A DNA stretch of 64,000 nt. Source: Promethearchaeota archaeon (GTDB lineage: Archaea; Asgardarchaeota; Lokiarchaeia; Sigyniarchaeales; SOKP01). Below the pieces are notes generated by a model. It saw only the letters and a list, made by a program, of their open reading frames with translations, had not been told where the DNA came from and did no database searches. The stretch lies in contig JAEOUA010000006.1 in assembly GCA_016839555.1 (NCBI GenBank), positions 499,982 to 563,981 of the forward strand. The letters are read 5' to 3'. The translations under genes were made by a program, and so were the position numbers. Positions 1 through 64,000 of the stretch are shown here, one piece after another; position 1 is the first letter of the stretch, and each line of letters opens with the position of its first letter.

Positions 1-1978
1 ATTTGTTTTCCTCGAAAATTTCCTTAAGTCTTGTCATTAAGGTATCAAGTTTATTTAATTTACTACGAGATTCCCCAACAAATATTCTATCCATATCAAT
101 CTTACCGGTGCTTTCATCGTAACCTGTATCTTTCAAATAGCGTTTAAATAATTTAATAATTTCTTCCACATCTTCTTTTATTACTTTCTCTCTAAGAGCC
201 ATTTTGGCATATGCTTCGCTTAATCTCACTAATCCATCTAAATTTCTTGCCAATATTGAGATAATCGCATCTTCACTTTCATATTTTCCGCGCAACTCCA
301 AATAAAAACCTTTAATACGTTCTTTAGCTTCATTTGTTAAAATAGGTTTACAATTTCTCTTTGCATATTTTATATATTTTTTTAATAATTCATGAGGGAT
401 AGGAGCTATTAATTTTTCCTGTTCATCTTGATTAATTTCGCTCTCAACATTCGACATCGCAGTCTGCAATATAAATTCTGCCATTTGTGCATCATCTGCT
501 CTATTTGGTCTGTCAATAACTACAAAGATCAAATCAAATCTCGATAATAAAGAAGGGGGTAATCTAATGTTCTGAGTGGGAGTTTTATAAATATCATATC
601 TCCCAGAGTAGGGGTTTGCCGCTGCTATTATAGCAGTTTCCGCTTTGAGAGTTGCTACAATGCCTGCTTTGGCTATACTAATTGTTTGTTGTTCCATTGC
701 TTCGTGCAGAGCAGATCTATCAGCGGAATCCATCTTATCAAATTCATCAATCGCCGCAACTCCTCCATTAGCTAAGACCATTGCGCCTGCTTCAAGATTC
801 ATCTGACCGGTATCTGCATCTTTAATAACTGCCGCAGTTAATCCCACAGCCGTGGAACCTTTACCTGACGTATATAATCCTCGTGGAGATTTTTCTACGG
901 CATCCTTCAGAATTTCACTCTTTCCGGTCCCAGGATCCCCTACAAATAACACATGGATGTCTCCTCTTTTATATCCTCCTCCTGGTTTTCTTTTTTTAGT
1001 ACCCCCAAATAAGCTTAAAGCGCAAGCTATTTTGAGATCATCTCTGCCATAAATCGTTGGGGCTATAGATCGTGCAATTTTTTTCTGAATCATAGGTTCT
1101 TTTGCCAGTTTTAATATTTCCTCTTTTTCTTCTTTGGTTATATCAATATCTTGGTCGCTCTTTTCTTCGGGATCAATATAATTAACTTCAATATACGTTT
1201 TAAAAAGCGTAGAATTTTGATTTCGCATAGAAGTGGCGAGCACTGATTTAAAGATACCAATTACATTGACCCTATCTCCTGGTTTTACATAATCTACCAA
1301 ATCATGCTTTAAGATAGCCTGAACAGATCGTGGCATTCTTCCGGGTGGTAAATCCTCCGGAATTTCTTGAATAGTAATACTTTGCCAATCAACAAATTCT
1401 GACATTTTAGTAATAAGGCGAAAATCAGATTTAGCTTTAGCCTTACAAGATTTATTAATACAAAAACGAGGCCATTTAATACTTGATGTTAATTGAATTA
1501 TTTCAAATGTGGCCCCGCACATTAGGCATTCGAAAGTTGCAATTTTCAATCGAGGCCTAACTGCAGAGCTCCTGATTGTTATCCCGTTTAACCATACTAA
1601 CTTATCAATATTTTTTGCTCGTAGCCCCCTAATTGGTATTCCTAACGTACTTTTTTCATCTTTTGTTGAAACTCGTACAAAATAATTCTCGTAACTTAAT
1701 TTTTTTCCAGAATAAAATTTAAGAACTTTTTTATAAGCTTCTACAGCGTCATCTAAATAAGATTCAGGATCCCTTCTCAATTTTTCTGCTATTTTTGGGT
1801 CAAACGCAAGTAGATCTTCATATAATATGTGTAAGGTATTGCCTCCTTTCGCATCAATATCTTTAATTTGATCTTGATACTTAAATTCTCCTGGGGTATC
1901 CTCAAACAACCGATAAAAATCCTCAAACCTCTGAACGGGATTAATAGGTGTTGTTGGAGATGAAACTGGTGTTGTCAT
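1..1978 (-). CDS. mcm: Replicative DNA helicase MCM (3' end outside window)
   Basis: Minichromosome maintenance helicase, the hexameric 3'-5' motor of archaeal replication. The frame opens at an ATG whose first base is 1978 and stays open to the window edge, giving about 659 residues; the C-terminal winged helix probably lies beyond it. The N-terminal domain has a zinc-binding pattern (CLMCG, then CINKSC) and an OB-fold region. The AAA+ core shows Walker A GDPGTGKSE, Walker B AAIDEFDKM and an arginine-finger segment LLSRFDLIFV. I see no intein or frameshift. A minus-strand AT-rich element near 2024-2036 could be its TATA box. The family assignment is secure; only the missing end is uncertain. 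Confidence 0.95.
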   Translation of the reverse strand, partial: MTTPVSSPTTPINPVQRFEDFYRLFEDTPGEFKYQDQIKDIDAKGGNTLHILYEDLLAFDPKIAEKLRRDPESYLDDAVEAYKKVLKFYSGKKLSYENYFVRVSTKDEKSTLGIPIRGLRAKNIDKLVWLNGITIRSSAVRPRLKIATFECLMCGATFEIIQLTSSIKWPRFCINKSCKAKAKSDFRLITKMSEFVDWQSITIQEIPEDLPPGRMPRSVQAILKHDLVDYVKPGDRVNVIGIFKSVLATSMRNQNSTLFKTYIEVNYIDPEEKSDQDIDITKEEKEEILKLAKEPMIQKKIARSIAPTIYGRDDLKIACALSLFGGTKKRKPGGGYKRGDIHVLFVGDPGTGKSEILKDAVEKSPRGLYTSGKGSTAVGLTAAVIKDADTGQMNLEAGAMVLANGGVAAIDEFDKMDSADRSALHEAMEQQTISIAKAGIVATLKAETAIIAAANPYSGRYDIYKTPTQNIRLPPSLLSRFDLIFVVIDRPNRADDAQMAEFILQTAMSNVESEINQDEQEKLIAPIPHELLKKYIKYAKRNCKPILTNEAKERIKGFYLELRGKYESEDAIISILARNLDGLVRLSEAYAKMALREKVIKEDVEEIIKLFKRYLKDTGYDESTGKIDMDRIFVGESRSKLNKLDTLMTRLKEIFEENK

Positions 1979-2194
1979 AAAAAATCAATATTTTTTCAAT
2001 TATATGTAAGAAATTATTTACAATCCTATTTTAAATCTAATATTAAAAGGATAATTTATTAAACAGATAATAGGCTTTATATAAAAAATATGAGAGAGCA
2101 GAAATTTAGTGAATAATTAAAACTAACTAGATTAAGATTAGAACTGAAAATCAAAAATCAAAATAGTATTTTTCAACAAGATTAATAAAATAGC

Positions 2195-5100
2195 TTATAA
2201 GTAATTTTTAAGATTATGAAGAGCCTTACATACTATTTGGTCTTGGGACATCTTGCATCTTATTTCAAGTACTGAAATGATACGCTTTTTAATATCCTCC
2301 TCTTCATATTTAGCAACACGGTCTAAAAGTTTGGCGATAGATTGTTGAAGCGCAATACTATATTCATCGCTAAGATATTTCAACAAATCCGAGAGTAAAT
2401 TTTTCAGTCCTTTCGCCCTAATAATAGAAACCATACTGGCGATCATTTTATTTCTCACATTTTCAGAGGGATCTTCCAATAAGGAAATAATTTCATCAAA
2501 AATTGGTTCAATGGGTTCTTTATCATATTTTTGTAATAATTTTGCGGTTGCCTCTCTTACTTCATCACTTTTATGGTCTATATTCTCTTTAATTTTATCT
2601 ATGGGTAAATCTGATATTTTAATTTCTTCGATTTCAGATAAAAGGTTTAAAACAGATCTTCTTACCCAAGGTTTCCTATCATCAAGCAGAGTTTTTAATT
2701 TTTCTATTATAAATGTTTTGTTTTTTATTTGGTGGATTATTTTACCTAAGCTTTCAACTGCTGCTTCTCTTACAATCCATTCTTCATCGGTTAGAGCTTT
2801 ATTTAATAATGAATCCACTATTTCTTTATAATTATCAATCTCCATTCCGATTTGTCCTAATATTTTTGTAGCGGTTTCCCTGATAAAGGGATCTTTCTCA
2901 GAGAATAGCCCAATAATAACTTCTTTATTAATAAGATGTGGAGATTCTTGTACAATTTGAAATAAAGATTTTATTAAAGTAATTTTTACAGAAGTTTCTT
3001 GATCCTCAAAAAGAGCGGATATCTCAGGAATAATGGGTTGAATTGCTTTTGGATTGATTTTTGCAACTTTAGTTAAAATTTTTGAACTTTGGTTTTTTAT
3101 TATGGGGTCTGTAGATTGCTTTAAAACAGAAACAAAAGTTTCTAAATTAATATATTTAGGGAACTTTTCCACTATTTCTTCTAAAGCAGATAATGCATTT
3201 AATTGAGCTTCCTTTTTGTCAAAGCTTCTGAAATCATTTAATCTTGGGATAACATCCTCGGGATATTTTTCCGCGATATTTATTAATGTTCTTGAAATAA
3301 TTCCTTTTAATAAATACTTAGAAGTATCAGGTATATTGATTAGCTTTTCAAAGATAATATCCGGATTTAACTCATATTTTCTTAAAATAATATTTGAGAC
3401 TGTCTCTTTTACTTTATTATTATCGAATTTTAAATATTCAAATAAAGTATTAAGAATTTTTTCTGGATCCTTATTCCAAAAGCTTCCCTTTTTATTCCAA
3501 AAATCTCCTAATAAATTTAAAATATCTATTAAATTATGTATCTTTTCATAATCAATCCTTTTAATAATCTGATCTACATCAATAATACTCGATTTTTCAT
3601 CATAATATTTTCTTAATACTGAGATTGAAGCTCTTCTTAGATCATCATTGGTATCTTCTAAAGCATTATAGAAGGGAATTAAAGGTAGAGAATATTTTTT
3701 CAAATTTTCAAGCTTAGAAAAAGTCTCAAATACAGATGTTCTGACTATATTCGAAGGATCTTTCATATGTGAAATTAGACTTTCTATTAATTTATTTTTC
3801 TGTTCAATATCTTGAATATTTTTGAGGTTCTTGATGGCTGAAGCTCTTATATATTTATTACTATGATCTATTTTATCAATTAAAATCTCTGTTGGAATTG
3901 AATATGAAGATTCCCCTAGAATTTTCAGAGTTTGGACTTGTACATTAACATCAGGATCCTCTAACAGATTCTCAAAATTTAGATTTTTAATAAAATTTTT
4001 ATCATATTTAAGCACTCTTGATAAGATTTTTAAGGAAATCAATCTTAATCTCCATTCAGAATCATTAGTTAATTTAATTAATATATTGTATGGAATTTTC
4101 CTTATTAGTTCTATTTTTGAGGCTAACAACGATCTACCTATTGAAAGATTTTTTTCATAATTAGGCGAACTTAAAGATTCAATAATCCACGATAATATCT
4201 TCTCGGGTATTTCTCTTTCCAGATGATTTAAAATTTTCAAACTAATCTTCCTCGCATTTTGATTTGGATCACTTAAACCATCTAATAAAGGATATTTGTA
4301 TTTTATTTCATTGATATCAACATCGATTTTAATGGGTATTCTTTCATACATATTAATTAAAGTTTGCTCAGCATGGTTCCTTAGTTGGGGATTATTACTT
4401 TTTATTAAATTAAATAATGGAATTGGGTCAAAAGATCGTCCGCATTCTTCAATTTTAGAATGCATGAAATTGATATTAAAAGTGCTTTTTCTTGCTAAAA
4501 AATAGTAAGAAGTAAAAATAATTAATAATATTTCCTCTATTATCGCGGGAATTGCAAATAATAAAAAATTAGTAGAAATTGGCGCGGTTAATGACCATGA
4601 ATTAAAGGTGGGTTTCAATTTATTAATATTTACAATTAAAAAATTAACAAAAACATTAATCCCGACCGCAGCCATAAGATAGGCAGCAAAATTGATATCG
4701 ATCGCTCTATACTGGATTTTTCTACCCCAAAATCGCGTGAAATACCCAATAACCCCAAAAAGAAGAGTTATAAATACCATTCCAGAATATGAATATGGCG
4801 AAATCGCCATCTCCCCTTTAAATAAAAAGATAAGAGTCTGAAACGAGGAGATCCATTGCCAGATAAATACAAATAACATCATACCAATAAGTATTCTTGA
4901 GATCGGGTCATTAAAGAACTCTTTTGTGGCTCTTTGACTATCTTCTAATCCAACAAAAAGAGATCTATTCATATCAGGAATATGTAGATACGCATTAGAT
5001 ATTCCCGCTATATATCCTTTTGCTCCATAATAAGTTAAAATCATCAAAGGGTAGACTAAAAACCATATACACCACATTAATATAAGAGGTATCCCTGTCA

Positions 5101-5581
5101 ATGAAAGTAAAAAAGGAGGAAATAAAAAAACTCCAAAATAGAATCCTAGTGCGATTAATACTGATAAAATTTTTGAATTATATCTATTGATGATTTTTTT
5201 CCCTAAAATTTTATGAAAGATTGTTAAGCCCTCTTTTGATTCTGAACTTAATGCCAAATATAAGAAATCTATTAATGGATAAATTGTAATATAAATTAAG
5301 CATACCGTAAGGGGAATAAGTAAAGAAAAGGGATGTATCTCTTTAGGTGGTTCGACATTGCTAGCCTCCCATAAATCGGGAGATTTCACAGCAAAGATAA
5401 ATGCCATTGCCATTACAACCATCACGGCGAAAGAAAAAATCATTCCATAGAAGATACATTTTAAAATATCTATTATTGAAAATTCTCCTTTTTTAATTAA
5501 TGCCACTTGCCTGTATATAATATAAAACCCTATAATCCACACTATTATAAAAATAATGAATAATGAGAGTTCGGCAATCAA
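2195..5581 (-). CDS. Polytopic membrane protein with a long HEAT-repeat C-terminal domain
   Basis: Protein of 1128 residues starting at a TTG. Residues 1-360 contain about nine hydrophobic segments (roughly 3-25, 40-65, 82-105, 140-187, 230-250, 262-285, 298-320, 335-360). Residues 400-1128 form a series of about 38-residue helix pairs with the proline/aspartate and arginine spacing of HEAT or armadillo repeats. HEAT arrays are protein-binding scaffolds, so this looks like a membrane-anchored scaffold with a large domain on one side of the membrane; the side is not evident. No catalytic motif was seen. It lies upstream of mcm on the same strand, separated by about 216 bp. The precise function is unknown. 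Confidence 0.7.
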   Translation of the reverse strand: MIAELSLFIIFIIVWIIGFYIIYRQVALIKKGEFSIIDILKCIFYGMIFSFAVMVVMAMAFIFAVKSPDLWEASNVEPPKEIHPFSLLIPLTVCLIYITIYPLIDFLYLALSSESKEGLTIFHKILGKKIINRYNSKILSVLIALGFYFGVFLFPPFLLSLTGIPLILMWCIWFLVYPLMILTYYGAKGYIAGISNAYLHIPDMNRSLFVGLEDSQRATKEFFNDPISRILIGMMLFVFIWQWISSFQTLIFLFKGEMAISPYSYSGMVFITLLFGVIGYFTRFWGRKIQYRAIDINFAAYLMAAVGINVFVNFLIVNINKLKPTFNSWSLTAPISTNFLLFAIPAIIEEILLIIFTSYYFLARKSTFNINFMHSKIEECGRSFDPIPLFNLIKSNNPQLRNHAEQTLINMYERIPIKIDVDINEIKYKYPLLDGLSDPNQNARKISLKILNHLEREIPEKILSWIIESLSSPNYEKNLSIGRSLLASKIELIRKIPYNILIKLTNDSEWRLRLISLKILSRVLKYDKNFIKNLNFENLLEDPDVNVQVQTLKILGESSYSIPTEILIDKIDHSNKYIRASAIKNLKNIQDIEQKNKLIESLISHMKDPSNIVRTSVFETFSKLENLKKYSLPLIPFYNALEDTNDDLRRASISVLRKYYDEKSSIIDVDQIIKRIDYEKIHNLIDILNLLGDFWNKKGSFWNKDPEKILNTLFEYLKFDNNKVKETVSNIILRKYELNPDIIFEKLINIPDTSKYLLKGIISRTLINIAEKYPEDVIPRLNDFRSFDKKEAQLNALSALEEIVEKFPKYINLETFVSVLKQSTDPIIKNQSSKILTKVAKINPKAIQPIIPEISALFEDQETSVKITLIKSLFQIVQESPHLINKEVIIGLFSEKDPFIRETATKILGQIGMEIDNYKEIVDSLLNKALTDEEWIVREAAVESLGKIIHQIKNKTFIIEKLKTLLDDRKPWVRRSVLNLLSEIEEIKISDLPIDKIKENIDHKSDEVREATAKLLQKYDKEPIEPIFDEIISLLEDPSENVRNKMIASMVSIIRAKGLKNLLSDLLKYLSDEYSIALQQSIAKLLDRVAKYEEEDIKKRIISVLEIRCKMSQDQIVCKALHNLKNYL

Positions 5582-5696
5582 ATATAATCACAGAAAATAA
5601 TAATTCAATAATAATTAAATAATTAAATCATTAAATAATTAAATCATTTAGAATATTAAATTTATTTTAATTATAAAAATCTATTGAGTTCAAGAT

Positions 5697-6254
5697 TTGA
5701 AATTAAGCAAAGATATAAGAGAAGATCTTAATAGAATTAATTTTTTATATAAAAATCAGACTATTTTAACGGAATGTTTACAAGATTATAAGGGTTTTTC
5801 AATACTAAATAAAAAATTTGGGCCTTTTATAAAAAGCAAGAATTATAGATTAAAGTACTTTTTAGCTCTTCCTTTTATCGCAAAAAATATCTTACAAATC
5901 GTTCCAGAGGAAAAGTGCGATAATATGGATGTACAGAGATTTGCAATAAAAGAAAGAGACGATCATCAGTTAACAGAAGTAGAGAATCCACTTTTTTTAA
6001 ATAAGATTAAACAATTTAAATTCTTCATGGAAAAATCTATTGAACAAGCCAAAAAACCAAAACAAATGATGGATCTTTATAATTCTTATATGGCAAATAT
6101 AGTAGATACTAGATTATTAAAACTATTAAGATTATCTCAAACAGAATTAACAGAGCTTACCGAAAAAAGGTTAACTACTTCTGAAAAAATATTATATAAA
6201 GAAATCTATAAAATTATAAATTCTTGGCGAGAATTCTTTTTATCAAACGATTAA
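5697..6254 (+). CDS. Probable GINS-complex subunit (archaeal Gins family)
   Basis: Protein of 185 residues with a TTG start at 5697. The last third is helical and ends in a segment (TTSEKILYKEIYKIINSW) resembling the A-domain helices of archaeal and eukaryotic GINS proteins, where leucine-rich helices precede a conserved tryptophan. The order, with a less regular N-terminal part and a helical C-terminal part, would fit the B-A arrangement of Gins23/Psf2/Psf3 types. GINS links MCM to polymerase and primase, and mcm lies 3.7 kb away, which supports the call by context. Sequence similarity in this family is always weak, so an unrelated small helical protein remains possible. It is divergent from the HEAT gene and ends 7 bp from the pyrE stop. 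Confidence 0.45.
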   Translation: MKLSKDIREDLNRINFLYKNQTILTECLQDYKGFSILNKKFGPFIKSKNYRLKYFLALPFIAKNILQIVPEEKCDNMDVQRFAIKERDDHQLTEVENPLFLNKIKQFKFFMEKSIEQAKKPKQMMDLYNSYMANIVDTRLLKLLRLSQTELTELTEKRLTTSEKILYKEIYKIINSWREFFLSND

Positions 6255-6261
6255 AGAGAAA

Positions 6262-6957
6262 TTATTCAAGTAAATTCAAGCGATTCACTCCATATTCTTC
6301 GAAATATTTTTCAACTTTTCTAGCAATCGATTTATCAATATTAAATTTTTCGTAAACTCTAGGTAACAGTTCTAGTGCATCACTCATCGCATAGTAGGAA
6401 ATTTCTCTCTGGTTTAATATTTCCTCAATGGTTTTTCCATCTGGTCTTAATTCATTCCTATTAGTCAAACTGATCGTTGCTTTTATTTTTATATTTAATT
6501 CTACGAGTTGATTTATTAGTTTTAATAATGATTCTCCTGTTGTTGTCACATCTTCAAGAATAATAATATTACCTTCTGGAATCCCAATATATACTTTATC
6601 CTTTGGATCTCCGTGTTTTTTTATTTTCCCACGCGCCATTGATAGTATATAATTTCTTGTTTCAAAGTCTTTTTGCCTTCTTGCCCATTTATATTGAGTT
6701 ATAATTCCCAATTTTGTAGCCCCTTCGGCTACCCCAATAATGCAATCAAATTTTAATTTCAATTCTTCAACAAAGGATATTACATATTCCGTTAATTTAT
6801 CTATAAGAAAAACATTAGAGGAAATATCGCGCCAATTTACATAAAAATAGGATAATCTTCCAGATTTTAATTTAATTGGTTCGTTAAAGAATCCAATCAC
6901 ATCATTATCTATAATAAATTGATAAAAATCCTCTTTACACTTATAAGATAATGTCAT
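6262..6957 (-). CDS. pyrE: Orotate phosphoribosyltransferase-like protein
   Basis: Type I phosphoribosyltransferase of 231 residues. The N-terminal segment KLKSGRLSYFYVNWRD matches the orotate phosphoribosyltransferase hood motif (F-x-L-x-S-G-x-x-S-x-x-Y-x-D-x-R). The PRPP loop is IIILEDVTTTGESL, with two acidic residues followed by TTTGxS. Orotate phosphoribosyltransferase makes OMP from orotate and PRPP in pyrimidine synthesis. It is the last gene of the topVIB-topVIA-orf174-pyrE run, 13 bp after orf174, so co-transcription is likely. A long C-terminal helical tail slightly exceeds the bacterial enzyme. The fold is certain; the substrate is likely orotate but not proven by sequence. Confidence 0.8.
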   Translation of the reverse strand: MTLSYKCKEDFYQFIIDNDVIGFFNEPIKLKSGRLSYFYVNWRDISSNVFLIDKLTEYVISFVEELKLKFDCIIGVAEGATKLGIITQYKWARRQKDFETRNYILSMARGKIKKHGDPKDKVYIGIPEGNIIILEDVTTTGESLLKLINQLVELNIKIKATISLTNRNELRPDGKTIEEILNQREISYYAMSDALELLPRVYEKFNIDKSIARKVEKYFEEYGVNRLNLLE

Positions 6958-6970
6958 CTTTCTTTATAAA

Positions 6971-7495
6971 TCACCTATTATCGCGAAATGTTAGGTATTC
7001 TTTTCTGACTTTTGCGTATTCTTCTGCAGTAATTTTACCTTCTAAAAACAAGTCTTCTTTTTCTTTCATAATTTTTCTCCTTTTATTTAATTCTTTTCTC
7101 CTTTCTTCTTTTCTGAAAAGATCTAAAATATTATCAGCAAGCTCCTTTATCTCCTTATTTTTATTATTCATAAGATCTTCCAAATAGGGCTTAATAGGAC
7201 GTGTCATATCCAGATTGTCATTAGCTATTTTCTCTATTCTTTTTAAAGCCTCGATAATTTCTTCTTTATTTTCACCTTCTAATACTTCAATTAATCGAGG
7301 AATGGCCACTTCTTCCAGTACTTCATCAAGATATTTACTAATTTCTTTTTCTACTTTCGTATCATTATAGCTTTCAAGCTTATTATTCCTAATATATTCA
7401 ATAAAAATAAGTGGAAGTTCTACAGGCCAATCCATCATTTTGTTTTTATCTATTAATTGAACAATTGATCCGTCTTTTTTACGAAATAATCTCAT
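6971..7495 (-). CDS. Small HEAT-like helical protein in the topoisomerase VI run
   Basis: Protein of 174 residues that I cannot assign to a named family. It starts with a basic stretch (MRLFRKKDGS). A central helical part contains IPRLIEVLEGENKEEIIEALKR, with the spacing of a single HEAT or armadillo unit. It ends in a strongly charged helix rich in Arg, Lys and Glu, with a terminal GKITAEEYAKVRKEYL segment resembling a SHOCT-type short C-terminal helix pair. It lies 17 bp downstream of topoisomerase VI A and 13 bp before pyrE on the same strand, so it is probably translated from the same message. A role alongside topoisomerase VI is only an inference from position. Confidence 0.6.
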   Translation of the reverse strand: MRLFRKKDGSIVQLIDKNKMMDWPVELPLIFIEYIRNNKLESYNDTKVEKEISKYLDEVLEEVAIPRLIEVLEGENKEEIIEALKRIEKIANDNLDMTRPIKPYLEDLMNNKNKEIKELADNILDLFRKEERRKELNKRRKIMKEKEDLFLEGKITAEEYAKVRKEYLTFRDNR

Positions 7496-7512
7496 TTAAT
7501 CACCTTGTCTAA

Positions 7513-8700
7513 TTATATCCAATCTCCAGTTGTTAATTTCTCTGGGAGATATTTCTCAGTTAAAAATTCAAATCCATGAGAAGAAAGTGCTTGAATCTCT
7601 GCTTTTTTCTTATATTTTAGTGCTAATTTTAAATCTTTCTCCCATTCTGGATTATTTCTAATATATTCTTCTCTTAATAATTCTTCTGTTCTTTTAATAT
7701 CGTTTTTTGTCATTGGTATACGGCAATCATCTGGAACCTTATATTTATCAAGATCCCTCGTTAATACCCCTAAAAGTTTAATATCAGGGGTCGCAAGGAA
7801 GGGAGATTCATAAGATAATCTTTTAGAGCCCCGCATATATACTGAATGTATGTAATGTCCATAAGGGTCACTATCCACTAAACTAAAGACTGGTAATTTT
7901 AATTCATTTCTTAATCTTTTTAAGAACATTCGAACAGCTACGTTTCCTACACCTTGAGAAGTTAAAATAATACAAGGATATTGTCTCCAGAATCTAGATT
8001 CTGCTAATCTCATCATTGCAGCATCTTTTTCAACTACTAGGATAAATTCTGCATCAGATTCGATAATTTCGATGTCATCAAGCATTGGACTAATACCCCA
8101 TCCCCCACTACCTAGCCCTTCTAGATCTATTATATCATTTCTGTCTCTAATACGTAATCTGCCAACACAAGAGCCTCTTGCAGAGGCAACCACATGAGTG
8201 GAATTTCTAGTAGTATATAGCATTGTAGATGCGTCTTCAATACTTTTATCACTATTCTTTTGGTCCTTAAATAATTTTACATCAGTATAAAAGATTTCAC
8301 GCTTAGTTGCATGAATGTTTTTTTTTAATAATTCATTTATAATTTCCATAACACGCATTAATCTCGTGATGTCTGCTACGCTTGTTAATGAATGAAATTG
8401 CTTTTTTTGAATTTGTTTTCCAAGAAGAAGGAGGTCGGATTTATCGTCCCATATAATATTTGAATTCGATCTTGAAGGCAATTCAATAACCGGTTCGCCT
8501 GTTGCATATATTTCTTCAATCATTTCATCTACTAAATCATATAAGCGTTCTAAAGCTTCTTTTCTTTTTAAATCATCGATTTTTATTGAGTCTTCTGGCA
8601 ATTCTATTGCTAAAAATTTTTGTTCTTCTTTTAAAATTTCATTCATTAAATCTCTTGTTGCTTTTAGATCCCATTCTTTCGCTTTTTCTTTATTTGACAT
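7513..8700 (-). CDS. top6A: DNA topoisomerase VI subunit A (Spo11-like)
   Basis: Catalytic DNA-cleaving subunit of the type IIB topoisomerase, 395 residues. The 5Y-CAP domain carries the Spo11/TopVIA motif KREIFYTDVKLF with the predicted catalytic tyrosine at Y138. The TOPRIM domain supplies the metal-binding acids: E224 in LVVEKDAAM and D276/D278 in SLVDSDPYG. Length is close to other archaeal A subunits (about 360-390). It follows topVIB by 21 bp on the same strand, the usual archaeal pairing. All key residues are present, so it should be active provided the B subunit is made. The upstream frameshift in topVIB therefore matters for both subunits. Confidence 0.96.
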   Translation of the reverse strand: MSNKEKAKEWDLKATRDLMNEILKEEQKFLAIELPEDSIKIDDLKRKEALERLYDLVDEMIEEIYATGEPVIELPSRSNSNIIWDDKSDLLLLGKQIQKKQFHSLTSVADITRLMRVMEIINELLKKNIHATKREIFYTDVKLFKDQKNSDKSIEDASTMLYTTRNSTHVVASARGSCVGRLRIRDRNDIIDLEGLGSGGWGISPMLDDIEIIESDAEFILVVEKDAAMMRLAESRFWRQYPCIILTSQGVGNVAVRMFLKRLRNELKLPVFSLVDSDPYGHYIHSVYMRGSKRLSYESPFLATPDIKLLGVLTRDLDKYKVPDDCRIPMTKNDIKRTEELLREEYIRNNPEWEKDLKLALKYKKKAEIQALSSHGFEFLTEKYLPEKLTTGDWI

Positions 8701-8721
8701 CTATTACCACCTATTTTTAAT

Positions 8722-11700
8722 TTATTTTAATTTCCAATACTTTTTACCTTTTTTAGTTTGAAGGATTATTTCTCCTTTTCTTTCTAATTCTTTTAATTTT
8801 ACTTGCAGCAATCTCGCATCAAGCATATCTTTTATTCTCATTTTAAAGATTAATTGTTTGATTGTTTGCCACTCTTTGTTATCTAATGCCTTTAAAATTC
8901 CATCTGTAGTAATAATTGGCAATTTTGTTTGCATTGTTGTAGGATATTTTGGTATGACTTTTGGTTTGATTTTTTCTTTTTTAACTTTTTCAATTCTTTT
9001 AACCATTTTTTTCTTTTCTTCAGCCTTTTCTCGCTTCTGTTCTTTTTCGACTTTACCAACCGATTGTTGGATTAAGTCCATTATTTCTGCTTTCCTTACC
9101 TTTGATGGTACTTCTATCTTATTCTCTTTTGCAATATGTTTTAATTCTTTTATAGTATAATTCTCAAGGTTATGATAGTCTATTTCCTTTAGTTCTTCTT
9201 TCTCTTCTATTTTCTCTTCTTTTTTCTTTTCTTTTACTATCTCTATTTTTTCTTCCTTTATTTTTTTTTCTTCTTTTAATTTCTTTTCATCGTCCTCTAT
9301 TTTTGCTTTCTGCGGTATAACTTTTGCTTCAATAGTTTTTAAGGAAATTTCTTCAGTCAAACCATGGATAACCTTTCCTATTGGAGCTTTTATTAATTTT
9401 TCTAATTCTTCTTTTTTTATTTGATCTTTATACTTACTACCTTCTATTGCAATATTATAGAGACTTTCAACAAATTTAGGAATATATCTCTCAATTAAAT
9501 TAGCTCTTTTTTCCTTTCTACGAATTTTTGCTCTTCTATTTAGATAAACTCTTAGTCTTCTTCCAATGGCTTCTAAACAATATTTTATTTCATCCATTAA
9601 ATTTTCGTCTTCTGCCAATGAATTTTTAGACTGAGATTTAAACATCAAATGAACATATGGTCCAGAAACATTAACCAAAATTTTAATAGGTCCTTTAGGT
9701 AATCCATTATCGAAGGTGTCTAATTTATAATTTTTCCAATTGACATTCTTAACTGCGTTTGTTATAGCACAGCCTGCAGTATCTCTTAATTTAGGAGTTC
9801 TATTTACAAATCTTGATAATACATCCCTCGATCTTTTGGGGACTTCTAAATTATTACTATATGCTAAAACTGCCTCTACAATATAAGCTAATCCTTTTCC
9901 ACTTACGGGATCTCGTGTTTCAGCCCCTACAAAATCATCATCTGTAGTGAAATTTTCGACAAAATATTCAAAAATCTGTTTATACTCAATTTTTTCTGAA
10001 GCTTCAGCATTAGCTAAAGTATTATTAAACTCATCTTCAAACCCTTCTGGTTCAAAATTTCCATCTTCGAATATTAGTGAGGAAAGAACTTTAGAATTAG
10101 TAGTTATAATCTCACTTTTATCGATTTGAATATTTTTTAAACTATCACTTACCTCCTCAGACCCTTCTAATACTCTCTGTTTCTTTTTTCTCCTTATTAA
10201 TTTTTCTCGCATCGGTGTTAGATTTATTTCAGGAGTCCCGAAATCATCTAGATTTTCCGATACTTTTAAACCTAATTCTTTTATTAAAGTATTCTCTAAT
10301 ACAACATCTCCTACAGGTACTACTGTATCAGTAGGAGGAGCCATATATTTCATTGATTTGAATGCAAAAAAAAGTGAATTAAACTGATTATTTGTTAATT
10401 CACTCGGTTTCGTATCTGAAATTTTAACAGCTTTTGCTTTATCCGTATATTCATTTACAATTTTTTTTGTCTTTATTTCATTTAATCCGTCATGTATATC
10501 CTTAAAAATTTTAGTAAGATTATTTCTAATTTTATCCTTTTTTTTTTGAAACTCATCTATTTCCTCTCGAGATGCTCGGACATCTCGTTTAATATTTTTC
10601 TGTTCTTTTTTAGTATTAGCATCTTGGATATCTGCTTTTAATTTTTTTATTTTTTTATTAATATTATCAATCTTTTTATTATATTTTTGGAAATTTTTAA
10701 TCTCATTCCAATATTTTTCTCTTAATTCGTTTGAGATAACTTCATAGAGAATTAATTTTTTTCTTGGTTTATTGGATTTTCCATATATCCTATTCTCATA
10801 TCGTAAGTAATATATTTTATCCTCTTGTTTTTTCGCTTTAGCTATGAAGCTATCTTCAAGAATAAGTAGATCTAATTGATCTTGTAAATCTTTCTCTGCT
10901 AAATCAACTACCTCTTTTGCGGTATTATAACTCATTCTCACAAAATTATCTTGAAGAAATGAGGTAAAAGCAAGATGATCTGATTTTGCTAATAAATCTT
11001 GAAGATCTCCAATATTAGTTGATGATGGATGAGGTTTTGCATATTTAGGTTCAGCTGGAAAAGGAGAAACTTTTCTTGGATAAATATGTTCTTCGTTATA
11101 AGGATCTATATAAATTATTGTGACATGAGGATTCATTAAAGCTGTTTCTTTAACATATACATCTACATATCCTCTATTATATTTAACATTAAGATAGTTG
11201 AGCTTAGTATAAGTTCCATGTAGAAAAGAAACGTCAATTTCTGTGGGATTCACTACATATCTTTTTTCATTTTTTGAAGTAGTAAAGAATTCTGAAGCTG
11301 TCGCATATAAATTATCTGAGGTTTTTGAAACTGTCACAATTGGTTTTCCCGTGGTGTTTTGAGCATCGCTAAAAGCACTAGGAGCTCCAAATCCTTGACT
11401 CCCTCGTGTTTGTTTTAATTCCATACTTTTAGAAGAAGCAAGATATTTTCCAAATTTTTCTAAATCTGAAGGACCCATTCCGAGACCATTATCAAATACT
11501 TCAAATTTATAACTCATTATATTTTTAGCGTCTATTTCTCCAGTTAATAATGAATGTGCTTCTGATTCTGTAATTCTTATAATAACAAGTGGTTCTTTAT
11601 CAATGATATTAATATGATCTACAGGTTTTATAAGACTCTCCATATCTTCAACAATTTTTTTAACCTCTATTTCTTCAATCTCTTCTTTCTTTTTAGGCAG

Positions 11701-12018
11701 AGCTTTTTCTGTTTTTGATAGGGTATCCCGACTTTCAGAATCTTGTGGTTTTTGAGAAGGAGCTATTATTTCATCCATTAGAGTGCGTTTAAGTGTATCA
11801 CTTAATGTTTTAGGGCCCTTTTGCTCTCCCTCGCCCTGTAAGATTGAAAAATTTTCTAGAAATAGTTCTTGATCTAAGGTGTATTTTATCTGAGAGTCTT
11901 CTTTTTTTAATTCATTCCATTGGAATGATTCTATAGCGTCAAGGGCATTATCTAAGAATTCGGCACAATATTGATTCCATAGCCTCAGGAGATCTGAGGG
12001 ATTCTTGTATGTTTCCAA
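8722..12018 (-). CDS. top6B: DNA topoisomerase VI subunit B, enlarged, N-terminus in another frame
   Basis: ATPase subunit of topoisomerase VI. The long frame starts with a TTG at 12018, but the true N-terminus lies in the next frame (see 11985-12110). GHKL motifs are present: N-box AEFLDNALDAIE (E20, N24), G1 DNGLGMG (176-182) and G2 RGSQGFGAPSAF (205-216), followed by the H2TH/transducer region. About 140 charged residues separate the N-box from G1, far more than usual. A coiled coil lies at about 426-503. After the transducer comes a Lys/Glu-rich linker, a SAP-like helix pair (TIKELKHIAKENKIEVPS, about 950-985) and a winged-helix-like tail. At 1098 residues it is nearly twice the usual archaeal length. 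Confidence 0.93.
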   Translation of the reverse strand: METYKNPSDLLRLWNQYCAEFLDNALDAIESFQWNELKKEDSQIKYTLDQELFLENFSILQGEGEQKGPKTLSDTLKRTLMDEIIAPSQKPQDSESRDTLSKTEKALPKKKEEIEEIEVKKIVEDMESLIKPVDHINIIDKEPLVIIRITESEAHSLLTGEIDAKNIMSYKFEVFDNGLGMGPSDLEKFGKYLASSKSMELKQTRGSQGFGAPSAFSDAQNTTGKPIVTVSKTSDNLYATASEFFTTSKNEKRYVVNPTEIDVSFLHGTYTKLNYLNVKYNRGYVDVYVKETALMNPHVTIIYIDPYNEEHIYPRKVSPFPAEPKYAKPHPSSTNIGDLQDLLAKSDHLAFTSFLQDNFVRMSYNTAKEVVDLAEKDLQDQLDLLILEDSFIAKAKKQEDKIYYLRYENRIYGKSNKPRKKLILYEVISNELREKYWNEIKNFQKYNKKIDNINKKIKKLKADIQDANTKKEQKNIKRDVRASREEIDEFQKKKDKIRNNLTKIFKDIHDGLNEIKTKKIVNEYTDKAKAVKISDTKPSELTNNQFNSLFFAFKSMKYMAPPTDTVVPVGDVVLENTLIKELGLKVSENLDDFGTPEINLTPMREKLIRRKKKQRVLEGSEEVSDSLKNIQIDKSEIITTNSKVLSSLIFEDGNFEPEGFEDEFNNTLANAEASEKIEYKQIFEYFVENFTTDDDFVGAETRDPVSGKGLAYIVEAVLAYSNNLEVPKRSRDVLSRFVNRTPKLRDTAGCAITNAVKNVNWKNYKLDTFDNGLPKGPIKILVNVSGPYVHLMFKSQSKNSLAEDENLMDEIKYCLEAIGRRLRVYLNRRAKIRRKEKRANLIERYIPKFVESLYNIAIEGSKYKDQIKKEELEKLIKAPIGKVIHGLTEEISLKTIEAKVIPQKAKIEDDEKKLKEEKKIKEEKIEIVKEKKKEEKIEEKEELKEIDYHNLENYTIKELKHIAKENKIEVPSKVRKAEIMDLIQQSVGKVEKEQKREKAEEKKKMVKRIEKVKKEKIKPKVIPKYPTTMQTKLPIITTDGILKALDNKEWQTIKQLIFKMRIKDMLDARLLQVKLKELERKGEIILQTKKGKKYWKLK

Positions 12019-12110
12019 AAGCCGAACTCAAAACCGACCAATTGAGTCCTTTTACGCATGAACTGGGCTATAGTTCCTTGTTTAATGCGCCCATCTTCCT
12101 CTGTTGTCAT
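11985..12110 (-). CDS. top6B: Displaced N-terminal segment of topoisomerase VI B (frameshift)
   Basis: From an ATG at 12110 this frame encodes about 31 residues containing TIAQFMRKRTQLVGFEFG, the highly conserved N-terminal strap of TopVI-B, and then runs out of register and stops at 11985-11987. The continuation (N-box EFLDNALDA) is in the -1 frame from 12018. The junction is the run of four A on the plus strand at 12017-12020 (four T in the coding sense). One extra T there would join the two into a single protein starting at 12110. It could be an assembly indel, a real mutation or a -1 frameshift. The joined gene would span 8722-12110. Confidence 0.85.
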   Translation of the reverse strand: MTTEEDGRIKQGTIAQFMRKRTQLVGFEFGFWKHTRIPQIS

Positions 12111-12812
12111 TATTTATTACATTTCTCTTTGTAGTTGATTATCTATTTTTATATATATCAAATGATCTTTATTATACAAATTATATTAGATGTATGAGTA
12201 AATACTTATAAACCCAACTTTCTTCTTACTTTGCTACATGTATAAAATCTTTCAATTTTTTAGAAAATCGAGAAGATATTTAAATTTTTTTATTCCAAAT
12301 GTTTATAAGAAATGATCTTGAAAAATCTGATATTTAGAAATTGTTTATAAAGATTTTATAAGTTATTAATTCTGAAATTTTCTAAGCCTTTATAATTCTT
12401 TTTAGAAACTAAATAATATGAAGTAAATTCTAAAATAAATTTAATACGTGATTAAATTTTATACAATTAATAATTTTTAACAATTTACTTTTTTAATCTT
12501 TTTAGCTGGAAATGTAATTCTATTCTAATACAAAATAATAAATTTTTACTAAAAAAAGTTTTCAATTGATTTTAATTATTGAAATTTTCTCTTCTCTAAA
12601 ATTTTTAAATTTGATAGGAATAATAAGGAAATTATGAAAAAATTTCATGAATGAACATAATAGATAAACTGAAAGGAAATTATTGTATCTTATTAGATTT
12701 TTTTAATGGTAAATATTCATTTCTAATATCAAATTAAAAATAAAATTAATATATTAACCTTTAAAATAAACCAAACAAAAGAAGTAGATTTTAAGATCAA
12801 AGAGAATGAAAT
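12111..12812. other. 702-bp AT-rich non-coding gap
   Basis: No open frame with family features, RNA fold or clear repeat was found here. It separates the topVIB N-terminus from the end of coaBC; both genes read leftwards. The minus-strand AT-rich element near 12145-12160 (ATATATATAAAAATAG read on minus) is a plausible TATA box for topVIB. The rest consists of A/T runs with a few weak short inverted repeats. It is the longest empty stretch in the window. Confidence 0.5.
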
Positions 12813-14075
12813 TTAAAGATCCTTTATTCTGTAATTCTCTAATGCGTTATCTATAATTTTTGCGGCTATATAACGCTTAGTATGCCTGGGTATATGTTGT
12901 ATATGCTTTTCTTTATCGATAATATATACTTCATTTTCTGAGCTTTCAAAGCCTAATTCTCCCCCAACATCATTAGCAACTATTAAATCTATATCCGATT
13001 TTTTTAAACGTGCAAAAGCTCTGTCTATTAATTCGGTTTTAGAAACATTCGTCTCAGCCTTGAACGCCACAATAAATACCTTATTATTTACTTTACGAGC
13101 TTCATCTATAATTTTTGGTGTTAAATGCATATTCACTTGCAGTTCTTTTACTTCATCTGATGATATTTTTCCTTGCAAGCATTCTTTTGGGGAATAGTCG
13201 CTAATAGCAGCAGCACAGATAAACATATCATAATCCTTTTTAGACAATTCATTCTTAACCGTGTTAATGAAATCGCTTGTAGAAATCACATTTACGACAT
13301 TTAAATAATCGGGTGTTGGATAAGAGCTTTTTCCATTGATAAGTAAAACTTCCCCGCCTCTGGCTGAAGCTTCTTTGGCAATTTCTATACCCATTCGTCC
13401 TGAAGATTCATTAGAAACAAATCTGATTTCATCTATATATTCTCGAGTAGGGCCCGCAGTGACGAGAATTTTCATTCCATGGAGATCTTTTTTGGATACT
13501 AAAAGATCAATTACTCGATCAATTATATCATCAATTTTTGCGATTTTTGCCTTACCTTCGGAGATACGAGGACCTAATATTTCAACTCCATATTTCCGTA
13601 ATTTTATAATATTTTCCTTCAATATCGGATGGTTAAACATTGATTCATGCATTGCAGGTACCACGATGATTGGAGTTCCAGACCCAAAGGCTGTTGTCAC
13701 AATTGTAGTAACTGCAGTATCATCAATTCCATTTGCTATTTTTGAAATGGTATTGGCAGTTGCAGGACATACTAATATTAAGTCTGCTTTTCCCAAACCT
13801 CTTGGTCGTTCACCCGCCAAATATACATGCTCAACCGCTCCTGTTAATTTAGTAATTACATTATTACCTGTTGCCCAATGCATCATTGTGGGAGAAATAA
13901 GTTCAGTTGCAGCTTTAGTCATTACTGCAATGACCTCTGCTCCAAACCTCATAAGTTCTCTAGCAATAATTGGCGCACTTATAATAGCAACACTTCCAGT
14001 TAAACACATACATATCGTTTTACCTCTTAAAATAGTTCCTTCTGATTCTTGAATATCTTTGGAAGGGTGACTCAT
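12813..14075 (-). CDS. coaBC: Bifunctional phosphopantothenoylcysteine synthetase/decarboxylase
   Basis: Coenzyme A biosynthesis protein that joins cysteine to 4'-phosphopantothenate and decarboxylates the product. The N-terminal flavoprotein (CoaC) half has LTGSVA, the active-site histidine in GAVEHVYLAG (H87 counted from the upstream GTG), the flavin-contact segment DLILVCPATANTISKIANG and PAMHESMF. The C-terminal CoaB half starts at KILVTAGPTREYIDEIRFVS with NESSGRMG. I chose the ATG at 14075 over the in-frame GTG at 14087 because the family N-terminus is variable and ATG is stronger. Length (about 420) is normal for archaeal CoaBC. It appears to be a single-gene unit. Confidence 0.94.
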   Translation of the reverse strand: MSHPSKDIQESEGTILRGKTICMCLTGSVAIISAPIIARELMRFGAEVIAVMTKAATELISPTMMHWATGNNVITKLTGAVEHVYLAGERPRGLGKADLILVCPATANTISKIANGIDDTAVTTIVTTAFGSGTPIIVVPAMHESMFNHPILKENIIKLRKYGVEILGPRISEGKAKIAKIDDIIDRVIDLLVSKKDLHGMKILVTAGPTREYIDEIRFVSNESSGRMGIEIAKEASARGGEVLLINGKSSYPTPDYLNVVNVISTSDFINTVKNELSKKDYDMFICAAAISDYSPKECLQGKISSDEVKELQVNMHLTPKIIDEARKVNNKVFIVAFKAETNVSKTELIDRAFARLKKSDIDLIVANDVGGELGFESSENEVYIIDKEKHIQHIPRHTKRYIAAKIIDNALENYRIKDL

Positions 14076-14187
14076 TTTTTTTCTCACTTTGAAGGGTTTC
14101 TGTATGACATACTATTTAAAGGAAAAGGAACTTCAATAATAAAATTTTCTATGTTTATAATAAATATAAGAATTAGTATTTTTATCT

Positions 14188-15654
14188 TTAAGTTTCTAAT
14201 GCTTTTTCCCATTTATTAAAATAGTTTTTCCAATTAATTAATGGTTCGAACGGACTCAACTTAAATTTTGTTAATAAATGTATATATTGATCTTTATAAT
14301 CCTTTATTAATTGTGCTTTAGTATAATTTTTTGAAGGTTTTGGTAAAACTGAGTTTTTTAATGGATCCGATTGTATATTCCACCATTCTTTTTTAAATTT
14401 TGTCCCATATTTTTCTTCAAAATAGGACATATTATTATAAACAGGAGTTATTGGATCATTAATAAATAAAGAGGGACTTATTTGAATATTCTCGTGAAAA
14501 CCATAAGTCTCCAAAAAATTTATAGTATCTTGAAAAGATTGAGCATTTTCTCCTGGAAATCCTGCAAGAGTATTGATTCTACAATATGGTTCAGTAATTG
14601 TTTTATAAAATTCAAGAATTTTTTTCATTTTTTTAAAATAATTCCCAGGATTTCTTGTTTTATTCATTTCTATTAACAGATTTTCATTAGCACTTTCAAA
14701 ACCAAAACCAGCTACCATTCCTGCCTTTTTAAAAAAATACAATATTTCTTTATGATTATAAACAATTTCTATTCTTGTTTGGCATGTAAATTTAAATATC
14801 TCTTGTAGGTTATTTTTAATAATATATTTCAATATTTTATTACTCAAAATTGCACTATTAAATGACTGGTCCAAAAAACCAATTTTTGGAAGCTTATTAT
14901 TGTATTTTAAAACAATTCTTTGCAATTTTTCGAATCTTTTTATAAATTGGATGAATGAAAAATTCCGAAAATTAGTTCTCATTATTTTGCAAAAACTACA
15001 ATTAAATGGACAGCCTCTTGATAAATGAATTGTAAAATTGAATTTGTTCTTGTAATTGTATTTATTGAGATAGCTAAGATAATCCGGAAAAGGTAATAAA
15101 TTTAAATCAAAATCATTTCTTGATTCAATAATTTGAGGTTGCTTACTATTTTTAGCTTTATTCAAATAATTTGATTTTATTAGATCTAACATAACACTTT
15201 CAGGTTCACCAACAATTACAATATTAAAATTTGATCCCTTATTTGTAAAATCGCTAGCAATAGCGGTTGGATGTTGTCCTCCAACGATAATTTTAGCTTT
15301 AGGGAACTCCTCTTTAAATATTTCTGATATATAGTTAGTTTGAAGGTATTGATAACTTGAATCTAAAAAAAATGAAACATTTTCAAATTTTTCTATAGAG
15401 TTATGTTCAAGTACTTTAATTACTTTCTCTTTAAATTTTAAAAAATCTATCTCATTTTTTGAGAATAAGGGGCTTAATTCTTCTTCAAATCTTAGATCTA
15501 AAAAGTCTATTGATATATTTTCCTTTTTTTTTAATAGAGCAGATATTTGAAGTGATTTAAGTGGCAATTCTGAATAAAATAAATCTTTATGGTATACATC
15601 CTGGAAAAAAAAAGTAGGATATATGATTAATAAATTAGATTTTTTATTTCTCAT
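14188..15654 (-). CDS. B12-binding-type radical SAM protein
   Basis: Protein of 488 residues. The N-terminal 190 residues look like a cobalamin-binding Rossmann domain (KIIVGGQHPTA is the typical GGxHPT segment). The radical SAM motif follows as SRGCPFNCSFCK near residues 210-222, giving CxxxCxxC for the [4Fe-4S] cluster, and a glycine-rich stretch GFGFESANENLL binds SAM. This matches the large B12-binding radical SAM group (BchE/P-methylase-like), whose members methylate or rearrange varied substrates. The substrate cannot be told from sequence. It is divergent from lysX across about 160 bp and convergent with nothing; no obvious partner gene is adjacent. Confidence 0.85.
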   Translation of the reverse strand: MRNKKSNLLIIYPTFFFQDVYHKDLFYSELPLKSLQISALLKKKENISIDFLDLRFEEELSPLFSKNEIDFLKFKEKVIKVLEHNSIEKFENVSFFLDSSYQYLQTNYISEIFKEEFPKAKIIVGGQHPTAIASDFTNKGSNFNIVIVGEPESVMLDLIKSNYLNKAKNSKQPQIIESRNDFDLNLLPFPDYLSYLNKYNYKNKFNFTIHLSRGCPFNCSFCKIMRTNFRNFSFIQFIKRFEKLQRIVLKYNNKLPKIGFLDQSFNSAILSNKILKYIIKNNLQEIFKFTCQTRIEIVYNHKEILYFFKKAGMVAGFGFESANENLLIEMNKTRNPGNYFKKMKKILEFYKTITEPYCRINTLAGFPGENAQSFQDTINFLETYGFHENIQISPSLFINDPITPVYNNMSYFEEKYGTKFKKEWWNIQSDPLKNSVLPKPSKNYTKAQLIKDYKDQYIHLLTKFKLSPFEPLINWKNYFNKWEKALET

Positions 15655-15814
15655 GATAAATTACAATAAATTTTACACATAAACTTGAATTTTTTATTAG
15701 TAATTTAAATTAATTTAATATGTAATATTTAGATACTTAAATTATAAGCGAGATAATTAAAACTAAACGAAAACTTTTCTTATCATTTAAAGGGAATTTA
15801 AAAGCCATAATAAA

Positions 15815-16681
15815 ATGAAGATTGGAATACTAATTAATAGAGTAACTTGGGAAGTAAAGCAATTAATTACTGAATTTGAAAAAAGAAAAATTAATTATAA
15901 TTTAATAAACAATCAAAAACTATTCTTTAGATTAAATAAAGAAAAGGAGTTTGAAGGTCGATATGATGTAATTTTAGAAAGATCTCTTAGCTATTTAAGA
16001 GGTTTATATACCACAGCAATATTAGAAACAAAAGGATATAATATTGTTAATAATTATAATTGTTTAAATATAACCGGAAATAAATTATTAACAACATTAA
16101 AACTGATTGAAAAAAACATCCCTACACCCAAAACTTGCGTTTCATTTAAACCAGAACCAGCTATTGGGGCTATAAAAGAGGAAATAAAGTATCCTGCTAT
16201 TTTAAAACCCATTATTGGCTCATGGGGTAGACTTATCGCAAAACTAGATGATTATACTAGTGCAATGGGAAATCTTGAATGCAGAGAAGTAATGGGTAAT
16301 GTTCTTCAGAAGATATACTATATACAAGAATATTTAGGGCACCAAGATTCAAATATGCCTACAGATTTAAGAGTTTTTGTAATTGGAAAAGAATGTATAG
16401 CGGCAATGGGTCGATTTAAACCGGAGGATGATTTTAGAAGTAATATTGCAATAGGTGGTACCGCAAAAAAAATAGATATTAATAAAGATATAGCAAAAAT
16501 TAGTTTGAGCGCATCAAATGCTGTAAATGGAGAGATAGTTGGTGTAGATTTGATGAGAAAGCAAAACGAATTGAAAGTTATAGAAATTAATGGAACACCT
16601 CAATTTAGAGCGATAGCAACCTCCACAAAGATGAATATTGCTGGGAAGATTGTAGATTTCTTAGAAAATACATATGGATAA
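15815..16681 (+). CDS. lysX: LysX-type ATP-grasp ligase (LysW-aminoadipate or glutamate ligase)
   Basis: RimK-family ATP-grasp protein of 288 residues. Position as the first gene before lysZ and lysK identifies it as LysX/ArgX, which attaches alpha-aminoadipate (or glutamate) to the C-terminal glutamate of the carrier protein LysW. Visible ATP-grasp segments are YPAILKPIIGSWGRL (phosphate loop), QEYLGHQDSNMPTDLRVFVI and the metal-binding VDLMRKQNELKVIEING. The substrate-selecting motif after EING reads TPQFRA, unlike the usual N-x-T-x-E-F LysX/ArgX form, so substrate choice is uncertain. The carrier LysW and the reductase/aminotransferase (LysY, LysJ) are not in the window. Confidence 0.82.
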   Translation: MKIGILINRVTWEVKQLITEFEKRKINYNLINNQKLFFRLNKEKEFEGRYDVILERSLSYLRGLYTTAILETKGYNIVNNYNCLNITGNKLLTTLKLIEKNIPTPKTCVSFKPEPAIGAIKEEIKYPAILKPIIGSWGRLIAKLDDYTSAMGNLECREVMGNVLQKIYYIQEYLGHQDSNMPTDLRVFVIGKECIAAMGRFKPEDDFRSNIAIGGTAKKIDINKDIAKISLSASNAVNGEIVGVDLMRKQNELKVIEINGTPQFRAIATSTKMNIAGKIVDFLENTYG

Positions 16682-16703
16682 ATATATAAAAACTATTTGA
16701 AAA

Positions 16704-17531
16704 ATGAGTATTATTGTTGTCAAAATAGGCGGGGCATTAATAGCCGAAAATTTTGAGAATGTTGTAAGTGATATTTCTAAGATTTATCTTAATTTAAAAA
16801 ATAAATATAGTTTAGTATTGTTGCATGGGGGAGGTCCACAAATAGATACAATACTTAAACAAATGAATAAAAAACCTAAATATTTTAAGACCCCCTCGGG
16901 ATTTACAACGAGGTATACTGACCAAGAAACGATTGAAATCGCAATAATGGCGTTAGCAGGAATTAATAATAAGAGATTAGTTGAGGCTTTGCAAAAACAA
17001 GGTGTAAATGCTTTTGGTTTTACAGGTATTGATGGAGGATGCATTAATGCTAAAAGGAAAGAAAAAATATTAGTCTTAATTAATGGGAAAAGGATATTAA
17101 AGAGGGGAGAATTTTCTGGTAAAGTAGATAATGTTAATACTGAGATATTAAACTTTTTAATAAAAAAGGATTATATCCCCGTTATTGGTTCTTTAGCGAA
17201 GAGTGAAGAGGGAGATATTGTAAACGTTGATGGAGACAGAGCAGCAGGATATGTTGCTGATGCTTTAAATGCCGATATTTTGATCAGTTTAACCGATGTG
17301 GAAGGTATTTATAAAAATTTCGATAATAAAAATTCTCTTATTAAAGAAATTAAATCATTTCAATTAGAGAATTTATTAGAAGATTTAAAAGGTGGGATGA
17401 AAAAGAAAGCCTATGCTGCCTTAGAAGCTTTAAAAATGAATGTAAAAAAAGTTATTATTTCAAGCGGATTATCAAAAAATCCAATATCAAATGCATTAGA
17501 AAAACTAGCAGGAACAGTGATAACTAAATGA
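16704..17531 (+). CDS. lysZ: [LysW]-aminoadipate/glutamate kinase
   Basis: Amino-acid kinase of 275 residues related to N-acetylglutamate kinase. It begins VVKIGGALI, has the nucleotide-side LLHGGGPQID loop, the LysZ-type substrate region SGFTTRYTDQETIE, then NAFGFTGIDGG, GDRAAGYVADAL and DVEGIYKNF, and the C-terminal GGMKKKAYAALEAL. It phosphorylates the gamma/delta carboxyl of the LysW-bound substrate for reduction by LysY. It lies 22 bp after lysX and its stop overlaps the lysK start by four bases (ATGA), so the three genes should be one operon with translational coupling. Confidence 0.92.
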   Translation: MSIIVVKIGGALIAENFENVVSDISKIYLNLKNKYSLVLLHGGGPQIDTILKQMNKKPKYFKTPSGFTTRYTDQETIEIAIMALAGINNKRLVEALQKQGVNAFGFTGIDGGCINAKRKEKILVLINGKRILKRGEFSGKVDNVNTEILNFLIKKDYIPVIGSLAKSEEGDIVNVDGDRAAGYVADALNADILISLTDVEGIYKNFDNKNSLIKEIKSFQLENLLEDLKGGMKKKAYAALEALKMNVKKVIISSGLSKNPISNALEKLAGTVITK

Positions 17532-18679
17532 ATAAAGATGCTGTAAAATTTCTTAGGAATTGTATTGAAATTTATAGCCCCTCAGGAAAGGAAGAAAAAT
17601 ATTCCCAATTTCTCGCTAAATTCTTAAATTCCCATAATTTTACAATGAGATTTGATTCTATAGGAAATTTAATCGCCGAGAAAGGTAAAGGTGCCCCAAT
17701 TATATTGCTTTCCTCACATATGGATACTATACCAGGGGAATTGCCAATTAAAGAGAAAAATGGAAAAATATTTGGAAGAGGGGCTGTTGATTGTAAATCA
17801 TCATTGGCCGCAATAGTTTATTCAATTTCTAAATATGATTTCAAACCTTATAATAAAGGCACAATTATTTTTGCGGGAATTGTTCAAGAGGAAAGTAGTC
17901 TTTTAGGTATTAAAGAATTTATTAAATCAAATATAAAACCTGATTTCGCGATTTTTGGAGAACCAACTAAAATTGATCAACTCTGTATTGGGTATAAAGG
18001 CAGATTATGTATTAAGTATTCAGCATCCACTAAAATAGGTCATGTAGCCAGCTCTTGGTTATACATAAATGCTATAGATATTTGTCTTAAAATATGGAAT
18101 ATTATAAAAAAATCATGCAAAATATTAACCGAAAAATATTGTAAGAATAATAAAAATACTAAATATTTTAATCAAATAATTCCAAATTTGACGGTTATTT
18201 CTGGAGGGAATTTAACAAATTGTATTCCTTCAAATGCATTTATACAAGTTGATATTAGATTTCCTCCATCAATCAATTCACAAAAAATATTAGATTTTTT
18301 AGAGAATAAAATTACTAAACTTGTGCAAGATTATCAGAACCCAAAAAAAATTAAAATTATAGTTCAGAAAAGTATATCTAGTCAAGTGGAAGGATTTGAA
18401 ATTAAGGGTAATGATATAATAACAAGTGCTTTAAGATGGGCAATCTTCAACACAATTAATAAAAAACCAAAATTGATAAAAAAAACCGGCACAACTTTTA
18501 TAAATGAGATTGGATCTCATTTTAACATTCCTTCCATCACATATGGGCCAGGAGATCCAAAATTGGAGCATACAGATAAAGAGTATATTGAAATCGAGGA
18601 ATATTTAAATTCGATTGAAATATATAAGAAATTCTTCTTCAAATTTTTTGAACTTTATCAAAAAAAATATCAAAATTGA
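17528..18679 (+). CDS. lysK: [LysW]-lysine/ornithine hydrolase
   Basis: M20-family zinc carboxypeptidase of 383 residues that releases lysine (or ornithine) from LysW. Metal-ligand segments are LLSSHMDTIPGE (His, Asp), GRGAVDCKSSLAAIVY (bridging Asp), IVQEESSLLGI (catalytic Glu followed by Glu) and IFGEPTKID. The C-terminal His ligand lies in GPGDPKLEHTDKEYIEIEE. Length is slightly above typical LysK (about 350). It starts on the last bases of lysZ. It ends just before the convergent SWIM-like gene, 15 bp away. Confidence 0.92.
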   Translation: MNKDAVKFLRNCIEIYSPSGKEEKYSQFLAKFLNSHNFTMRFDSIGNLIAEKGKGAPIILLSSHMDTIPGELPIKEKNGKIFGRGAVDCKSSLAAIVYSISKYDFKPYNKGTIIFAGIVQEESSLLGIKEFIKSNIKPDFAIFGEPTKIDQLCIGYKGRLCIKYSASTKIGHVASSWLYINAIDICLKIWNIIKKSCKILTEKYCKNNKNTKYFNQIIPNLTVISGGNLTNCIPSNAFIQVDIRFPPSINSQKILDFLENKITKLVQDYQNPKKIKIIVQKSISSQVEGFEIKGNDIITSALRWAIFNTINKKPKLIKKTGTTFINEIGSHFNIPSITYGPGDPKLEHTDKEYIEIEEYLNSIEIYKKFFFKFFELYQKKYQN

Positions 18680-18694
18680 GGAATTTTAAAATAA

Positions 18695-21040
18695 TTAATT
18701 TCTAATTAAATTAATCTTTAGATTCAATTTTTCTACTAATTGGTTAAATTTGCGAAATTCCTTCAATGAAATTTTATCCTTATCGCCAAATTTTAATATA
18801 TTATTGATTTTATTTCCATAATATGTTTTTTTAACTTCAGAAATATCATACAAATTACCTATTTTATAAACAGGCATTTTTTTAAATTCTTCCTTGCGAA
18901 TAGTTAAAATCGCATTAGAATATTTAATAAAGGGAGTATTCTTCATTTTTTTTAAATTAAAAATATTGGTGGATCCAATTGATCTTTCCTTTAATAGATT
19001 ATTAATATATATATGAATTTCTTTCATTAGATCTTCCTTAAAATCATCTAAATTGGAGTCTTCTTTAATGATATTCTTAATTATATCAGAATATGGTAAA
19101 TCCATTCCATTTAGATTATTGGAGAGATTTAAAAGAATGATAATTTGGTCTGCTTTGTCTTGGGGATCTTTTTTTATTTCTTCAAAAATATATTCACGTT
19201 CTTCTTTGATATAACTGAATAAAAATTTACGAAATTCTTTTACAAATTTACTATAATTAGGGATAAATTTTTTATTAGGATTAGTAGTAACTAATCTATT
19301 TGCTTTGAAAGGATCAATTTCTCTATTTTTTACTGCTCTAATTAAAGAGATTGGATAATATCCTTCAATAAATTCCATGTTCTGTGCAATACTTTTAATG
19401 GAATCTTTGAATGAACATTTTGTAATAACATTAACGATTTTGATTAAGTTTGCTTCTATTTTTATAGGTGTTTTTATACAATAACATAGATCAAATGGTT
19501 TCAAATCGTGAAATAATGGATTATTTTGATCTGGGATGATAATTTGAGCACTAGACGCATTTATTAGATTCCCTTTGATCGGTTTCTTTGCTAAATCCCA
19601 TTCTATTATCATAACATTTTCATTTGAATATTCTTGTTCAATATCATAAGAATAATCTATATCTTGTCTCAATAAGGGAATCCCATCATTTATATTAATT
19701 TGGTAATCCTCATCCCCCCAAAATTGATTTTTATAATAAAAAATATCGGGAAATTGTGTTAAATCATCAAGAAAAAGATCACGGATTATGAAATAATTTA
19801 TACCTAAATCAGATGACTTTATAGCAGAAGTTTTATCACCAAAAAATCCTAATTTTTTAATAATATATAAATATGTTTCATTTTGTAAATTTTCCTTATC
19901 ATGATCTACTACGTAAACATTTCTTTTTTTTCTAAAACCAACTTTTGTTCTTATAACATCATATTTTTCCATTAACAGCTTAAGAAATGAGAATTTTTTT
20001 AAATAGACTTTTTTCTCCAATTCTTTAATTTCATTTTTATATGTTTCATAAATTTCTTTATAGTCTTCTTCAGGAATTTCTATAACATCAAATTGACTTT
20101 TCATTAATTTTAATTTATCTAATACACAAAAATCTTCAATTTCTTCAACAAAATGTTCTATTAAATCTTTTTTTAGTTCGTTTAATTTACTTTGAGAGAA
20201 AATTTTGTTGAATTCCTCATTTATTTTAATTAAGGTTTCATGATTTTTTTTTACAAAATAAATTGAAAAATATCTTTGATTTAAATTACTACTTTCAACC
20301 ATTTTTTTAAATTTTGTAAGAAATTTAGATAAAAAAGTCAGATCCTTATGCTTAGTTATTTCATTTAAATAATGAATAACCCTTAAAAGATTATAAAAGG
20401 AATATTGATGTACAGAATTTATTAATTTTTTAAACCCAGATTCTATTAACTCTTCATATTTTTCTAAATACTTACCTAAATCATTCTGATAACCATTTTT
20501 TAGGAATTCAAACAATTCGATTAATAAATCATTCTTTATAGCTATTTCTAGATATTTCTTTATGGTTGGTTCGCAATTAAATTCACTTATTATTGCTTTG
20601 TTTAAATAATTCAATCCTTCAATAATATTATTTTTCTCTTGAAAACACTTATTAGCAATAATTTGAAAATTCCTTCTTTTTTTCTCGGAACCAAAATCCT
20701 CAGAAGTCAAATTATATTGATTTAGGTTTTTTATTATTTCCAAAGATTTTTCTTTTTTTAGGATTAAAAATAATTTTAATAGATGTTTACATATTTTTTT
20801 TTCTATACTTGAATATATGAGAAATGATGGACAATCGTGGAAAATTTCTTTTTTTTCTTCATCCACAATAATATGAAATTCTCTCTCATTGTCGAAAAAA
20901 AGCGCTCGAACAAAAAGGGGATCATTCTGAATAGAAATTATTTTTATATTATTATTTGGGAAATCTTTTGCCTTTTTAAATAAAGGCTCCCCCACTCTTT
21001 TAATTATATTTGCTTTAAGTTCTGTTTTTAATTCAGACAA
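18695..21040 (-). CDS. Large helical protein with SWIM-like zinc motif, third gene of MoxR-VWA module
   Basis: Protein of 781 residues, not assignable overall. Near the N-terminus a small beta-rich part ends in H68-x-C70 ... C84-x-H86 (HDCPSFLIYSSIEKKICKHL). This is the SWIM zinc-finger layout (CxCx(n)CxH) with the first Cys replaced by His, and the hydrophobic pattern around it fits a SWIM finger. The remainder is long alpha-helical sequence with a beta-containing middle (about 400-560). SWIM proteins are known neighbours of MoxR and VWA genes in bacteria. Here it follows the VWA gene by 19 bp on the same strand, which supports the assignment. Its function is unknown; SWIM fingers bind DNA or protein. 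Confidence 0.6.
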   Translation of the reverse strand: MSELKTELKANIIKRVGEPLFKKAKDFPNNNIKIISIQNDPLFVRALFFDNEREFHIIVDEEKKEIFHDCPSFLIYSSIEKKICKHLLKLFLILKKEKSLEIIKNLNQYNLTSEDFGSEKKRRNFQIIANKCFQEKNNIIEGLNYLNKAIISEFNCEPTIKKYLEIAIKNDLLIELFEFLKNGYQNDLGKYLEKYEELIESGFKKLINSVHQYSFYNLLRVIHYLNEITKHKDLTFLSKFLTKFKKMVESSNLNQRYFSIYFVKKNHETLIKINEEFNKIFSQSKLNELKKDLIEHFVEEIEDFCVLDKLKLMKSQFDVIEIPEEDYKEIYETYKNEIKELEKKVYLKKFSFLKLLMEKYDVIRTKVGFRKKRNVYVVDHDKENLQNETYLYIIKKLGFFGDKTSAIKSSDLGINYFIIRDLFLDDLTQFPDIFYYKNQFWGDEDYQININDGIPLLRQDIDYSYDIEQEYSNENVMIIEWDLAKKPIKGNLINASSAQIIIPDQNNPLFHDLKPFDLCYCIKTPIKIEANLIKIVNVITKCSFKDSIKSIAQNMEFIEGYYPISLIRAVKNREIDPFKANRLVTTNPNKKFIPNYSKFVKEFRKFLFSYIKEEREYIFEEIKKDPQDKADQIIILLNLSNNLNGMDLPYSDIIKNIIKEDSNLDDFKEDLMKEIHIYINNLLKERSIGSTNIFNLKKMKNTPFIKYSNAILTIRKEEFKKMPVYKIGNLYDISEVKKTYYGNKINNILKFGDKDKISLKEFRKFNQLVEKLNLKINLIRN

Positions 21041-21059
21041 TTTTTAATTTTAAATGATT

Positions 21060-23510
21060 TTAAAACTTTTCTCTCAATATATCACTAATAATTTGTGGGA
21101 ATTCATCCCATTTTTTTATTGTGAGAAGCTGTCCGCCTGCAATTTTTACCATCTTTTTAGCATCTTCTAAATTAAAGGAGCTCTCTGGACAAACTAAGAT
21201 AAAATCTACTCCAATAGACCGAAATATTCTTAGCTCATTCATAGCATTTTCAAGATCATAAATTTCGGCATCGGTAAATAAAATATTTAATTTTTCCCGA
21301 GAACCAGACTTTTCTTTAAACTGTCTTCTTGACCATTCTAACGCTTTCTGTAGCTTTGTTCCACCTTTTGCGGTAATTGTTAATAATTCTTCAGCTATCT
21401 CTTCCAAATCTGCCTTTTTATCCATCTCTTTTAATATATGTGTATCTGATTCAAAAAAACAAACTGCTAATTCGTCTTTTTTTAGGGAGTATACAAGCAT
21501 AGTTGTGCAGATTGCCATATAAGCTAGCTTTTCTCCCGTCATACTTCCCGAGATATCCAACTCAATACATGCACTTCTTAATCCTTTAGCGGTCTCATAA
21601 ACATAAAAGTCATCATAATCAATGTGCGACAATTCCTTTCCTTTTTCAAGAATATTATAAATTGTTTCCTCAAGATCAATATTCTCAATGTCATCTCCAA
21701 TTATATAAGGTCTAACCACATTAATTGGTATAGGCCCTGTGGTAGCCGTTCCTAGCCTAGCTCGAGAATAATAAATTCCAAGTTCAATGAGCATCTTTTT
21801 TGCTAACTCTTTAACCTTTTGTTTTGCGCCTTGAGGAATATTTTTTCTATGAATAAACCATTGCTTTAACATATTTTCTCCACTTCCCGCAGAAAGACAT
21901 GATATAACTTTATTAACTCCTTCCTCTCCAGCCATCTCTTGAGCACCCCTCAGCGCCTGTTCAAGATTGAAATGCCCTAAAGCGCCCAATGCTTCTCTAT
22001 TATCCGATGCTAATCCCGAATTAAGAAGTTCCCTTAGTCGATCATTGTTTAATTCGTTTTTTAACCGATTGATTAAATTTTGCAATCTTTCAAAATCTCC
22101 TTGATTCTTCTCTACTAATTTTTTCAATAACTGATAATTTGGTTCGATTAATTCGAATATTTCATCTTCATGCATTCCCAGAGCTTTTCCTTGTTCCTTA
22201 ATAATGTCTGGATTTGGTTTTAAGCCGATTTTTCGGAGGAATTCAACCGCATCTCTTAATTCAGAAGGATTTTTAGCTGATTCTAAGGTTTTTTTTAAGA
22301 TATCAGGCAAGGCTTGTGAAATTTTTTGACTGCAGTGATTGTTCTGGCAAGAATTTTTTAGTTGCTCTAATTGATGTGAGAGTGATTTAAAACCCTCTAC
22401 TTGTCGTTTTTGATTTAATATGTCTTCTACCGCATTTTCTAGGGCTTTTTTGAAAAGGCTATTCCATGCCTTATTTGCCATAGCGTTTTTAGTTAAAGTT
22501 TCTAACGACAAATTCATTTGGGATTGATCTTTCATTTTATTAAATTTGTTTAGCAGATCCTTTCTTAAATTAGTCCCATAATATTGATCTAGTGCGTTCG
22601 CTAAATTAAAATTTCGTTCGAAAGAAGAACTGTTAATGGAATTATTTAAAACTTGTTCTTTATTAAAGTTAGGTGTTTCTCCTAAATTTTTTGCTGCATT
22701 AAACAATTGTTCAAGATTTTTAATTTGATTTTGAAGATTTCTTTTCATTGCTTGAAATTGTTCATGATTAATTGCATCAGTGTTTTTTAAGAATTTCATA
22801 GATTGGATTAAATCTTCAAAATTACCTTTTTGCATTAAATCATTTAATTCTTTGGAAATATCTTCGTTATTCAATGCTTTACTAGCTAATTTTTCCCAAA
22901 TTCTTTTAGAATTTTCTTCAACTAAATCGTTTAAATTCAGGTTAGAGGCCGCTTTTAAATCTTTAGGATCGAGTGAGTTTATTTTATCCATAAATCGTTT
23001 TTTAGCTTCTTCTATTAGCTCTTCGAATGAAGATATTTCTTCTTTATATAATTCTGAATCGTCATTGAAAAACTCTAAAGCCGATTTATAAGGTTCTTGA
23101 TTCCTTTTTTTATTTAATTCTTCAATAAATTGCTCTAACTCTTGAATTTTTTCATTATCTACGGACATTTCAATTTCTTCAATTACATCCTGAATTTCAT
23201 CTAACTCAGATTGTTCTTGTGGAGTTAGAAAATCATCTTCATTCTCATATTCTGCTTTTTCATCCCCAAAAAATTCAGAGACGATATCTTTTTTATAATT
23301 TGGAAATAAGATTTGAAATGCAACATCCTTTGCTAATTCTTGGTTATCAGGAAATGAGGTCACTTTACTAATTTCAATGAAATCATTTGGATTAACTGAG
23401 CCATTACGATAATAGCGAGATAGAATTAACCGAGGAATCGAAAGAACTTGTCTAGAAGAGGGCATTTGAACTATATCAGGATGTCTCCTCATTCGATTTA
23501 TAAACTCCAC
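21060..23510 (-). CDS. VWA-domain protein partnered with MoxR ATPase
   Basis: Protein of 816 residues. A long helical N-terminal region (1-600), very acidic around 75-125, precedes a C-terminal von Willebrand A domain. The MIDAS site is complete: D652, S654 and S656 in LDISGSMTG, a Thr in AKGGTKLQKAL (about 718) and Asp in ILFTDAEIYD (about 747). VWA proteins of this type act with MoxR AAA+ ATPases in metal insertion or complex assembly, in the cytoplasm since no signal peptide is present. It starts at a GTG 43 bp after the moxR stop. The module order moxR, VWA, SWIM-like suggests one transcription unit. Confidence 0.9.
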   Translation of the reverse strand: MEFINRMRRHPDIVQMPSSRQVLSIPRLILSRYYRNGSVNPNDFIEISKVTSFPDNQELAKDVAFQILFPNYKKDIVSEFFGDEKAEYENEDDFLTPQEQSELDEIQDVIEEIEMSVDNEKIQELEQFIEELNKKRNQEPYKSALEFFNDDSELYKEEISSFEELIEEAKKRFMDKINSLDPKDLKAASNLNLNDLVEENSKRIWEKLASKALNNEDISKELNDLMQKGNFEDLIQSMKFLKNTDAINHEQFQAMKRNLQNQIKNLEQLFNAAKNLGETPNFNKEQVLNNSINSSSFERNFNLANALDQYYGTNLRKDLLNKFNKMKDQSQMNLSLETLTKNAMANKAWNSLFKKALENAVEDILNQKRQVEGFKSLSHQLEQLKNSCQNNHCSQKISQALPDILKKTLESAKNPSELRDAVEFLRKIGLKPNPDIIKEQGKALGMHEDEIFELIEPNYQLLKKLVEKNQGDFERLQNLINRLKNELNNDRLRELLNSGLASDNREALGALGHFNLEQALRGAQEMAGEEGVNKVISCLSAGSGENMLKQWFIHRKNIPQGAKQKVKELAKKMLIELGIYYSRARLGTATTGPIPINVVRPYIIGDDIENIDLEETIYNILEKGKELSHIDYDDFYVYETAKGLRSACIELDISGSMTGEKLAYMAICTTMLVYSLKKDELAVCFFESDTHILKEMDKKADLEEIAEELLTITAKGGTKLQKALEWSRRQFKEKSGSREKLNILFTDAEIYDLENAMNELRIFRSIGVDFILVCPESSFNLEDAKKMVKIAGGQLLTIKKWDEFPQIISDILREKF

Positions 23511-23553
23511 AGCGAACTCGCATGGGTTCTCGGGGAAAACTGCGATTAGAAAG

Positions 23554-24492
23554 TCACCCTCCTAAAGTTTTATTTATAATTCCTTCGATAATGTTTTCTA
23601 CTTTCACTCCTGGTTTCGGTTTAATACTGCCTAAAAGAACATGCTTAGAAATATCAGCTAAATAATTATATATGGAATCTTCATCTTTTAAAATCCCCTT
23701 TTCTTCAAGATATCGTCTCCGTCCCAATAATTTTGCGATAGCAATTCCTGCACGGATTGAAGCGGGAACTTCAATATCTATCTTATTCTTCCTAGTTTCA
23801 TCAATAATAGAATAAATTATTTCCAATTCTGATTCTTCAACCATAAATTGCTCGGGAAGATTTATTCTAATTATATCTAATTCGGTCGCTTTTTCAGGAT
23901 ATGTTAGTTTTATCCAGACTTTTATTCTATCTTTTAATGCTTCTGATAATCTATGGGTTCCCGATAATTCTTCAGGATTCATTGCGCAAATAAAAAAAAA
24001 GTCTTTATCCGCTTTAATTCGGCCAAGATGAGGTATACCTATCGAAGCTTCTTCTAATGGTTCTAATAAAGTGTTTTGAGAATATTCGGTAGCACGATTT
24101 ATTTCATTAGCTAAAAAGGTTCCTCCCTCAAGCATGGCACTTAATAAAGGTCCTGGGTTAAATGCCTCTAAAGTAAAGCCTTGCTTCAACGTAATTGCAG
24201 GGTCGAAACTTCCCACAAAGTGCGAGGGCTTAATGGACTCATCCATCGTTAACCAGTAAAAGCTTCTCCTCTTATTTTCTTTTGCTCTTAAGCTGGCAAA
24301 ATAGCGGCAAAGAATAGTTTTTCCAACACCAGGAGGTCCCACTAACGCAGGAAATAATCCTGTCGCTTCAGCATCTCTTAATAATTCAAGAGCTTTGCCA
24401 TACTGCCCTGATAAGACGATATCAATCTTTTCTTGAGCTATATCTTTTATTAAATTCTTCGTAAAAAGCTGTTCAAATCTATCTTTATCCAT
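23554..24492 (-). CDS. MoxR-family AAA+ ATPase
   Basis: AAA+ protein of 312 residues. Walker A is GPPGVGKT at 52-59, Walker B-like is GGTFLANEINRA (the MoxR form with Asn before Glu), sensor/arginine-finger segments are FICAMNPEELSGTHRLSEAL and KDRIKVWIKL, and a C-terminal helical lid follows. MoxR proteins remodel partner proteins together with VWA cofactors, which matches the next gene. It is divergent from the methyltransferase gene across 96 bp of almost pure A/T containing repeated TTAATTAA units, presumably holding both promoters. The target of the module is not evident. Confidence 0.93.
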   Translation of the reverse strand: MDKDRFEQLFTKNLIKDIAQEKIDIVLSGQYGKALELLRDAEATGLFPALVGPPGVGKTILCRYFASLRAKENKRRSFYWLTMDESIKPSHFVGSFDPAITLKQGFTLEAFNPGPLLSAMLEGGTFLANEINRATEYSQNTLLEPLEEASIGIPHLGRIKADKDFFFICAMNPEELSGTHRLSEALKDRIKVWIKLTYPEKATELDIIRINLPEQFMVEESELEIIYSIIDETRKNKIDIEVPASIRAGIAIAKLLGRRRYLEEKGILKDEDSIYNYLADISKHVLLGSIKPKPGVKVENIIEGIINKTLGG

Positions 24493-24588
24493 ATTTAAAA
24501 ACTTAATTTTTTATATTAATACGATACTTCACTAGGTATTAATTAATTAAATAAATTAATTAATTTTCTCTATTATATTAAATAAAAA

Positions 24589-25431
24589 ATGATTCAACCT
24601 TATTTTGAAGATAATAACTTCATTTTATTTCATGGAAATTCAATCGAACTCTTAAATCAATGGCAAAACGAAAAATTTGATTTAATTTTTGCTGATCCCC
24701 CCTATTTCCTTTCGAATGATGGGATTACTTGCTCCTCTGGAAAAATGGTTTCGGTGAACAAGGGAGAATGGGATAGATCTCAAGGTTTTGAACAAGATAT
24801 ATCATTTAGTGAGCAATGGCTTAGAGCATGTAGAAAAGTTTTAAAAAAAAATGGAACGATATGGATTTCAGGTACTTTACATATAATTTATAAAATAGGA
24901 TATTTATTAGAAAAACTTGATTATGATATTATTAATGATATAGTCTGGTTCAAACCCAATGCCCCACCTAATCTTTCTTGTAGATACTTTACTCATAGCC
25001 ATGAAATTATCTTGTGGGCGCGAAAATCAGAAGATTCAGATCATTCGTTTAATTATGATGCAATGAAATATTGGAATAATTCAAAGGATAGATTAAAAAA
25101 CCCAGATAAACAGATGAGAAGCGTATGGTCCATTCCTCTTCTCTCAAAATCTGAAAAAAAATATGGAAAACATCCTACTCAGAAACCTATAGAACTTTTA
25201 AACAGAATTATAACGGCTTCATCAAATGAAGGTGATATCGTATTGGATCCATTTATTGGTTCGGGAACAACCGGAATTGTATGTAGTGTGTTGAATCGTA
25301 AATTTATTGGAATTGATATTAATAAGGATTATCTTGATTTGACTATAAAAAGATATAATGATAATACAAAAAAGAGCTTATTTTATTTTCCTGAAAAGGA
25401 TGAAGATAACAAGATTACAAAATATTTTTAA
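24589..25431 (+). CDS. DpnA-type adenine-N6 DNA methyltransferase
   Basis: Protein of 280 residues. Motif IV DPPYFLSNDG (36-45) precedes motif I DPFIGSGTTG near the C-terminus, the beta-class order. The segments SSGKMVSVNKGEWD, APNLSCRYFTHSHEIILWAR and GKHPTQKPIELLNRII closely resemble my recollection of DpnA (M2.DpnII), which methylates adenine in GATC and also acts on single-stranded DNA. GATC specificity is therefore the best guess. No restriction endonuclease gene is next to it, so it looks like a solitary methyltransferase. It sits between moxR (divergent) and tRNA-Ala, with about 200 bp of A/T-rich DNA after it. Confidence 0.9.
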   Translation: MIQPYFEDNNFILFHGNSIELLNQWQNEKFDLIFADPPYFLSNDGITCSSGKMVSVNKGEWDRSQGFEQDISFSEQWLRACRKVLKKNGTIWISGTLHIIYKIGYLLEKLDYDIINDIVWFKPNAPPNLSCRYFTHSHEIILWARKSEDSDHSFNYDAMKYWNNSKDRLKNPDKQMRSVWSIPLLSKSEKKYGKHPTQKPIELLNRIITASSNEGDIVLDPFIGSGTTGIVCSVLNRKFIGIDINKDYLDLTIKRYNDNTKKSLFYFPEKDEDNKITKYF

Positions 25432-25600
25432 TTAGTAAAAACATATATTCCCCTTAAATGCCAATCCTATTAAATTATATATTAAAAAAATAGAAAATTA
25501 AGAATTTAATAGTTATTTACATTAAAATTTTTGAATTTATCGTAATAAAGCATTTATTACTTTTTTAGATAAAAGAATAAATTATTTTTAGTTAAATAGA

Positions 25601-25616
25601 TTAAATATTATATATC
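25601..25616 (+). promoter_or_regulatory. TATA box of the tRNA-Ala gene
   Basis: The run TTAAATATTATATATC ends 14 bp before the first base of the tRNA, placing its centre about 22-28 bp upstream. This is the spacing expected between an archaeal TATA box and the transcription start. Confidence 0.5.
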
Positions 25617-25630
25617 TTGTATCTCAAAAC

Positions 25631-25732
25631 GGGCCTGTAGATCAGCGGAAGATCTTTTCTTTGCGTATGGCAATTTAATCTTAAGCTTGATTCGCATTCG
25701 AGAGGTCACGGGTTCAATTCCCGTCAGGTCCA
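25631..25732 (+). tRNA. tRNA-Ala (anticodon UGC), intron in the anticodon loop
   Basis: The acceptor stem GGGCCTG/CAGGTCC carries a G3-U70 wobble pair, the alanine identity signal, with A73. The D-stem is GATC/GATC. The anticodon loop starts TTTGCG (25660-25665) with TGC at 25662-25664. The T-arm is ACGGG-TTCAATT-CCCGT. Between the anticodon and the 3' half lies about 33 extra bases (about 25666-25698). TGCG and CGCA can form the central 4-bp helix of a bulge-helix-bulge splice motif. The anticodon stem is best drawn as TTTTC/GAGAG, which leaves no base 26 and a very short variable loop, so exact exon ends are uncertain. CCA is not encoded. Confidence 0.85.
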
Positions 25733-25802
25733 CTAAATTAAAAAAAAAGAAATAAAAATTCATATAGCCTAAAAATTTCAAAAAAACGCAAAAAGATATA
25801 AT

Positions 25803-28403
25803 ATGGGGCAAAAAACGCCTTTCCCAAAACGATTTAACCATAAAAAAATTCAAGAAAAATGGATTAAATATTGGAAGGAAAATAACATTTTTAAATTCGA
25901 TTTAAATAAAAACGGAAAAATATTTTCAATCGATACCCCACCTCCGTTTGTATCAGGCACTTTACATTTAGGACATGTCTTAAATCATTCTTGGATAGAT
26001 TTTGTTGCACGATATCATAATATGAGAGGTGATAACGTATATTTTCCTCAAGGATTTGATTGTCATGGGCTGCCTGTAGAATTAGCTGTTGAAAAAAACT
26101 ATGGTATCTCAAAAGATGATCGTGAGAAATTTTTAGAGAAATGTGTAGAATGGGTAGAAGATAATATCAAAAATATGAGAGAACAATTTGATGACCTAGC
26201 ATATTCAACAGATTGGGATTATACCTATCGCACAATGGACGATAATTACAAATATAAAGTCCAAAAATCTTTACTATTTTTCTATAAAAAAGGATGGCTT
26301 TATAGGGAAAAATTTCCAACTCATTTCTGCGTAAATTGTGAAACCTCCGTGGCAAAAGCCGAAGTAGGATATACTGAAGAGGAAGGGAAACTTTGGTATA
26401 TTAAACTACCAATCGAAGGACACGAAGGGGAAACAGTGACTATCGCAACAACTCGTCCTGAAATGATGGAAAGTTGCGTTGGCATTTTTGTTCATCCAAA
26501 AGATGATAGATATTATCATCTTTCTGCCGCAGAAGTGAGATTACCAATTGCAGATCGAGTAGTGAGGATTAGAGCAGATAAAGATGTTGATATGAATTTC
26601 GGAACAGGAGTTGTCTACTGCTGTACATATGGTGATGAATTAGATATCAAGTGGAAATTAAATTACGACCTTGATGAAATTCAGCTGTTTACTAAAAATG
26701 GTAAGATGAATAAAAACTCAAAATATAAAGGATTAACTATCGAAGAAGCTCGTGAAAAAATAGTAGATGATTTAAAAAAAATGGGACTTCTAGAAAAAAT
26801 TGAACCTTATGAACATAATATAATCATTCATTCAGAGCGTTCTTCTTGTCGACAACCAATAGAATACTTACCTGTTTATCAGTGGTTTATCAATATTAAA
26901 GACTTTACTGACGAAATTATAAAAGCAGGTGAGTCTATGGAATGGTATCCTGAAAAACATAAACAAAGACTTATAGATTGGGCAGAGGGACTAGATTGGA
27001 ATTGGGTTATATCTCGCCAAAGAGTTTTTGGTACTCCGATACCTTTCTGGTATTGTGAAGATTGTGGAGAAATTATCCCCCCAAATGAAGATGATTTACC
27101 GCTCGATCCCATACAAGAACTACCTACAGTTAAAATATGTCCTAATTGTAAAAGCAGTAAAATAAGTCCTGAAAGGGATGTGTGCGATTGTTGGATTGAC
27201 TCAAGTATAACTCCTTTAGCAATTTCTAAATGGTTGGAAGATGAGGACTTTTTTGAAAAAACATACATAAATGCGCGAGTTCATCGTCCTCAAGGATATG
27301 AAATAATACGCACTTGGTTGTTTTATACTTTATTCCGATGCAAAAAACTTACTGGAAAAGCACCTTTTGATGAAGTCATGATAAATGGCATGGTAGCGGG
27401 GCCTGATTCAAGAAAAATGTCTAAGAGTTTTGGAAATATCGTTTCCCCCGATGAGGTTATGCCCGAATTTGGGGCGGATGCCATCAGACAATGGGCTGCT
27501 ATGGGTTCCTTAGGCGATGATTATCCATTTGAATATACATGGATAAACATACATAATAAGCAACCTGTTCCTGTAGAAAAGATCCAAAATGAAAGAGCAA
27601 AATTACCTGAAGAGAAATTTAATAAAAAATATCAGAGAAGATATGAGCAATTAATTGCCGCATCAAGATTTCTTACTAAGGTTTGGAACGCATATAGATT
27701 TATATATATTAATTTAGATAAAATTGAACTATCTAATATTGATGTTGATATAAATACCCTCACGAATATAGAGAATTATTTCTTTTCAGAGTATAATAAA
27801 AATTTAAAAAAAATTACTTATTATTTTGATAATTATAATTGGCATGAAGCCTTCATGGTTTTGCGAACCTTTTTCTGGAATGAACTATGTGATAATTATA
27901 TTGAAGCAATTAAATATCGTTTTTATTCTGAGAATGAAAATTCTGGAAGCCTCGCATTAAAAAATGCATTAAATCTTTTCTTTCAAATACTTAAAATTTT
28001 TTCAATAATCATCCCTTATATTTCTGAAGAAATACATTTTATAATTTTTAAAAGATTTACTGGGTTAAATTCAGTTTATAAAATAAAATACCCGAAACCC
28101 TATAGAGATCTAAATGATGAGAAGATTAAAGAGGGCGAATTAGGGATTAAATTAATCAAAAAGATTAGAAAAACTAAATCAGAATTGCAAATTCCTTTAA
28201 ATCAAGAATTGGAAAAAGTAATTTTATTAACTAATAACAATCAACTTAATTTACTAAACAATCTCAAGGAAGATATTATGAATACCTTACGAATAAACGA
28301 TTTACAAATAATAGAAAACTCAAAAAAAGATATTATTACTGGAAGACCAGATTTTGAGGAAAATTTTGAGGATATTGGAATATCATTATTAGTTTTTAAA
28401 TAA
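25803..28403 (+). CDS. valS: Valyl-tRNA synthetase
   Basis: Class Ia aminoacyl-tRNA synthetase of 866 residues, typical for archaeal ValRS. HIGH motif HLGH is at 55-58 in TPPPFVSGTLHLGHV, the KMSKS motif is near residue 538 (RKMSKSFGNIVSP), and the CP1 editing domain shows TIATTRPEMMESCVGIFVHP. Zinc-type CxxC pairs occur at HFCVNCE and YCEDCGE/KICPNCK. The IDTPPPFVSG start distinguishes ValRS from IleRS and LeuRS. The C-terminal part is the anticodon-binding helical domain with a coiled end. It lies 70 bp after tRNA-Ala and ends 4 bp from the convergent scpB stop. Confidence 0.95.
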   Translation: MGQKTPFPKRFNHKKIQEKWIKYWKENNIFKFDLNKNGKIFSIDTPPPFVSGTLHLGHVLNHSWIDFVARYHNMRGDNVYFPQGFDCHGLPVELAVEKNYGISKDDREKFLEKCVEWVEDNIKNMREQFDDLAYSTDWDYTYRTMDDNYKYKVQKSLLFFYKKGWLYREKFPTHFCVNCETSVAKAEVGYTEEEGKLWYIKLPIEGHEGETVTIATTRPEMMESCVGIFVHPKDDRYYHLSAAEVRLPIADRVVRIRADKDVDMNFGTGVVYCCTYGDELDIKWKLNYDLDEIQLFTKNGKMNKNSKYKGLTIEEAREKIVDDLKKMGLLEKIEPYEHNIIIHSERSSCRQPIEYLPVYQWFINIKDFTDEIIKAGESMEWYPEKHKQRLIDWAEGLDWNWVISRQRVFGTPIPFWYCEDCGEIIPPNEDDLPLDPIQELPTVKICPNCKSSKISPERDVCDCWIDSSITPLAISKWLEDEDFFEKTYINARVHRPQGYEIIRTWLFYTLFRCKKLTGKAPFDEVMINGMVAGPDSRKMSKSFGNIVSPDEVMPEFGADAIRQWAAMGSLGDDYPFEYTWINIHNKQPVPVEKIQNERAKLPEEKFNKKYQRRYEQLIAASRFLTKVWNAYRFIYINLDKIELSNIDVDINTLTNIENYFFSEYNKNLKKITYYFDNYNWHEAFMVLRTFFWNELCDNYIEAIKYRFYSENENSGSLALKNALNLFFQILKIFSIIIPYISEEIHFIIFKRFTGLNSVYKIKYPKPYRDLNDEKIKEGELGIKLIKKIRKTKSELQIPLNQELEKVILLTNNNQLNLLNNLKEDIMNTLRINDLQIIENSKKDIITGRPDFEENFEDIGISLLVFK

Positions 28404-28407
28404 AATG

Positions 28408-29085
28408 TTATTCCTCTGGTTGAATTCCCAATTGAGTGATCATTGCTTTTTTCATTTCTTCTATATTTCTAGGGAGCCCAAACATTTCGGCATATTTCTC
28501 TGTTGTTGTTAATTCAGAAGTTCTACCTTTTTTATTAGCATCAATAAGTCCATTTTCTTTAAGATATTTCACATGCTCATAAGCACCGCTTCCTCTTATT
28601 TTTATCAATTTTGATTTCAAAATTGGTTGTTTTAAAGCGATAATTGTTAGGGTTCTCAAATATTTTTCTGCGATCGCGCCTCCTTGAGCAAACGGATATA
28701 ATTTTTCGGAATATTCTGGTTTAATCTGCATTTGATATTTTAATCCTATTTTTATAATCGCAAGAGAAGTCAATCTTTTTTCATAAATATCAATTAATTC
28801 ATTTAATAATTCTTCTACTTTTTCTTTTGGAAGTTCTAGTTTCATGGAAATTTCTTCTACGGTGAGAGATTTATCTGATGCATAGAGGGCACCTTCTATT
28901 AAATTTCTATTGTAATACATTAATTCAGAATCAGACATTTTGGTTTCATCCTCATCTCCCTCACCTTCAAATATACTTTTTTCATTAATAACTATTAAAT
29001 CTTTTTTATCTTCAGTCTTCTCTTGAGTGGACTTTAAATCATTATTATCTTTTTCTATCATCTTATAGATTTTTTTTAAATTCAA
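28408..29085 (-). CDS. scpB: Segregation and condensation protein ScpB
   Basis: Protein of 225 residues with two winged-helix parts. After a disordered acidic N-terminus (1-45), the segment LIEGALYASDKSLTVEEISMKL is the typical ScpB first winged helix. LTIIALKQPILKSKLIKIRG and the C-terminal FGLPRNIEEM match the second one. ScpB dimers bind ScpA and regulate the SMC ring. It is the third gene of smc-scpA-scpB, 27 bp after scpA. Start is a TTG at 29085; an ATG at 29061 is an alternative. Confidence 0.9.
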   Translation of the reverse strand: MNLKKIYKMIEKDNNDLKSTQEKTEDKKDLIVINEKSIFEGEGDEDETKMSDSELMYYNRNLIEGALYASDKSLTVEEISMKLELPKEKVEELLNELIDIYEKRLTSLAIIKIGLKYQMQIKPEYSEKLYPFAQGGAIAEKYLRTLTIIALKQPILKSKLIKIRGSGAYEHVKYLKENGLIDANKKGRTSELTTTEKYAEMFGLPRNIEEMKKAMITQLGIQPEE

Positions 29086-29112
29086 AATTTATGTAAAAAG
29101 AAAAATCAAAAT

Positions 29113-30108
29113 TTATATTTCGATTTCTATATCCTTAAATTCTTCATCTTGTATTAATGATATCCTTTTATTATTACTAAGAAACATTAAAGCTAAGAAC
29201 ATTCTCACTAATTCATATTTTCTACCCAAAATATTCTCTTCATCTTCACTAATTAATTTTATTAATTCAAAGAAACTAGTTTTTACTTTTCCTTCAAGAT
29301 TAATATTTGCTTTGATTTTATTATACCAGCTTTCATGTAATTCCTCAATAGACATTTCTCTTCCACTAATATGTTTGAGTAATTCTTTCGGAAGTGTTGC
29401 CTCAGATTTTTGCTGCTTTTTTTTATTTAATTCTTGCTCTCGCTTAAGACGCCTTCTTTTTAATTTTTCTTTTTTCTGCATAGTTTCTATGATCCCCGCC
29501 CTCATGGCTTCAAATAATTCCTCTTGACTAGAAGTTTTTAATTTAGGTCTAATGGGTTGCGTAAGTGTTTTTGGAATTCTTCGCTGGGTTGTTCTCCTTA
29601 ATTTTTCAATCATTTCTTGCTTCTGTATTTCTTCCTCTTCCTTAATAACACTTTTTATTTTATAACGATGTAGTGAAGCGGAGTTTTTTAAGGCAATACC
29701 TGAAACTTTATAATTTATAAAATCCTCTGAAAGCATTTTACTAAAGAATTTGTCTACTAAACTTGAAAGATCGTAGAATGCAACATCTGATTCTTTTGCT
29801 AATTCAAAATTTAAAAGAACACTAAATGGGGGTTTTTGCCAGAACTTTAATCCTATTTCTTTTTTCTTATATAGAGGCTCTTGTTCATCCGTTTCAAAGC
29901 CAACTATTAGCTCTTCATCCAGATTTTCTTGTTTTGTCCGATCCACAAATTCCGGATGAGAAACAACTTTAGTTAATAATTTAATAATATCTTCTTTTTT
30001 TAATCCAGATGGGATCGAAATATTATTAATTGAAGCAAATTCCCTTAAATCTTTTACCGTCCTGCCAGTAAAATTATATTCTTGATTTATTTCTTTTTTT
30101 TTCGTCAT
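29113..30108 (-). CDS. scpA: Kleisin ScpA with an N-terminal SAP-like domain
   Basis: Protein of 331 residues. Residues about 11-50 (VKDLREFASINNISIPSGLK then EDIIKLL) have the helix-turn-helix spacing of a SAP DNA-binding motif, which bacterial ScpA lacks. From about 75 (LKFWQKPPFSVLLNFELAKE) the sequence is ScpA-like and ends in a winged helix (GRKYELVRMFLALMFLSNNK) that closes on the SMC head. The middle (150-250) is a highly charged helix rich in Arg/Lys. ScpA bridges the two SMC heads. It lies between smc and scpB with 23-bp and 27-bp gaps, so one operon is likely. Confidence 0.88.
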   Translation of the reverse strand: MTKKKEINQEYNFTGRTVKDLREFASINNISIPSGLKKEDIIKLLTKVVSHPEFVDRTKQENLDEELIVGFETDEQEPLYKKKEIGLKFWQKPPFSVLLNFELAKESDVAFYDLSSLVDKFFSKMLSEDFINYKVSGIALKNSASLHRYKIKSVIKEEEEIQKQEMIEKLRRTTQRRIPKTLTQPIRPKLKTSSQEELFEAMRAGIIETMQKKEKLKRRRLKREQELNKKKQQKSEATLPKELLKHISGREMSIEELHESWYNKIKANINLEGKVKTSFFELIKLISEDEENILGRKYELVRMFLALMFLSNNKRISLIQDEEFKDIEIEI

Positions 30109-30131
30109 AATTCTTTGATTTTAAAAATTTA

Positions 30132-33100
30132 TTATGTTTCAGAGGGTATATCCTCTTTTTCAAGCAATTTTTTAGCTTCCTCTTGTAAATCTATGCTAAA
30201 AATATCTGTTATTCCACTCTGTGGCATGGATACACCATAAATTCTGTCCGCATTCACAATATTCTCTTCTCTATGGCTTATTATTAAAAATTGTGCTTGA
30301 GAGGCAAACTCCTTTATTAACATAGATACACGGTGTACATTTGGACCATCTAAGGCCGCATCAATCTCGTCCATTATGTAAAATGGTGCTGGGAGGAATT
30401 CCTGTACAGCAAATATAAATGAAAGTGCCACCAACGTTTTTTCTCCTCCACTTAATATTTCTAAACTTGAAATCTTCTTTCCTCTGGGACGAGCTTCAAT
30501 GCTAACACCCCCCTCAAATGGTGAGTCTGGGCGATCTAAAATCATTTTTGCTGATCCTCCTGGAGAAAGCTTTTGAAAAATGCCGGAAAATTCTCTATTT
30601 ATTTCATGATAAGATTTCATAAAAGTTTGGGTTTTTTCTAATTCAATTTTATCGATAGCATCTAAAATTGATTTTCTTTCTCTCTGAATTGTTTGTCTTC
30701 TCATATCAATTTCATCAAATCTTTCTTTAACTGTATCATATTCTTTAATCGCCTTTAGGTTTACCGGTTCTAATGCTTTTTTACGATTTATTGCTTCTTT
30801 AATATCTTCTTCTAGTTTTTTTTCCGTAATTTCGCTAGTTATTCGAGGAAGCGCCCCAAAATCCTTTGATCGTTGATATAAAGTTTCAATTTGATCATTA
30901 ATAATAATTTTTTTCGACTCCAAGTTATTTATCTTTGAATTTTCCATTGACAGATCAGATTTTAAATCCGTATAGACTTTTTGATAGGATTTTTGTTTTT
31001 CCCAAGACTCATCTTTATTGTGTATTAATTCATCAATTTCTACTTCCTTTTCTTCCTTTTTAGATTTTACTTGTTCAATACCTTTTAAATTTTCATTAAT
31101 TTCTTTATTTAAATCTTGAATTTGAGTTTGGGTTTGTTCAATCTCTTTAGTAAGAGAAATTATTTTTTCTTCTCTTTCTTGATTTTTTTTAAGGTTGTTT
31201 ATCTCATTTTGGATATTTTGAAGGTCAATATTAAACTTATTTAAGCTCTCTTGAGCATTTTTTTGGGTTTCAATTTCCTTTTTCTTGTCTTTCCTTATCT
31301 CATCAATTTCTTTTTGCTTTCTATTTACATCTTCTTCAAGAGTTTGTACTTTTTGTCTTAAATTCTTAATAATATTTTCGCTTTCCGCAATCTTTTCCTC
31401 AGAATTAAGATTTTCTTTTTCTAATTCTTCTACTGAATTAATTATTCTCTGAATATTTTGTAAAGATCTCAATTTATCCAAAATTTTTTCTAAGTCCTTG
31501 TTTTTTTCATCAATTTGAGTTTGCAATATATCATTTATTTCCCAGAACTTCTCTTTTTCAGTATTTAAATCTTCTATTTTTTGTTCTATTTCTTCTTTTT
31601 GAGTCTTAAGAGTATTTATTTTCTCCTCTGTATCATTTATAAGCCCTTTTTTATTTTCAATTGAATCCTTAAAATTTTGTATACTTTGATCTAGTTCTTC
31701 AATATTTTCAAATAAATTTTGGATACCTTTTAAATCCTGCAATTTGATTTGAATGTTTTGTAATATATTTTGTTTATCTTCTATTTTCTTCTGAATCTCT
31801 GAAATATTATTCCAATTTTGGTCTTTTAACTCTTTTAATTCTGCAATTGCTTGGTTTTTTTCTTCTTTCTCCTTTTGTTTTTGATTAATTAATTCATTTC
31901 TGTTATTTATCTCAATCTGATATTTCTTAATTTTTTCTTTTAACTCATTAATTTTATTCTCAATGTCTTCTAAATTATTCTTTTTTACCGTGAGATCTGT
32001 AGAGTGGTGATCCATTTTAATATTTAATTCAGATATTTGTTTCTCAACATCATTTATTTCATTCTCCTGAGTTTTTACATTTTCATTAATCTCATCTAAT
32101 TGTCCATAGAGATCTTGACTTTTTGACATAGTTAATTTTCTTAAGGAGATATGAATATTTTCTAGTATTTCCATTAGGTCTTGTACGAAATTATCAAAAT
32201 TTGAAGTAGAATCTTGAATAGCAATGTCAACAGAATCTTTAACCCTATAAATCAATTGTTCTATTGTTTGATCAGCATTTTCAGTAAATAGAGATAATGT
32301 TTTTAGTATGGAATCTAATTTTTCTCTCATCTCTCTTATTTCATCACCTTCTTCACTCACTTCTTCAATTGATTTCATCATCTCGATAACGTCTAACAAA
32401 AAATTTTCAAAATTTTCTGCAGACATTTCAATTGCTTCTGAATTTGATTGTTGAATATTACTTTTTATTGATTCAACAGAAATATTTATGTTTTGAGTTA
32501 GCATGTTTAAAATTTGGAGTATACCTTTTATATCTTCTTTGTCTCTATCATATTCTTGCTCAGCTCTCTCTATTCGAGCCTTTGTTCTTTCTTTTTCAGA
32601 ATTTAAGCTCTCAAGGCGGTTAAGAACATTATCTTTTCTATTATTAAAATTTAGTGTTTTTTCTTCAATAGTTCGAATATTTTTTTCTAAATCTTCTATA
32701 CTTAATGCTAAATGGTTTTTATTTCGATTTAAATCAGTTAATTCTTTAGAAAAGAGATTTATTTTAGTATTTATGTTACTAATTTTTGCCTCGTTATCTT
32801 TAATTTCAGACAAAATTGTATTTTGCTGCATTTTAAGAAGCTCTAAATTTTTTTCATTTTCTTTATACTTAAAATTCGCATCATTCACATTTTTTCTAAG
32901 TTCTTCGATCTTATTGTTGATTTCATTCCTCTCTTCAATTAAGTTTTTAATAGTGGTTTCAACTTTTTTTCCTTCGACTAAATCTTTAATTTTTTGTTCA
33001 ATTTGTTCTCTTTTTATTTTATTTTTTTCGATATTTTCCTTATATAATTTAATTTCTGTATTAATTGAAGATAAAGTGGATTGTAGTTCGGCGATTGTTG

Positions 33101-34577
33101 CATTTAGTTGATTTTTTCTTTCTTGTTGTGAATTTATATTATTTTCAAGTGTTTTTCTTTTAGAATTCTCCTCAGATAATGAAGTTTTAATTTCTTCGAT
33201 TTCTTTTCTGATTTTATTTTCTATTTCTTTAGTTTTGTTAATGGCATCCTCGATACTCTCTGATTCTCCTTTTAACTTATTTAATTCTTCTTCTAGTTTT
33301 CGCTTTTTATTTTGATTATTTTCTATATTTTCTCTCAAAACATTGATACTTGCTTCTTGGGAAGATATCTCTTGTTTTAGATTAGATATTTCATTTAAAA
33401 TGTTTGCTTTTTTCTCTTCTTCAAAATTAATTTTTTCATCTAATTGTGCTTGATTCTTTTGTGTATTTTCAATTTCTTTTTTCAATTCTTCTATTTTTAG
33501 TTCAATAGACTCACTTTTTTTCTTTGCCTCTTCAATAAGAGTTTCATATGTTTGATTTTGTTCTAATTTCATCTGAAGAGCTTCTGCTTTTTCTTTTTCC
33601 TTTTCTAATTTATTCACAGTTTTATTAGCAAGATCAAGTTTAGTTTCATTAGCAGATAATTCCGTCTTAATTTGAGTAATTTTATTGTTTATTTCATCTC
33701 TTTCTTTTTCTTTTTCATTAACTAAACCCTGAATCTTCTCCATTATTATAGATTCTTGATCCAAGAGCGCTTTTTGATGTTTAATTTTTTCTTCTAATTC
33801 TTCAATGATTTTTTTAGAATCCTCAATATTTTTTCCTAAATCATCTTCTTCTTCTCTTAATTTTGATATTTTTAATGCAATTAATTTTGCATTCAAATCT
33901 GAAATCGTTTTCTCTAAATCTTTCCAAGCTAATGCATCATTTTTTTCTTTTTCAACTTTTTTTAATTGAGAAGAGACTTCTTTAAAAATTGCTTGAAATT
34001 GTCCTAATTCTCTTTCAGCTTTTTCTAACTCCTTCAATGTCTCATCTTTCATATCATCATATTTCTGCAGACCAATTAATTCTTCAATAAACTGTCTTCT
34101 TTCTTCAGTATTCATATGGGTTAATTCCACAATTTTCCCTTGTAAAACAAATTGATTTGAGCCATCGGGATCAATATTTGCTGACGCTAAAACATCAAGA
34201 ATTTGTTGTCTGGTAGCCATTTTCCCATTCATTTTATATTTATTCCCCTTATCTCTTCTTACCACTCTAGTTATTTGAAATTCATCAGTCCCTCCTGGAA
34301 AAATCCCTTCACTATTGTCAAAATAAAGGGTTACAGAAGCTTTATTTACAGGTTTATAACCTTTTGACCCAGCGAAAATTAAATCTGCGAGTTTTTCTGC
34401 CCTCATAGTTTTTTTTGAAAGCCTCCCTAAAGCAAAACATAAAGCATCTATAATATTGCTTTTCCCAGCACCATTAGGTCCAACAATACAAGTAAATCCC
34501 GGTGAAAGTTTTATCGTAACTGTTCTATCTCCGAAAGATTTAAAGCCGGTCATACTTATCCGCTTGATATATGTCAA
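30132..34577 (-). CDS. smc: Chromosome partition protein SMC, very long, atypical hinge
   Basis: SMC ATPase of 1481 residues (usual length about 1170-1190). Walker A GPNGAGKSNIIDAL is at 33-46. The C-terminal head has signature EILSGGEKTL and Walker B APFYIMDEIDAAL, so the heads are intact. Between them run two very long coiled-coil arms rich in Glu, Lys and Asn. The central region, where a globular glycine-rich hinge is expected, shows instead two copies of a 54-residue helical unit (686-739 and 757-810; see 32148-32522). The start is a TTG at 34577 with a GGAGAT ribosome-binding site about 6 bases upstream. It heads the smc-scpA-scpB run. Confidence 0.95.
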   Translation of the reverse strand: MTYIKRISMTGFKSFGDRTVTIKLSPGFTCIVGPNGAGKSNIIDALCFALGRLSKKTMRAEKLADLIFAGSKGYKPVNKASVTLYFDNSEGIFPGGTDEFQITRVVRRDKGNKYKMNGKMATRQQILDVLASANIDPDGSNQFVLQGKIVELTHMNTEERRQFIEELIGLQKYDDMKDETLKELEKAERELGQFQAIFKEVSSQLKKVEKEKNDALAWKDLEKTISDLNAKLIALKISKLREEEDDLGKNIEDSKKIIEELEEKIKHQKALLDQESIIMEKIQGLVNEKEKERDEINNKITQIKTELSANETKLDLANKTVNKLEKEKEKAEALQMKLEQNQTYETLIEEAKKKSESIELKIEELKKEIENTQKNQAQLDEKINFEEEKKANILNEISNLKQEISSQEASINVLRENIENNQNKKRKLEEELNKLKGESESIEDAINKTKEIENKIRKEIEEIKTSLSEENSKRKTLENNINSQQERKNQLNATIAELQSTLSSINTEIKLYKENIEKNKIKREQIEQKIKDLVEGKKVETTIKNLIEERNEINNKIEELRKNVNDANFKYKENEKNLELLKMQQNTILSEIKDNEAKISNINTKINLFSKELTDLNRNKNHLALSIEDLEKNIRTIEEKTLNFNNRKDNVLNRLESLNSEKERTKARIERAEQEYDRDKEDIKGILQILNMLTQNINISVESIKSNIQQSNSEAIEMSAENFENFLLDVIEMMKSIEEVSEEGDEIREMREKLDSILKTLSLFTENADQTIEQLIYRVKDSVDIAIQDSTSNFDNFVQDLMEILENIHISLRKLTMSKSQDLYGQLDEINENVKTQENEINDVEKQISELNIKMDHHSTDLTVKKNNLEDIENKINELKEKIKKYQIEINNRNELINQKQKEKEEKNQAIAELKELKDQNWNNISEIQKKIEDKQNILQNIQIKLQDLKGIQNLFENIEELDQSIQNFKDSIENKKGLINDTEEKINTLKTQKEEIEQKIEDLNTEKEKFWEINDILQTQIDEKNKDLEKILDKLRSLQNIQRIINSVEELEKENLNSEEKIAESENIIKNLRQKVQTLEEDVNRKQKEIDEIRKDKKKEIETQKNAQESLNKFNIDLQNIQNEINNLKKNQEREEKIISLTKEIEQTQTQIQDLNKEINENLKGIEQVKSKKEEKEVEIDELIHNKDESWEKQKSYQKVYTDLKSDLSMENSKINNLESKKIIINDQIETLYQRSKDFGALPRITSEITEKKLEEDIKEAINRKKALEPVNLKAIKEYDTVKERFDEIDMRRQTIQRERKSILDAIDKIELEKTQTFMKSYHEINREFSGIFQKLSPGGSAKMILDRPDSPFEGGVSIEARPRGKKISSLEILSGGEKTLVALSFIFAVQEFLPAPFYIMDEIDAALDGPNVHRVSMLIKEFASQAQFLIISHREENIVNADRIYGVSMPQSGITDIFSIDLQEEAKKLLEKEDIPSET
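32148..32522 (-). repeat. Duplicated 54-residue helical unit at the SMC apex
   Basis: Encoded residues 686-739 and 757-810 of the SMC align without gaps, with about 17 of 54 identical. Shared anchors are IL at the start, T-x-N, and S-x-x-NF-x-NF-x-x-D-x-x-E near the end (ENFENFLLDVIEMM against SNFDNFVQDLMEIL). The midpoint between the copies is residue 748 of 1481. Both copies look helical and lack glycine, unlike the canonical hinge. The role as a dimerisation apex is inferred from position. Confidence 0.75.
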
Positions 34578-34752
34578 ATTAATCTCCTTGGTAAAATAAT
34601 TTATTACACTTTATAAATAAAAAAAACTATAAATTTTTTTATATTATTAAATCGGATTTAACAATTTTTAACTATCCATTATAAAAAATAAAATGGCTAT
34701 TAAAAAAATTAATTATAATCCTCTGAGAGTTTTCTGCTTAATACTCTTCAAA

Positions 34753-35952
34753 TCAATTAAATTTACCAAAAGCAGCATCCAAAACTATTTTTAATTTTTT
34801 AGGATCTATCGCCATAAAATACAAATTATTAAGAAATTCAGTTTCTAATATAATATTTTGAGTTTTTAAATCATGTTTTTTAGAGGGACAAATGATTCCC
34901 AGCCCTATAAGTTTAGAAATTAATTGGACAAATTCCTCCAATTTTTTATCATATTCTAATGATTCACAAGAAATAAAATAAATTTCTCGTAACTCCTTTA
35001 AAGAGATATAATAATTATAATTTTTATTTATGAAATAATTTGAGAGATTATCTAAAAAGAGTTTGGTTAAAATATCCTCCTCCTCCACATAATTAAGTAG
35101 ATTAAATTCATCAACATTTTTAATTGAATCAAAATGATTCTCACAAATTTCTAACATCATATTATATTGAATAGAATCTTTTTTTTGAAGAAGGGGGTAA
35201 AGATCTCTCAAAATATTTATTCCAGGTCCAGGTATAGGCACATAATTATCTAAAATTAAATCTGTCATAAAATAAATTAGATCATTGTCAATTTGATGAG
35301 TGAAAGTTAAATGAACACGCTGTTGAAATATAGCTAAAAGCTGTTTATAGGTAAAATAATTTAATTTTCGTTTAATATCATAATTTGAAATTAGATCTAA
35401 AGCGGAAGATCGTAAAACTTTATTAAAAGTTGAGATAATGCTTATATTTGATTCTTTCCCGAAAGTAAGAAATTTTTTTTGAGTTAATGGTTCTAAATAT
35501 TCTGAATTATTAAAAATTAAGAGGATATTTTTATCAATTTTTTTGCATATTAACTTAAAAACACTCCATAATCGTGAAATTTCTGAATGAATAAGACTAT
35601 CAATACTTAAATTAGTTTCTAAGTCAATAATTAAAGTTGTGATCAAAGAAAAAATAAGCTCTTCAGGGGTTTTATCTTTACAATCAATATTTATTTTAAA
35701 AAAATCATTTACATGATTCTCCTTTTGAATAAGATCTTCTAATACTTTATTAACGATTGTTTTTTTGCCAATTCCCTCTATTCCTTGATACAATATATTA
35801 ATACTATATTGATCTGAAAATGAATCATTTAGAATTGAAAAAAGAGAATTTTGTTCTTTTTTACGAAATAATATTTTTGGAGGAACATAGAGAGGATTAA
35901 ATAGAGCTGCGGGTCCAACATAATCTTGATTATATTTCTTTTTAAGAATCAT
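34753..35952 (-). CDS. Orc1/Cdc6-like AAA+ protein with degenerate Walker B
   Basis: Protein of 399 residues. The N-terminus (FNPLYVPPKILFRKKEQNSL) resembles the lead-in of archaeal Orc1/Cdc6, where Y-x-P-x-x-x-x-R-E/K-x-E precedes the ATPase domain. Walker A is GIEGIGKKT at 57-65. Walker B reads ILLIFNNSEYL at 143-153, with two Asn where Asp-Glu or Asp-Asp is expected, so hydrolysis is doubtful. The C-terminal 130 residues could be a winged helix. It could be a paralogous Orc-like initiator, a regulator, or another STAND/AAA ATPase. It lies 175 bp upstream of smc on the same strand and has an inverted repeat at its promoter. Confidence 0.55.
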   Translation of the reverse strand: MILKKKYNQDYVGPAALFNPLYVPPKILFRKKEQNSLFSILNDSFSDQYSINILYQGIEGIGKKTIVNKVLEDLIQKENHVNDFFKINIDCKDKTPEELIFSLITTLIIDLETNLSIDSLIHSEISRLWSVFKLICKKIDKNILLIFNNSEYLEPLTQKKFLTFGKESNISIISTFNKVLRSSALDLISNYDIKRKLNYFTYKQLLAIFQQRVHLTFTHQIDNDLIYFMTDLILDNYVPIPGPGINILRDLYPLLQKKDSIQYNMMLEICENHFDSIKNVDEFNLLNYVEEEDILTKLFLDNLSNYFINKNYNYYISLKELREIYFISCESLEYDKKLEEFVQLISKLIGLGIICPSKKHDLKTQNIILETEFLNNLYFMAIDPKKLKIVLDAAFGKFN

Positions 35953-35995
35953 ATTTTATAATTTTTTATTTTTAATATCATCTCCAAAAAAAAGT

Positions 35996-36026
35996 ATTTA
36001 AATCACACGGAGAGAGGGGGGTGATT
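35996..36026 (-). promoter_or_regulatory. TATA box with overlapping inverted repeat upstream of the Orc-like gene
   Basis: AATCAC at 36001-36006 and GTGATT at 36021-36026 are a perfect 6-bp inverted repeat enclosing the G-rich 14-base spacer ACGGAGAGAGGGGG, in otherwise A/T-rich DNA. Read on minus, the proximal arm merges into TTTAAATA (35996-36003), a likely TATA box 44-51 bp before the ATG at 35952. A repressor or autoregulator bound here would block TBP/TFB. The G-run recalls the G-string of origin recognition boxes, but the rest of that consensus is absent. Confidence 0.4.
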
Positions 36027-36088
36027 GGAAGTAAAAATATCTTTTGTCATGAAATTCTTATGAGTTAAATAATGAAAAATAATGGTTT

Positions 36089-36913
36089 TTAGCAGACTTT
36101 TGAAATTTTAATATTTTCTTTGTCTATTTTTTCTTTTAATCGAAATTTTCTGAGTTTTCTAGGAAAAAATAAATCTATATTATCATAAACATAACCACTA
36201 TGTGGTGGGCCTTCTTTAATAATTAGTTTAGATGGTGTAATTGCCCCATTCTCAAATGATATTATTTTACTTTGACCAAGAAATTTTCTAATATTTTGGA
36301 TCTTAATAGTTCCAACAGTATTACATGCCATAACAGGTATTCTATTTTCAAGAGCTCTCGCTTGAAGATAAATATTCCAATTATATAGCCCCTCTTCTCT
36401 TATTTGTGTAGGAGAGATTAGAATGTCGGCACCATTTTCAGCCGCAAGTCGGGGGGTTTCATAAAATGCCATATCAAAGCATATCAGAATTGCGAAAGAA
36501 AAATTTTTAAATTTAAATATTTTTAATTCTTTTCCTGGCTGAAAATATTTTAATTCATAAGTATAAAGATGAATTTTATCTTGTCTTCCAATTTCTTCCC
36601 CTTTAGAATCAAAAATATAACATGTTATATATTTTTTTTCGCCTTCTTTCTCATTTCTCTTTTCCCATATCGCTCCTGATAAAAGATTAATTCTATATTT
36701 TTTGGCTAATTTTTTTATTAGTAAATAATCAGGTCCTCTTTCCAATTGAAAATTATTTACGAAATTCATATCTAAAGGAACCCATCTTTCTGGTAAACAA
36801 ATTATATCTGGTTTTTGATCCTCTTCTAATAATTCTTGAATTAGATCCTCAACATGAAGATAGCATTCCTCTCTGGTAGGCAAAATTTTTGGTTGAACGC
36901 ATGCAACATTCAT
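36089..36913 (-). CDS. Carbon-nitrogen hydrolase (nitrilase superfamily)
   Basis: Amidase-type hydrolase of 274 residues. The catalytic triad is visible: Glu in CLPERWVPL, Lys in RQDKIHLYTYE and Cys in ILICFDMAFYE. The downstream AAENGADILISPTQ and RALENRIPVMACNTVG segments are typical of the family. It cleaves an amide or carbamoyl substrate that cannot be named from sequence; archaeal members are often assigned omega-amidase or N-carbamoyl hydrolase activity. It follows the HAD phosphatase gene by 12 bp on the same strand. Confidence 0.88.
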   Translation of the reverse strand: MNVACVQPKILPTREECYLHVEDLIQELLEEDQKPDIICLPERWVPLDMNFVNNFQLERGPDYLLIKKLAKKYRINLLSGAIWEKRNEKEGEKKYITCYIFDSKGEEIGRQDKIHLYTYELKYFQPGKELKIFKFKNFSFAILICFDMAFYETPRLAAENGADILISPTQIREEGLYNWNIYLQARALENRIPVMACNTVGTIKIQNIRKFLGQSKIISFENGAITPSKLIIKEGPPHSGYVYDNIDLFFPRKLRKFRLKEKIDKENIKISKVC

Positions 36914-36925
36914 ATTTTTATCGCA

Positions 36926-37660
36926 CTATTTCTTATTTAATTCCTCAATTATTGAAAATATTTCATTTAGATTTTTTATTTCAAAATCAGGTTTAAGATC
37001 TATAGGTTTTTCTATTTCTGGTTTTAAATAATCGTATTTGCCTCCTCTATGAATATAAACGGTATTGATCCTATTTTTTCGAGCGGGAACGATATCTTTT
37101 TCTAATCTATCACCGATGTATAATGTTTCTTGTCCTTTTACTCCAAACTTTCTTAAACAAAATTCAAATAATTTTGGATTAGGTTTTCGAATGCCGAATT
37201 GATCAGAAATAACAACCAAATCAATTAAATCATCTATATTTAGTCTTAAAATCTTTTCATATTGTTTTTTTGGGAGTCCATCAGAAATTATGGCCGTTTT
37301 AATATCGTATTCCTTTAATTTCATCAAACAAGGTTTTACATCATCATATAACTTAATTGAATCAATTTTTTCTTTATGATATGCCATAACTGCAGCAGCT
37401 ACATATTTATCACTTAGATTATAAGATATATTAAATCCTTCTTCTACTTCATTTAATCTGCGAATAAAAAGGTCATAGTGAAATGGAAAATTAGAACCAT
37501 ATTCCAAGCAAATTTCCATTAAAATTTGTATTGCTTTCTCTCTATCTATTTCTAAACCAAGATTTCTCATAGCATCAATTCCCTTAATCCTCGCTCTCTT
37601 AGATAATCCTGTGGAATCGAAGAGACAATCATCCAAATCAAAACCAACTAGCTTTATCAT
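36926..37660 (-). CDS. HAD-superfamily hydrolase, subfamily IA
   Basis: Protein of 244 residues. Motif I is VGFDLDDCLFDST with nucleophile D8 or its neighbour, motif II TAIISDGLP, the Lys of motif III is in FGIRKPNPKLFEF, and motif IV is LYIGDRLEKDIVPA. The C1 cap is helical. This matches the archaeal group of small phosphatases resembling TIGR02253 / pyrimidine 5'-nucleotidase-like HADs. The substrate is unknown. It is the first gene of a two-gene run with the nitrilase, which fits a metabolite-repair or salvage pair, though that is an inference. Confidence 0.88.
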   Translation of the reverse strand: MIKLVGFDLDDCLFDSTGLSKRARIKGIDAMRNLGLEIDREKAIQILMEICLEYGSNFPFHYDLFIRRLNEVEEGFNISYNLSDKYVAAAVMAYHKEKIDSIKLYDDVKPCLMKLKEYDIKTAIISDGLPKKQYEKILRLNIDDLIDLVVISDQFGIRKPNPKLFEFCLRKFGVKGQETLYIGDRLEKDIVPARKNRINTVYIHRGGKYDYLKPEIEKPIDLKPDFEIKNLNEIFSIIEELNKK

Positions 37661-37837
37661 TTTAATATGAATTTCTTAATATAAATTCTTAATTTTTAAA
37701 ATTAAGAAAATAGACTTATATAAGATAAATTTAATTATTTACGTTTATATATAATCTTTAAGGTTTAATAATCTTTAAAATATATAATCTTAAGATTAAA
37801 AAATATAGAGAGAAAGATTATAAAAATTAAATAAAAA

Positions 37838-39160
37838 TTGGCGATATTTATTAAAAACATCTGTGCCCTTTCCTATTTTCATAGAAAGATTGGTCCATTA
37901 GTATTTTATTCTTATCCCGAAAATATGTTAGATGATGAATTATCCTGTAGAATTGCCAATATAATGGATCAACAATTTATAGAAGGATTTTTTACTCATT
38001 CTTTTAAGGAGACAATAACTATGAATTATTATTTTGAAATTCAATCTGATTGGGCACGGGGAAACAGAGATATGTTAATGGTGTCTATTATTTTTAACCA
38101 GCAACCTAAGACAGATACAGAAGAAAAAGTTAAAAGCCTCTGCGTAAATTTTTCCCAAAGATTAAAATCAAATGAAGAGATTTACACAGCATTTCATATT
38201 AGCGATATTAATAATTTTGAAGAGGATGAACAGGAATTAATTATTAAGAACAACGAATTGGTAAAATTATGGGTTAAGGAATTATATTGGGCAACTGTGG
38301 AAGTCACGAGGGAAAAGACAGAGGAAGAGAGATTAGCAAGTATTTTAAGTAAACGTCATATATTTTTAATTATAAAAAAGCTTACAAAAGGTCCTTTACC
38401 CTTAGAATGGTTAAAAGATTGGTTTCAAGAACATTTTCCAGATGAAGATTTTGACAAAATGATCGATACTTTGGTAGAAAGACAGCTCATTTTCATAAAT
38501 CAAATAGGAATTGTGGAAAAATATGTATTATTATTGAAGGAAGTTAATGCAGAACGTATTCCTCCTGATAATATTATTGAATATATAGATGAAATTCCAG
38601 AATTAATCGGCTTAATTCTTCCTAAAGTTCAAAAATATTTTAGTAATTATGAACAAAAAAGTGAAGATGATTTAAAAGAAGATGCTTTTCTGCTTTTTCA
38701 AATTATTTCTGATCCAAAAATGTATAATGTTCTCTCTGAATTGAGAAATAGCCTTATTCCCAGAGATAAATTACCTAAATTGATTTCTAAAAGAGATCTC
38801 ACTGCATTAAGCAGAGTATTAGATCATTTGAAAAATAATGATATAATTGAAGAATTAAAATTTAAAGATGAAAGATATATTATCTTAAAAACTAATTTGC
38901 AAATAACTACTGCCTTTCCAGAATATTTAAGAAAACTATTGCCCAAAGAAACTATTCCCGTAATTGCAAATCCTTTTAGCACAAAAATAGAAGAAAAAGA
39001 AAGACAAAAGGAAATTGCTGAAATACTAAAAGATGCGAGAAAAGAAAAAAAAAATACGAAAGAAGAAAGGATTACCCACTTTCTAGAAAATTTGGCATCT
39101 AAATCAAAAGACGCTAAAGAATATACAAATTCGGGACAAAGTAAAAAAGAACATAAATAA
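37838..39160 (+). CDS. Longin-like domain plus winged-helix protein
   Basis: Protein of 440 residues starting at a TTG. Residues 1-150 form an alternating beta/alpha region (SYFHRKIGPLVFYSYPENML is the GPxxxY turn seen in longin-type proteins; then YYFEIQSDWARG). This pattern resembles the longin folds that are abundant in Asgard archaea and in eukaryotic Nprl2-like and trafficking regulators. Two winged-helix-like units follow (about 175-240 and 285-370), then a charged coiled tail. Nprl2-type proteins also combine a longin domain with winged helices, so the architecture is notable. No enzyme motif is seen. The longin call is by pattern only. Confidence 0.45.
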   Translation: MAIFIKNICALSYFHRKIGPLVFYSYPENMLDDELSCRIANIMDQQFIEGFFTHSFKETITMNYYFEIQSDWARGNRDMLMVSIIFNQQPKTDTEEKVKSLCVNFSQRLKSNEEIYTAFHISDINNFEEDEQELIIKNNELVKLWVKELYWATVEVTREKTEEERLASILSKRHIFLIIKKLTKGPLPLEWLKDWFQEHFPDEDFDKMIDTLVERQLIFINQIGIVEKYVLLLKEVNAERIPPDNIIEYIDEIPELIGLILPKVQKYFSNYEQKSEDDLKEDAFLLFQIISDPKMYNVLSELRNSLIPRDKLPKLISKRDLTALSRVLDHLKNNDIIEELKFKDERYIILKTNLQITTAFPEYLRKLLPKETIPVIANPFSTKIEEKERQKEIAEILKDARKEKKNTKEERITHFLENLASKSKDAKEYTNSGQSKKEHK

Positions 39161-39188
39161 TAGACTAACATAAAGAAAATGTTATTCT

Positions 39189-39290
39189 ATTGCTCATTGA
39201 GATGTCAGAAAAAGGATTAGAAAAAGACAATAATCATTTTAAAAATAAATGACATCAGTTTGGGGCAACACATTCATTGTTATGAGCAAT
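39189..39290. repeat. Nested inverted repeats in a convergent intergenic region
   Basis: The outer arms ATTGCTCAT (39189-39197) and ATGAGCAAT (39282-39290) are perfect 9-bp complements. The inner arms GATGTCA (39201-39207) and TGACATC (39250-39256) are perfect 7-bp complements. They could fold as one long bulged stem. The region lies between the 3' ends of two convergent genes and partly overlaps the C/D-like RNA. Confidence 0.6.
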
Positions 39291-39326
39291 AACTCTTTTA
39301 TATTGTCACAAGCTCATCATCTGTCA
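39250..39326 (-). ncRNA. Candidate C/D-box guide RNA
   Basis: On the minus strand a perfect C box ATGATGA (39314-39320) and a D box CTGA (39255-39258) lie 55 bases apart. They are flanked by TGACA (39322-39326) and TGTCA (39250-39254), a 5-bp terminal stem placed as in the kink-turn of archaeal C/D sRNAs. The bases before the D box, TGTTGCCCCAAA, would be the guide, predicting a target with TTTGGGGCAACA. An internal D'/C' pair is not clear (AATGAATG is the nearest C' form). The size, about 77 bases, suits the class. Confidence 0.4.
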
Positions 39327-39417
39327 TCTGTCAAAATCAATTAATATTTATTAACTTTTTGTTAAAATTTAAAAAAGAGTGTTTATTTTTCTCCTTTCTG
39401 TTGGTTATTAAAATATT

Positions 39418-39897
39418 CTATGGATTTTTCTCTATTTTTGAGCCTTTTCTTTTAAAATAATATTTTCTGAGATAATGTCCTGGTCTCTTGAAGCCCCCAT
39501 ATTCTTCAATTAGGTCTTTTAAGCCATTTCTTTTTGATATTTTTTTCTTAAACTTTTCGTATTCTTCTTTGGAAAGTTCTTCTTCGTTCAATAAAAAATT
39601 TAAAATTTCTATAGCTTGTTCCTTATGAGAACATCTTCTTATAAAGTCAATGACTGTAGGATTTGTTAATTCTTTTATATTAGAATTCATCTCATTTTCA
39701 TTAGTTTCTTCACCTATAGATTCTACATCATAATCAATAGAATCTATTTTTAACATCTTCTTTTCTTCTTGCATTTCGTTCATTAGATGGGGTAAATATT
39801 TACTTAATTCGTTTTTATCATAATCCACATTTAAACCATTTTCCCTATTAATTTTTGGTTTTTTAAAGTTATTTTTATTATTTTCTTTTTTATTCAT
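39418..39897 (-). CDS. Conserved archaeal small protein (DUF2095-like)
   Basis: Protein of 159 residues. The N-terminal 85 residues are polar, Asn/Lys/Glu-rich and probably disordered. The C-terminal half (NPTVIDFIRRCSHKEQAIEI, then LNFLLNEEELSKEEYEKF and a terminal EYGGFKRPGHYLRKYYF) resembles the archaeal DUF2095 family as I remember it, a helical domain ending in G-x-x-x-x-G-Y/H-Y. No function is established for the family. It is transcribed alone on minus, divergent from serA across 236 bp. The match is by pattern, not by alignment. Confidence 0.5.
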   Translation of the reverse strand: MNKKENNKNNFKKPKINRENGLNVDYDKNELSKYLPHLMNEMQEEKKMLKIDSIDYDVESIGEETNENEMNSNIKELTNPTVIDFIRRCSHKEQAIEILNFLLNEEELSKEEYEKFKKKISKRNGLKDLIEEYGGFKRPGHYLRKYYFKRKGSKIEKNP

Positions 39898-40133
39898 CGA
39901 TTTTCACTTCATATCAATATTTGTATCGATTCTAATATTGTCCTTAATTTTTTAAATGAAGAGTAAAAAATAAATTTATAGCTTTGAAAAATAATATAAA
40001 ATCTAATTTATATAAACCACAAAATTGTTCATTTCTAATAATTTAAAGAAGAAAACTATAATTCTCGAAAAATTGAAATAGTTTCAAATATTTAAATCAC
40101 TACTAAAATTAAGCATGTAATTATAGGTAAATC

Positions 40134-41057
40134 ATGAAAATTCTCATTTCTGATAAAATACATCAAAAGGGTATCAAAATTTTAGAGGAAAATGGGTTTG
40201 AAGTAAGTAAGAAGTTTTCAATAAGCCAGGAAGATCTTAGAGAAGAGATTGCGAATTATGATGGAATTATTATTCGATCTAATACAAAATTATTCAGTGA
40301 GGAGCTTAAAAGATCAAAGAATTTAAAGGTTATAGGGAGGGCGGGCGTAGGATTGGATAATATTGATGTAGAAGAGGCGGAAAAATTAGGAATAAAAGTA
40401 TTTAATACATCGAAAGCACCTTCCATTTCCGTCGCGGAATTAACGATGGGACTTATAATTAGTTTATTAAGAAATATAACGAAAGCAGATAAAACAATGC
40501 ATTGTGGAGATTGGTTTAAAAGGGATTATATGGGTTTTGAACTTAAGGGTAAAAAAATAGGTTTAATTGGTTTTGGGAATATAGGAACGGAAGTAGCTAA
40601 AAGAGCAGCAGCATTTGATATGATAATTGGGATATACGATGTAGATAAGAAAGCTAAGCAGAAAGCAAAAGATTTAGGATATATTGTGTATCCCTCTGTT
40701 GATGTGCTAATAAAAGAATCACAAATTATTTCACTTCATATTCCCTCCACAGTAAAGACGGAAAATACAATAAATGAACGAAGATTAAATTTGATGGATA
40801 AAGATAATTTGATCATTAATACTGCTAGAGGAAATCTTGTTGATGAAGTGGCCTTATTAAAAGCTTTAAAGGAAAACAAGATAAAAGGTGCTGCTTTAGA
40901 TGTATTTCGAAGAGAACCTATAGATAATATGGATTTATGTAATTTTGAAGGCAATTTAATACTAACTCCTCATATTGGAAGCCAAACAGTTGAAACTCAA
41001 GTAAACGCGAGCGTGAGTATAGCAAAAAAAGTTTCGAATTATTTAAAAAATTTATAA
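40134..41057 (+). CDS. serA: D-3-phosphoglycerate dehydrogenase, short form
   Basis: D-2-hydroxyacid dehydrogenase of 307 residues. The substrate-side motif is VIGRAGVGLDNIDV with the adjacent Arg, the NAD-binding site is IGLIGFGNIGTEVAKRA, and the catalytic Arg, Glu and His are in NTARGNLVDE, DVFRREPID and LTPHIGSQT. There is no C-terminal ACT domain, so it is the short form without serine feedback binding. It would start serine synthesis from 3-phosphoglycerate; other hydroxyacids remain possible. A TATA-like TTTAAATC at 40091-40098 lies about 40 bp before the ATG. Confidence 0.87.
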   Translation: MKILISDKIHQKGIKILEENGFEVSKKFSISQEDLREEIANYDGIIIRSNTKLFSEELKRSKNLKVIGRAGVGLDNIDVEEAEKLGIKVFNTSKAPSISVAELTMGLIISLLRNITKADKTMHCGDWFKRDYMGFELKGKKIGLIGFGNIGTEVAKRAAAFDMIIGIYDVDKKAKQKAKDLGYIVYPSVDVLIKESQIISLHIPSTVKTENTINERRLNLMDKDNLIINTARGNLVDEVALLKALKENKIKGAALDVFRREPIDNMDLCNFEGNLILTPHIGSQTVETQVNASVSIAKKVSNYLKNL

Positions 41058-41077
41058 GAATTATCTTAGTAATAAAA

Positions 41078-41085
41078 TTATAAAA
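41078..41085 (+). promoter_or_regulatory. TATA box for rpl15e
   Basis: TTATAAAA, 49-56 bp before the ATG of the L15e gene, within the 76-bp gap after serA. It would place the transcript start about 25 bp before the start codon. Confidence 0.35.
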
Positions 41086-41133
41086 CTGCTTTTAATTTAT
41101 TACATTATAATTCAAACAAGAATATGATGAATT

Positions 41134-41718
41134 ATGAAATCTGGATACAAATATCTAAAAGAAACATTTGAAAAGCATGAAAAGTCCTACGAGACACCAG
41201 AGTGGTATAGGGCAATAAAATATAGAAAAGGAAGATCAATCCAGAGGATTGATAAGCCAACAAAAATATACAGAGCAAGAGAGCTCGGATATAAAGCAAA
41301 ACAGGGTTATATTGTAGTAAGAGCTCGGATTCGAAAAGGAGGTATGCACAAAATTCGCCCCAAGGGAGGCAGAAAAAATAGAGCCATGGGAGTTTCAAAA
41401 TATACGACGGGGAAAAATTTGCAATGGGTTGCTGAAGAGAGAGCACAGAAAAAATTTCCAAATTTAGAAGTGTTAAATAGTTATAAAATTTACTCTGATG
41501 GAAAACACCATTATTATGAAGTCATTTTAGTGGATCCTTATCATCCTGTAATAAAATCCGATCCAAAGATAAATTGGATTTGTGCCCCCTCACATAAAAG
41601 AAGAGTAAACAGGGGTAAGACATCTGCTGGTAAAAAATCCAGAGGATTATATAAAAAAGGATGGGGTTCGGAAAAAACACGTACAAGTATTAAAGCAAAA
41701 AAGAGTCGTAGAAATTAA
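41134..41718 (+). CDS. rpl15e: Large-subunit ribosomal protein L15e
   Basis: Ribosomal protein eL15 of 194 residues, specific to archaea and eukaryotes. The diagnostic stretch is YIVVRARIRKGGMHKIRPKG, preceded by RAREL-GY and followed by GRKNRAMGVSKYTTG. HHYYEVILVDPYHP and the basic C-terminus (RRVNRGKTSAGKKSRGLYKK) are equally typical. Length matches the family. It sits 76 bp after serA on the same strand but has its own TATA-like element. Confidence 0.97.
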   Translation: MKSGYKYLKETFEKHEKSYETPEWYRAIKYRKGRSIQRIDKPTKIYRARELGYKAKQGYIVVRARIRKGGMHKIRPKGGRKNRAMGVSKYTTGKNLQWVAEERAQKKFPNLEVLNSYKIYSDGKHHYYEVILVDPYHPVIKSDPKINWICAPSHKRRVNRGKTSAGKKSRGLYKKGWGSEKTRTSIKAKKSRRN

Positions 41719-41828
41719 GTTATTTTTCATAAAAGTATTGGAGCCTTTTTTTATCTTTTACTAAAAATCTTAAATTTCCATAATATTAAACTTATTGATT
41801 AATGATTTATATTATTTCTTAAAATATA

Positions 41829-41836
41829 TTTATATA
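41829..41836 (+). promoter_or_regulatory. TATA box for the class III aminotransferase
   Basis: TTTATATA lies 33-40 bp before the ATG at 41869, so the leader would be only about 5-12 bases. No ribosome-binding site is visible before the ATG, consistent with a nearly leaderless mRNA. Confidence 0.4.
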
Positions 41837-41868
41837 ATAAACTAAATCATTAAATTAAGATAATAAAA

Positions 41869-43323
41869 ATGAAAGAATTTGAGCCGAAAATATTGAGTAA
41901 AGAAGAATTGAGAAGAATTTCTTCTGGGATAAATGAAGAGGAAATATTAGAATTTCAAAAGCATTCTTTAAATAATTTTGTAGAACCTTTAACAGTCATG
42001 GAGGCTAAGGAACCGGGCTCTCCATGGGTCAAGGTTATGGATCAGAAAGGGCAATTTAAAGAAATACTCGACTGCACCTCAATGAATTGGACACTAGCTT
42101 TAGGTTTTGCTCATCCTGATGTTAACTACGCTGCTTTAGAGCAAATGAAAAGATTAACGCATGTTAGATATAATTGTTTAACTCCCGCGAGAGCAAAATT
42201 TTGTAATAAACTGGCAGAAATTGTACCTGGAAAACTAAAGGGAGGAAAAGTAATATTAAATAATGAAGGTGGAGGTCTTGCCAATGAGGCGGCGATGAAA
42301 TTAGCGATGATTGCTTCAAGAGGGGCTGATCATTTTGGAACCTTTTGGCATGGGTATCACGGAAGTTCTCTAATTACAGCAACGTTATCTCAGCCCCTTC
42401 ATGCGGTTACAAGATTTGATTCTTTTGGCATAGGGCATTTCACAAGAATGCCTTATCCCTACTGCTATCGATGCATGTGGAATTATAAGAATGGATTATA
42501 TGGTGAGAAAGATCCAGACTGTAATATGGAGTGCTTTCAAATTGTCGAGAAATACTTAAAGGGTATGGCCCCAAAGAAAATGGCCGGCGTCATTTTAGAA
42601 CCAATTCAAGGGGCGGGAGGACAGGTTCCAGCGCCTCCAAAATGGTTAAGAAAATTGAAAGAATTATGTGAAGAAGAAAACATTTATTTGATCTATGATG
42701 AATGTCAAACGTGTATGTGGCGCACTGGTAAGTATTTCACGGTATCTGAGCGATATGAAAAAGAAAGAGGAATAGATGTATCCCCAGATATGATGACATT
42801 TACTAAAGCAATTGGAGGTGGATTTCCGCTTGGTGCCATGATTGCTACTCCAAAAATAAGGAAAACTTTTACGCCCACAGAAGAGCACACCACTTTCAGC
42901 TCAAGCCCATTAAGCTGCGCAACAGGTTTAGCCGCAATTAAAGTTATCCAAAAGGAGAATCTTGGAGAAAATTGTGAAAAGATGGGAAATAAAATCACAA
43001 AACGAATGAAAGAGCTTCAGGAGATATATGAAGTTATTGGCGATATTAGGGGACCAGGATTATTTATAGGTGTTGAGATGGTAAAAGATAGAGAAACAAA
43101 AGACCCGTTTACAGAATTAGTTGAGGAAATGATTCTTTTAGCCCCAGAATATAATTTATATTTGGGAGAATCAATGCCCATTTTATCTGCTCGAGGAGAA
43201 TTGCTTATGAGAAATGTGTTGAAAATCAAGCCTCCTTTAGTGATAACAGAAGAAGATACAGAATTTATCATGGAAAATTTCGAGAAAGTGCTCAAAGAAG
43301 CTTTAAACAAGGTTGAAAAATAA
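41869..43323 (+). CDS. Class III PLP-dependent aminotransferase with Cys-rich insert
   Basis: Omega-aminotransferase-type enzyme of 484 residues. The PLP lysine is K313 in MMTFTKAIGGGFPLGAMIAT, preceded by YDECQTCMWRTGKY, with the cofactor Asp in IYDECQ. A segment around 198-225 (PYPYCYRCMW, then DPDCNMEC) holds four cysteines that could bind a metal; it also occurs in related enzymes of anaerobes. The substrate is not decidable from sequence; 4-aminobutyrate, beta-amino acids or taurine-like amines are candidates. It converges on the SDR-TPP-VOC-HcyS run, so a shared pathway is possible but unproven. Confidence 0.88.
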   Translation: MKEFEPKILSKEELRRISSGINEEEILEFQKHSLNNFVEPLTVMEAKEPGSPWVKVMDQKGQFKEILDCTSMNWTLALGFAHPDVNYAALEQMKRLTHVRYNCLTPARAKFCNKLAEIVPGKLKGGKVILNNEGGGLANEAAMKLAMIASRGADHFGTFWHGYHGSSLITATLSQPLHAVTRFDSFGIGHFTRMPYPYCYRCMWNYKNGLYGEKDPDCNMECFQIVEKYLKGMAPKKMAGVILEPIQGAGGQVPAPPKWLRKLKELCEEENIYLIYDECQTCMWRTGKYFTVSERYEKERGIDVSPDMMTFTKAIGGGFPLGAMIATPKIRKTFTPTEEHTTFSSSPLSCATGLAAIKVIQKENLGENCEKMGNKITKRMKELQEIYEVIGDIRGPGLFIGVEMVKDRETKDPFTELVEEMILLAPEYNLYLGESMPILSARGELLMRNVLKIKPPLVITEEDTEFIMENFEKVLKEALNKVEK

Positions 43324-43403
43324 ATAATCCTTTGTAAATACTTTTTCTTTTTTTCTTTAATTATAAGATTTATAGAAAGTAAAAATAGGATAAAAAAAAG
43401 GAA

Positions 43404-44210
43404 TTAAAATTTATTTATTGAGATTGTCATTCCCCCATCAAGAATGATATTTTGCCCTGTAATATAATTTGCTTGCGGAGATGCTAAAAATAATGCAATA
43501 TCTGCGACCCAATCAGGATCACCTATTTTATCAATGGGTAATTTCACATTTCGACTATCTAAAAATTGCCGAATTAGTTTTGGGTCATTATTATAAATCG
43601 GCGTTAAAAACACACCAGGAGAGATTGCGTTCACTGTAATATCGCTAGAACCTAGTTCAAGAGCCCAGAGTTTTGTGAATGCTATCAAGCCTGCCTTACT
43701 CGCACTATATATCCCAATGAGTGGATTTAGACCATTTTGAGTCCCGGCACAAGAAGCAATATTGATTATTTTTCCTCTAACTGGTTTAAACTGTCTTTGT
43801 CTCTTCATATTTCTAAAGAAAGATTTTGTGACATTCCAAGCACCTTTTAAATTTACCCCCATAACACTATCATATACCTTCTCTTTTGCTTTTAATGAAC
43901 TATAGAGCCCACCATCAATTCCCGCATTATTAATCAAAAGAAATATATTATCAAAGGTATCAAAAACTTCTTTTGCCATGTTTTTAACTTGACCTGAATC
44001 AGAGATATCTGCTTTAATTGTTTTAATCTTCACATTATATTGTTGTTGAATTATTTTTTTCGACTCCTTAAGTCCCTCTTCATTAATGTCATTAAGAACT
44101 AAGTCGGAACCTTTTGAGGCAAAAGCCTTAGCCATACGACGTCCAAAACCATCACTTCCAGCTCCCGTGATTAACGCAACTTTTCCTTCTAAAAATTTTT
44201 GTTCAGACAT
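43404..44210 (-). CDS. Short-chain dehydrogenase/reductase (FabG-like)
   Basis: NAD(P)-dependent SDR of 268 residues. The dinucleotide motif is ITGAGSDGFGRRMA, then NNAGIDGG, the catalytic Ser in INIASCAG and YSASKAG with the Tyr/Lys pair, and a SPGVFLTPIY tail. Asp in LVLNDIN after beta-2 favours NAD over NADP. A GAGGAAAT ribosome-binding site lies just before the ATG. It is the last gene of the hcyS-VOC-TPP-SDR run, 104 bp after the TPP enzyme gene. The substrate is unknown; it could reduce a 2-hydroxyketone or acyloin made by the TPP enzyme. Confidence 0.9.
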   Translation of the reverse strand: MSEQKFLEGKVALITGAGSDGFGRRMAKAFASKGSDLVLNDINEEGLKESKKIIQQQYNVKIKTIKADISDSGQVKNMAKEVFDTFDNIFLLINNAGIDGGLYSSLKAKEKVYDSVMGVNLKGAWNVTKSFFRNMKRQRQFKPVRGKIINIASCAGTQNGLNPLIGIYSASKAGLIAFTKLWALELGSSDITVNAISPGVFLTPIYNNDPKLIRQFLDSRNVKLPIDKIGDPDWVADIALFLASPQANYITGQNIILDGGMTISINKF

Positions 44211-44314
44211 AAGTATTTCCTCTTTTTTTATTTAATTAAAATATCATTTTCTATAAAAAAATTTTAATTATTTCTTTTATTCAACTATAAAAATATAATA
44301 AAAAAATGAAAAAT

Positions 44315-46060
44315 TTAAGGATTTTTGAATAATCCCTTACTTTTCTTGTAGAGCCCGATAATTTTCATAGCGGGGGGAGTCTCGAAGGCCACATCCACAT
44401 CGATAACTGTTGGATTTCCAGACTCCTTCGCTCTTTGTAATGCAGGTTTTATTTGATCGGGATCTTCGATTTTTTCCCCATAACAGCCAAACCCTTTTGC
44501 GATTTCCGCATAATTCGTAGAAGGGAAGTCAACATCACAATATCTTTTTCCTAAATTATTTTTTTGATTCGATTTAATCATTCCCCAGCAAGAATTATTT
44601 GCTACCACAACAATAATGGGTAAATTTAAGCGAACAGCAGTATCAAGATCCTGGACATTAAACATGAAGCTCCCATCTCCAGAAAGACAGACCACATCTT
44701 TATCAGGCTTAGCAATTTGAGCCCCAATAGCATGAGGGATCCCTGTCCCTAAGTGTCCCATAGTTATTGGATAATAGGTACATCGTGGTTGCCTTGGAAA
44801 ATTACTTAATAACCCGAATGTAAATACAGCAATATCTCCTCCATCTAAAACAAATTGAGTATCTGGTTTTATAAAGTCCAAAACTTCATATGCCAGTCTC
44901 TGTGGCTTCATTGGACGTTTATCTGATTTTAGTATTTTTTGGATCAATATTCGATCTTCTTGCTTAAGTTCTGTAAGATATTGATTCCACTCGTTCCAAG
45001 TTGTTATTTTATCCTTAGATAGTGCCTCCTCCATTTCTAATAGGAGCTGATCAATGATTATTTTAGCATCCCCAATAAGCGAAACATCTACAGGTCTGTT
45101 TTTACCAATTTTTTCTGGATCAATATCATTTTGAACTAATTTTTGATTTTGATTCCAAATAGGTGGTGCTCCATAAAGCAAAGTATAATCCCATTTTGCC
45201 CCAAAAGAGATCACCAAATCTGCTTGAGAAGCTGCTGTTCTAAATGCATTATTTGTTAAGTATGACCCAATATATGTGTCTTTATCGGTGGAGATCGCTC
45301 CAATGCCATTAATTGTGGTAGCACCGGGAATTCTATATTTTTGAGATAGTTTTATAACATTTTCAGAGGCTCCAGAAGCTATAGCCCCTCCTCCCGCGAT
45401 AATTATCGGTTTTTCTGCATTTTTTAAGAGTTCCACTGTTTCTTTAATTAAGCTAGGATTTCCTGACGGCCTATATAAGGGTCTATATTTTTCTGGTGGA
45501 ACAATGTCCTTAAAATATTGTTCTTTTGCATCCCTCACGAGAGCTGTTTCTCGTAATTCTAAGAATACGGGTCCTCTTCTCCCAGACATGGCAGCTTTCA
45601 TTGCTCTCTGAACGGCTTTCGGGATTTCATAAGGATCTTCGACAGAAATTTGTTCTTTAGTGATTGGTTCCATTAATTTCATCTGATCTAATCCTCCTTG
45701 TAAAATTCCACTATCATCGAACATACGGGCAATTTGAGCACCAATCACTAATAATGGAATTGAGTCTGCCCAAGCTGCAGCTACTGCGGGAACTAAATGA
45801 GTTACCCCTGGTCCTGCGGTGCCCATGCAAACTCCAATCTCTCCAGTGGCGCGCGCCCAAGCATCTGCAGCATGCCCTCCTGCTTGTTCATGCCGCATCA
45901 TTACAGTATCGATTCCTTCTTCACGACCCCATCTTTTTATCGCGTCATAAATCCTTAAGAGTTCCCCTCCAACAATCCCAAAAATTTTTGTAATACCTTC
46001 ATTTAGAAGGCATTCTACAAAAAGGTCTCCTCCTTTATTTTTTTCTTCAGTATATACCAT
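44315..46060 (-). CDS. Thiamine-diphosphate-dependent enzyme (acetolactate synthase-like)
   Basis: Three-domain TPP enzyme of about 581 residues from the ATG at 46060. The catalytic Glu is in MMRHEQAGGHAADAWARATG, and the ThDP/Mg motif is SGDGSFMFNVQD followed after about 25 residues by VVANNSCWGM. The middle domain has IIAGGGAIASGA. I prefer 46060 to the GTG at 46096 because an AT-rich TATA-like element at 46099-46112 would put the transcript start after the GTG. The family includes acetolactate synthase large subunit, benzoylformate, sulfoacetaldehyde and oxalyl-CoA enzymes. No small regulatory subunit is present, so a non-branched-chain role is likely. Confidence 0.88.
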   Translation of the reverse strand: MVYTEEKNKGGDLFVECLLNEGITKIFGIVGGELLRIYDAIKRWGREEGIDTVMMRHEQAGGHAADAWARATGEIGVCMGTAGPGVTHLVPAVAAAWADSIPLLVIGAQIARMFDDSGILQGGLDQMKLMEPITKEQISVEDPYEIPKAVQRAMKAAMSGRRGPVFLELRETALVRDAKEQYFKDIVPPEKYRPLYRPSGNPSLIKETVELLKNAEKPIIIAGGGAIASGASENVIKLSQKYRIPGATTINGIGAISTDKDTYIGSYLTNNAFRTAASQADLVISFGAKWDYTLLYGAPPIWNQNQKLVQNDIDPEKIGKNRPVDVSLIGDAKIIIDQLLLEMEEALSKDKITTWNEWNQYLTELKQEDRILIQKILKSDKRPMKPQRLAYEVLDFIKPDTQFVLDGGDIAVFTFGLLSNFPRQPRCTYYPITMGHLGTGIPHAIGAQIAKPDKDVVCLSGDGSFMFNVQDLDTAVRLNLPIIVVVANNSCWGMIKSNQKNNLGKRYCDVDFPSTNYAEIAKGFGCYGEKIEDPDQIKPALQRAKESGNPTVIDVDVAFETPPAMKIIGLYKKSKGLFKNP

Positions 46061-46148
46061 ATGTATAATTAGAAGAAATGAAAAATAAACTTTCACTTAA
46101 TATATAATTTAGAGGGTAAATTATAGAAAAAGATAAAGAAAAAAATCT

Positions 46149-46598
46149 TTAAAACTCAATAAGTTCGATATAATAACCTAAAGTATTTTTGGTATCTAAA
46201 TATCTGAATGTTAATTTCCCCACTTTTCCAGTTTGAATGACATCAATATTGAATTGGTTTTTAAACTCATTAATAAATTTCTCACTATCTTTCACGTATA
46301 TTCCTAAATGATGTAATCCCTCCCTATTTTCTTCTAAAAATTCAGTATAGAGATTTGGTCCTGTGGCTTCAATAACTTCAACAATTTCTAATTGTTTGCC
46401 TCCAAAAAAATCCATAATTTTTTTCATTTTATAGGTTCCTTCTTGACCTCGACAAACCACAGAAGCATCTTGTTCAACGATATTACATCCTCCTTTAAAA
46501 TTGAAAAGATCTCCATATAATTTAGCAGATGCTTCAATGTCTCGAACCAGAATTCCGATCTGGTCAAATTTTTCTAATTTTATATCTTTATTACTCAT
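46149..46598 (-). CDS. VOC/glyoxalase-fold protein (methylmalonyl-CoA epimerase-like)
   Basis: Two paired beta-alpha-beta-beta-beta modules in about 149 residues. Possible metal ligands are Gln in KFDQIGILVRD (a Gln there is also used in human glyoxalase I, where epimerases usually have His), Glu in LEIVEVIEATG, His in EGLHHLGIYV and Glu in GYYIELIEF. It could be an epimerase, lyase or dioxygenase; sequence does not decide. The ATG at 46598 is preferred over the GTG at 46607. It lies about 19 bp after hcyS and about 90 bp before the TPP enzyme start on the same strand. Confidence 0.82.
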   Translation of the reverse strand: MSNKDIKLEKFDQIGILVRDIEASAKLYGDLFNFKGGCNIVEQDASVVCRGQEGTYKMKKIMDFFGGKQLEIVEVIEATGPNLYTEFLEENREGLHHLGIYVKDSEKFINEFKNQFNIDVIQTGKVGKLTFRYLDTKNTLGYYIELIEF

Positions 46599-46617
46599 AA
46601 TTTTCACATTTTAATAA

Positions 46618-47916
46618 TTAATATACTTTTGGATAAAACTCTAATTTTCCAGTTGGTTCTTTTAATATAAACTCTCTATTTAAAATCATCTTTTTTAATT
46701 TGTTGGCTAATTGAATTGCTCCATGTCTGTCAGATTGCCTAAGAACCACAGGAATTTTTTTTTTCTCTTTCATTCCCTTTAATTTCACATCCACACTTTT
46801 CAAATCCGCTTTAAACGCATCTTCAGGACAAACCACAAAACATGTGCCACAATTAAAACACCTACTTCTGTCTATGCCTTTTTTTAAGTCAAATGCATTT
46901 GTCGGGCATTTTTCCTCAGAAGGGCAATAATCGCAATCGATACATTTTTCCGGATCAAATTCTACAACAAAATTATTATCCCATACATCTCCATATGTTA
47001 TTTCCCCTACATCAAATCTTCCAACTACATTTAAAACTCTAAGAGGTACTTGTTTATCAGATTTCCTGATATTATTCCATATTCTTTCATTTAAAATAGG
47101 AATAGGCACTGCAATTGAACAAATACTTTCTAACCCATAAGACGTCCTAAAAGCACCCATAAAATTTGGATCCATTCCTCTAAAATCACAGATTGTTTGC
47201 ATATTTGGTTTTAATCTATCATTTCTTGTTCCCGGACCAATAACATATCCAATTTGTCCGTTTACCAGGATGTTTGTACCCATTCCGATTATGTCTGCAT
47301 TTGGATCATTTTGAAAAGGATTTAATGCACCACAACCAGAAAAAGTTAATTGAGAAAAATTTCCCTTGAGTGGGAGCACAGAAAAAATAGTTTCTACGTC
47401 ATTATCCGTTGGATTTACCATTGCAAAATAGTTTTTTATAGATTGTCTAGTCCCCATTAGTCTAGCAAATTGAAAATCATCAAGAGCTAACTGTTTTTCA
47501 ATTACTAAACCCTCTACACTTTTTGCGATTACTTTTACAGATTTACCTTCAACTAAATCTCGAAAAAGCATGCCACCAGAGTAGTTTTTGCGGGTTGTAC
47601 TGTGCGCGGTCCCATATAAGATCAAATCAATAATTCCTAGAAATTCATTTGGACAAGGTCCGGGATATCCCGGAATACCATTCATACTTACATCAATAAA
47701 CTTTCTAACTTTCTTAGGAGGAGTTATTCTAAAAGAAAAGATACCCGAGATTCCAGACATTAAAGCTTTAGTAGCTGTTGTCACTATATCGACATCCTCA
47801 AATTTAACTTTTTCTCCATCGTCTAATTTATCAATTAGTTCTTGCACAGTTAATACTTTTGCATTCCCTTTTTTAATACGTGAATTAATTTCATCCAGTG
47901 TTCTTTTTTTAGGCAA
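46618..47916 (-). CDS. hcyS: HcyS-type protein (DUF39) fused to a 2[4Fe-4S] ferredoxin domain
   Basis: Protein of 432 residues. The N-terminal 310 residues are DUF39: SGISGIFSFRITPPK and NGIPGYPGPCPNE with a conserved Cys88. In methanogens DUF39 proteins make homocysteine from aspartate semialdehyde and sulfide, working with a ferredoxin-type partner. Here that partner is fused: two clusters at C325-C328-C331-C337 (CIDCDYCPSEEKCP) and C353-C356-C359-C363 (CFNCGTCFVVCP). The start is a TTG at 47916. It heads the minus-strand run with VOC, TPP enzyme and SDR. The family call is strong; the methanogen role is extended by analogy. Confidence 0.88.
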   Translation of the reverse strand: MPKKRTLDEINSRIKKGNAKVLTVQELIDKLDDGEKVKFEDVDIVTTATKALMSGISGIFSFRITPPKKVRKFIDVSMNGIPGYPGPCPNEFLGIIDLILYGTAHSTTRKNYSGGMLFRDLVEGKSVKVIAKSVEGLVIEKQLALDDFQFARLMGTRQSIKNYFAMVNPTDNDVETIFSVLPLKGNFSQLTFSGCGALNPFQNDPNADIIGMGTNILVNGQIGYVIGPGTRNDRLKPNMQTICDFRGMDPNFMGAFRTSYGLESICSIAVPIPILNERIWNNIRKSDKQVPLRVLNVVGRFDVGEITYGDVWDNNFVVEFDPEKCIDCDYCPSEEKCPTNAFDLKKGIDRSRCFNCGTCFVVCPEDAFKADLKSVDVKLKGMKEKKKIPVVLRQSDRHGAIQLANKLKKMILNREFILKEPTGKLEFYPKVY

Positions 47917-48057
47917 GGCTATCCATCAACTAATAAAAAAACTCTAAATTTTTTATAAATAAATATTATAAATTGATAATTAAAAGAAAATAGGAAAAAA
48001 TAAAAATTTTTTAAAAATTTTTAAAAGAATTGAAAATAAAATTGAGGTTTTAAATAA

Positions 48058-48768
48058 TTGTCATATTTTGAATCAAGATTAAAAGTGAATTTTAAAAACT
48101 TAGATGAGATTAATGAAAAGCTTAAATTATGTGAGCAATTAAGGATAAGAAATTTGATATTAGAACCTAAAAATAATTTATTAGAGATTAATCCAAAGAT
48201 TAAAGATTCTCTACAAAAATTAACAGAGATTAATCTATTTTATCGAATCACATTATTAGATAAAAATTTAAAAGAGCTCAAAAAGCATATAAAATTATGT
48301 AAAAACAATCCTGAAATAATATCCATTGAATCTACTAGTCAAGATATACAGAAATATGCTGCAACGGATACCAGAATAGATTTAATATCATTTAGTGATT
48401 ATAATGTGTTAAAAACATTTTCAAAAGGTGTTTTATCCTTGGCAAATCAAAATAATAAATTTATAGAATTCAGCTTAACTCCAATTATGAGTAATTATCG
48501 ATCATATCAATCGAAAGCATTCAGAAAATTGCATCGCTCAATAAAATTGGCCATAAATTCTCATGCAAAATTTATTATAAGCGGAAATTTTAATAATTTA
48601 TATGATCTAAGGAACCCTAGAGCTCTCATAAGTATATGCCATACATTACTTGGAATACCTTTAGGAGAAGCTAAAAAAGCATTTAGCAATAATGTTAAAG
48701 CATTATTAAAAAAAGCGGAACAAAGAAGTAATAAATTCATATTTGAAAATGGTGTTGAGTTAATATGA
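48058..48768 (+). CDS. rnp3: RNase P protein component 3 (Rpp30)
   Basis: TIM-barrel-like RNase P protein of 236 residues, TTG start. Typical Rpp30 segments are IRNLILEPKNN, RIDLISFSDYNVLK, FIEFSLTPIM and FIISGNFNNLYDLRNPRALI, ending with LGIPLGEAKKAFSNN. It supports tRNA 5' processing together with the RNase P RNA. Its stop overlaps the pop5 start by four bases, giving a coupled pair as in many archaea. Confidence 0.92.
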   Translation: MSYFESRLKVNFKNLDEINEKLKLCEQLRIRNLILEPKNNLLEINPKIKDSLQKLTEINLFYRITLLDKNLKELKKHIKLCKNNPEIISIESTSQDIQKYAATDTRIDLISFSDYNVLKTFSKGVLSLANQNNKFIEFSLTPIMSNYRSYQSKAFRKLHRSIKLAINSHAKFIISGNFNNLYDLRNPRALISICHTLLGIPLGEAKKAFSNNVKALLKKAEQRSNKFIFENGVELI

Positions 48769-49103
48769 TTAAAAAAGAAAAGCAAAGATATATCTTATTC
48801 AAAATCATAACAGAACCCGAAACGAAACTAACTATATTGAACAAGAAAGATTTTCTCGAAATCTTATGGAGTGTGATTTGGAATTATTTTGGAATGAATA
48901 CAGCAAATAAAATGGGATTATGGTTAGCAGAATTTGATTGGAATAAAAGATATGGAATTATTAGGTGCTCTCATATCACCAAAGAGATAACCATCTCTGC
49001 GCTCAGTTTGATTAAGAAAATAAATAATGAAAGAATTGTTATAACACCCATTAAAACTTCAGGAGTTATCAATAAAATTCAAAAGATGGTAGATAATTTG
49101 TAA
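48765..49103 (+). CDS. rnp2: RNase P protein component 2 (Pop5)
   Basis: Protein of 112 residues matching archaeal Pop5, with N-terminal KQRYILFKIITEP, the central LWSVIWNYFGMNTANKMGLW and GIIRCSHITKEITISALSLI. Pop5 pairs with Rpp30 in the holoenzyme and helps activate the catalytic RNA domain. It starts at an ATG inside the rpp30 stop region (48765). About 250 bp of A/T-rich DNA with no recognisable feature follow. Confidence 0.9.
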   Translation: MIKKEKQRYILFKIITEPETKLTILNKKDFLEILWSVIWNYFGMNTANKMGLWLAEFDWNKRYGIIRCSHITKEITISALSLIKKINNERIVITPIKTSGVINKIQKMVDNL

Positions 49104-49357
49104 ATAAATATATTACTAAAATCAAAAAATATCAAAAAATTAGTTAAATATATAAAAATCATAAAAAAAGATTCATAAAAAGCAAATAAAATTTTAAAAT
49201 GGCAATAAGATTCACATTCTGGGATTAATTCTTAAAATAATAAACTTCATAATGAATTTTATATTAATATTTAACTAATTATTAAAAAGGATAAATTATA
49301 TAATGAATTAAAAAATATATCAAAAAATATTAAATTTGAAAAATAGGGTAAAAATAT

Positions 49358-49804
49358 TTGAAGAAATGGCAGATAACTTTAAAATATGAGAAAAAAAAGG
49401 AAAAAACTTTAGAATTATTTGATGCGCGACGATATTTTGATGGTTATTTAAGAATAAAAAGAAGCTATTTTAATGGATTATTAAAGACAATAAATAAAAC
49501 TAGGAATTATTTTAGCGGTAGGGCTATTGAAAAAGTAGTTTCTCCTAAAAATGAGGATTGGACTTTAAATCCATGGATCTTATTAATAATTAAAGATAAA
49601 GAGAAGCAAAAGCGTTTTTGGTTTTTGATCAAAAGAGAAGAGGATTTATCAGGCCTCTTAATTGCAATAGGTCCCAAAGAATTTGCAGATTATAATTATA
49701 CCAATTCTGAAGCAAAAAGGGAAATAATGAGGATCTTTAATTATATTGTTGCTTATCTAAATAAATTTAATTGCATTATTCTCCTGCCTAATTATCTCTC
49801 ATAA
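49358..49804 (+). CDS. Hypothetical protein, 148 residues
   Basis: Not recognised. TTG start at 49358 after an AT-rich leader. The sequence is basic (KKWQITLKYEKKKEK) with alternating beta/alpha character and several Trp/Tyr residues in the middle (WTLNPWILLII, QKRFWFLIKREEDLSGLLI). No membrane segment, signal peptide or metal motif is visible. It could be a small RNA- or nucleotide-binding protein near the RNase P genes, but nothing proves that. A spurious frame is less likely because base composition and the 148-codon length fit real genes here. Confidence 0.5.
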   Translation: MKKWQITLKYEKKKEKTLELFDARRYFDGYLRIKRSYFNGLLKTINKTRNYFSGRAIEKVVSPKNEDWTLNPWILLIIKDKEKQKRFWFLIKREEDLSGLLIAIGPKEFADYNYTNSEAKREIMRIFNYIVAYLNKFNCIILLPNYLS

Positions 49805-50008
49805 CTTTTCAATATTTATCCTTATTCTAAATCTAATTAGCTAATTTTTTGTAATTTTACTCGAATTATCAGAAATTTTACTAATAATTGAAAGATAGAT
49901 TTCAAGAAAAAAATTTTAAATTAAAACACTATTATTCCTTAATAATATAATTCTGCTTAATATGAAAAAAAATAAAGAAGAAAAAAGTAAAGAAAGTGCA
50001 TAAAAGAT

Positions 50009-50884
50009 TTGAGTGAAAAGGGCTCTAAAATTTTAATTATATTTCTATTAACTAATATTTTTCTAATATCAATGTTGTTTCCCACGACTGTAAAGGCCCA
50101 GGAGAAAGAAATTGCACCTGGTTTTGGATTCCCTCCGTTTATTAATGGCAAAGTGGATAGCTATATAGGTGAATGGAGTTGGGCAAGTTCTCAAACAGTC
50201 CCTATAAAAACAAATCCAAGTGATAAAGGTCTAAATATAACTGTGAAGGCCCTCCAATTTTTAGATAATCTATACATTTTATGTCAATATGAGTTAGAGC
50301 CCAATAGTATTGAAAAGAATGAATTTTTAGGACTTCTGATTTCTGAAACAGATTCAGATGATATTAATAATTTAACAGATGGAAAAATAATAAAGATTTC
50401 TAATTCTCAAGATTCTTTTAGTGATTATTATATTGATGATTTTAATTTTACTGAGGAATCACCTCAAGAAGTAGATGGAATAGGTGCTGGAACTAATAAA
50501 ACGAGCAAAGAGGGATATATTCTAATGACTTATGAATTTAAGATACCTTTAAATCCTAAAAATCAAAAGAATCAAAAATTAGAATATGGAAATAATTATT
50601 CTTTTACAATATGTCAAGGTAATAATTTCACACTAATGGAAGGAGTTCCGGAAGGTATTATAAGAAATAATAGCATTATAGTAAAAATAGAAAAGCCATC
50701 AATAATTTTTTATATATTATTATATAATCTTTTTAATCCCCCAACTGAAATAAATTATAATGAAGTAGTAACTATCGTTTTAAAGATTATCATTTTTGGT
50801 ATCGTTTATCTTGCTTTTTTTAGCTATGTTTTTAAAATTATATTTTCATTTAGAAAACAGATTCGGAGGATTAAAAAAATATAA
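50009..50884 (+). CDS. Secreted/membrane-anchored protein with DOMON/CBM9-like domain
   Basis: Protein of 291 residues with a TTG start. Residues 8-30 (ILIIFLLTNIFLISMLFPTT) form a signal peptide or anchor. The extracellular part begins FPPFINGKVDSYIGEWSWA, the I-N-G-x-x-D-x-x-E-W lead of DOMON/CBM9-like ligand-binding folds, followed by beta-strand-rich sequence with YILMTYEFKIPL. A C-terminal membrane segment (about 255-280) and a basic tail anchor it, so the N-terminal bulk faces outside. Ligands of such domains are sugars or haem. It abuts the next gene with one-base overlap. Confidence 0.6.
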   Translation: MSEKGSKILIIFLLTNIFLISMLFPTTVKAQEKEIAPGFGFPPFINGKVDSYIGEWSWASSQTVPIKTNPSDKGLNITVKALQFLDNLYILCQYELEPNSIEKNEFLGLLISETDSDDINNLTDGKIIKISNSQDSFSDYYIDDFNFTEESPQEVDGIGAGTNKTSKEGYILMTYEFKIPLNPKNQKNQKLEYGNNYSFTICQGNNFTLMEGVPEGIIRNNSIIVKIEKPSIIFYILLYNLFNPPTEINYNEVVTIVLKIIIFGIVYLAFFSYVFKIIFSFRKQIRRIKKI

Positions 50885-51288
50885 TGCCTAAACTTAAAAA
50901 AATAGAAAAAAAAGCAAAGAAAGATCGGCCTAGAGATGTTGAAGATTATGCTTTTAAATCTATAATTATTTCAGCACTCTTTTCACTATTATGTTTAATA
51001 ATTTCTCTATTTTTTAATGGAGAGTTAATCTCCATAACTATTAATGATAATGTTATCTGGCAACTTATTGAAATATTGATTAGAGTATTCTCAATTTTAT
51101 TCTTTTTTCTTTTTATGATAGTAATCATAGGAAATTATAAAGAATTAACTGGTAAGCCAATATCATGGAAAACCTTAACGTTTGTTTTCATTTTATCAAT
51201 AATTCAATCATTTTTAGATTTAAAAGTTTTTATCATCACATTAATCGGATTAATTTTCTTAACAATTTATCTTTATTTAATCCAGTAA
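50884..51288 (+). CDS. Small polytopic membrane protein
   Basis: Protein of 134 residues with a basic, charged N-terminus (KKIEKKAKKDRPRDVEDY) and three or more hydrophobic segments (about 28-48, 60-82, 95-130). No family is recognised. It starts on the last base of the DOMON-like gene and ends 13 bp before the GDPD gene, so the three appear to be one envelope-related operon. A role as membrane partner of the preceding protein is an inference from overlap. Confidence 0.6.
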   Translation: MPKLKKIEKKAKKDRPRDVEDYAFKSIIISALFSLLCLIISLFFNGELISITINDNVIWQLIEILIRVFSILFFFLFMIVIIGNYKELTGKPISWKTLTFVFILSIIQSFLDLKVFIITLIGLIFLTIYLYLIQ

Positions 51289-51301
51289 AAAATTAAAGAG
51301 A

Positions 51302-52042
51302 GTGTTTAAGATAATCTATATAGGTCATAGAGGTACTAGAGAATTCTTTGATGAAAATACAATTCCTGCATTTAGAGCCGCTAAAAAAGCAGGGGCAGAT
51401 ATCATTGAACTAGATGTTCGTAAAACTAAAGATAATCAATTAATCGTCTTTCATGATAAAACAATAGATAGGATGACAAATTATTCAGGTATAATAAATG
51501 AGCTCTCCTATAACCAACTTAAAAAAATAAAAACTAAACTAAGAAATGAAAAAATCCCATTATTATCTGAGGTACTTAAAAAATTTAAAGACAAAATAGA
51601 TTTTATGATTGAATTAAAAGCTCAAAATGTACAAAGTGAAATAATTGATTTAATCGCCAGAATGAAATTACAAGATCGGAGTGTCATTAGTGGGAGGGAA
51701 TTTGATGCGTTATTAGAAATTAAACGCAATTTTCCTCAAATATCAGTTTGCTATAATATTACAAAAGGAGACTTTACATTAGACAATTTTTTGGAACAAG
51801 GTAAAATTAGGAATTTATCTTTTAATCCTGACATGATTAGTTTAAGGTCAAAATTAGTAAATAAAGAATTTATAAGTATCTGTACCAGTAATAAGATTCT
51901 TCCACTTGCATGGGATTTTATGAAGTATTCAAATCCATTAAACAAGATTAAAGAATTAATAAGAATTGGTATTAAAGGGATTCTTTTTGATAATTATAAA
52001 AACATTCCAATTATTAAAAAATGGAACGCAACCCAAACATAA
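51302..52042 (+). CDS. Glycerophosphodiester phosphodiesterase
   Basis: GDPD-type TIM-barrel enzyme of 246 residues with a GTG start. The catalytic segments are IGHRGTREFFDENTIPAF (His-Arg then Glu-Asn), IIELDVRKTKDNQLIVFHD (Glu, Asp and the second catalytic His) and FMIELKAQN. It hydrolyses glycerophosphodiesters to glycerol phosphate and an alcohol; in archaea it may act on ether-lipid head groups. There is no signal peptide, so it is likely cytoplasmic. It ends immediately before the convergent NFACT stop. Confidence 0.9.
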   Translation: MFKIIYIGHRGTREFFDENTIPAFRAAKKAGADIIELDVRKTKDNQLIVFHDKTIDRMTNYSGIINELSYNQLKKIKTKLRNEKIPLLSEVLKKFKDKIDFMIELKAQNVQSEIIDLIARMKLQDRSVISGREFDALLEIKRNFPQISVCYNITKGDFTLDNFLEQGKIRNLSFNPDMISLRSKLVNKEFISICTSNKILPLAWDFMKYSNPLNKIKELIRIGIKGILFDNYKNIPIIKKWNATQT

Positions 52043-54091
52043 TTAATTATTTGTAGATTTTATTTTCGATAAGCCGTTCGGAAGCATTAAAATCAGATCA
52101 TCTAACGATAATAGTGAAATCCATTTATTAATATTATTATCTGTTTGATTTAGGAAAGCTGAAATAATTTCTTTTGCCATTTTTCCTTTTGAAAAACCAT
52201 TAGGGTGGGGAATAATTTTAATATATATTTTAGCTTGCTCCATAATTGGTTTTTCTGGACCAGCTAGGAGTTTAGGATAAAGAATATAATCCAATTCTTT
52301 ACTCTCGCTTTTTCTTTTGATGAGTTTTAGACCAATAACCAATTCTGTCTTCGCATTTCTAATAAAATTTTTCTTGCCCTCAATCATAAATGATCCTTTT
52401 GGGAGATATTCTCCAGAAGGTGGTGATTTAGAAACTTGTTCCGGACTAACATAAAACACATCAACTATTCCCCAATTATCTTTCCATGCTTGAGAATAAC
52501 TGGCGACAAAATCTGCAGTTTCGTTTAGAGTTTGTTGGGAGACATGCCTTTTTTCTGGATTTTTAATAACCACAAGAGGAGAACCTGGAAAGGTTGTATG
52601 AAAGACTATATCTTGAGGTTCTAAATATTTGCTAAATATTACTTCGTTTGATGAAGCATCTCTTCCACCAATAATTAAAAAATCATCAGAAGATTTAAAC
52701 CATCTATACTTCTCGTACCATTTTTTTTCTGGTTTCTTTATGAGAAAATCTATTTCCTCTTCTGAGCTTTCCTTTTCTTTCTCCAAATTAGCTATTTTCT
52801 TTTTTGTTTTTTCTATTGCTTCTTTTGTCCCTTTAAGTTTATTTCTTGCCTTTTTGCCTCTAGAATAGATCATAGTAGCATTTTCTCCGATACTTTTATT
52901 GAAATCAAGAAATATTTCCTCTCCATTTATATTTAAAACAATTTCTTGAGTTGTTGGTATCACTCTTTTAAAAGATTTAGCACTTCGCATATTTTGTTGC
53001 TTTGCTTTTTGAAGTTTCTCGTTTATTTCATCCCAAGAATAACCTTTTGATTTAGCATCTTTAATTACATTTAACAATTTTTCTAAAGGTTTAAAATTCG
53101 CATATATAAAATCTCCATATTCATAGTATTTTTCAAAATTTTCTTTTAAAGTATCTAAATATTCTTTTTGATTTTTTAATATTTTTTTTTGTGCTTCTAT
53201 TTTTCGATCGAAATCGGAATCTGTACTTTCAATTAATTGTTCTGAATCTATTTTCGAATAATAATTATCAACGGCCTCATTAAATGATGAGAAATATTTT
53301 TTTTTTTGGTCACTATAGATCTTCAATTCAAAAGGAAGAACGGAGAGCTCATTTCCATCATTATCATAAACAACATGAGCGTTTATTTCGGAAAACATTA
53401 ATTCGTTTCTAAGATTTTTAAACGCTTTATATAAATTGTTTAATTCTTTTTTTTCTAATTCATTTCCCATTGAGGTTTTACTAATATTAGATCTTTCACA
53501 GATTTCTTCACTATAAACTCCTGAGATATTTATTTTTCGAGCAAGAGTTCTAACAACCTCTGTATCTATATCAATTAAATCTTCGAATTCATCATGATTA
53601 ATTTCTAAAAAATTTTTACCATAAGATTTAGGAAATTCATATTTTTTATTAGCTAATATATTTCTTTCTTTTAATTTTATATATTTTTTAGCTATTTTTA
53701 CTATTTGATTTTCATCAACAAGAATATAATTTCCTTTACTGAAGAGTTCGATTATAAAACTCCATGGCTTACCTTCTTGATTACTTAATTCGATAATTAT
53801 TATTCTATCGAAATTATATTGATAAATTCTGATAATCTTTCGATTTTTTAAAAATTTTCTTAAAGACATGACATATTGGCTAGGGTATTTTGGAATTGGG
53901 TAATCATATTGCGTCAAATTGACTCTTAAATTTCGTTTAATGATAAGATTTTTGTTTCCATCAAAAGTATTTATTTTAAGAATTAATAGATCTTTCACTT
54001 CATAAATATTTGTTATGTTCCCTTGGGATAAAATTTCATCTAATTCTCGTACTATGGCATATACATCAATATTTGAGAAGGTTTTCTTCAT
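52043..54091 (-). CDS. NFACT-family ribosome quality-control protein (Rqc2/RqcH homologue)
   Basis: Protein of 682 residues. The NFACT-N domain opens SNIDVYAIVRELDEIL and is followed by VNLTQYDYPIPKYPS. A long coiled coil with a helix-hairpin-helix region lies at about 290-440. The NFACT-R domain at about 455-560 contains WFKSSDDFLIIGGRDASSNE and GSPLVVIKNP. It binds split 60S/50S subunits with stalled peptidyl-tRNA and, in bacteria and yeast, adds C-terminal tails. The family is universal in archaea. It is divergent from the 149-residue membrane protein gene, with an A/T microsatellite in the gap at about 54126-54153. Confidence 0.93.
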   Translation of the reverse strand: MKKTFSNIDVYAIVRELDEILSQGNITNIYEVKDLLILKINTFDGNKNLIIKRNLRVNLTQYDYPIPKYPSQYVMSLRKFLKNRKIIRIYQYNFDRIIIIELSNQEGKPWSFIIELFSKGNYILVDENQIVKIAKKYIKLKERNILANKKYEFPKSYGKNFLEINHDEFEDLIDIDTEVVRTLARKINISGVYSEEICERSNISKTSMGNELEKKELNNLYKAFKNLRNELMFSEINAHVVYDNDGNELSVLPFELKIYSDQKKKYFSSFNEAVDNYYSKIDSEQLIESTDSDFDRKIEAQKKILKNQKEYLDTLKENFEKYYEYGDFIYANFKPLEKLLNVIKDAKSKGYSWDEINEKLQKAKQQNMRSAKSFKRVIPTTQEIVLNINGEEIFLDFNKSIGENATMIYSRGKKARNKLKGTKEAIEKTKKKIANLEKEKESSEEEIDFLIKKPEKKWYEKYRWFKSSDDFLIIGGRDASSNEVIFSKYLEPQDIVFHTTFPGSPLVVIKNPEKRHVSQQTLNETADFVASYSQAWKDNWGIVDVFYVSPEQVSKSPPSGEYLPKGSFMIEGKKNFIRNAKTELVIGLKLIKRKSESKELDYILYPKLLAGPEKPIMEQAKIYIKIIPHPNGFSKGKMAKEIISAFLNQTDNNINKWISLLSLDDLILMLPNGLSKIKSTNN

Positions 54092-54152
54092 TCTTATTCA
54101 AATTACTTTGAGATACTTTAAGATTTAATAATTATTATTAATAATAATAATT

Positions 54153-54602
54153 ATGGTTAAAAAAGATAAATTAGAAAAGTTAGATATTCGGAAAAAAAGA
54201 AAAAAATTAATTAAATTAAGAAAACAAAAATTAGAGGAATATAAAATAAAGGAAGAAAAGGGAAAAAAGAAAGAAATAGATATACGATTAGAAAAAGAAA
54301 CAAAATTATATTGGACGAGAGTTATAATTGGGTTCGTAAGTGCATTTATAGGACGTCTGATGGGCTTTGTTGGATGGTTATTGCTAATATGGATGATATT
54401 ATTTATGCTACTTTTTCCTTTTTTAGCTAACTTCATAATTTTTCGCTTTCCATATGATAAAGAAGAATGGAATTGGAAAAATATTTTATCTCCTGGATTA
54501 GGGATCTTTTTCTTTCTGTTTATGATTACCGCAACAGTACTACACACAATGCTTATTTATTTTGGATATCCCATTAAGATTACTATATTTGGGATAATTT
54601 AG
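54153..54602 (+). CDS. Small membrane protein with charged N-terminal helix
   Basis: Protein of 149 residues. Residues 1-50 are almost entirely Lys, Glu, Arg, Ile and Leu (a likely helix or coiled coil). Hydrophobic segments lie at about 55-72, 74-98 and 113-140. No family is recognised. The charged N-terminus would be cytoplasmic. It is convergent with pyrI and divergent from the Rqc2-like gene. It may not be functionally linked to either. Confidence 0.5.
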   Translation: MVKKDKLEKLDIRKKRKKLIKLRKQKLEEYKIKEEKGKKKEIDIRLEKETKLYWTRVIIGFVSAFIGRLMGFVGWLLLIWMILFMLLFPFLANFIIFRFPYDKEEWNWKNILSPGLGIFFFLFMITATVLHTMLIYFGYPIKITIFGII

Positions 54603-54641
54603 TTTCTTATTTATTAAAATAATCCAAATATATTAAAAAAC

Positions 54642-55151
54642 TTATAATTGAATTATTTGTTTGACTTTTTTACCACTTTTCTTTCTTCTCGGTTTAAACT
54701 TAATCTCATCTAACCGATAAATACGATCGCAAAAAACACACTGGATTTTAAGAGGATTCTTCTCTAGCACCAAGAATTCGGTGTCAATGGGCTCCTTTTT
54801 TGAATTACTTATACAGGTCTTAGTTTCACAAACAATTAATTTTTTAATTATTTTAGGCATTTCGACTTTCTTTTTTTCTATTACTTCAAAATTTTCGATT
54901 AATGAGATTGTGGCATTTGATGATAATATTGAAATTTGTTGCATTTGAACTTCATCTAAAAATACATTCTCTATTTTTATTATATCTTTTTTTCCATATT
55001 TTTTAGAAGATACATTAACTCCGATAGTTATTAAACTGTTGGTTTCATCTAATCCAGTAAGGTTTAAAATCGTTAATGCATATCCCGCGTCAATATGGTC
55101 TATTACGGTACCCCTTTGGATTTTATCAATCTTTAATTTTTGTTCTAACAT
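54642..55151 (-). CDS. pyrI: Aspartate carbamoyltransferase regulatory chain
   Basis: PyrI of 169 residues. The allosteric domain starts QRGTVIDHIDAGYALTILNL, where the Asp/His and Lys residues bind nucleotide effectors. The C-terminal zinc domain has four cysteines: CETKTC and CVFCDR, spaced as in known PyrI. It binds the catalytic chain PyrB, which is not in the window, so the pair is split here. It is followed on minus by about 40 bp and then the convergent small membrane gene. Confidence 0.93.
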   Translation of the reverse strand: MLEQKLKIDKIQRGTVIDHIDAGYALTILNLTGLDETNSLITIGVNVSSKKYGKKDIIKIENVFLDEVQMQQISILSSNATISLIENFEVIEKKKVEMPKIIKKLIVCETKTCISNSKKEPIDTEFLVLEKNPLKIQCVFCDRIYRLDEIKFKPRRKKSGKKVKQIIQL

Positions 55152-55273
55152 TATTATTAAATAATAAGCTTTTAATATGATTTAAAGCTATTTTTTAAAT
55201 TTAATTAACACTTTTTCTTTAAATAATTTTATATAAAATCTATTTAAGGCCTTTTAGAATTATATAATAAGCA

Positions 55274-56371
55274 TTATATAAAAAGAAATGATAAAAAAAA
55301 TAAAATTGTTGATAAAATAAAAGGATAAGTTAAATTATCATCAATTTCTAAATCAAAATAGTCTAAAATACCAATAATAAGAGCCCCGCTTAGAGGGAGA
55401 ATGATAAATGCTACCATATTAAAAAAATAATATGCTTTTAAAATTAATAAAATCAATACACCAGAAAAAAATGAAATGAATATTCCAGCAAAAAGTCCTA
55501 TATATGTTTTATTACTCTTTTTTTTACCTAAAGGTTGGATTTTTTTTTTCCCCAATGTTCTTCCAATTAAATTGGAAGCGATATCTCCAAAGATTGACAT
55601 AACCATTGAAGTGGATATAACTATTGGTCCAAGAGGGTGATATAATCCATATAGGATAATAATTGAAAAGCATCCAATTGCCATTGAAATTTGGGGGCCT
55701 AATCTCATATATAATTCTTTCTTTCTTAATATTTGATTAACAGGTTTTAATGGATATAATTTAGGTTTTAAGATTCTAATGAGATCTGCAGTTAATAATC
55801 CAAATAAAGAAATTGCAACGAGAAAGATAACAAGGTATTGATTAAAAATCATATTCTGATGTTCATTTAAAAAAAGAGAATAAAACAAGTCTGAAAAACC
55901 CGAAGGTAAAAATTGTATCAAATCTATAATAAGATCTTTAATCCAAGATCCGAGTGTAAAATAAAAAAGAATAATGCCTATAACAACCAAGTGAGAGATT
56001 TTTCTATAAATTTCATATTTTAGAGGTAATACATTAGATGCAGTTTGGAAAGCAGGTTCCATCTGGTCATTAGTCTTACTCAACAATTTCTTTTCTCGCA
56101 AAACTAAAAGAGAGAAAATGATAAGAAAAAAAGGGAAGAAAAAAATCATAGAAACATCAAAAGGAAACACAATAAATTGAGCTCTCGATAAATTAAAAAT
56201 ATTTACTAGTATTAAATTAACGGTAATTGAAATAAAGAGTATTAAGAAATTCACAAAATTATTTATAAAACTTCCTTTCATTCCCTTCTTTTTTGCCAAG
56301 ATGGTAACATATAATATTAAGAAGCAATAGAAATAAAATACGCAAATAATGATAATTAGAGGGAAATTCAA
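55274..56371 (-). CDS. Polyprenol/dolichol-kinase-type membrane protein
   Basis: Integral membrane protein of 365 residues with about nine hydrophobic segments. The diagnostic C-terminal motif is SMVMSIFGDIASNLIGRTLG followed by KKIQPLGKKKSNKTYIGLFA, the GD-x-x-A ... GK-x-K ... KT-x-x-G pattern of CTP-dependent lipid kinases (SEC59/DGK1/VTE5 group) related to phosphatidate cytidylyltransferases. It probably phosphorylates a polyprenol or isoprenoid alcohol using CTP. The exact lipid is not known. It lies about 90 bp after trpB2 on the same strand. Confidence 0.8.
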   Translation of the reverse strand: MNFPLIIIICVFYFYCFLILYVTILAKKKGMKGSFINNFVNFLILFISITVNLILVNIFNLSRAQFIVFPFDVSMIFFFPFFLIIFSLLVLREKKLLSKTNDQMEPAFQTASNVLPLKYEIYRKISHLVVIGIILFYFTLGSWIKDLIIDLIQFLPSGFSDLFYSLFLNEHQNMIFNQYLVIFLVAISLFGLLTADLIRILKPKLYPLKPVNQILRKKELYMRLGPQISMAIGCFSIIILYGLYHPLGPIVISTSMVMSIFGDIASNLIGRTLGKKKIQPLGKKKSNKTYIGLFAGIFISFFSGVLILLILKAYYFFNMVAFIILPLSGALIIGILDYFDLEIDDNLTYPFILSTILFFLSFLFI

Positions 56372-56462
56372 TAAAGTTAAACACTCAAACTTTTAATATA
56401 AAGAATTTTCTTTAAAATTTTAAAGTTATTATTCAAAAAGAAAAAAAAAAATGATAAAAAAT

Positions 56463-57866
56463 CTAAAATTGTGTTTCATCTATAACGGGCATGTCTGAGT
56501 CGTTAATTGATTCTTGTATTTTTTCATCAGATAATTCATAGTTTTTCAAGTCTCCTGTCATATATTCCTTATAGGCTAATAGGTCAAAAAATCCGTGTCC
56601 ACTGAAGTTAAATAAAATAATTTTTTCTTCGTTATTTTCCTTCGCCTTTAGAGCTTGATCGATTGCCTCTTTAATTGCATGATCTGTTTCAGGAGCAGGT
56701 AAGATACCCTCAGCTCTCGCAAATAAAAGCCCTGCTTTAATAACATCTAACTGATGATGCATTGATGCTTCCATAATATTATTATTATAGAGATTAGAAA
56801 TAATAGGTGCTATTCCATGATATCTTAACCCTCCGGCATGAATAGGACTCGGAATAAAATTATGGCCCAGTGTATGCATTTTTATTATGGGGGCTTTTTT
56901 GGCAGTATCTCCATAATCCCAAGTATATTTTCCTTTACATACGCTTGGACATGCTGTTGGTTCAACTCCTATTATTTGTATATCAGGAGAAACTTCTCTT
57001 ATTTTATCCCGAGCAAAAGGAAGCATTAATCCAGAAAAATTCGAACCTCCACCCATGCATCCAATTACGATATCTGGTGCCTCTATACCTGCTTTTTTAA
57101 GCTGAACTTGAGCTTCTTGGCCTACGATGGTTTGATGAAGACAAACAAAGTTAACAACACTTCCTAATGAATATCTAATTTTATCACTTCTTAAGCTATG
57201 CTCCACTGCTTCCGATATTGCGAGACCTAAACTTCCTGGATGATTCGGGTCTTTTTCATAATATACCTTTCCCGATTCCGTGAATTTTGAGGGGGATGCG
57301 TGCACATCAGCCTTAAAAGATCTCATAAGAATTTTTCTTCCTGGTTTTTGCTGAAAGCTTATCCTAACCATATAAACTGTACATTTTATGTCAAAGAGAG
57401 AACAGCCATATGAGAGACCAGATCCCCATTGGCCAGCTCCAGTTTCAGTTACCAATTCTTCAATTCCATCCATTTTAGCAAAATATGCTTGGGCAATTGC
57501 AGTATTAGGTTTATGTGAGCCTGTTGGAGAAACAGATTCATTCTTATAAAAGATTTTAATCTTATCTCCCTGCAATCCTAATTCTTTTTCCAAGTTTAAT
57601 GCTCGATGGAGAGGAGTAGGTCTATAAATTTTTGCATATATTTCCCTTAACTGTTTTGGAATAGGAATAGTTGGTTCTTGTGAAACTTCCTGAATAACAC
57701 ATTCTTTGGGAAAAATAGCTGCCGCCATTTCAAATGGTGCTGGTTTTCCCGTCATAGGATTAATTAAGGGCGTCATTGGAGTGGGTAAATCTGGTAAAAT
57801 ATTTACCCATTCTTTCGGCACTTCATTAGGATCTAATAAGATCCTTGCTTTAGAAAGATCCGTCAT
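56463..57866 (-). CDS. trpB2: Tryptophan synthase beta chain, TrpB2 type
   Basis: PLP enzyme of 467 residues, longer than TrpB1 (about 400) and typical of the TrpB2 class found in archaea. K119 in SPTGSHKPNTAIA binds PLP. ETGAGQWG carries the catalytic Glu region, and CMGGGSNFSG the phosphate-binding glycine loop. LHRALNLEKELG and the N-terminal extension are also TrpB2 features. It condenses indole and serine and may act without TrpA; no other trp genes are nearby. Serine could come from the short SerA at 40 kb. Confidence 0.93.
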   Translation of the reverse strand: MTDLSKARILLDPNEVPKEWVNILPDLPTPMTPLINPMTGKPAPFEMAAAIFPKECVIQEVSQEPTIPIPKQLREIYAKIYRPTPLHRALNLEKELGLQGDKIKIFYKNESVSPTGSHKPNTAIAQAYFAKMDGIEELVTETGAGQWGSGLSYGCSLFDIKCTVYMVRISFQQKPGRKILMRSFKADVHASPSKFTESGKVYYEKDPNHPGSLGLAISEAVEHSLRSDKIRYSLGSVVNFVCLHQTIVGQEAQVQLKKAGIEAPDIVIGCMGGGSNFSGLMLPFARDKIREVSPDIQIIGVEPTACPSVCKGKYTWDYGDTAKKAPIIKMHTLGHNFIPSPIHAGGLRYHGIAPIISNLYNNNIMEASMHHQLDVIKAGLLFARAEGILPAPETDHAIKEAIDQALKAKENNEEKIILFNFSGHGFFDLLAYKEYMTGDLKNYELSDEKIQESINDSDMPVIDETQF

Positions 57867-58257
57867 ATTATTTAACTCTTTTTTTTTATATATGTATCAT
57901 TATATAATTGGAATTCAATTCTATTAATGCATTTAAAAAGTTATTTGGATAAAAAAAAAGTGTTTAACCCAAAAATATTAATAAGAATAGTCCAATGCAT
58001 TAGCGATTTTGCCAACGCCACGGCCACTGAGCATTCCAAAAAGATATTTTATTAATTGCCATAATCTTATTTTTAAGGACTATTTAGTACCATTATTTTT
58101 CAAAATATAAAAAGTTAATTATTTCTTAGAAAATTGTAAAAGGAGAGATTCAATATAAATCAAAATGAACCTTGGGATTCATTATGGATAAAACACTAAA
58201 AAATCTTATAACTAACTTGAATTATAAAGACTCTTAAGAATTTGGCCAAAAAAAAAA
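57867..58257. other. 391-bp intergenic region with a GC-rich island and a small hairpin
   Basis: Mostly A/T DNA between two minus-strand genes. It contains the GC-rich segment described at 57978-58080. It also has a perfect 6-bp inverted repeat, AATGAA/TTCATT (58164-58183), around the 8-base spacer CCTTGGGA, which could be a hairpin or operator. No further gene is seen. Confidence 0.5.
57978..58080 (-). other. GC-rich island with a coding-like, start-less frame
   Basis: About 55 bases (57990-58045) are near half G+C amid very A/T-rich DNA. On minus one frame reads LWQLIKYLFGMLSGRGVGKI and then ANALDYSY before TAA; after the stop the same frame continues YFWVKHFFF. No start codon precedes it apart from the internal ATG, and a TAG lies just upstream. 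It may be the remnant of a small protein gene. Alternatively it may be a structured RNA: AATGC and GCATT on plus (at about 57994 and 58031) are perfect complements around an inner GCC/GGC pair. Confidence 0.3.
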
Positions 58258-58259
58258 GA

Positions 58260-58658
58260 TTACTCAAAAATTTTCATGATTTTTTTAGCAGCTACTCTCA
58301 TAACTTTTACGGTTTTCATCAAGGTCTCAATTTCAGTTCCAGCACAAACAATAACTAATCTCTCTGCATTAGTTATTACAATATAACCATCACGCCCCCT
58401 TACTATTACCTCATTAAGATGTTCTTGAAAAAGTTGTTCAATTGTAGATCTTCCAGTCATGAGAAGAGCTGAGGCTAGTCCACAGAATTGATCTCCATCA
58501 ACATGATATTGGGGAAGAGCAGAAAAGGCGATTTGATATCCCTCTCTAGAAACAAGAGCTAATGCCTCAATATCTGCATTTGAAGTTATAAAAGTTATTT
58601 GAGGGCTTATTTTTTCAATATCCTCATCAGTTAAATTTAGATCAGTCCCAAATTCCAT
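58260..58658 (-). CDS. Roadblock/LC7-domain protein
   Basis: Single-domain protein of about 132 residues with the Roadblock/LC7 alternating fold: NADIEALALVSREGYQIAFS, LASALLMTGRSTIEQLF, GRDGYIVITNAERLVIVCAG and a C-terminal helix. Such proteins form dimers that regulate small GTPases (MglB/Ragulator-like) and are expanded in Asgard archaea. I chose the ATG at 58658 because the GGAGG ribosome-binding site is directly adjacent to the upstream GTG at 58670, leaving no spacing for it. No GTPase gene is in the window. It is divergent from the two large unknown genes. Confidence 0.82.
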   Translation of the reverse strand: MEFGTDLNLTDEDIEKISPQITFITSNADIEALALVSREGYQIAFSALPQYHVDGDQFCGLASALLMTGRSTIEQLFQEHLNEVIVRGRDGYIVITNAERLVIVCAGTEIETLMKTVKVMRVAAKKIMKIFE

Positions 58659-58822
58659 GATTTGGACCACCCTCCATTTTATAAATTATATTTATTAATT
58701 TCATTTTAATAATATTTTCTAATTATAATCTTATAAAAAATAATCTTATAAAAAAGTTAAATATTTTATTTTCTATATTGTTATTAATTATTTAATGCCC
58801 AAAAAAGAAATTATATAAAAAA

Positions 58823-61141
58823 ATGATTACTACAAGAGAGTCTATTAATTATCAATATTCTTTAGTATTCGGTTATCAGAGCCCGAATGATAAAAATATC
58901 TCTGTCGGTGACATCATTAGCCCGGGAGTATTAACAGGGAATCTAGTAAAAGAACTTTCAGTAGATGTTGTTAATTTTTTCACTCAATATAATGCGATGT
59001 TAAGAGATTACAGTGGTTCAGAATTATTTTTTGTTGAATTTGAACTAAAAGATATCAGTTTTAGGAAAAATTTAACAATGATTTACCCAAAATCTATGAT
59101 ATTAGTTCCGGGAAATTATAAGGAATGTGAAAGCTTAATGCTCGCATTGAAACCAGAAAGAGGTTATTTGAATATTCATAAATCTAATAAAGCTATCAAT
59201 AAAATAAGTCGCTTATTTTTTGAAGTAGAAGATTTTGCTAATCGTCCAGAATTAAATCAAAAAGAAAAAGAAAAATTGTTTAACAAATTTGCTTCAAGAT
59301 TCAGTAAAAAATTATATGGGGGACTTATTGAAAGTAAGTGGAATAAAAAATTAATTGGAATCTCAGAATCACTTCCTACAGAAAAAGAATTTTTAAAACA
59401 ATATGGAAAATTAAAATCAAAAATTGATGTTTCTTGGTATAAAAAACCTCTTGAAATATCTTTATCAGATATAAAATATGGAAAACTTAAAGATCCATAT
59501 GAAGGAAAAACTGGTTTTGAACACATTAAGTTTAATATAGCAACACCAACAGCAGGATTTATTACTGCTAAAACTCTAAAATTAGGTTCTAATCTCTTAA
59601 ATTTAGCTAATATCGGTACAATTGATAAATTCCAAGAACAATTGGTTAAATTTATTATTAAAAAAATTAAAAAGGAGGATCTCTCTACTATAAATGAAGA
59701 GAAATCAGAGAAGTGGTTAATTTCAAGAATAGAAAACTATTTGAATCATTTTGAAGAGAAAATGAAGGAATATTTCGACTATTTTGAGGAATATTTAATT
59801 AGTGGAATTAAAGGTAATATAGACTATGTTTTAGAAGAATTTAAAAAATTTATTTTAAAGAAACAATCTTCATCTAAAAACGATTTTTCTGAACTCCATA
59901 AAATAACAGTTCAATTTATAAAACAAATAATTTTAAAAAAGGAAGATGTAATTGCCAATGATTTAAGATCCGCATACAATTATTTTTCTGAACTATTTAC
60001 ACAAAATATACAAATTATCATTAAAACTCTTCCTAAATTTTTAATCATAAGACATTTAAAAAATAAAACGAAATTATTAATTGAAAATTTAAGAATTGCA
60101 TTTGAGAAAGAGGAGGATCCAGCAAAAAGAGTGGGCAATAAATTTATTGATACATTTTATGAATTTATACTAAAAAAGATGAAGGATTTTCCTCCAATAT
60201 ACTCAAATAATTTAAATATCAATGAAGAACAACTTTCTCTTGAATTTTTTATTTTAGTGAAAGAAAAATTAGATAAATTTTTTGAAAAAATACAGATTGA
60301 AGGAAGCGATATCCTATCATTTGCAGAATTTGAAATAAAGAATGATGAAAAAATTATAAAAAATTATAGTAGTAAATTTAAAAAATTTACAGAAGAGATT
60401 CATTTTCTATTAAGTTATATCTTAAGATATTCCACAATTAATAGATTTATAAAAGAAAAAAATGATAAAGATATTTCTGATCCAATTTCGTTTTCCTCAA
60501 AATTTCACAGATTTTTGGAGAAGAGATTAGCCGGTATCAATCTCATTTGCAAATCTTATATCTTAGAGTGGATAAATGAATATTCAGAACTCTTTTCTAA
60601 GAGGACGGAAGATAAAAAATGGACCTTAAATGATATTTATAATGATTTTATTACTTATCTTCAAGAAAAAGAATCATTAGCTCATGATCCCGAAAAATTT
60701 TTTACAATTTTAGATACTAATTTAGCTAAAGAAGCAGAAGAGAGCGAAAAAATTTCATTATTAAAGTTTTTAGATAAATATCTTTATTATAAAGATGTAG
60801 CAGGGCAATTCCCTGAATATTTAAGAAAGAAATTTAATAAAGAGATTCAAAACTTGATTCATTCCTCGGAAAAATCAAAGCCTCTAGCTTATCTTACAAA
60901 AAATGGAGAAAAAAATTTTTTTAATTATATAAGAGAAACTGAACTTAAATATTATTCAAAATTAATACCGATTCCTAAAACACTAATCCTAAAGCATTTA
61001 TTAACCCATGAAGAAAAAGAACAATTTAAAGGGGATTTATTTCAAGTATTTGAATTTAATTTAATGGGAGAGGATAAATTCATTATAAATTTAAAAGATA
61101 ATTTTAAAGAAATTTTTAGAGAGTGGATTAAAGCATTATGA
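58823..61141 (+). CDS. Large unknown protein, helical with beta-rich N-terminus
   Basis: Protein of 772 residues, not recognised. Residues 1-110 look beta-rich (YQYSLVFGYQSPNDKNISVG, ELFFVEFELKD). A second mixed region with Gly and Thr lies at about 200-270 (FNIATPTAGFITAKTLKLGS). The remaining ~500 residues are predicted helix, rich in Lys, Glu, Ile and Phe, without transmembrane segments or catalytic motifs. Its stop overlaps the next gene by four bases, so the two are translationally coupled. The large helical body resembles a scaffold or tethering protein in composition only. It is divergent from the Roadblock gene with a 164-bp gap. Confidence 0.65.
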   Translation: MITTRESINYQYSLVFGYQSPNDKNISVGDIISPGVLTGNLVKELSVDVVNFFTQYNAMLRDYSGSELFFVEFELKDISFRKNLTMIYPKSMILVPGNYKECESLMLALKPERGYLNIHKSNKAINKISRLFFEVEDFANRPELNQKEKEKLFNKFASRFSKKLYGGLIESKWNKKLIGISESLPTEKEFLKQYGKLKSKIDVSWYKKPLEISLSDIKYGKLKDPYEGKTGFEHIKFNIATPTAGFITAKTLKLGSNLLNLANIGTIDKFQEQLVKFIIKKIKKEDLSTINEEKSEKWLISRIENYLNHFEEKMKEYFDYFEEYLISGIKGNIDYVLEEFKKFILKKQSSSKNDFSELHKITVQFIKQIILKKEDVIANDLRSAYNYFSELFTQNIQIIIKTLPKFLIIRHLKNKTKLLIENLRIAFEKEEDPAKRVGNKFIDTFYEFILKKMKDFPPIYSNNLNINEEQLSLEFFILVKEKLDKFFEKIQIEGSDILSFAEFEIKNDEKIIKNYSSKFKKFTEEIHFLLSYILRYSTINRFIKEKNDKDISDPISFSSKFHRFLEKRLAGINLICKSYILEWINEYSELFSKRTEDKKWTLNDIYNDFITYLQEKESLAHDPEKFFTILDTNLAKEAEESEKISLLKFLDKYLYYKDVAGQFPEYLRKKFNKEIQNLIHSSEKSKPLAYLTKNGEKNFFNYIRETELKYYSKLIPIPKTLILKHLLTHEEKEQFKGDLFQVFEFNLMGEDKFIINLKDNFKEIFREWIKAL

Positions 61142-63519
61142 TAACAGGCATAAGTAGAAGAGCTACAGCAATAGAAAGCACTTCTAGATTTTTCCAAACT
61201 GTTGATTTAATTATTTCCCATTTTAAAAGGGAAGCAGATAAGGAAAAAATATTCGAAATAGTTGAGGAAAAATTCACATTAGAAGATATATTAATAGCTA
61301 CTGCCTCTGTTCATTTATATCATAATATTGGAATAAGAGTAAGTGAAGCATTAGATCTTAGCAAAGGAACAATTGAATCAACCAGAGAATTGGAGCTATT
61401 GCAGAAAAGAATTCTCTATAATGAGATTAAAGTACTTTTAAAAGATTCCTTTAGATCGGAAATTAATATGCTTAAAAGATTAATCGATTTAGAGAATAAA
61501 TTCATAGATTTACTAATTAATTTGCGGCAGAAAGGATATTTTGATGAAGAGAAGGAAACTTTATTTAATGATCTAGAAAAATATATCGAAAAAGAGTTAT
61601 TAGAAATAGTTTTAGATTATAGGCCAAGCAGCTTTTATGATTTGATTGGAGACTTAATTGGATTAACAAATAATATTAAAGATGATATTTTGAAAAGAGG
61701 AGCTGAATTTAAAGATTTATCAGTAGAATTGGAAAAGAGATTATTAATTGAGGAAAAAGAAGATAAATACTTAGAATTATCCTCATTGACTAAAACAATT
61801 AAGAAATTAAAAGAGGATTTTGAATTTAAATCATATAAAGAATTGAAAATGGAAGCCATGCCTATTAGAATGATAAAAAAGAAAATAATTGACTATGAAT
61901 TCAATAAATTTCCTGTATCTGTCCTTGGTTTGAAGGCGTTTAAAAGAGCAAACGATTTGAAGAAAAATATAATAGAGAAAATAGAATCGGGATTAGAACA
62001 AGAAATTAAATACGATCAATTTGAAGAAAAAATGTTAGATTACTTGAAAGAGGAAATAATTAAGGAACTAAGTACAAATGCTAATGATTTTATTTATTTC
62101 CTACAAAATTTAAATGAAGAAAAATTTAAAGAAATATCCTACCTATTGAATAAATACGGAATCCATAATATTTTGAATATGATTAATATAAACGAGGAAA
62201 AAGCTTCAGAAGTTAAAAAAAATATGATTAGATATAATATAGAAAAATTTGAGATCATACAATTAAGTGATCAGAAGAAAAATCCATTAAATATCGCAAA
62301 GAAAGCATTGAATAAGATAAAATTTTCATATATCAATCAGATGGATCTCGATATGAATTTAAAATTTCTATTAAATAAGGAAAGAGAAGAATTTTCTGAT
62401 TTATGGGATGCCATTGAAGAGGACATTGAATATTCATATTTTGATTTAAAAGATCTGATTAGAAAAAAAGAAACAATTGATAAGGTTTTTTTAAATCAAT
62501 TAAATTTGAAAAATTATTCTCAAATATTATTTCTTTTAGAATTTGATAAAATTTTGGATGCTTTAATGAAAGAGTCCTTTTTTTATATTTTGTCTAAAAT
62601 TTTAAGGCAATTAAGTAGAATTATTGAATCGTATTTGAAGATTTCAAATGAAAAGGGATTATATTTATTAGCTTTAAAAAAAATTGAAAATACAACAGAA
62701 TCAGAAGAATGGGTTCAAATAAAAATAGAGGAGTTAGTTATTAATCGTTTAATTGAGCGACAAAAAGAATTAGTAGAAATTTTTGATGCGCAAAATAAAC
62801 CATTTCTTATCAATGGATTCATATTAGCCAGATTAACGGATAATTCATTAGAAAATGCGATAGAAATTCTTCAAAATAAAGTAAGCCCTCTGTATGAAGA
62901 TATTAAAGATTTAAAATTAAAAGAAGATTTAATTTCTCCCATATCTTATTGTATAGGATATGATCTAATTAAAAGATTTGAAAAATCTACTGCTATAAGA
63001 AAAGAAAAAGTAGAAGAGGCCAAAAAAGTTAAGGAAATAGAAAGAAAAGAAATAAAACAAGAAATTAGAAAAAAGCAGGAAATCAGCACCTTAAATTGGG
63101 TTGAAAGGAAAATAACATACTCCTTAATGAGAGTAAATAGTCCTGGTATAAATCCAAATCAATTATATTGGCAAGAAAAGGATACTAAAACTGCAACAGA
63201 TAGCATAAAAATACATAGTGAGTTAGAGGGAAATTCTATTGAATTAATTTCAGAATATTTTCTTTTTTGCATTAATAAAATAAACTCCATGACTTCAGAA
63301 GTTAAATTACCAAATAAGGATAATATAAAGCAATTTGTTCAAAATATAATTGAAAGAACCTTAGAAAAAAGATTAAATCATTCACCAAGCTTGGAAGAAA
63401 TAAACGATATGTATGAAGGAGAGCGCTTAGAAATTTCACAAATAGTCGCCAACAGAATTGGTAAAATTTTGAATAAAGCGATATATGCTAAATTTAAATC
63501 TAAAAAATTAGGATCTTAA
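61138..63519 (+). CDS. Large unknown all-helical protein
   Basis: Protein of 793 residues, not recognised, almost wholly predicted helix with long Lys/Glu-rich stretches (SLTKTIKKLKEDFEFK and EEAKKVKEIERKEIKQEIRK). It lacks membrane segments, metal motifs and known enzyme signatures. The C-terminal 130 residues after a charged linker look like a separate small domain. The start at 61138 overlaps the previous stop (ATGA), indicating an obligate partner made in equal amount. It is probably a lineage-specific complex with its neighbour. The gene is followed by about 230 bp of A/T-rich spacer. Confidence 0.65.
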   Translation: MITGISRRATAIESTSRFFQTVDLIISHFKREADKEKIFEIVEEKFTLEDILIATASVHLYHNIGIRVSEALDLSKGTIESTRELELLQKRILYNEIKVLLKDSFRSEINMLKRLIDLENKFIDLLINLRQKGYFDEEKETLFNDLEKYIEKELLEIVLDYRPSSFYDLIGDLIGLTNNIKDDILKRGAEFKDLSVELEKRLLIEEKEDKYLELSSLTKTIKKLKEDFEFKSYKELKMEAMPIRMIKKKIIDYEFNKFPVSVLGLKAFKRANDLKKNIIEKIESGLEQEIKYDQFEEKMLDYLKEEIIKELSTNANDFIYFLQNLNEEKFKEISYLLNKYGIHNILNMININEEKASEVKKNMIRYNIEKFEIIQLSDQKKNPLNIAKKALNKIKFSYINQMDLDMNLKFLLNKEREEFSDLWDAIEEDIEYSYFDLKDLIRKKETIDKVFLNQLNLKNYSQILFLLEFDKILDALMKESFFYILSKILRQLSRIIESYLKISNEKGLYLLALKKIENTTESEEWVQIKIEELVINRLIERQKELVEIFDAQNKPFLINGFILARLTDNSLENAIEILQNKVSPLYEDIKDLKLKEDLISPISYCIGYDLIKRFEKSTAIRKEKVEEAKKVKEIERKEIKQEIRKKQEISTLNWVERKITYSLMRVNSPGINPNQLYWQEKDTKTATDSIKIHSELEGNSIELISEYFLFCINKINSMTSEVKLPNKDNIKQFVQNIIERTLEKRLNHSPSLEEINDMYEGERLEISQIVANRIGKILNKAIYAKFKSKKLGS

Positions 63520-63752
63520 TTATAATGAATATTTAGTAGATTTATGAGATAATCCCTTCAATTAAGTCTAAAAAAACTAAATTTCACTTATTTTTATTGA
63601 ATTATTATTATTTTTATTAATTAATATCTTGATTAATATTGAATAAGATAATTAATGCTATTTAATCCCTCGATTATTTAATTTTTAAGAAAAATTTAAT
63701 TGCAAAATAAGATATGACTAAAATATAATAATAAATTAAGAGATTGATAGAT

Positions 63753-64000
63753 TTGTCTTTGATTTTAGATAAAATAAAAAATTATTTACGTTTTCTTCAA
63801 AAATCACTTAGAGAAATAATTAAAGGGTTTGTTTTATTTATATTTGCTACTTTAGGGTTAATCTCGGCAGTAATTTTTAGATCGCTTGATTTTAATGGAG
63901 TAATAATAAGTATTATTAGTATAATTGTAGAAATATTTGGGATTCTATTTTGTTTTTTGGCTTGTAGATCTTATTTAGAACAAATAGAAGAGGAAACGGA
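63753..64000 (+). CDS. Membrane protein, N-terminal fragment (runs off window)
   Basis: An open frame from TTG at 63753 continues to the end of the window, giving about 82 residues. After a basic N-terminus (NYLRFLQKSLREIIK), two hydrophobic segments follow: GFVLFIFATLGLISAVIF and ISIISIIVEIFGILFCFLAC. An in-frame TTG at 63744 is an alternative start and a TAA lies just before it at 63732. No family can be named from this part. Confidence 0.5.
   Translation, partial: MSLILDKIKNYLRFLQKSLREIIKGFVLFIFATLGLISAVIFRSLDFNGVIISIISIIVEIFGILFCFLACRSYLEQIEEET

Follow-up and report, generated by a model that had tools for sequence, protein, structure and literature searches.

A predicted hinge-less Smc with a duplicated helical apex at the Smc-ScpAB locus of an order of Lokiarchaeia

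Introduction

The hinge is usually regarded as a core part of Smc that joins the dimer, senses DNA and may also be the gate by which DNA enters. An smc gene in a 64,000-nucleotide stretch of a lokiarchaeal genome (the window) raises the question of whether a Smc-ScpAB complex can dispense with this domain and, if so, what takes its place at the tip of the arms. We consider it likely that the protein is the Smc subunit of Smc-ScpAB, and that a duplicated 58-residue helical dimeriser took the place of its lost hinge when the order arose, dimerisation being the part that we infer. In the open-access literature we found nothing on a hinge-less Smc of Lokiarchaeia, on a duplicated helical apex or on tandem-repeat arms of this kind.

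Results and Discussion

Smc, ScpA and ScpB are encoded side by side

The smc open reading frame starts with TTG and, as an initial annotation made from the sequence alone had described, encodes 1481 residues with intact head motifs (Table 1). We read Walker A (GPNGAGKS at residue 33) and QGK (146) in one half-head, and LSGGE (1375), DEID (1403) and SHR (1434) in the other. The protein scored 622.8 bits with the SMC_prok_B model, exceeding the cut-off of 567.35, and 647.1 bits with SMC_prok_A, below the cut-off of 729.4. It scored 175 bits with the ASRP model against a cut-off of 300 and fell far below the cut-offs of the curated Rad50 family models, and no MukB profile was listed among its Pfam and NCBIfam matches. 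The genes for ScpA and then ScpB lie directly downstream, with ScpA matching Pfam SMC_ScpA at E=1e-4, just under cut-off. The three genes adjoin in all four families of the order, designated f1–f4. Along the Smc chain, conservation is high in the heads and low in the arms, and it rises a second time exactly at residues 681–830.

Table 1. Features of the locus, with positions in the window
Feature	Position	Strand	Basis
Smc, predicted to be hinge-less, 1481 aa	30132..34577	-	ORF; Pfam SMC_N E=8e-44; NCBIfam SMC_prok_B
N-terminal head half, residues 1-220, Walker A at 33	33918..34577	-	Pfam, conservation, motifs
N-strand of arm, residues 221-679, ~98-residue tandem periodicity	32541..33917	-	Periodicity analysis; length 459-460 in relatives
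Predicted helix break 1, N-strand, residues 335-343	33549..33575	-	AlphaFold2; conserved GQTYDSL in family consensus
Predicted helix break 2, N-strand, residues 436-441	33255..33272	-	AlphaFold2; conserved KGEAESIEEA
Predicted helix break 3, N-strand, residues 534-539	32961..32978	-	AlphaFold2; conserved KGK motif
Apex unit 1, residues 680-737	32367..32540	-	Repeat; profile E=7.7e-15 vs unit 2; conserved; hydrophobic period 3.65
Hairpin tip loop, residues 743-747, acidic, length varies across family	32337..32351	-	AlphaFold2; alignment
Apex unit 2, residues 751-808	32154..32327	-	Repeat; profile match to unit 1; conserved; hydrophobic period 3.67
C-strand of arm, residues 809-1235, 90-residue tandem periodicity	30873..32153	-	Periodicity analysis; length 421-424 in relatives
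C-terminal head half, residues 1236-1468, signature LSGGE, Walker B DEID, SHR	30174..30872	-	Pfam, conservation, motifs
ScpA kleisin, 331 aa, N-terminal SAP/HeH-like module (about residues 16-46)	29113..30108	-	Pfam; alignment with relatives
ScpB kite subunit, 225 aa	28408..29085	-	Pfam SMC_ScpB E=4e-32; TIGR00281 over cut-off

The apex is predicted to hold no globular hinge

We looked for a hinge in three ways: with Pfam, by profile–profile comparison with 14 Asgard Smc hinges, and by structure prediction. The Pfam SMC_hinge profile detects hinge-bearing Asgard Smc proteins at E 1e-5 to 3e-38 and gave no match to this Smc even at E up to 1, so the hinge match that had been proposed as a refutation of the initial annotation did not appear. 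The profile of the 14 Asgard hinges matched the apex profile with a probability of 0.6%. In the whole genome a single protein has a hinge match over cut-off, an SMC5/6-like ATPase of 1148 residues encoded by contig C7. AlphaFold2, given residues 600–900 with a 65-sequence alignment, returned two helices only (602–742 and 748–899) separated by a five-residue loop, at a mean pLDDT of 86, and a second run on residues 300–1170 (871 residues) was likewise all-helical. Confidence was lowest at the apex, at 78–84 in the first run and 48–70 in the second, which had fewer sequences. Neither run placed a beta-strand or an alpha/beta domain at the apex, and the predicted hinge fold that had been named as the other possible refutation of the initial annotation was seen in neither segment. 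We also found no conserved GG at the apex, where only G685 is mostly glycine. A zinc hook is ruled out, as no CxxC occurs in the whole Smc or in residues 600–900 of 25 relatives. Judged by sequence and structure prediction, this is most likely the Smc of a Smc-ScpAB complex without a globular hinge.

A duplicated helical unit occupies the tip

The two gapless central copies seen in the initial annotation are real, with the correction that they are slightly longer than the 54 residues assigned to them: the apex consists of two homologous 58-residue units (680–737 and 751–808) at an offset of 71, with 18 of the 58 positions identical. Both copies in this protein carry the proposed NF-x-NF-x-x-D-x-x-E anchors; in the wider family the F and D residues are kept, and copy 1 varies at its N residues. 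In this Smc, windows of ordinary coiled coil reached self-match scores of up to 124, against 98 for the apex repeat, and because arm windows self-match equally strongly we dropped the composition shuffle as a test of the repeat and relied instead on profile comparison with arm controls. Unit 1 matched unit 2 with a probability of 98.4% (E=7.7e-15), whereas arm segments matched the apex units at a maximum of 2.8% and a median of 0.3%. An arm-versus-arm control contained overlapping segments and carries no information.

The units also differ physically from the arms. Hydrophobic residues in the two units recur with the period of a hendecad (11/3 = 3.667; Table 1), compared with 3.5 in the arms; the flanking coil gives 3.49–3.52, and none of 141 arm windows reached at least 3.62. 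The hydrophobic fraction is 0.39 in the units and 0.25 in the arms, and the charged fraction 0.22 versus 0.41. The units are also better conserved, with a relative entropy of about 2.7–3.2 versus 1.4–2.6. The hendecad period and the richer hydrophobic content suggest that the tip has more surface to bury than a two-helix coil provides. A duplicated helical module, conserved and unlike the arms, fits a replacement dimeriser. We propose that it caps an uninterrupted hairpin of antiparallel coiled coil, and that two such tips would pack through their wide hendecad faces into a homodimer resembling a four-helix bundle. This homodimer would close the Smc-ScpAB ring at its top. The arms of the ring would be longer and jointed, and ATP-driven head engagement and the kleisin may act in it as in other Smc complexes.

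Tandem repeats make up the arms

The arm strands have internal periods of 98 residues (N strand) and 90 residues (C strand). Chance matches between coiled coils prefer multiples of 7, which neither 90 nor 180 is. As independent evidence, AlphaFold2 predicts three helix breaks along the N strand (Table 1). Measured between fixed profile anchors, the N strand is 459–460 residues and the C strand 421–424 in all 44 distinct full-length proteins of the f1/f2 type. In the sister family f4 the strands are 362 and 332 residues, one repeat fewer in each, a difference of 98 residues for the N strand and about 90–92 for the C strand. In Bacillus Smc, working arm lengths recur every 91 residues, which was ascribed to a superhelical period of ~99 (PMC5344682), and the step between f1/f2 and f4 is close to this 91-residue period; absolute arm lengths are not comparable with that study because the boundaries were defined differently. 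The lokiarchaeal arms test the arm-length rule independently, in a natural setting.

The architecture is spread across one order and may have followed hinge erosion

Of the 79 genomes in the order, 66 matched a profile of the apex (residues 630–870), and they span families f1–f4. Near-full-length relatives are 50–64% identical within the same family and 41–42% identical in a second family. Among the 13 genomes with no match, three keep gene fragments and most others are incomplete or fragmented; G147 (94% complete) and G158 (92%) are exceptions to this. In a pattern-based scan of 84,980 species genomes, every record with the apex bore Lokiarchaeota, Lokiarchaeia or Prometheoarchaeum in its title, except for one contig titled Hodarchaeota, which suggests that the hinge-less architecture is essentially confined to the order.

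In a tree of the head halves, the hinge-less Smc proteins form one clade (100/100), and their sister group, with moderate support (84.2/85), is the hinge-bearing Smc of the same class. The hinges of this sister lineage are weak (31.6, 26.1 and 43.1 bits, versus 95–131 in other Asgard Smc), and in a profile comparison they miss part of the second half. The sister group of the hinge-less clade thus probably consists of Smc proteins whose hinge has shrunk and diverged, and these weak and partial hinges suggest that erosion preceded replacement, an order of events that we infer. The globular hinge itself would have been lost in the ancestor of this order.

ScpA carries N-terminal modules of DNA-binding types

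By alignment, the ScpA beside a hinge-less Smc has an N-terminal extension that is absent from the ScpA of hinge-bearing Asgard Smc. In the window this N-terminus gave Rho_N/HeH/SAP-type matches at E 0.002–0.005, and the f1 extensions are SAP/HeH/Ish1-like, with one relative (L070) matching Ish1 over cut-off (E=5e-7). Elsewhere the extension is a helix-hairpin-helix (L081; HHH_5 E=3e-13), zinc-finger-like (L080; E=0.024, below cut-off) or, in f2, Lys-rich, the last two being weak by profile. All of these are types known for DNA binding, which suggests a replacement of the hinge's DNA contact. We hypothesize from these profiles that the modules fused to the ScpA N-terminus have taken over that contact in part.

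Together, we lean towards a natural, clade-wide exchange of the hinge for an unrelated, mobile, duplicated helical dimeriser. Paired tandem duplications would have lengthened the arms in steps of whole superhelical turns, and DNA-binding modules would have moved to the kleisin, leaving no hinge–DNA gate. If this is true, a Smc-ScpAB machine must load and move without such a gate.

Other readings of the apex

The apex unit also occurs outside Smc. Four family f2 genomes encode a 925–1041-residue protein that has no ATPase motifs and carries the unit four times, arranged as two pairs with an internal offset of 70 and with the same hydrophobic period as the Smc apex (3.63–3.69), which shows the unit to be an independent module. 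The C-terminal end of this protein is a Lys-rich tail; one member gave a weak HC2 histone-like match (E=0.012). The main rival to a dimerising tip draws on this protein: the hydrophobic face of the apex could bind it, or some other partner, while heads, kleisin and arm–arm contacts hold the Smc dimer together. Neither this genome nor the rest of family f1 has the four-unit protein at E up to 1e-5, yet the apex is strongly conserved in that family, and self-association would suit the symmetric tandem arrangement and its wide hydrophobic face at least as well. We therefore regard docking of another protein as unlikely, though it deserves to be kept in mind.

A much less probable reading makes the protein a SMC-like repair or structural ATPase and assigns the work of Smc-ScpAB to a hinge-bearing Smc encoded elsewhere. 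Some genomes of the order do encode a hinge-bearing Smc of ~1195 residues beside an ScpB-like gene, and all complete genomes have an SMC5/6-like protein of ~1150 residues. However, the ~1195-residue Smc forms a separate clade, is sporadic and is missing from this genome, whose one hinge over cut-off belongs to the SMC5/6-like protein described above. In f1–f4 it is the hinge-less Smc alone that sits with ScpA and ScpB, and its score exceeds the SMC_prok_B cut-off. A heterodimer with the hinge-bearing paralogue is also unlikely because that paralogue is missing from most genomes and its arms are much shorter.

The idea that a hinge is present but has diverged beyond profile detection, to which the already weak and partial hinges of the sister lineage lend some colour, is very improbable and largely refuted by a strictly heptad/hendecad helical apex with neither beta-strand nor conserved GG and with its near-nil hinge profile probability.

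Comparison with known SMC-type systems

The lokiarchaeal Smc with its proposed helical dimeriser shares with prokaryotic Smc-ScpAB (Bacillus subtilis, Pyrococcus) the ABC half-heads at the chain ends, the antiparallel arm and the neighbouring ScpA and ScpB, and its heads fall inside Asgard Smc by phylogeny. It differs from them in the predicted lack of a globular hinge, in the duplicated hendecad apex and in the tandem-repeat arm strands (460 and 424 residues when measured from anchor to anchor). MukB likewise has long arms and an apex that is non-canonical relative to Smc, but the lokiarchaeal Smc shows no MukB profile match and its partners are ScpA and ScpB. Rad50/SbcC and the archaea-specific SMC-related proteins coalescin and Sph (PMC9389158) also have a small helical tip in place of a hinge; theirs is a CXXC zinc hook, whereas the lokiarchaeal protein contains no CxxC.

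A cluster of hinge-less Smc is known from marine Actinobacteria (PMC12153180, 2025). It shares Smc-type heads and the lack of both hinge and CXXC hook. It comes from bacterial metagenomes and is described as having a bare coil end, in contrast to the lokiarchaeal Smc, which has a conserved duplicated apex, longer arms and an archaeal operon.

Exchange of the dimeriser has precedents by design. Bacillus Smc with a Rad50 zinc hook for its hinge supports normal growth on rich medium (PMC5344682), and the MukB hinge can stand in for the Rad50 hook (PMC6969161). As in the engineered Bacillus protein, an unrelated dimeriser would replace the hinge in a functional complex, but here the replacement would be natural. 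This agrees with the engineering work, in which the fold of the dimeriser proved not to be critical. Smc-ScpAB appears to run hinge-free throughout an order of Asgard archaea, a group related to eukaryotes. A part regarded as nearly universal would then be replaceable in nature, and the order would be a natural setting in which to ask which functions of the hinge are essential.

Sequence matches of the apex region in the PDB were weak or lay on the flanking coil. Chemoreceptor hairpins consist of long helices and form a four-helix bundle by tip-to-tip packing. The best Foldseek match of the apex model was such a cytoplasmic hairpin (PDB 2ch7, E=8e-4, TM-score 0.31, 14% identity); given this TM-score and no match to the MCP signal domain, we rejected kinship and take the resemblance as an analogy.

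The four-unit protein, ScpA modules and related ATPases

The apex unit, the 58-residue helical unit duplicated at the tip of the hinge-less Smc, was also found in four copies in a 925-1041 aa non-SMC protein (loci L161-L164). This protein lacks ATPase motifs, its C-terminal tail is Lys-rich, and it may act as a partner for the Smc tip. Where ScpA adjoins hinge-less Smc, it carries clade-specific N-terminal modules (window, L070, L080, L081, L068), whether SAP/HeH-like, helix-hairpin-helix, zinc-finger-like or Lys-rich; the ScpA of hinge-bearing Asgard Smc is without such modules.

Coordinates of the four-unit protein, ScpA and the SMC5/6-like set
Feature	Location	Strand	Remark
Four-unit non-SMC protein	L161:4997-8122	(-)	family f2
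Four-unit non-SMC protein	L162:1083-3860	(-)	family f2
Four-unit non-SMC protein	L163:5201-7978	(-)	family f2
Four-unit non-SMC protein	L164:5912-8692	(-)	family f2
ScpA with N-terminal module	window 29113-30108	(-)	adjoins hinge-less Smc
Three-gene set with SMC5/6-like ATPase	L065:6538-11949	(-)	

Weak, shortened hinges occur in class-level sister Smc proteins (L059, L060, L061), possibly intermediates towards hinge loss. A sporadic hinge-bearing Smc of ~1195 aa adjoins a ScpB-like gene, with no adjoining ScpA detected (L045-L054). A contig of 8.6 kb whose title reads Hodarchaeota (JAEOTC010000276.1; L138 / L168) encodes a 1501-aa hinge-less Smc, reflecting either gene transfer or misbinning; the same genome also has a 1208-aa Smc homologue.

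The SMC5/6-like ATPase of L065 (1147 aa) has a hinge and the Walker A motif GPNWSGKT. Its 227-aa and 427-aa neighbours, which had no named match in this analysis, may be its kleisin and kite, and the trio recurs in L066 and L067.
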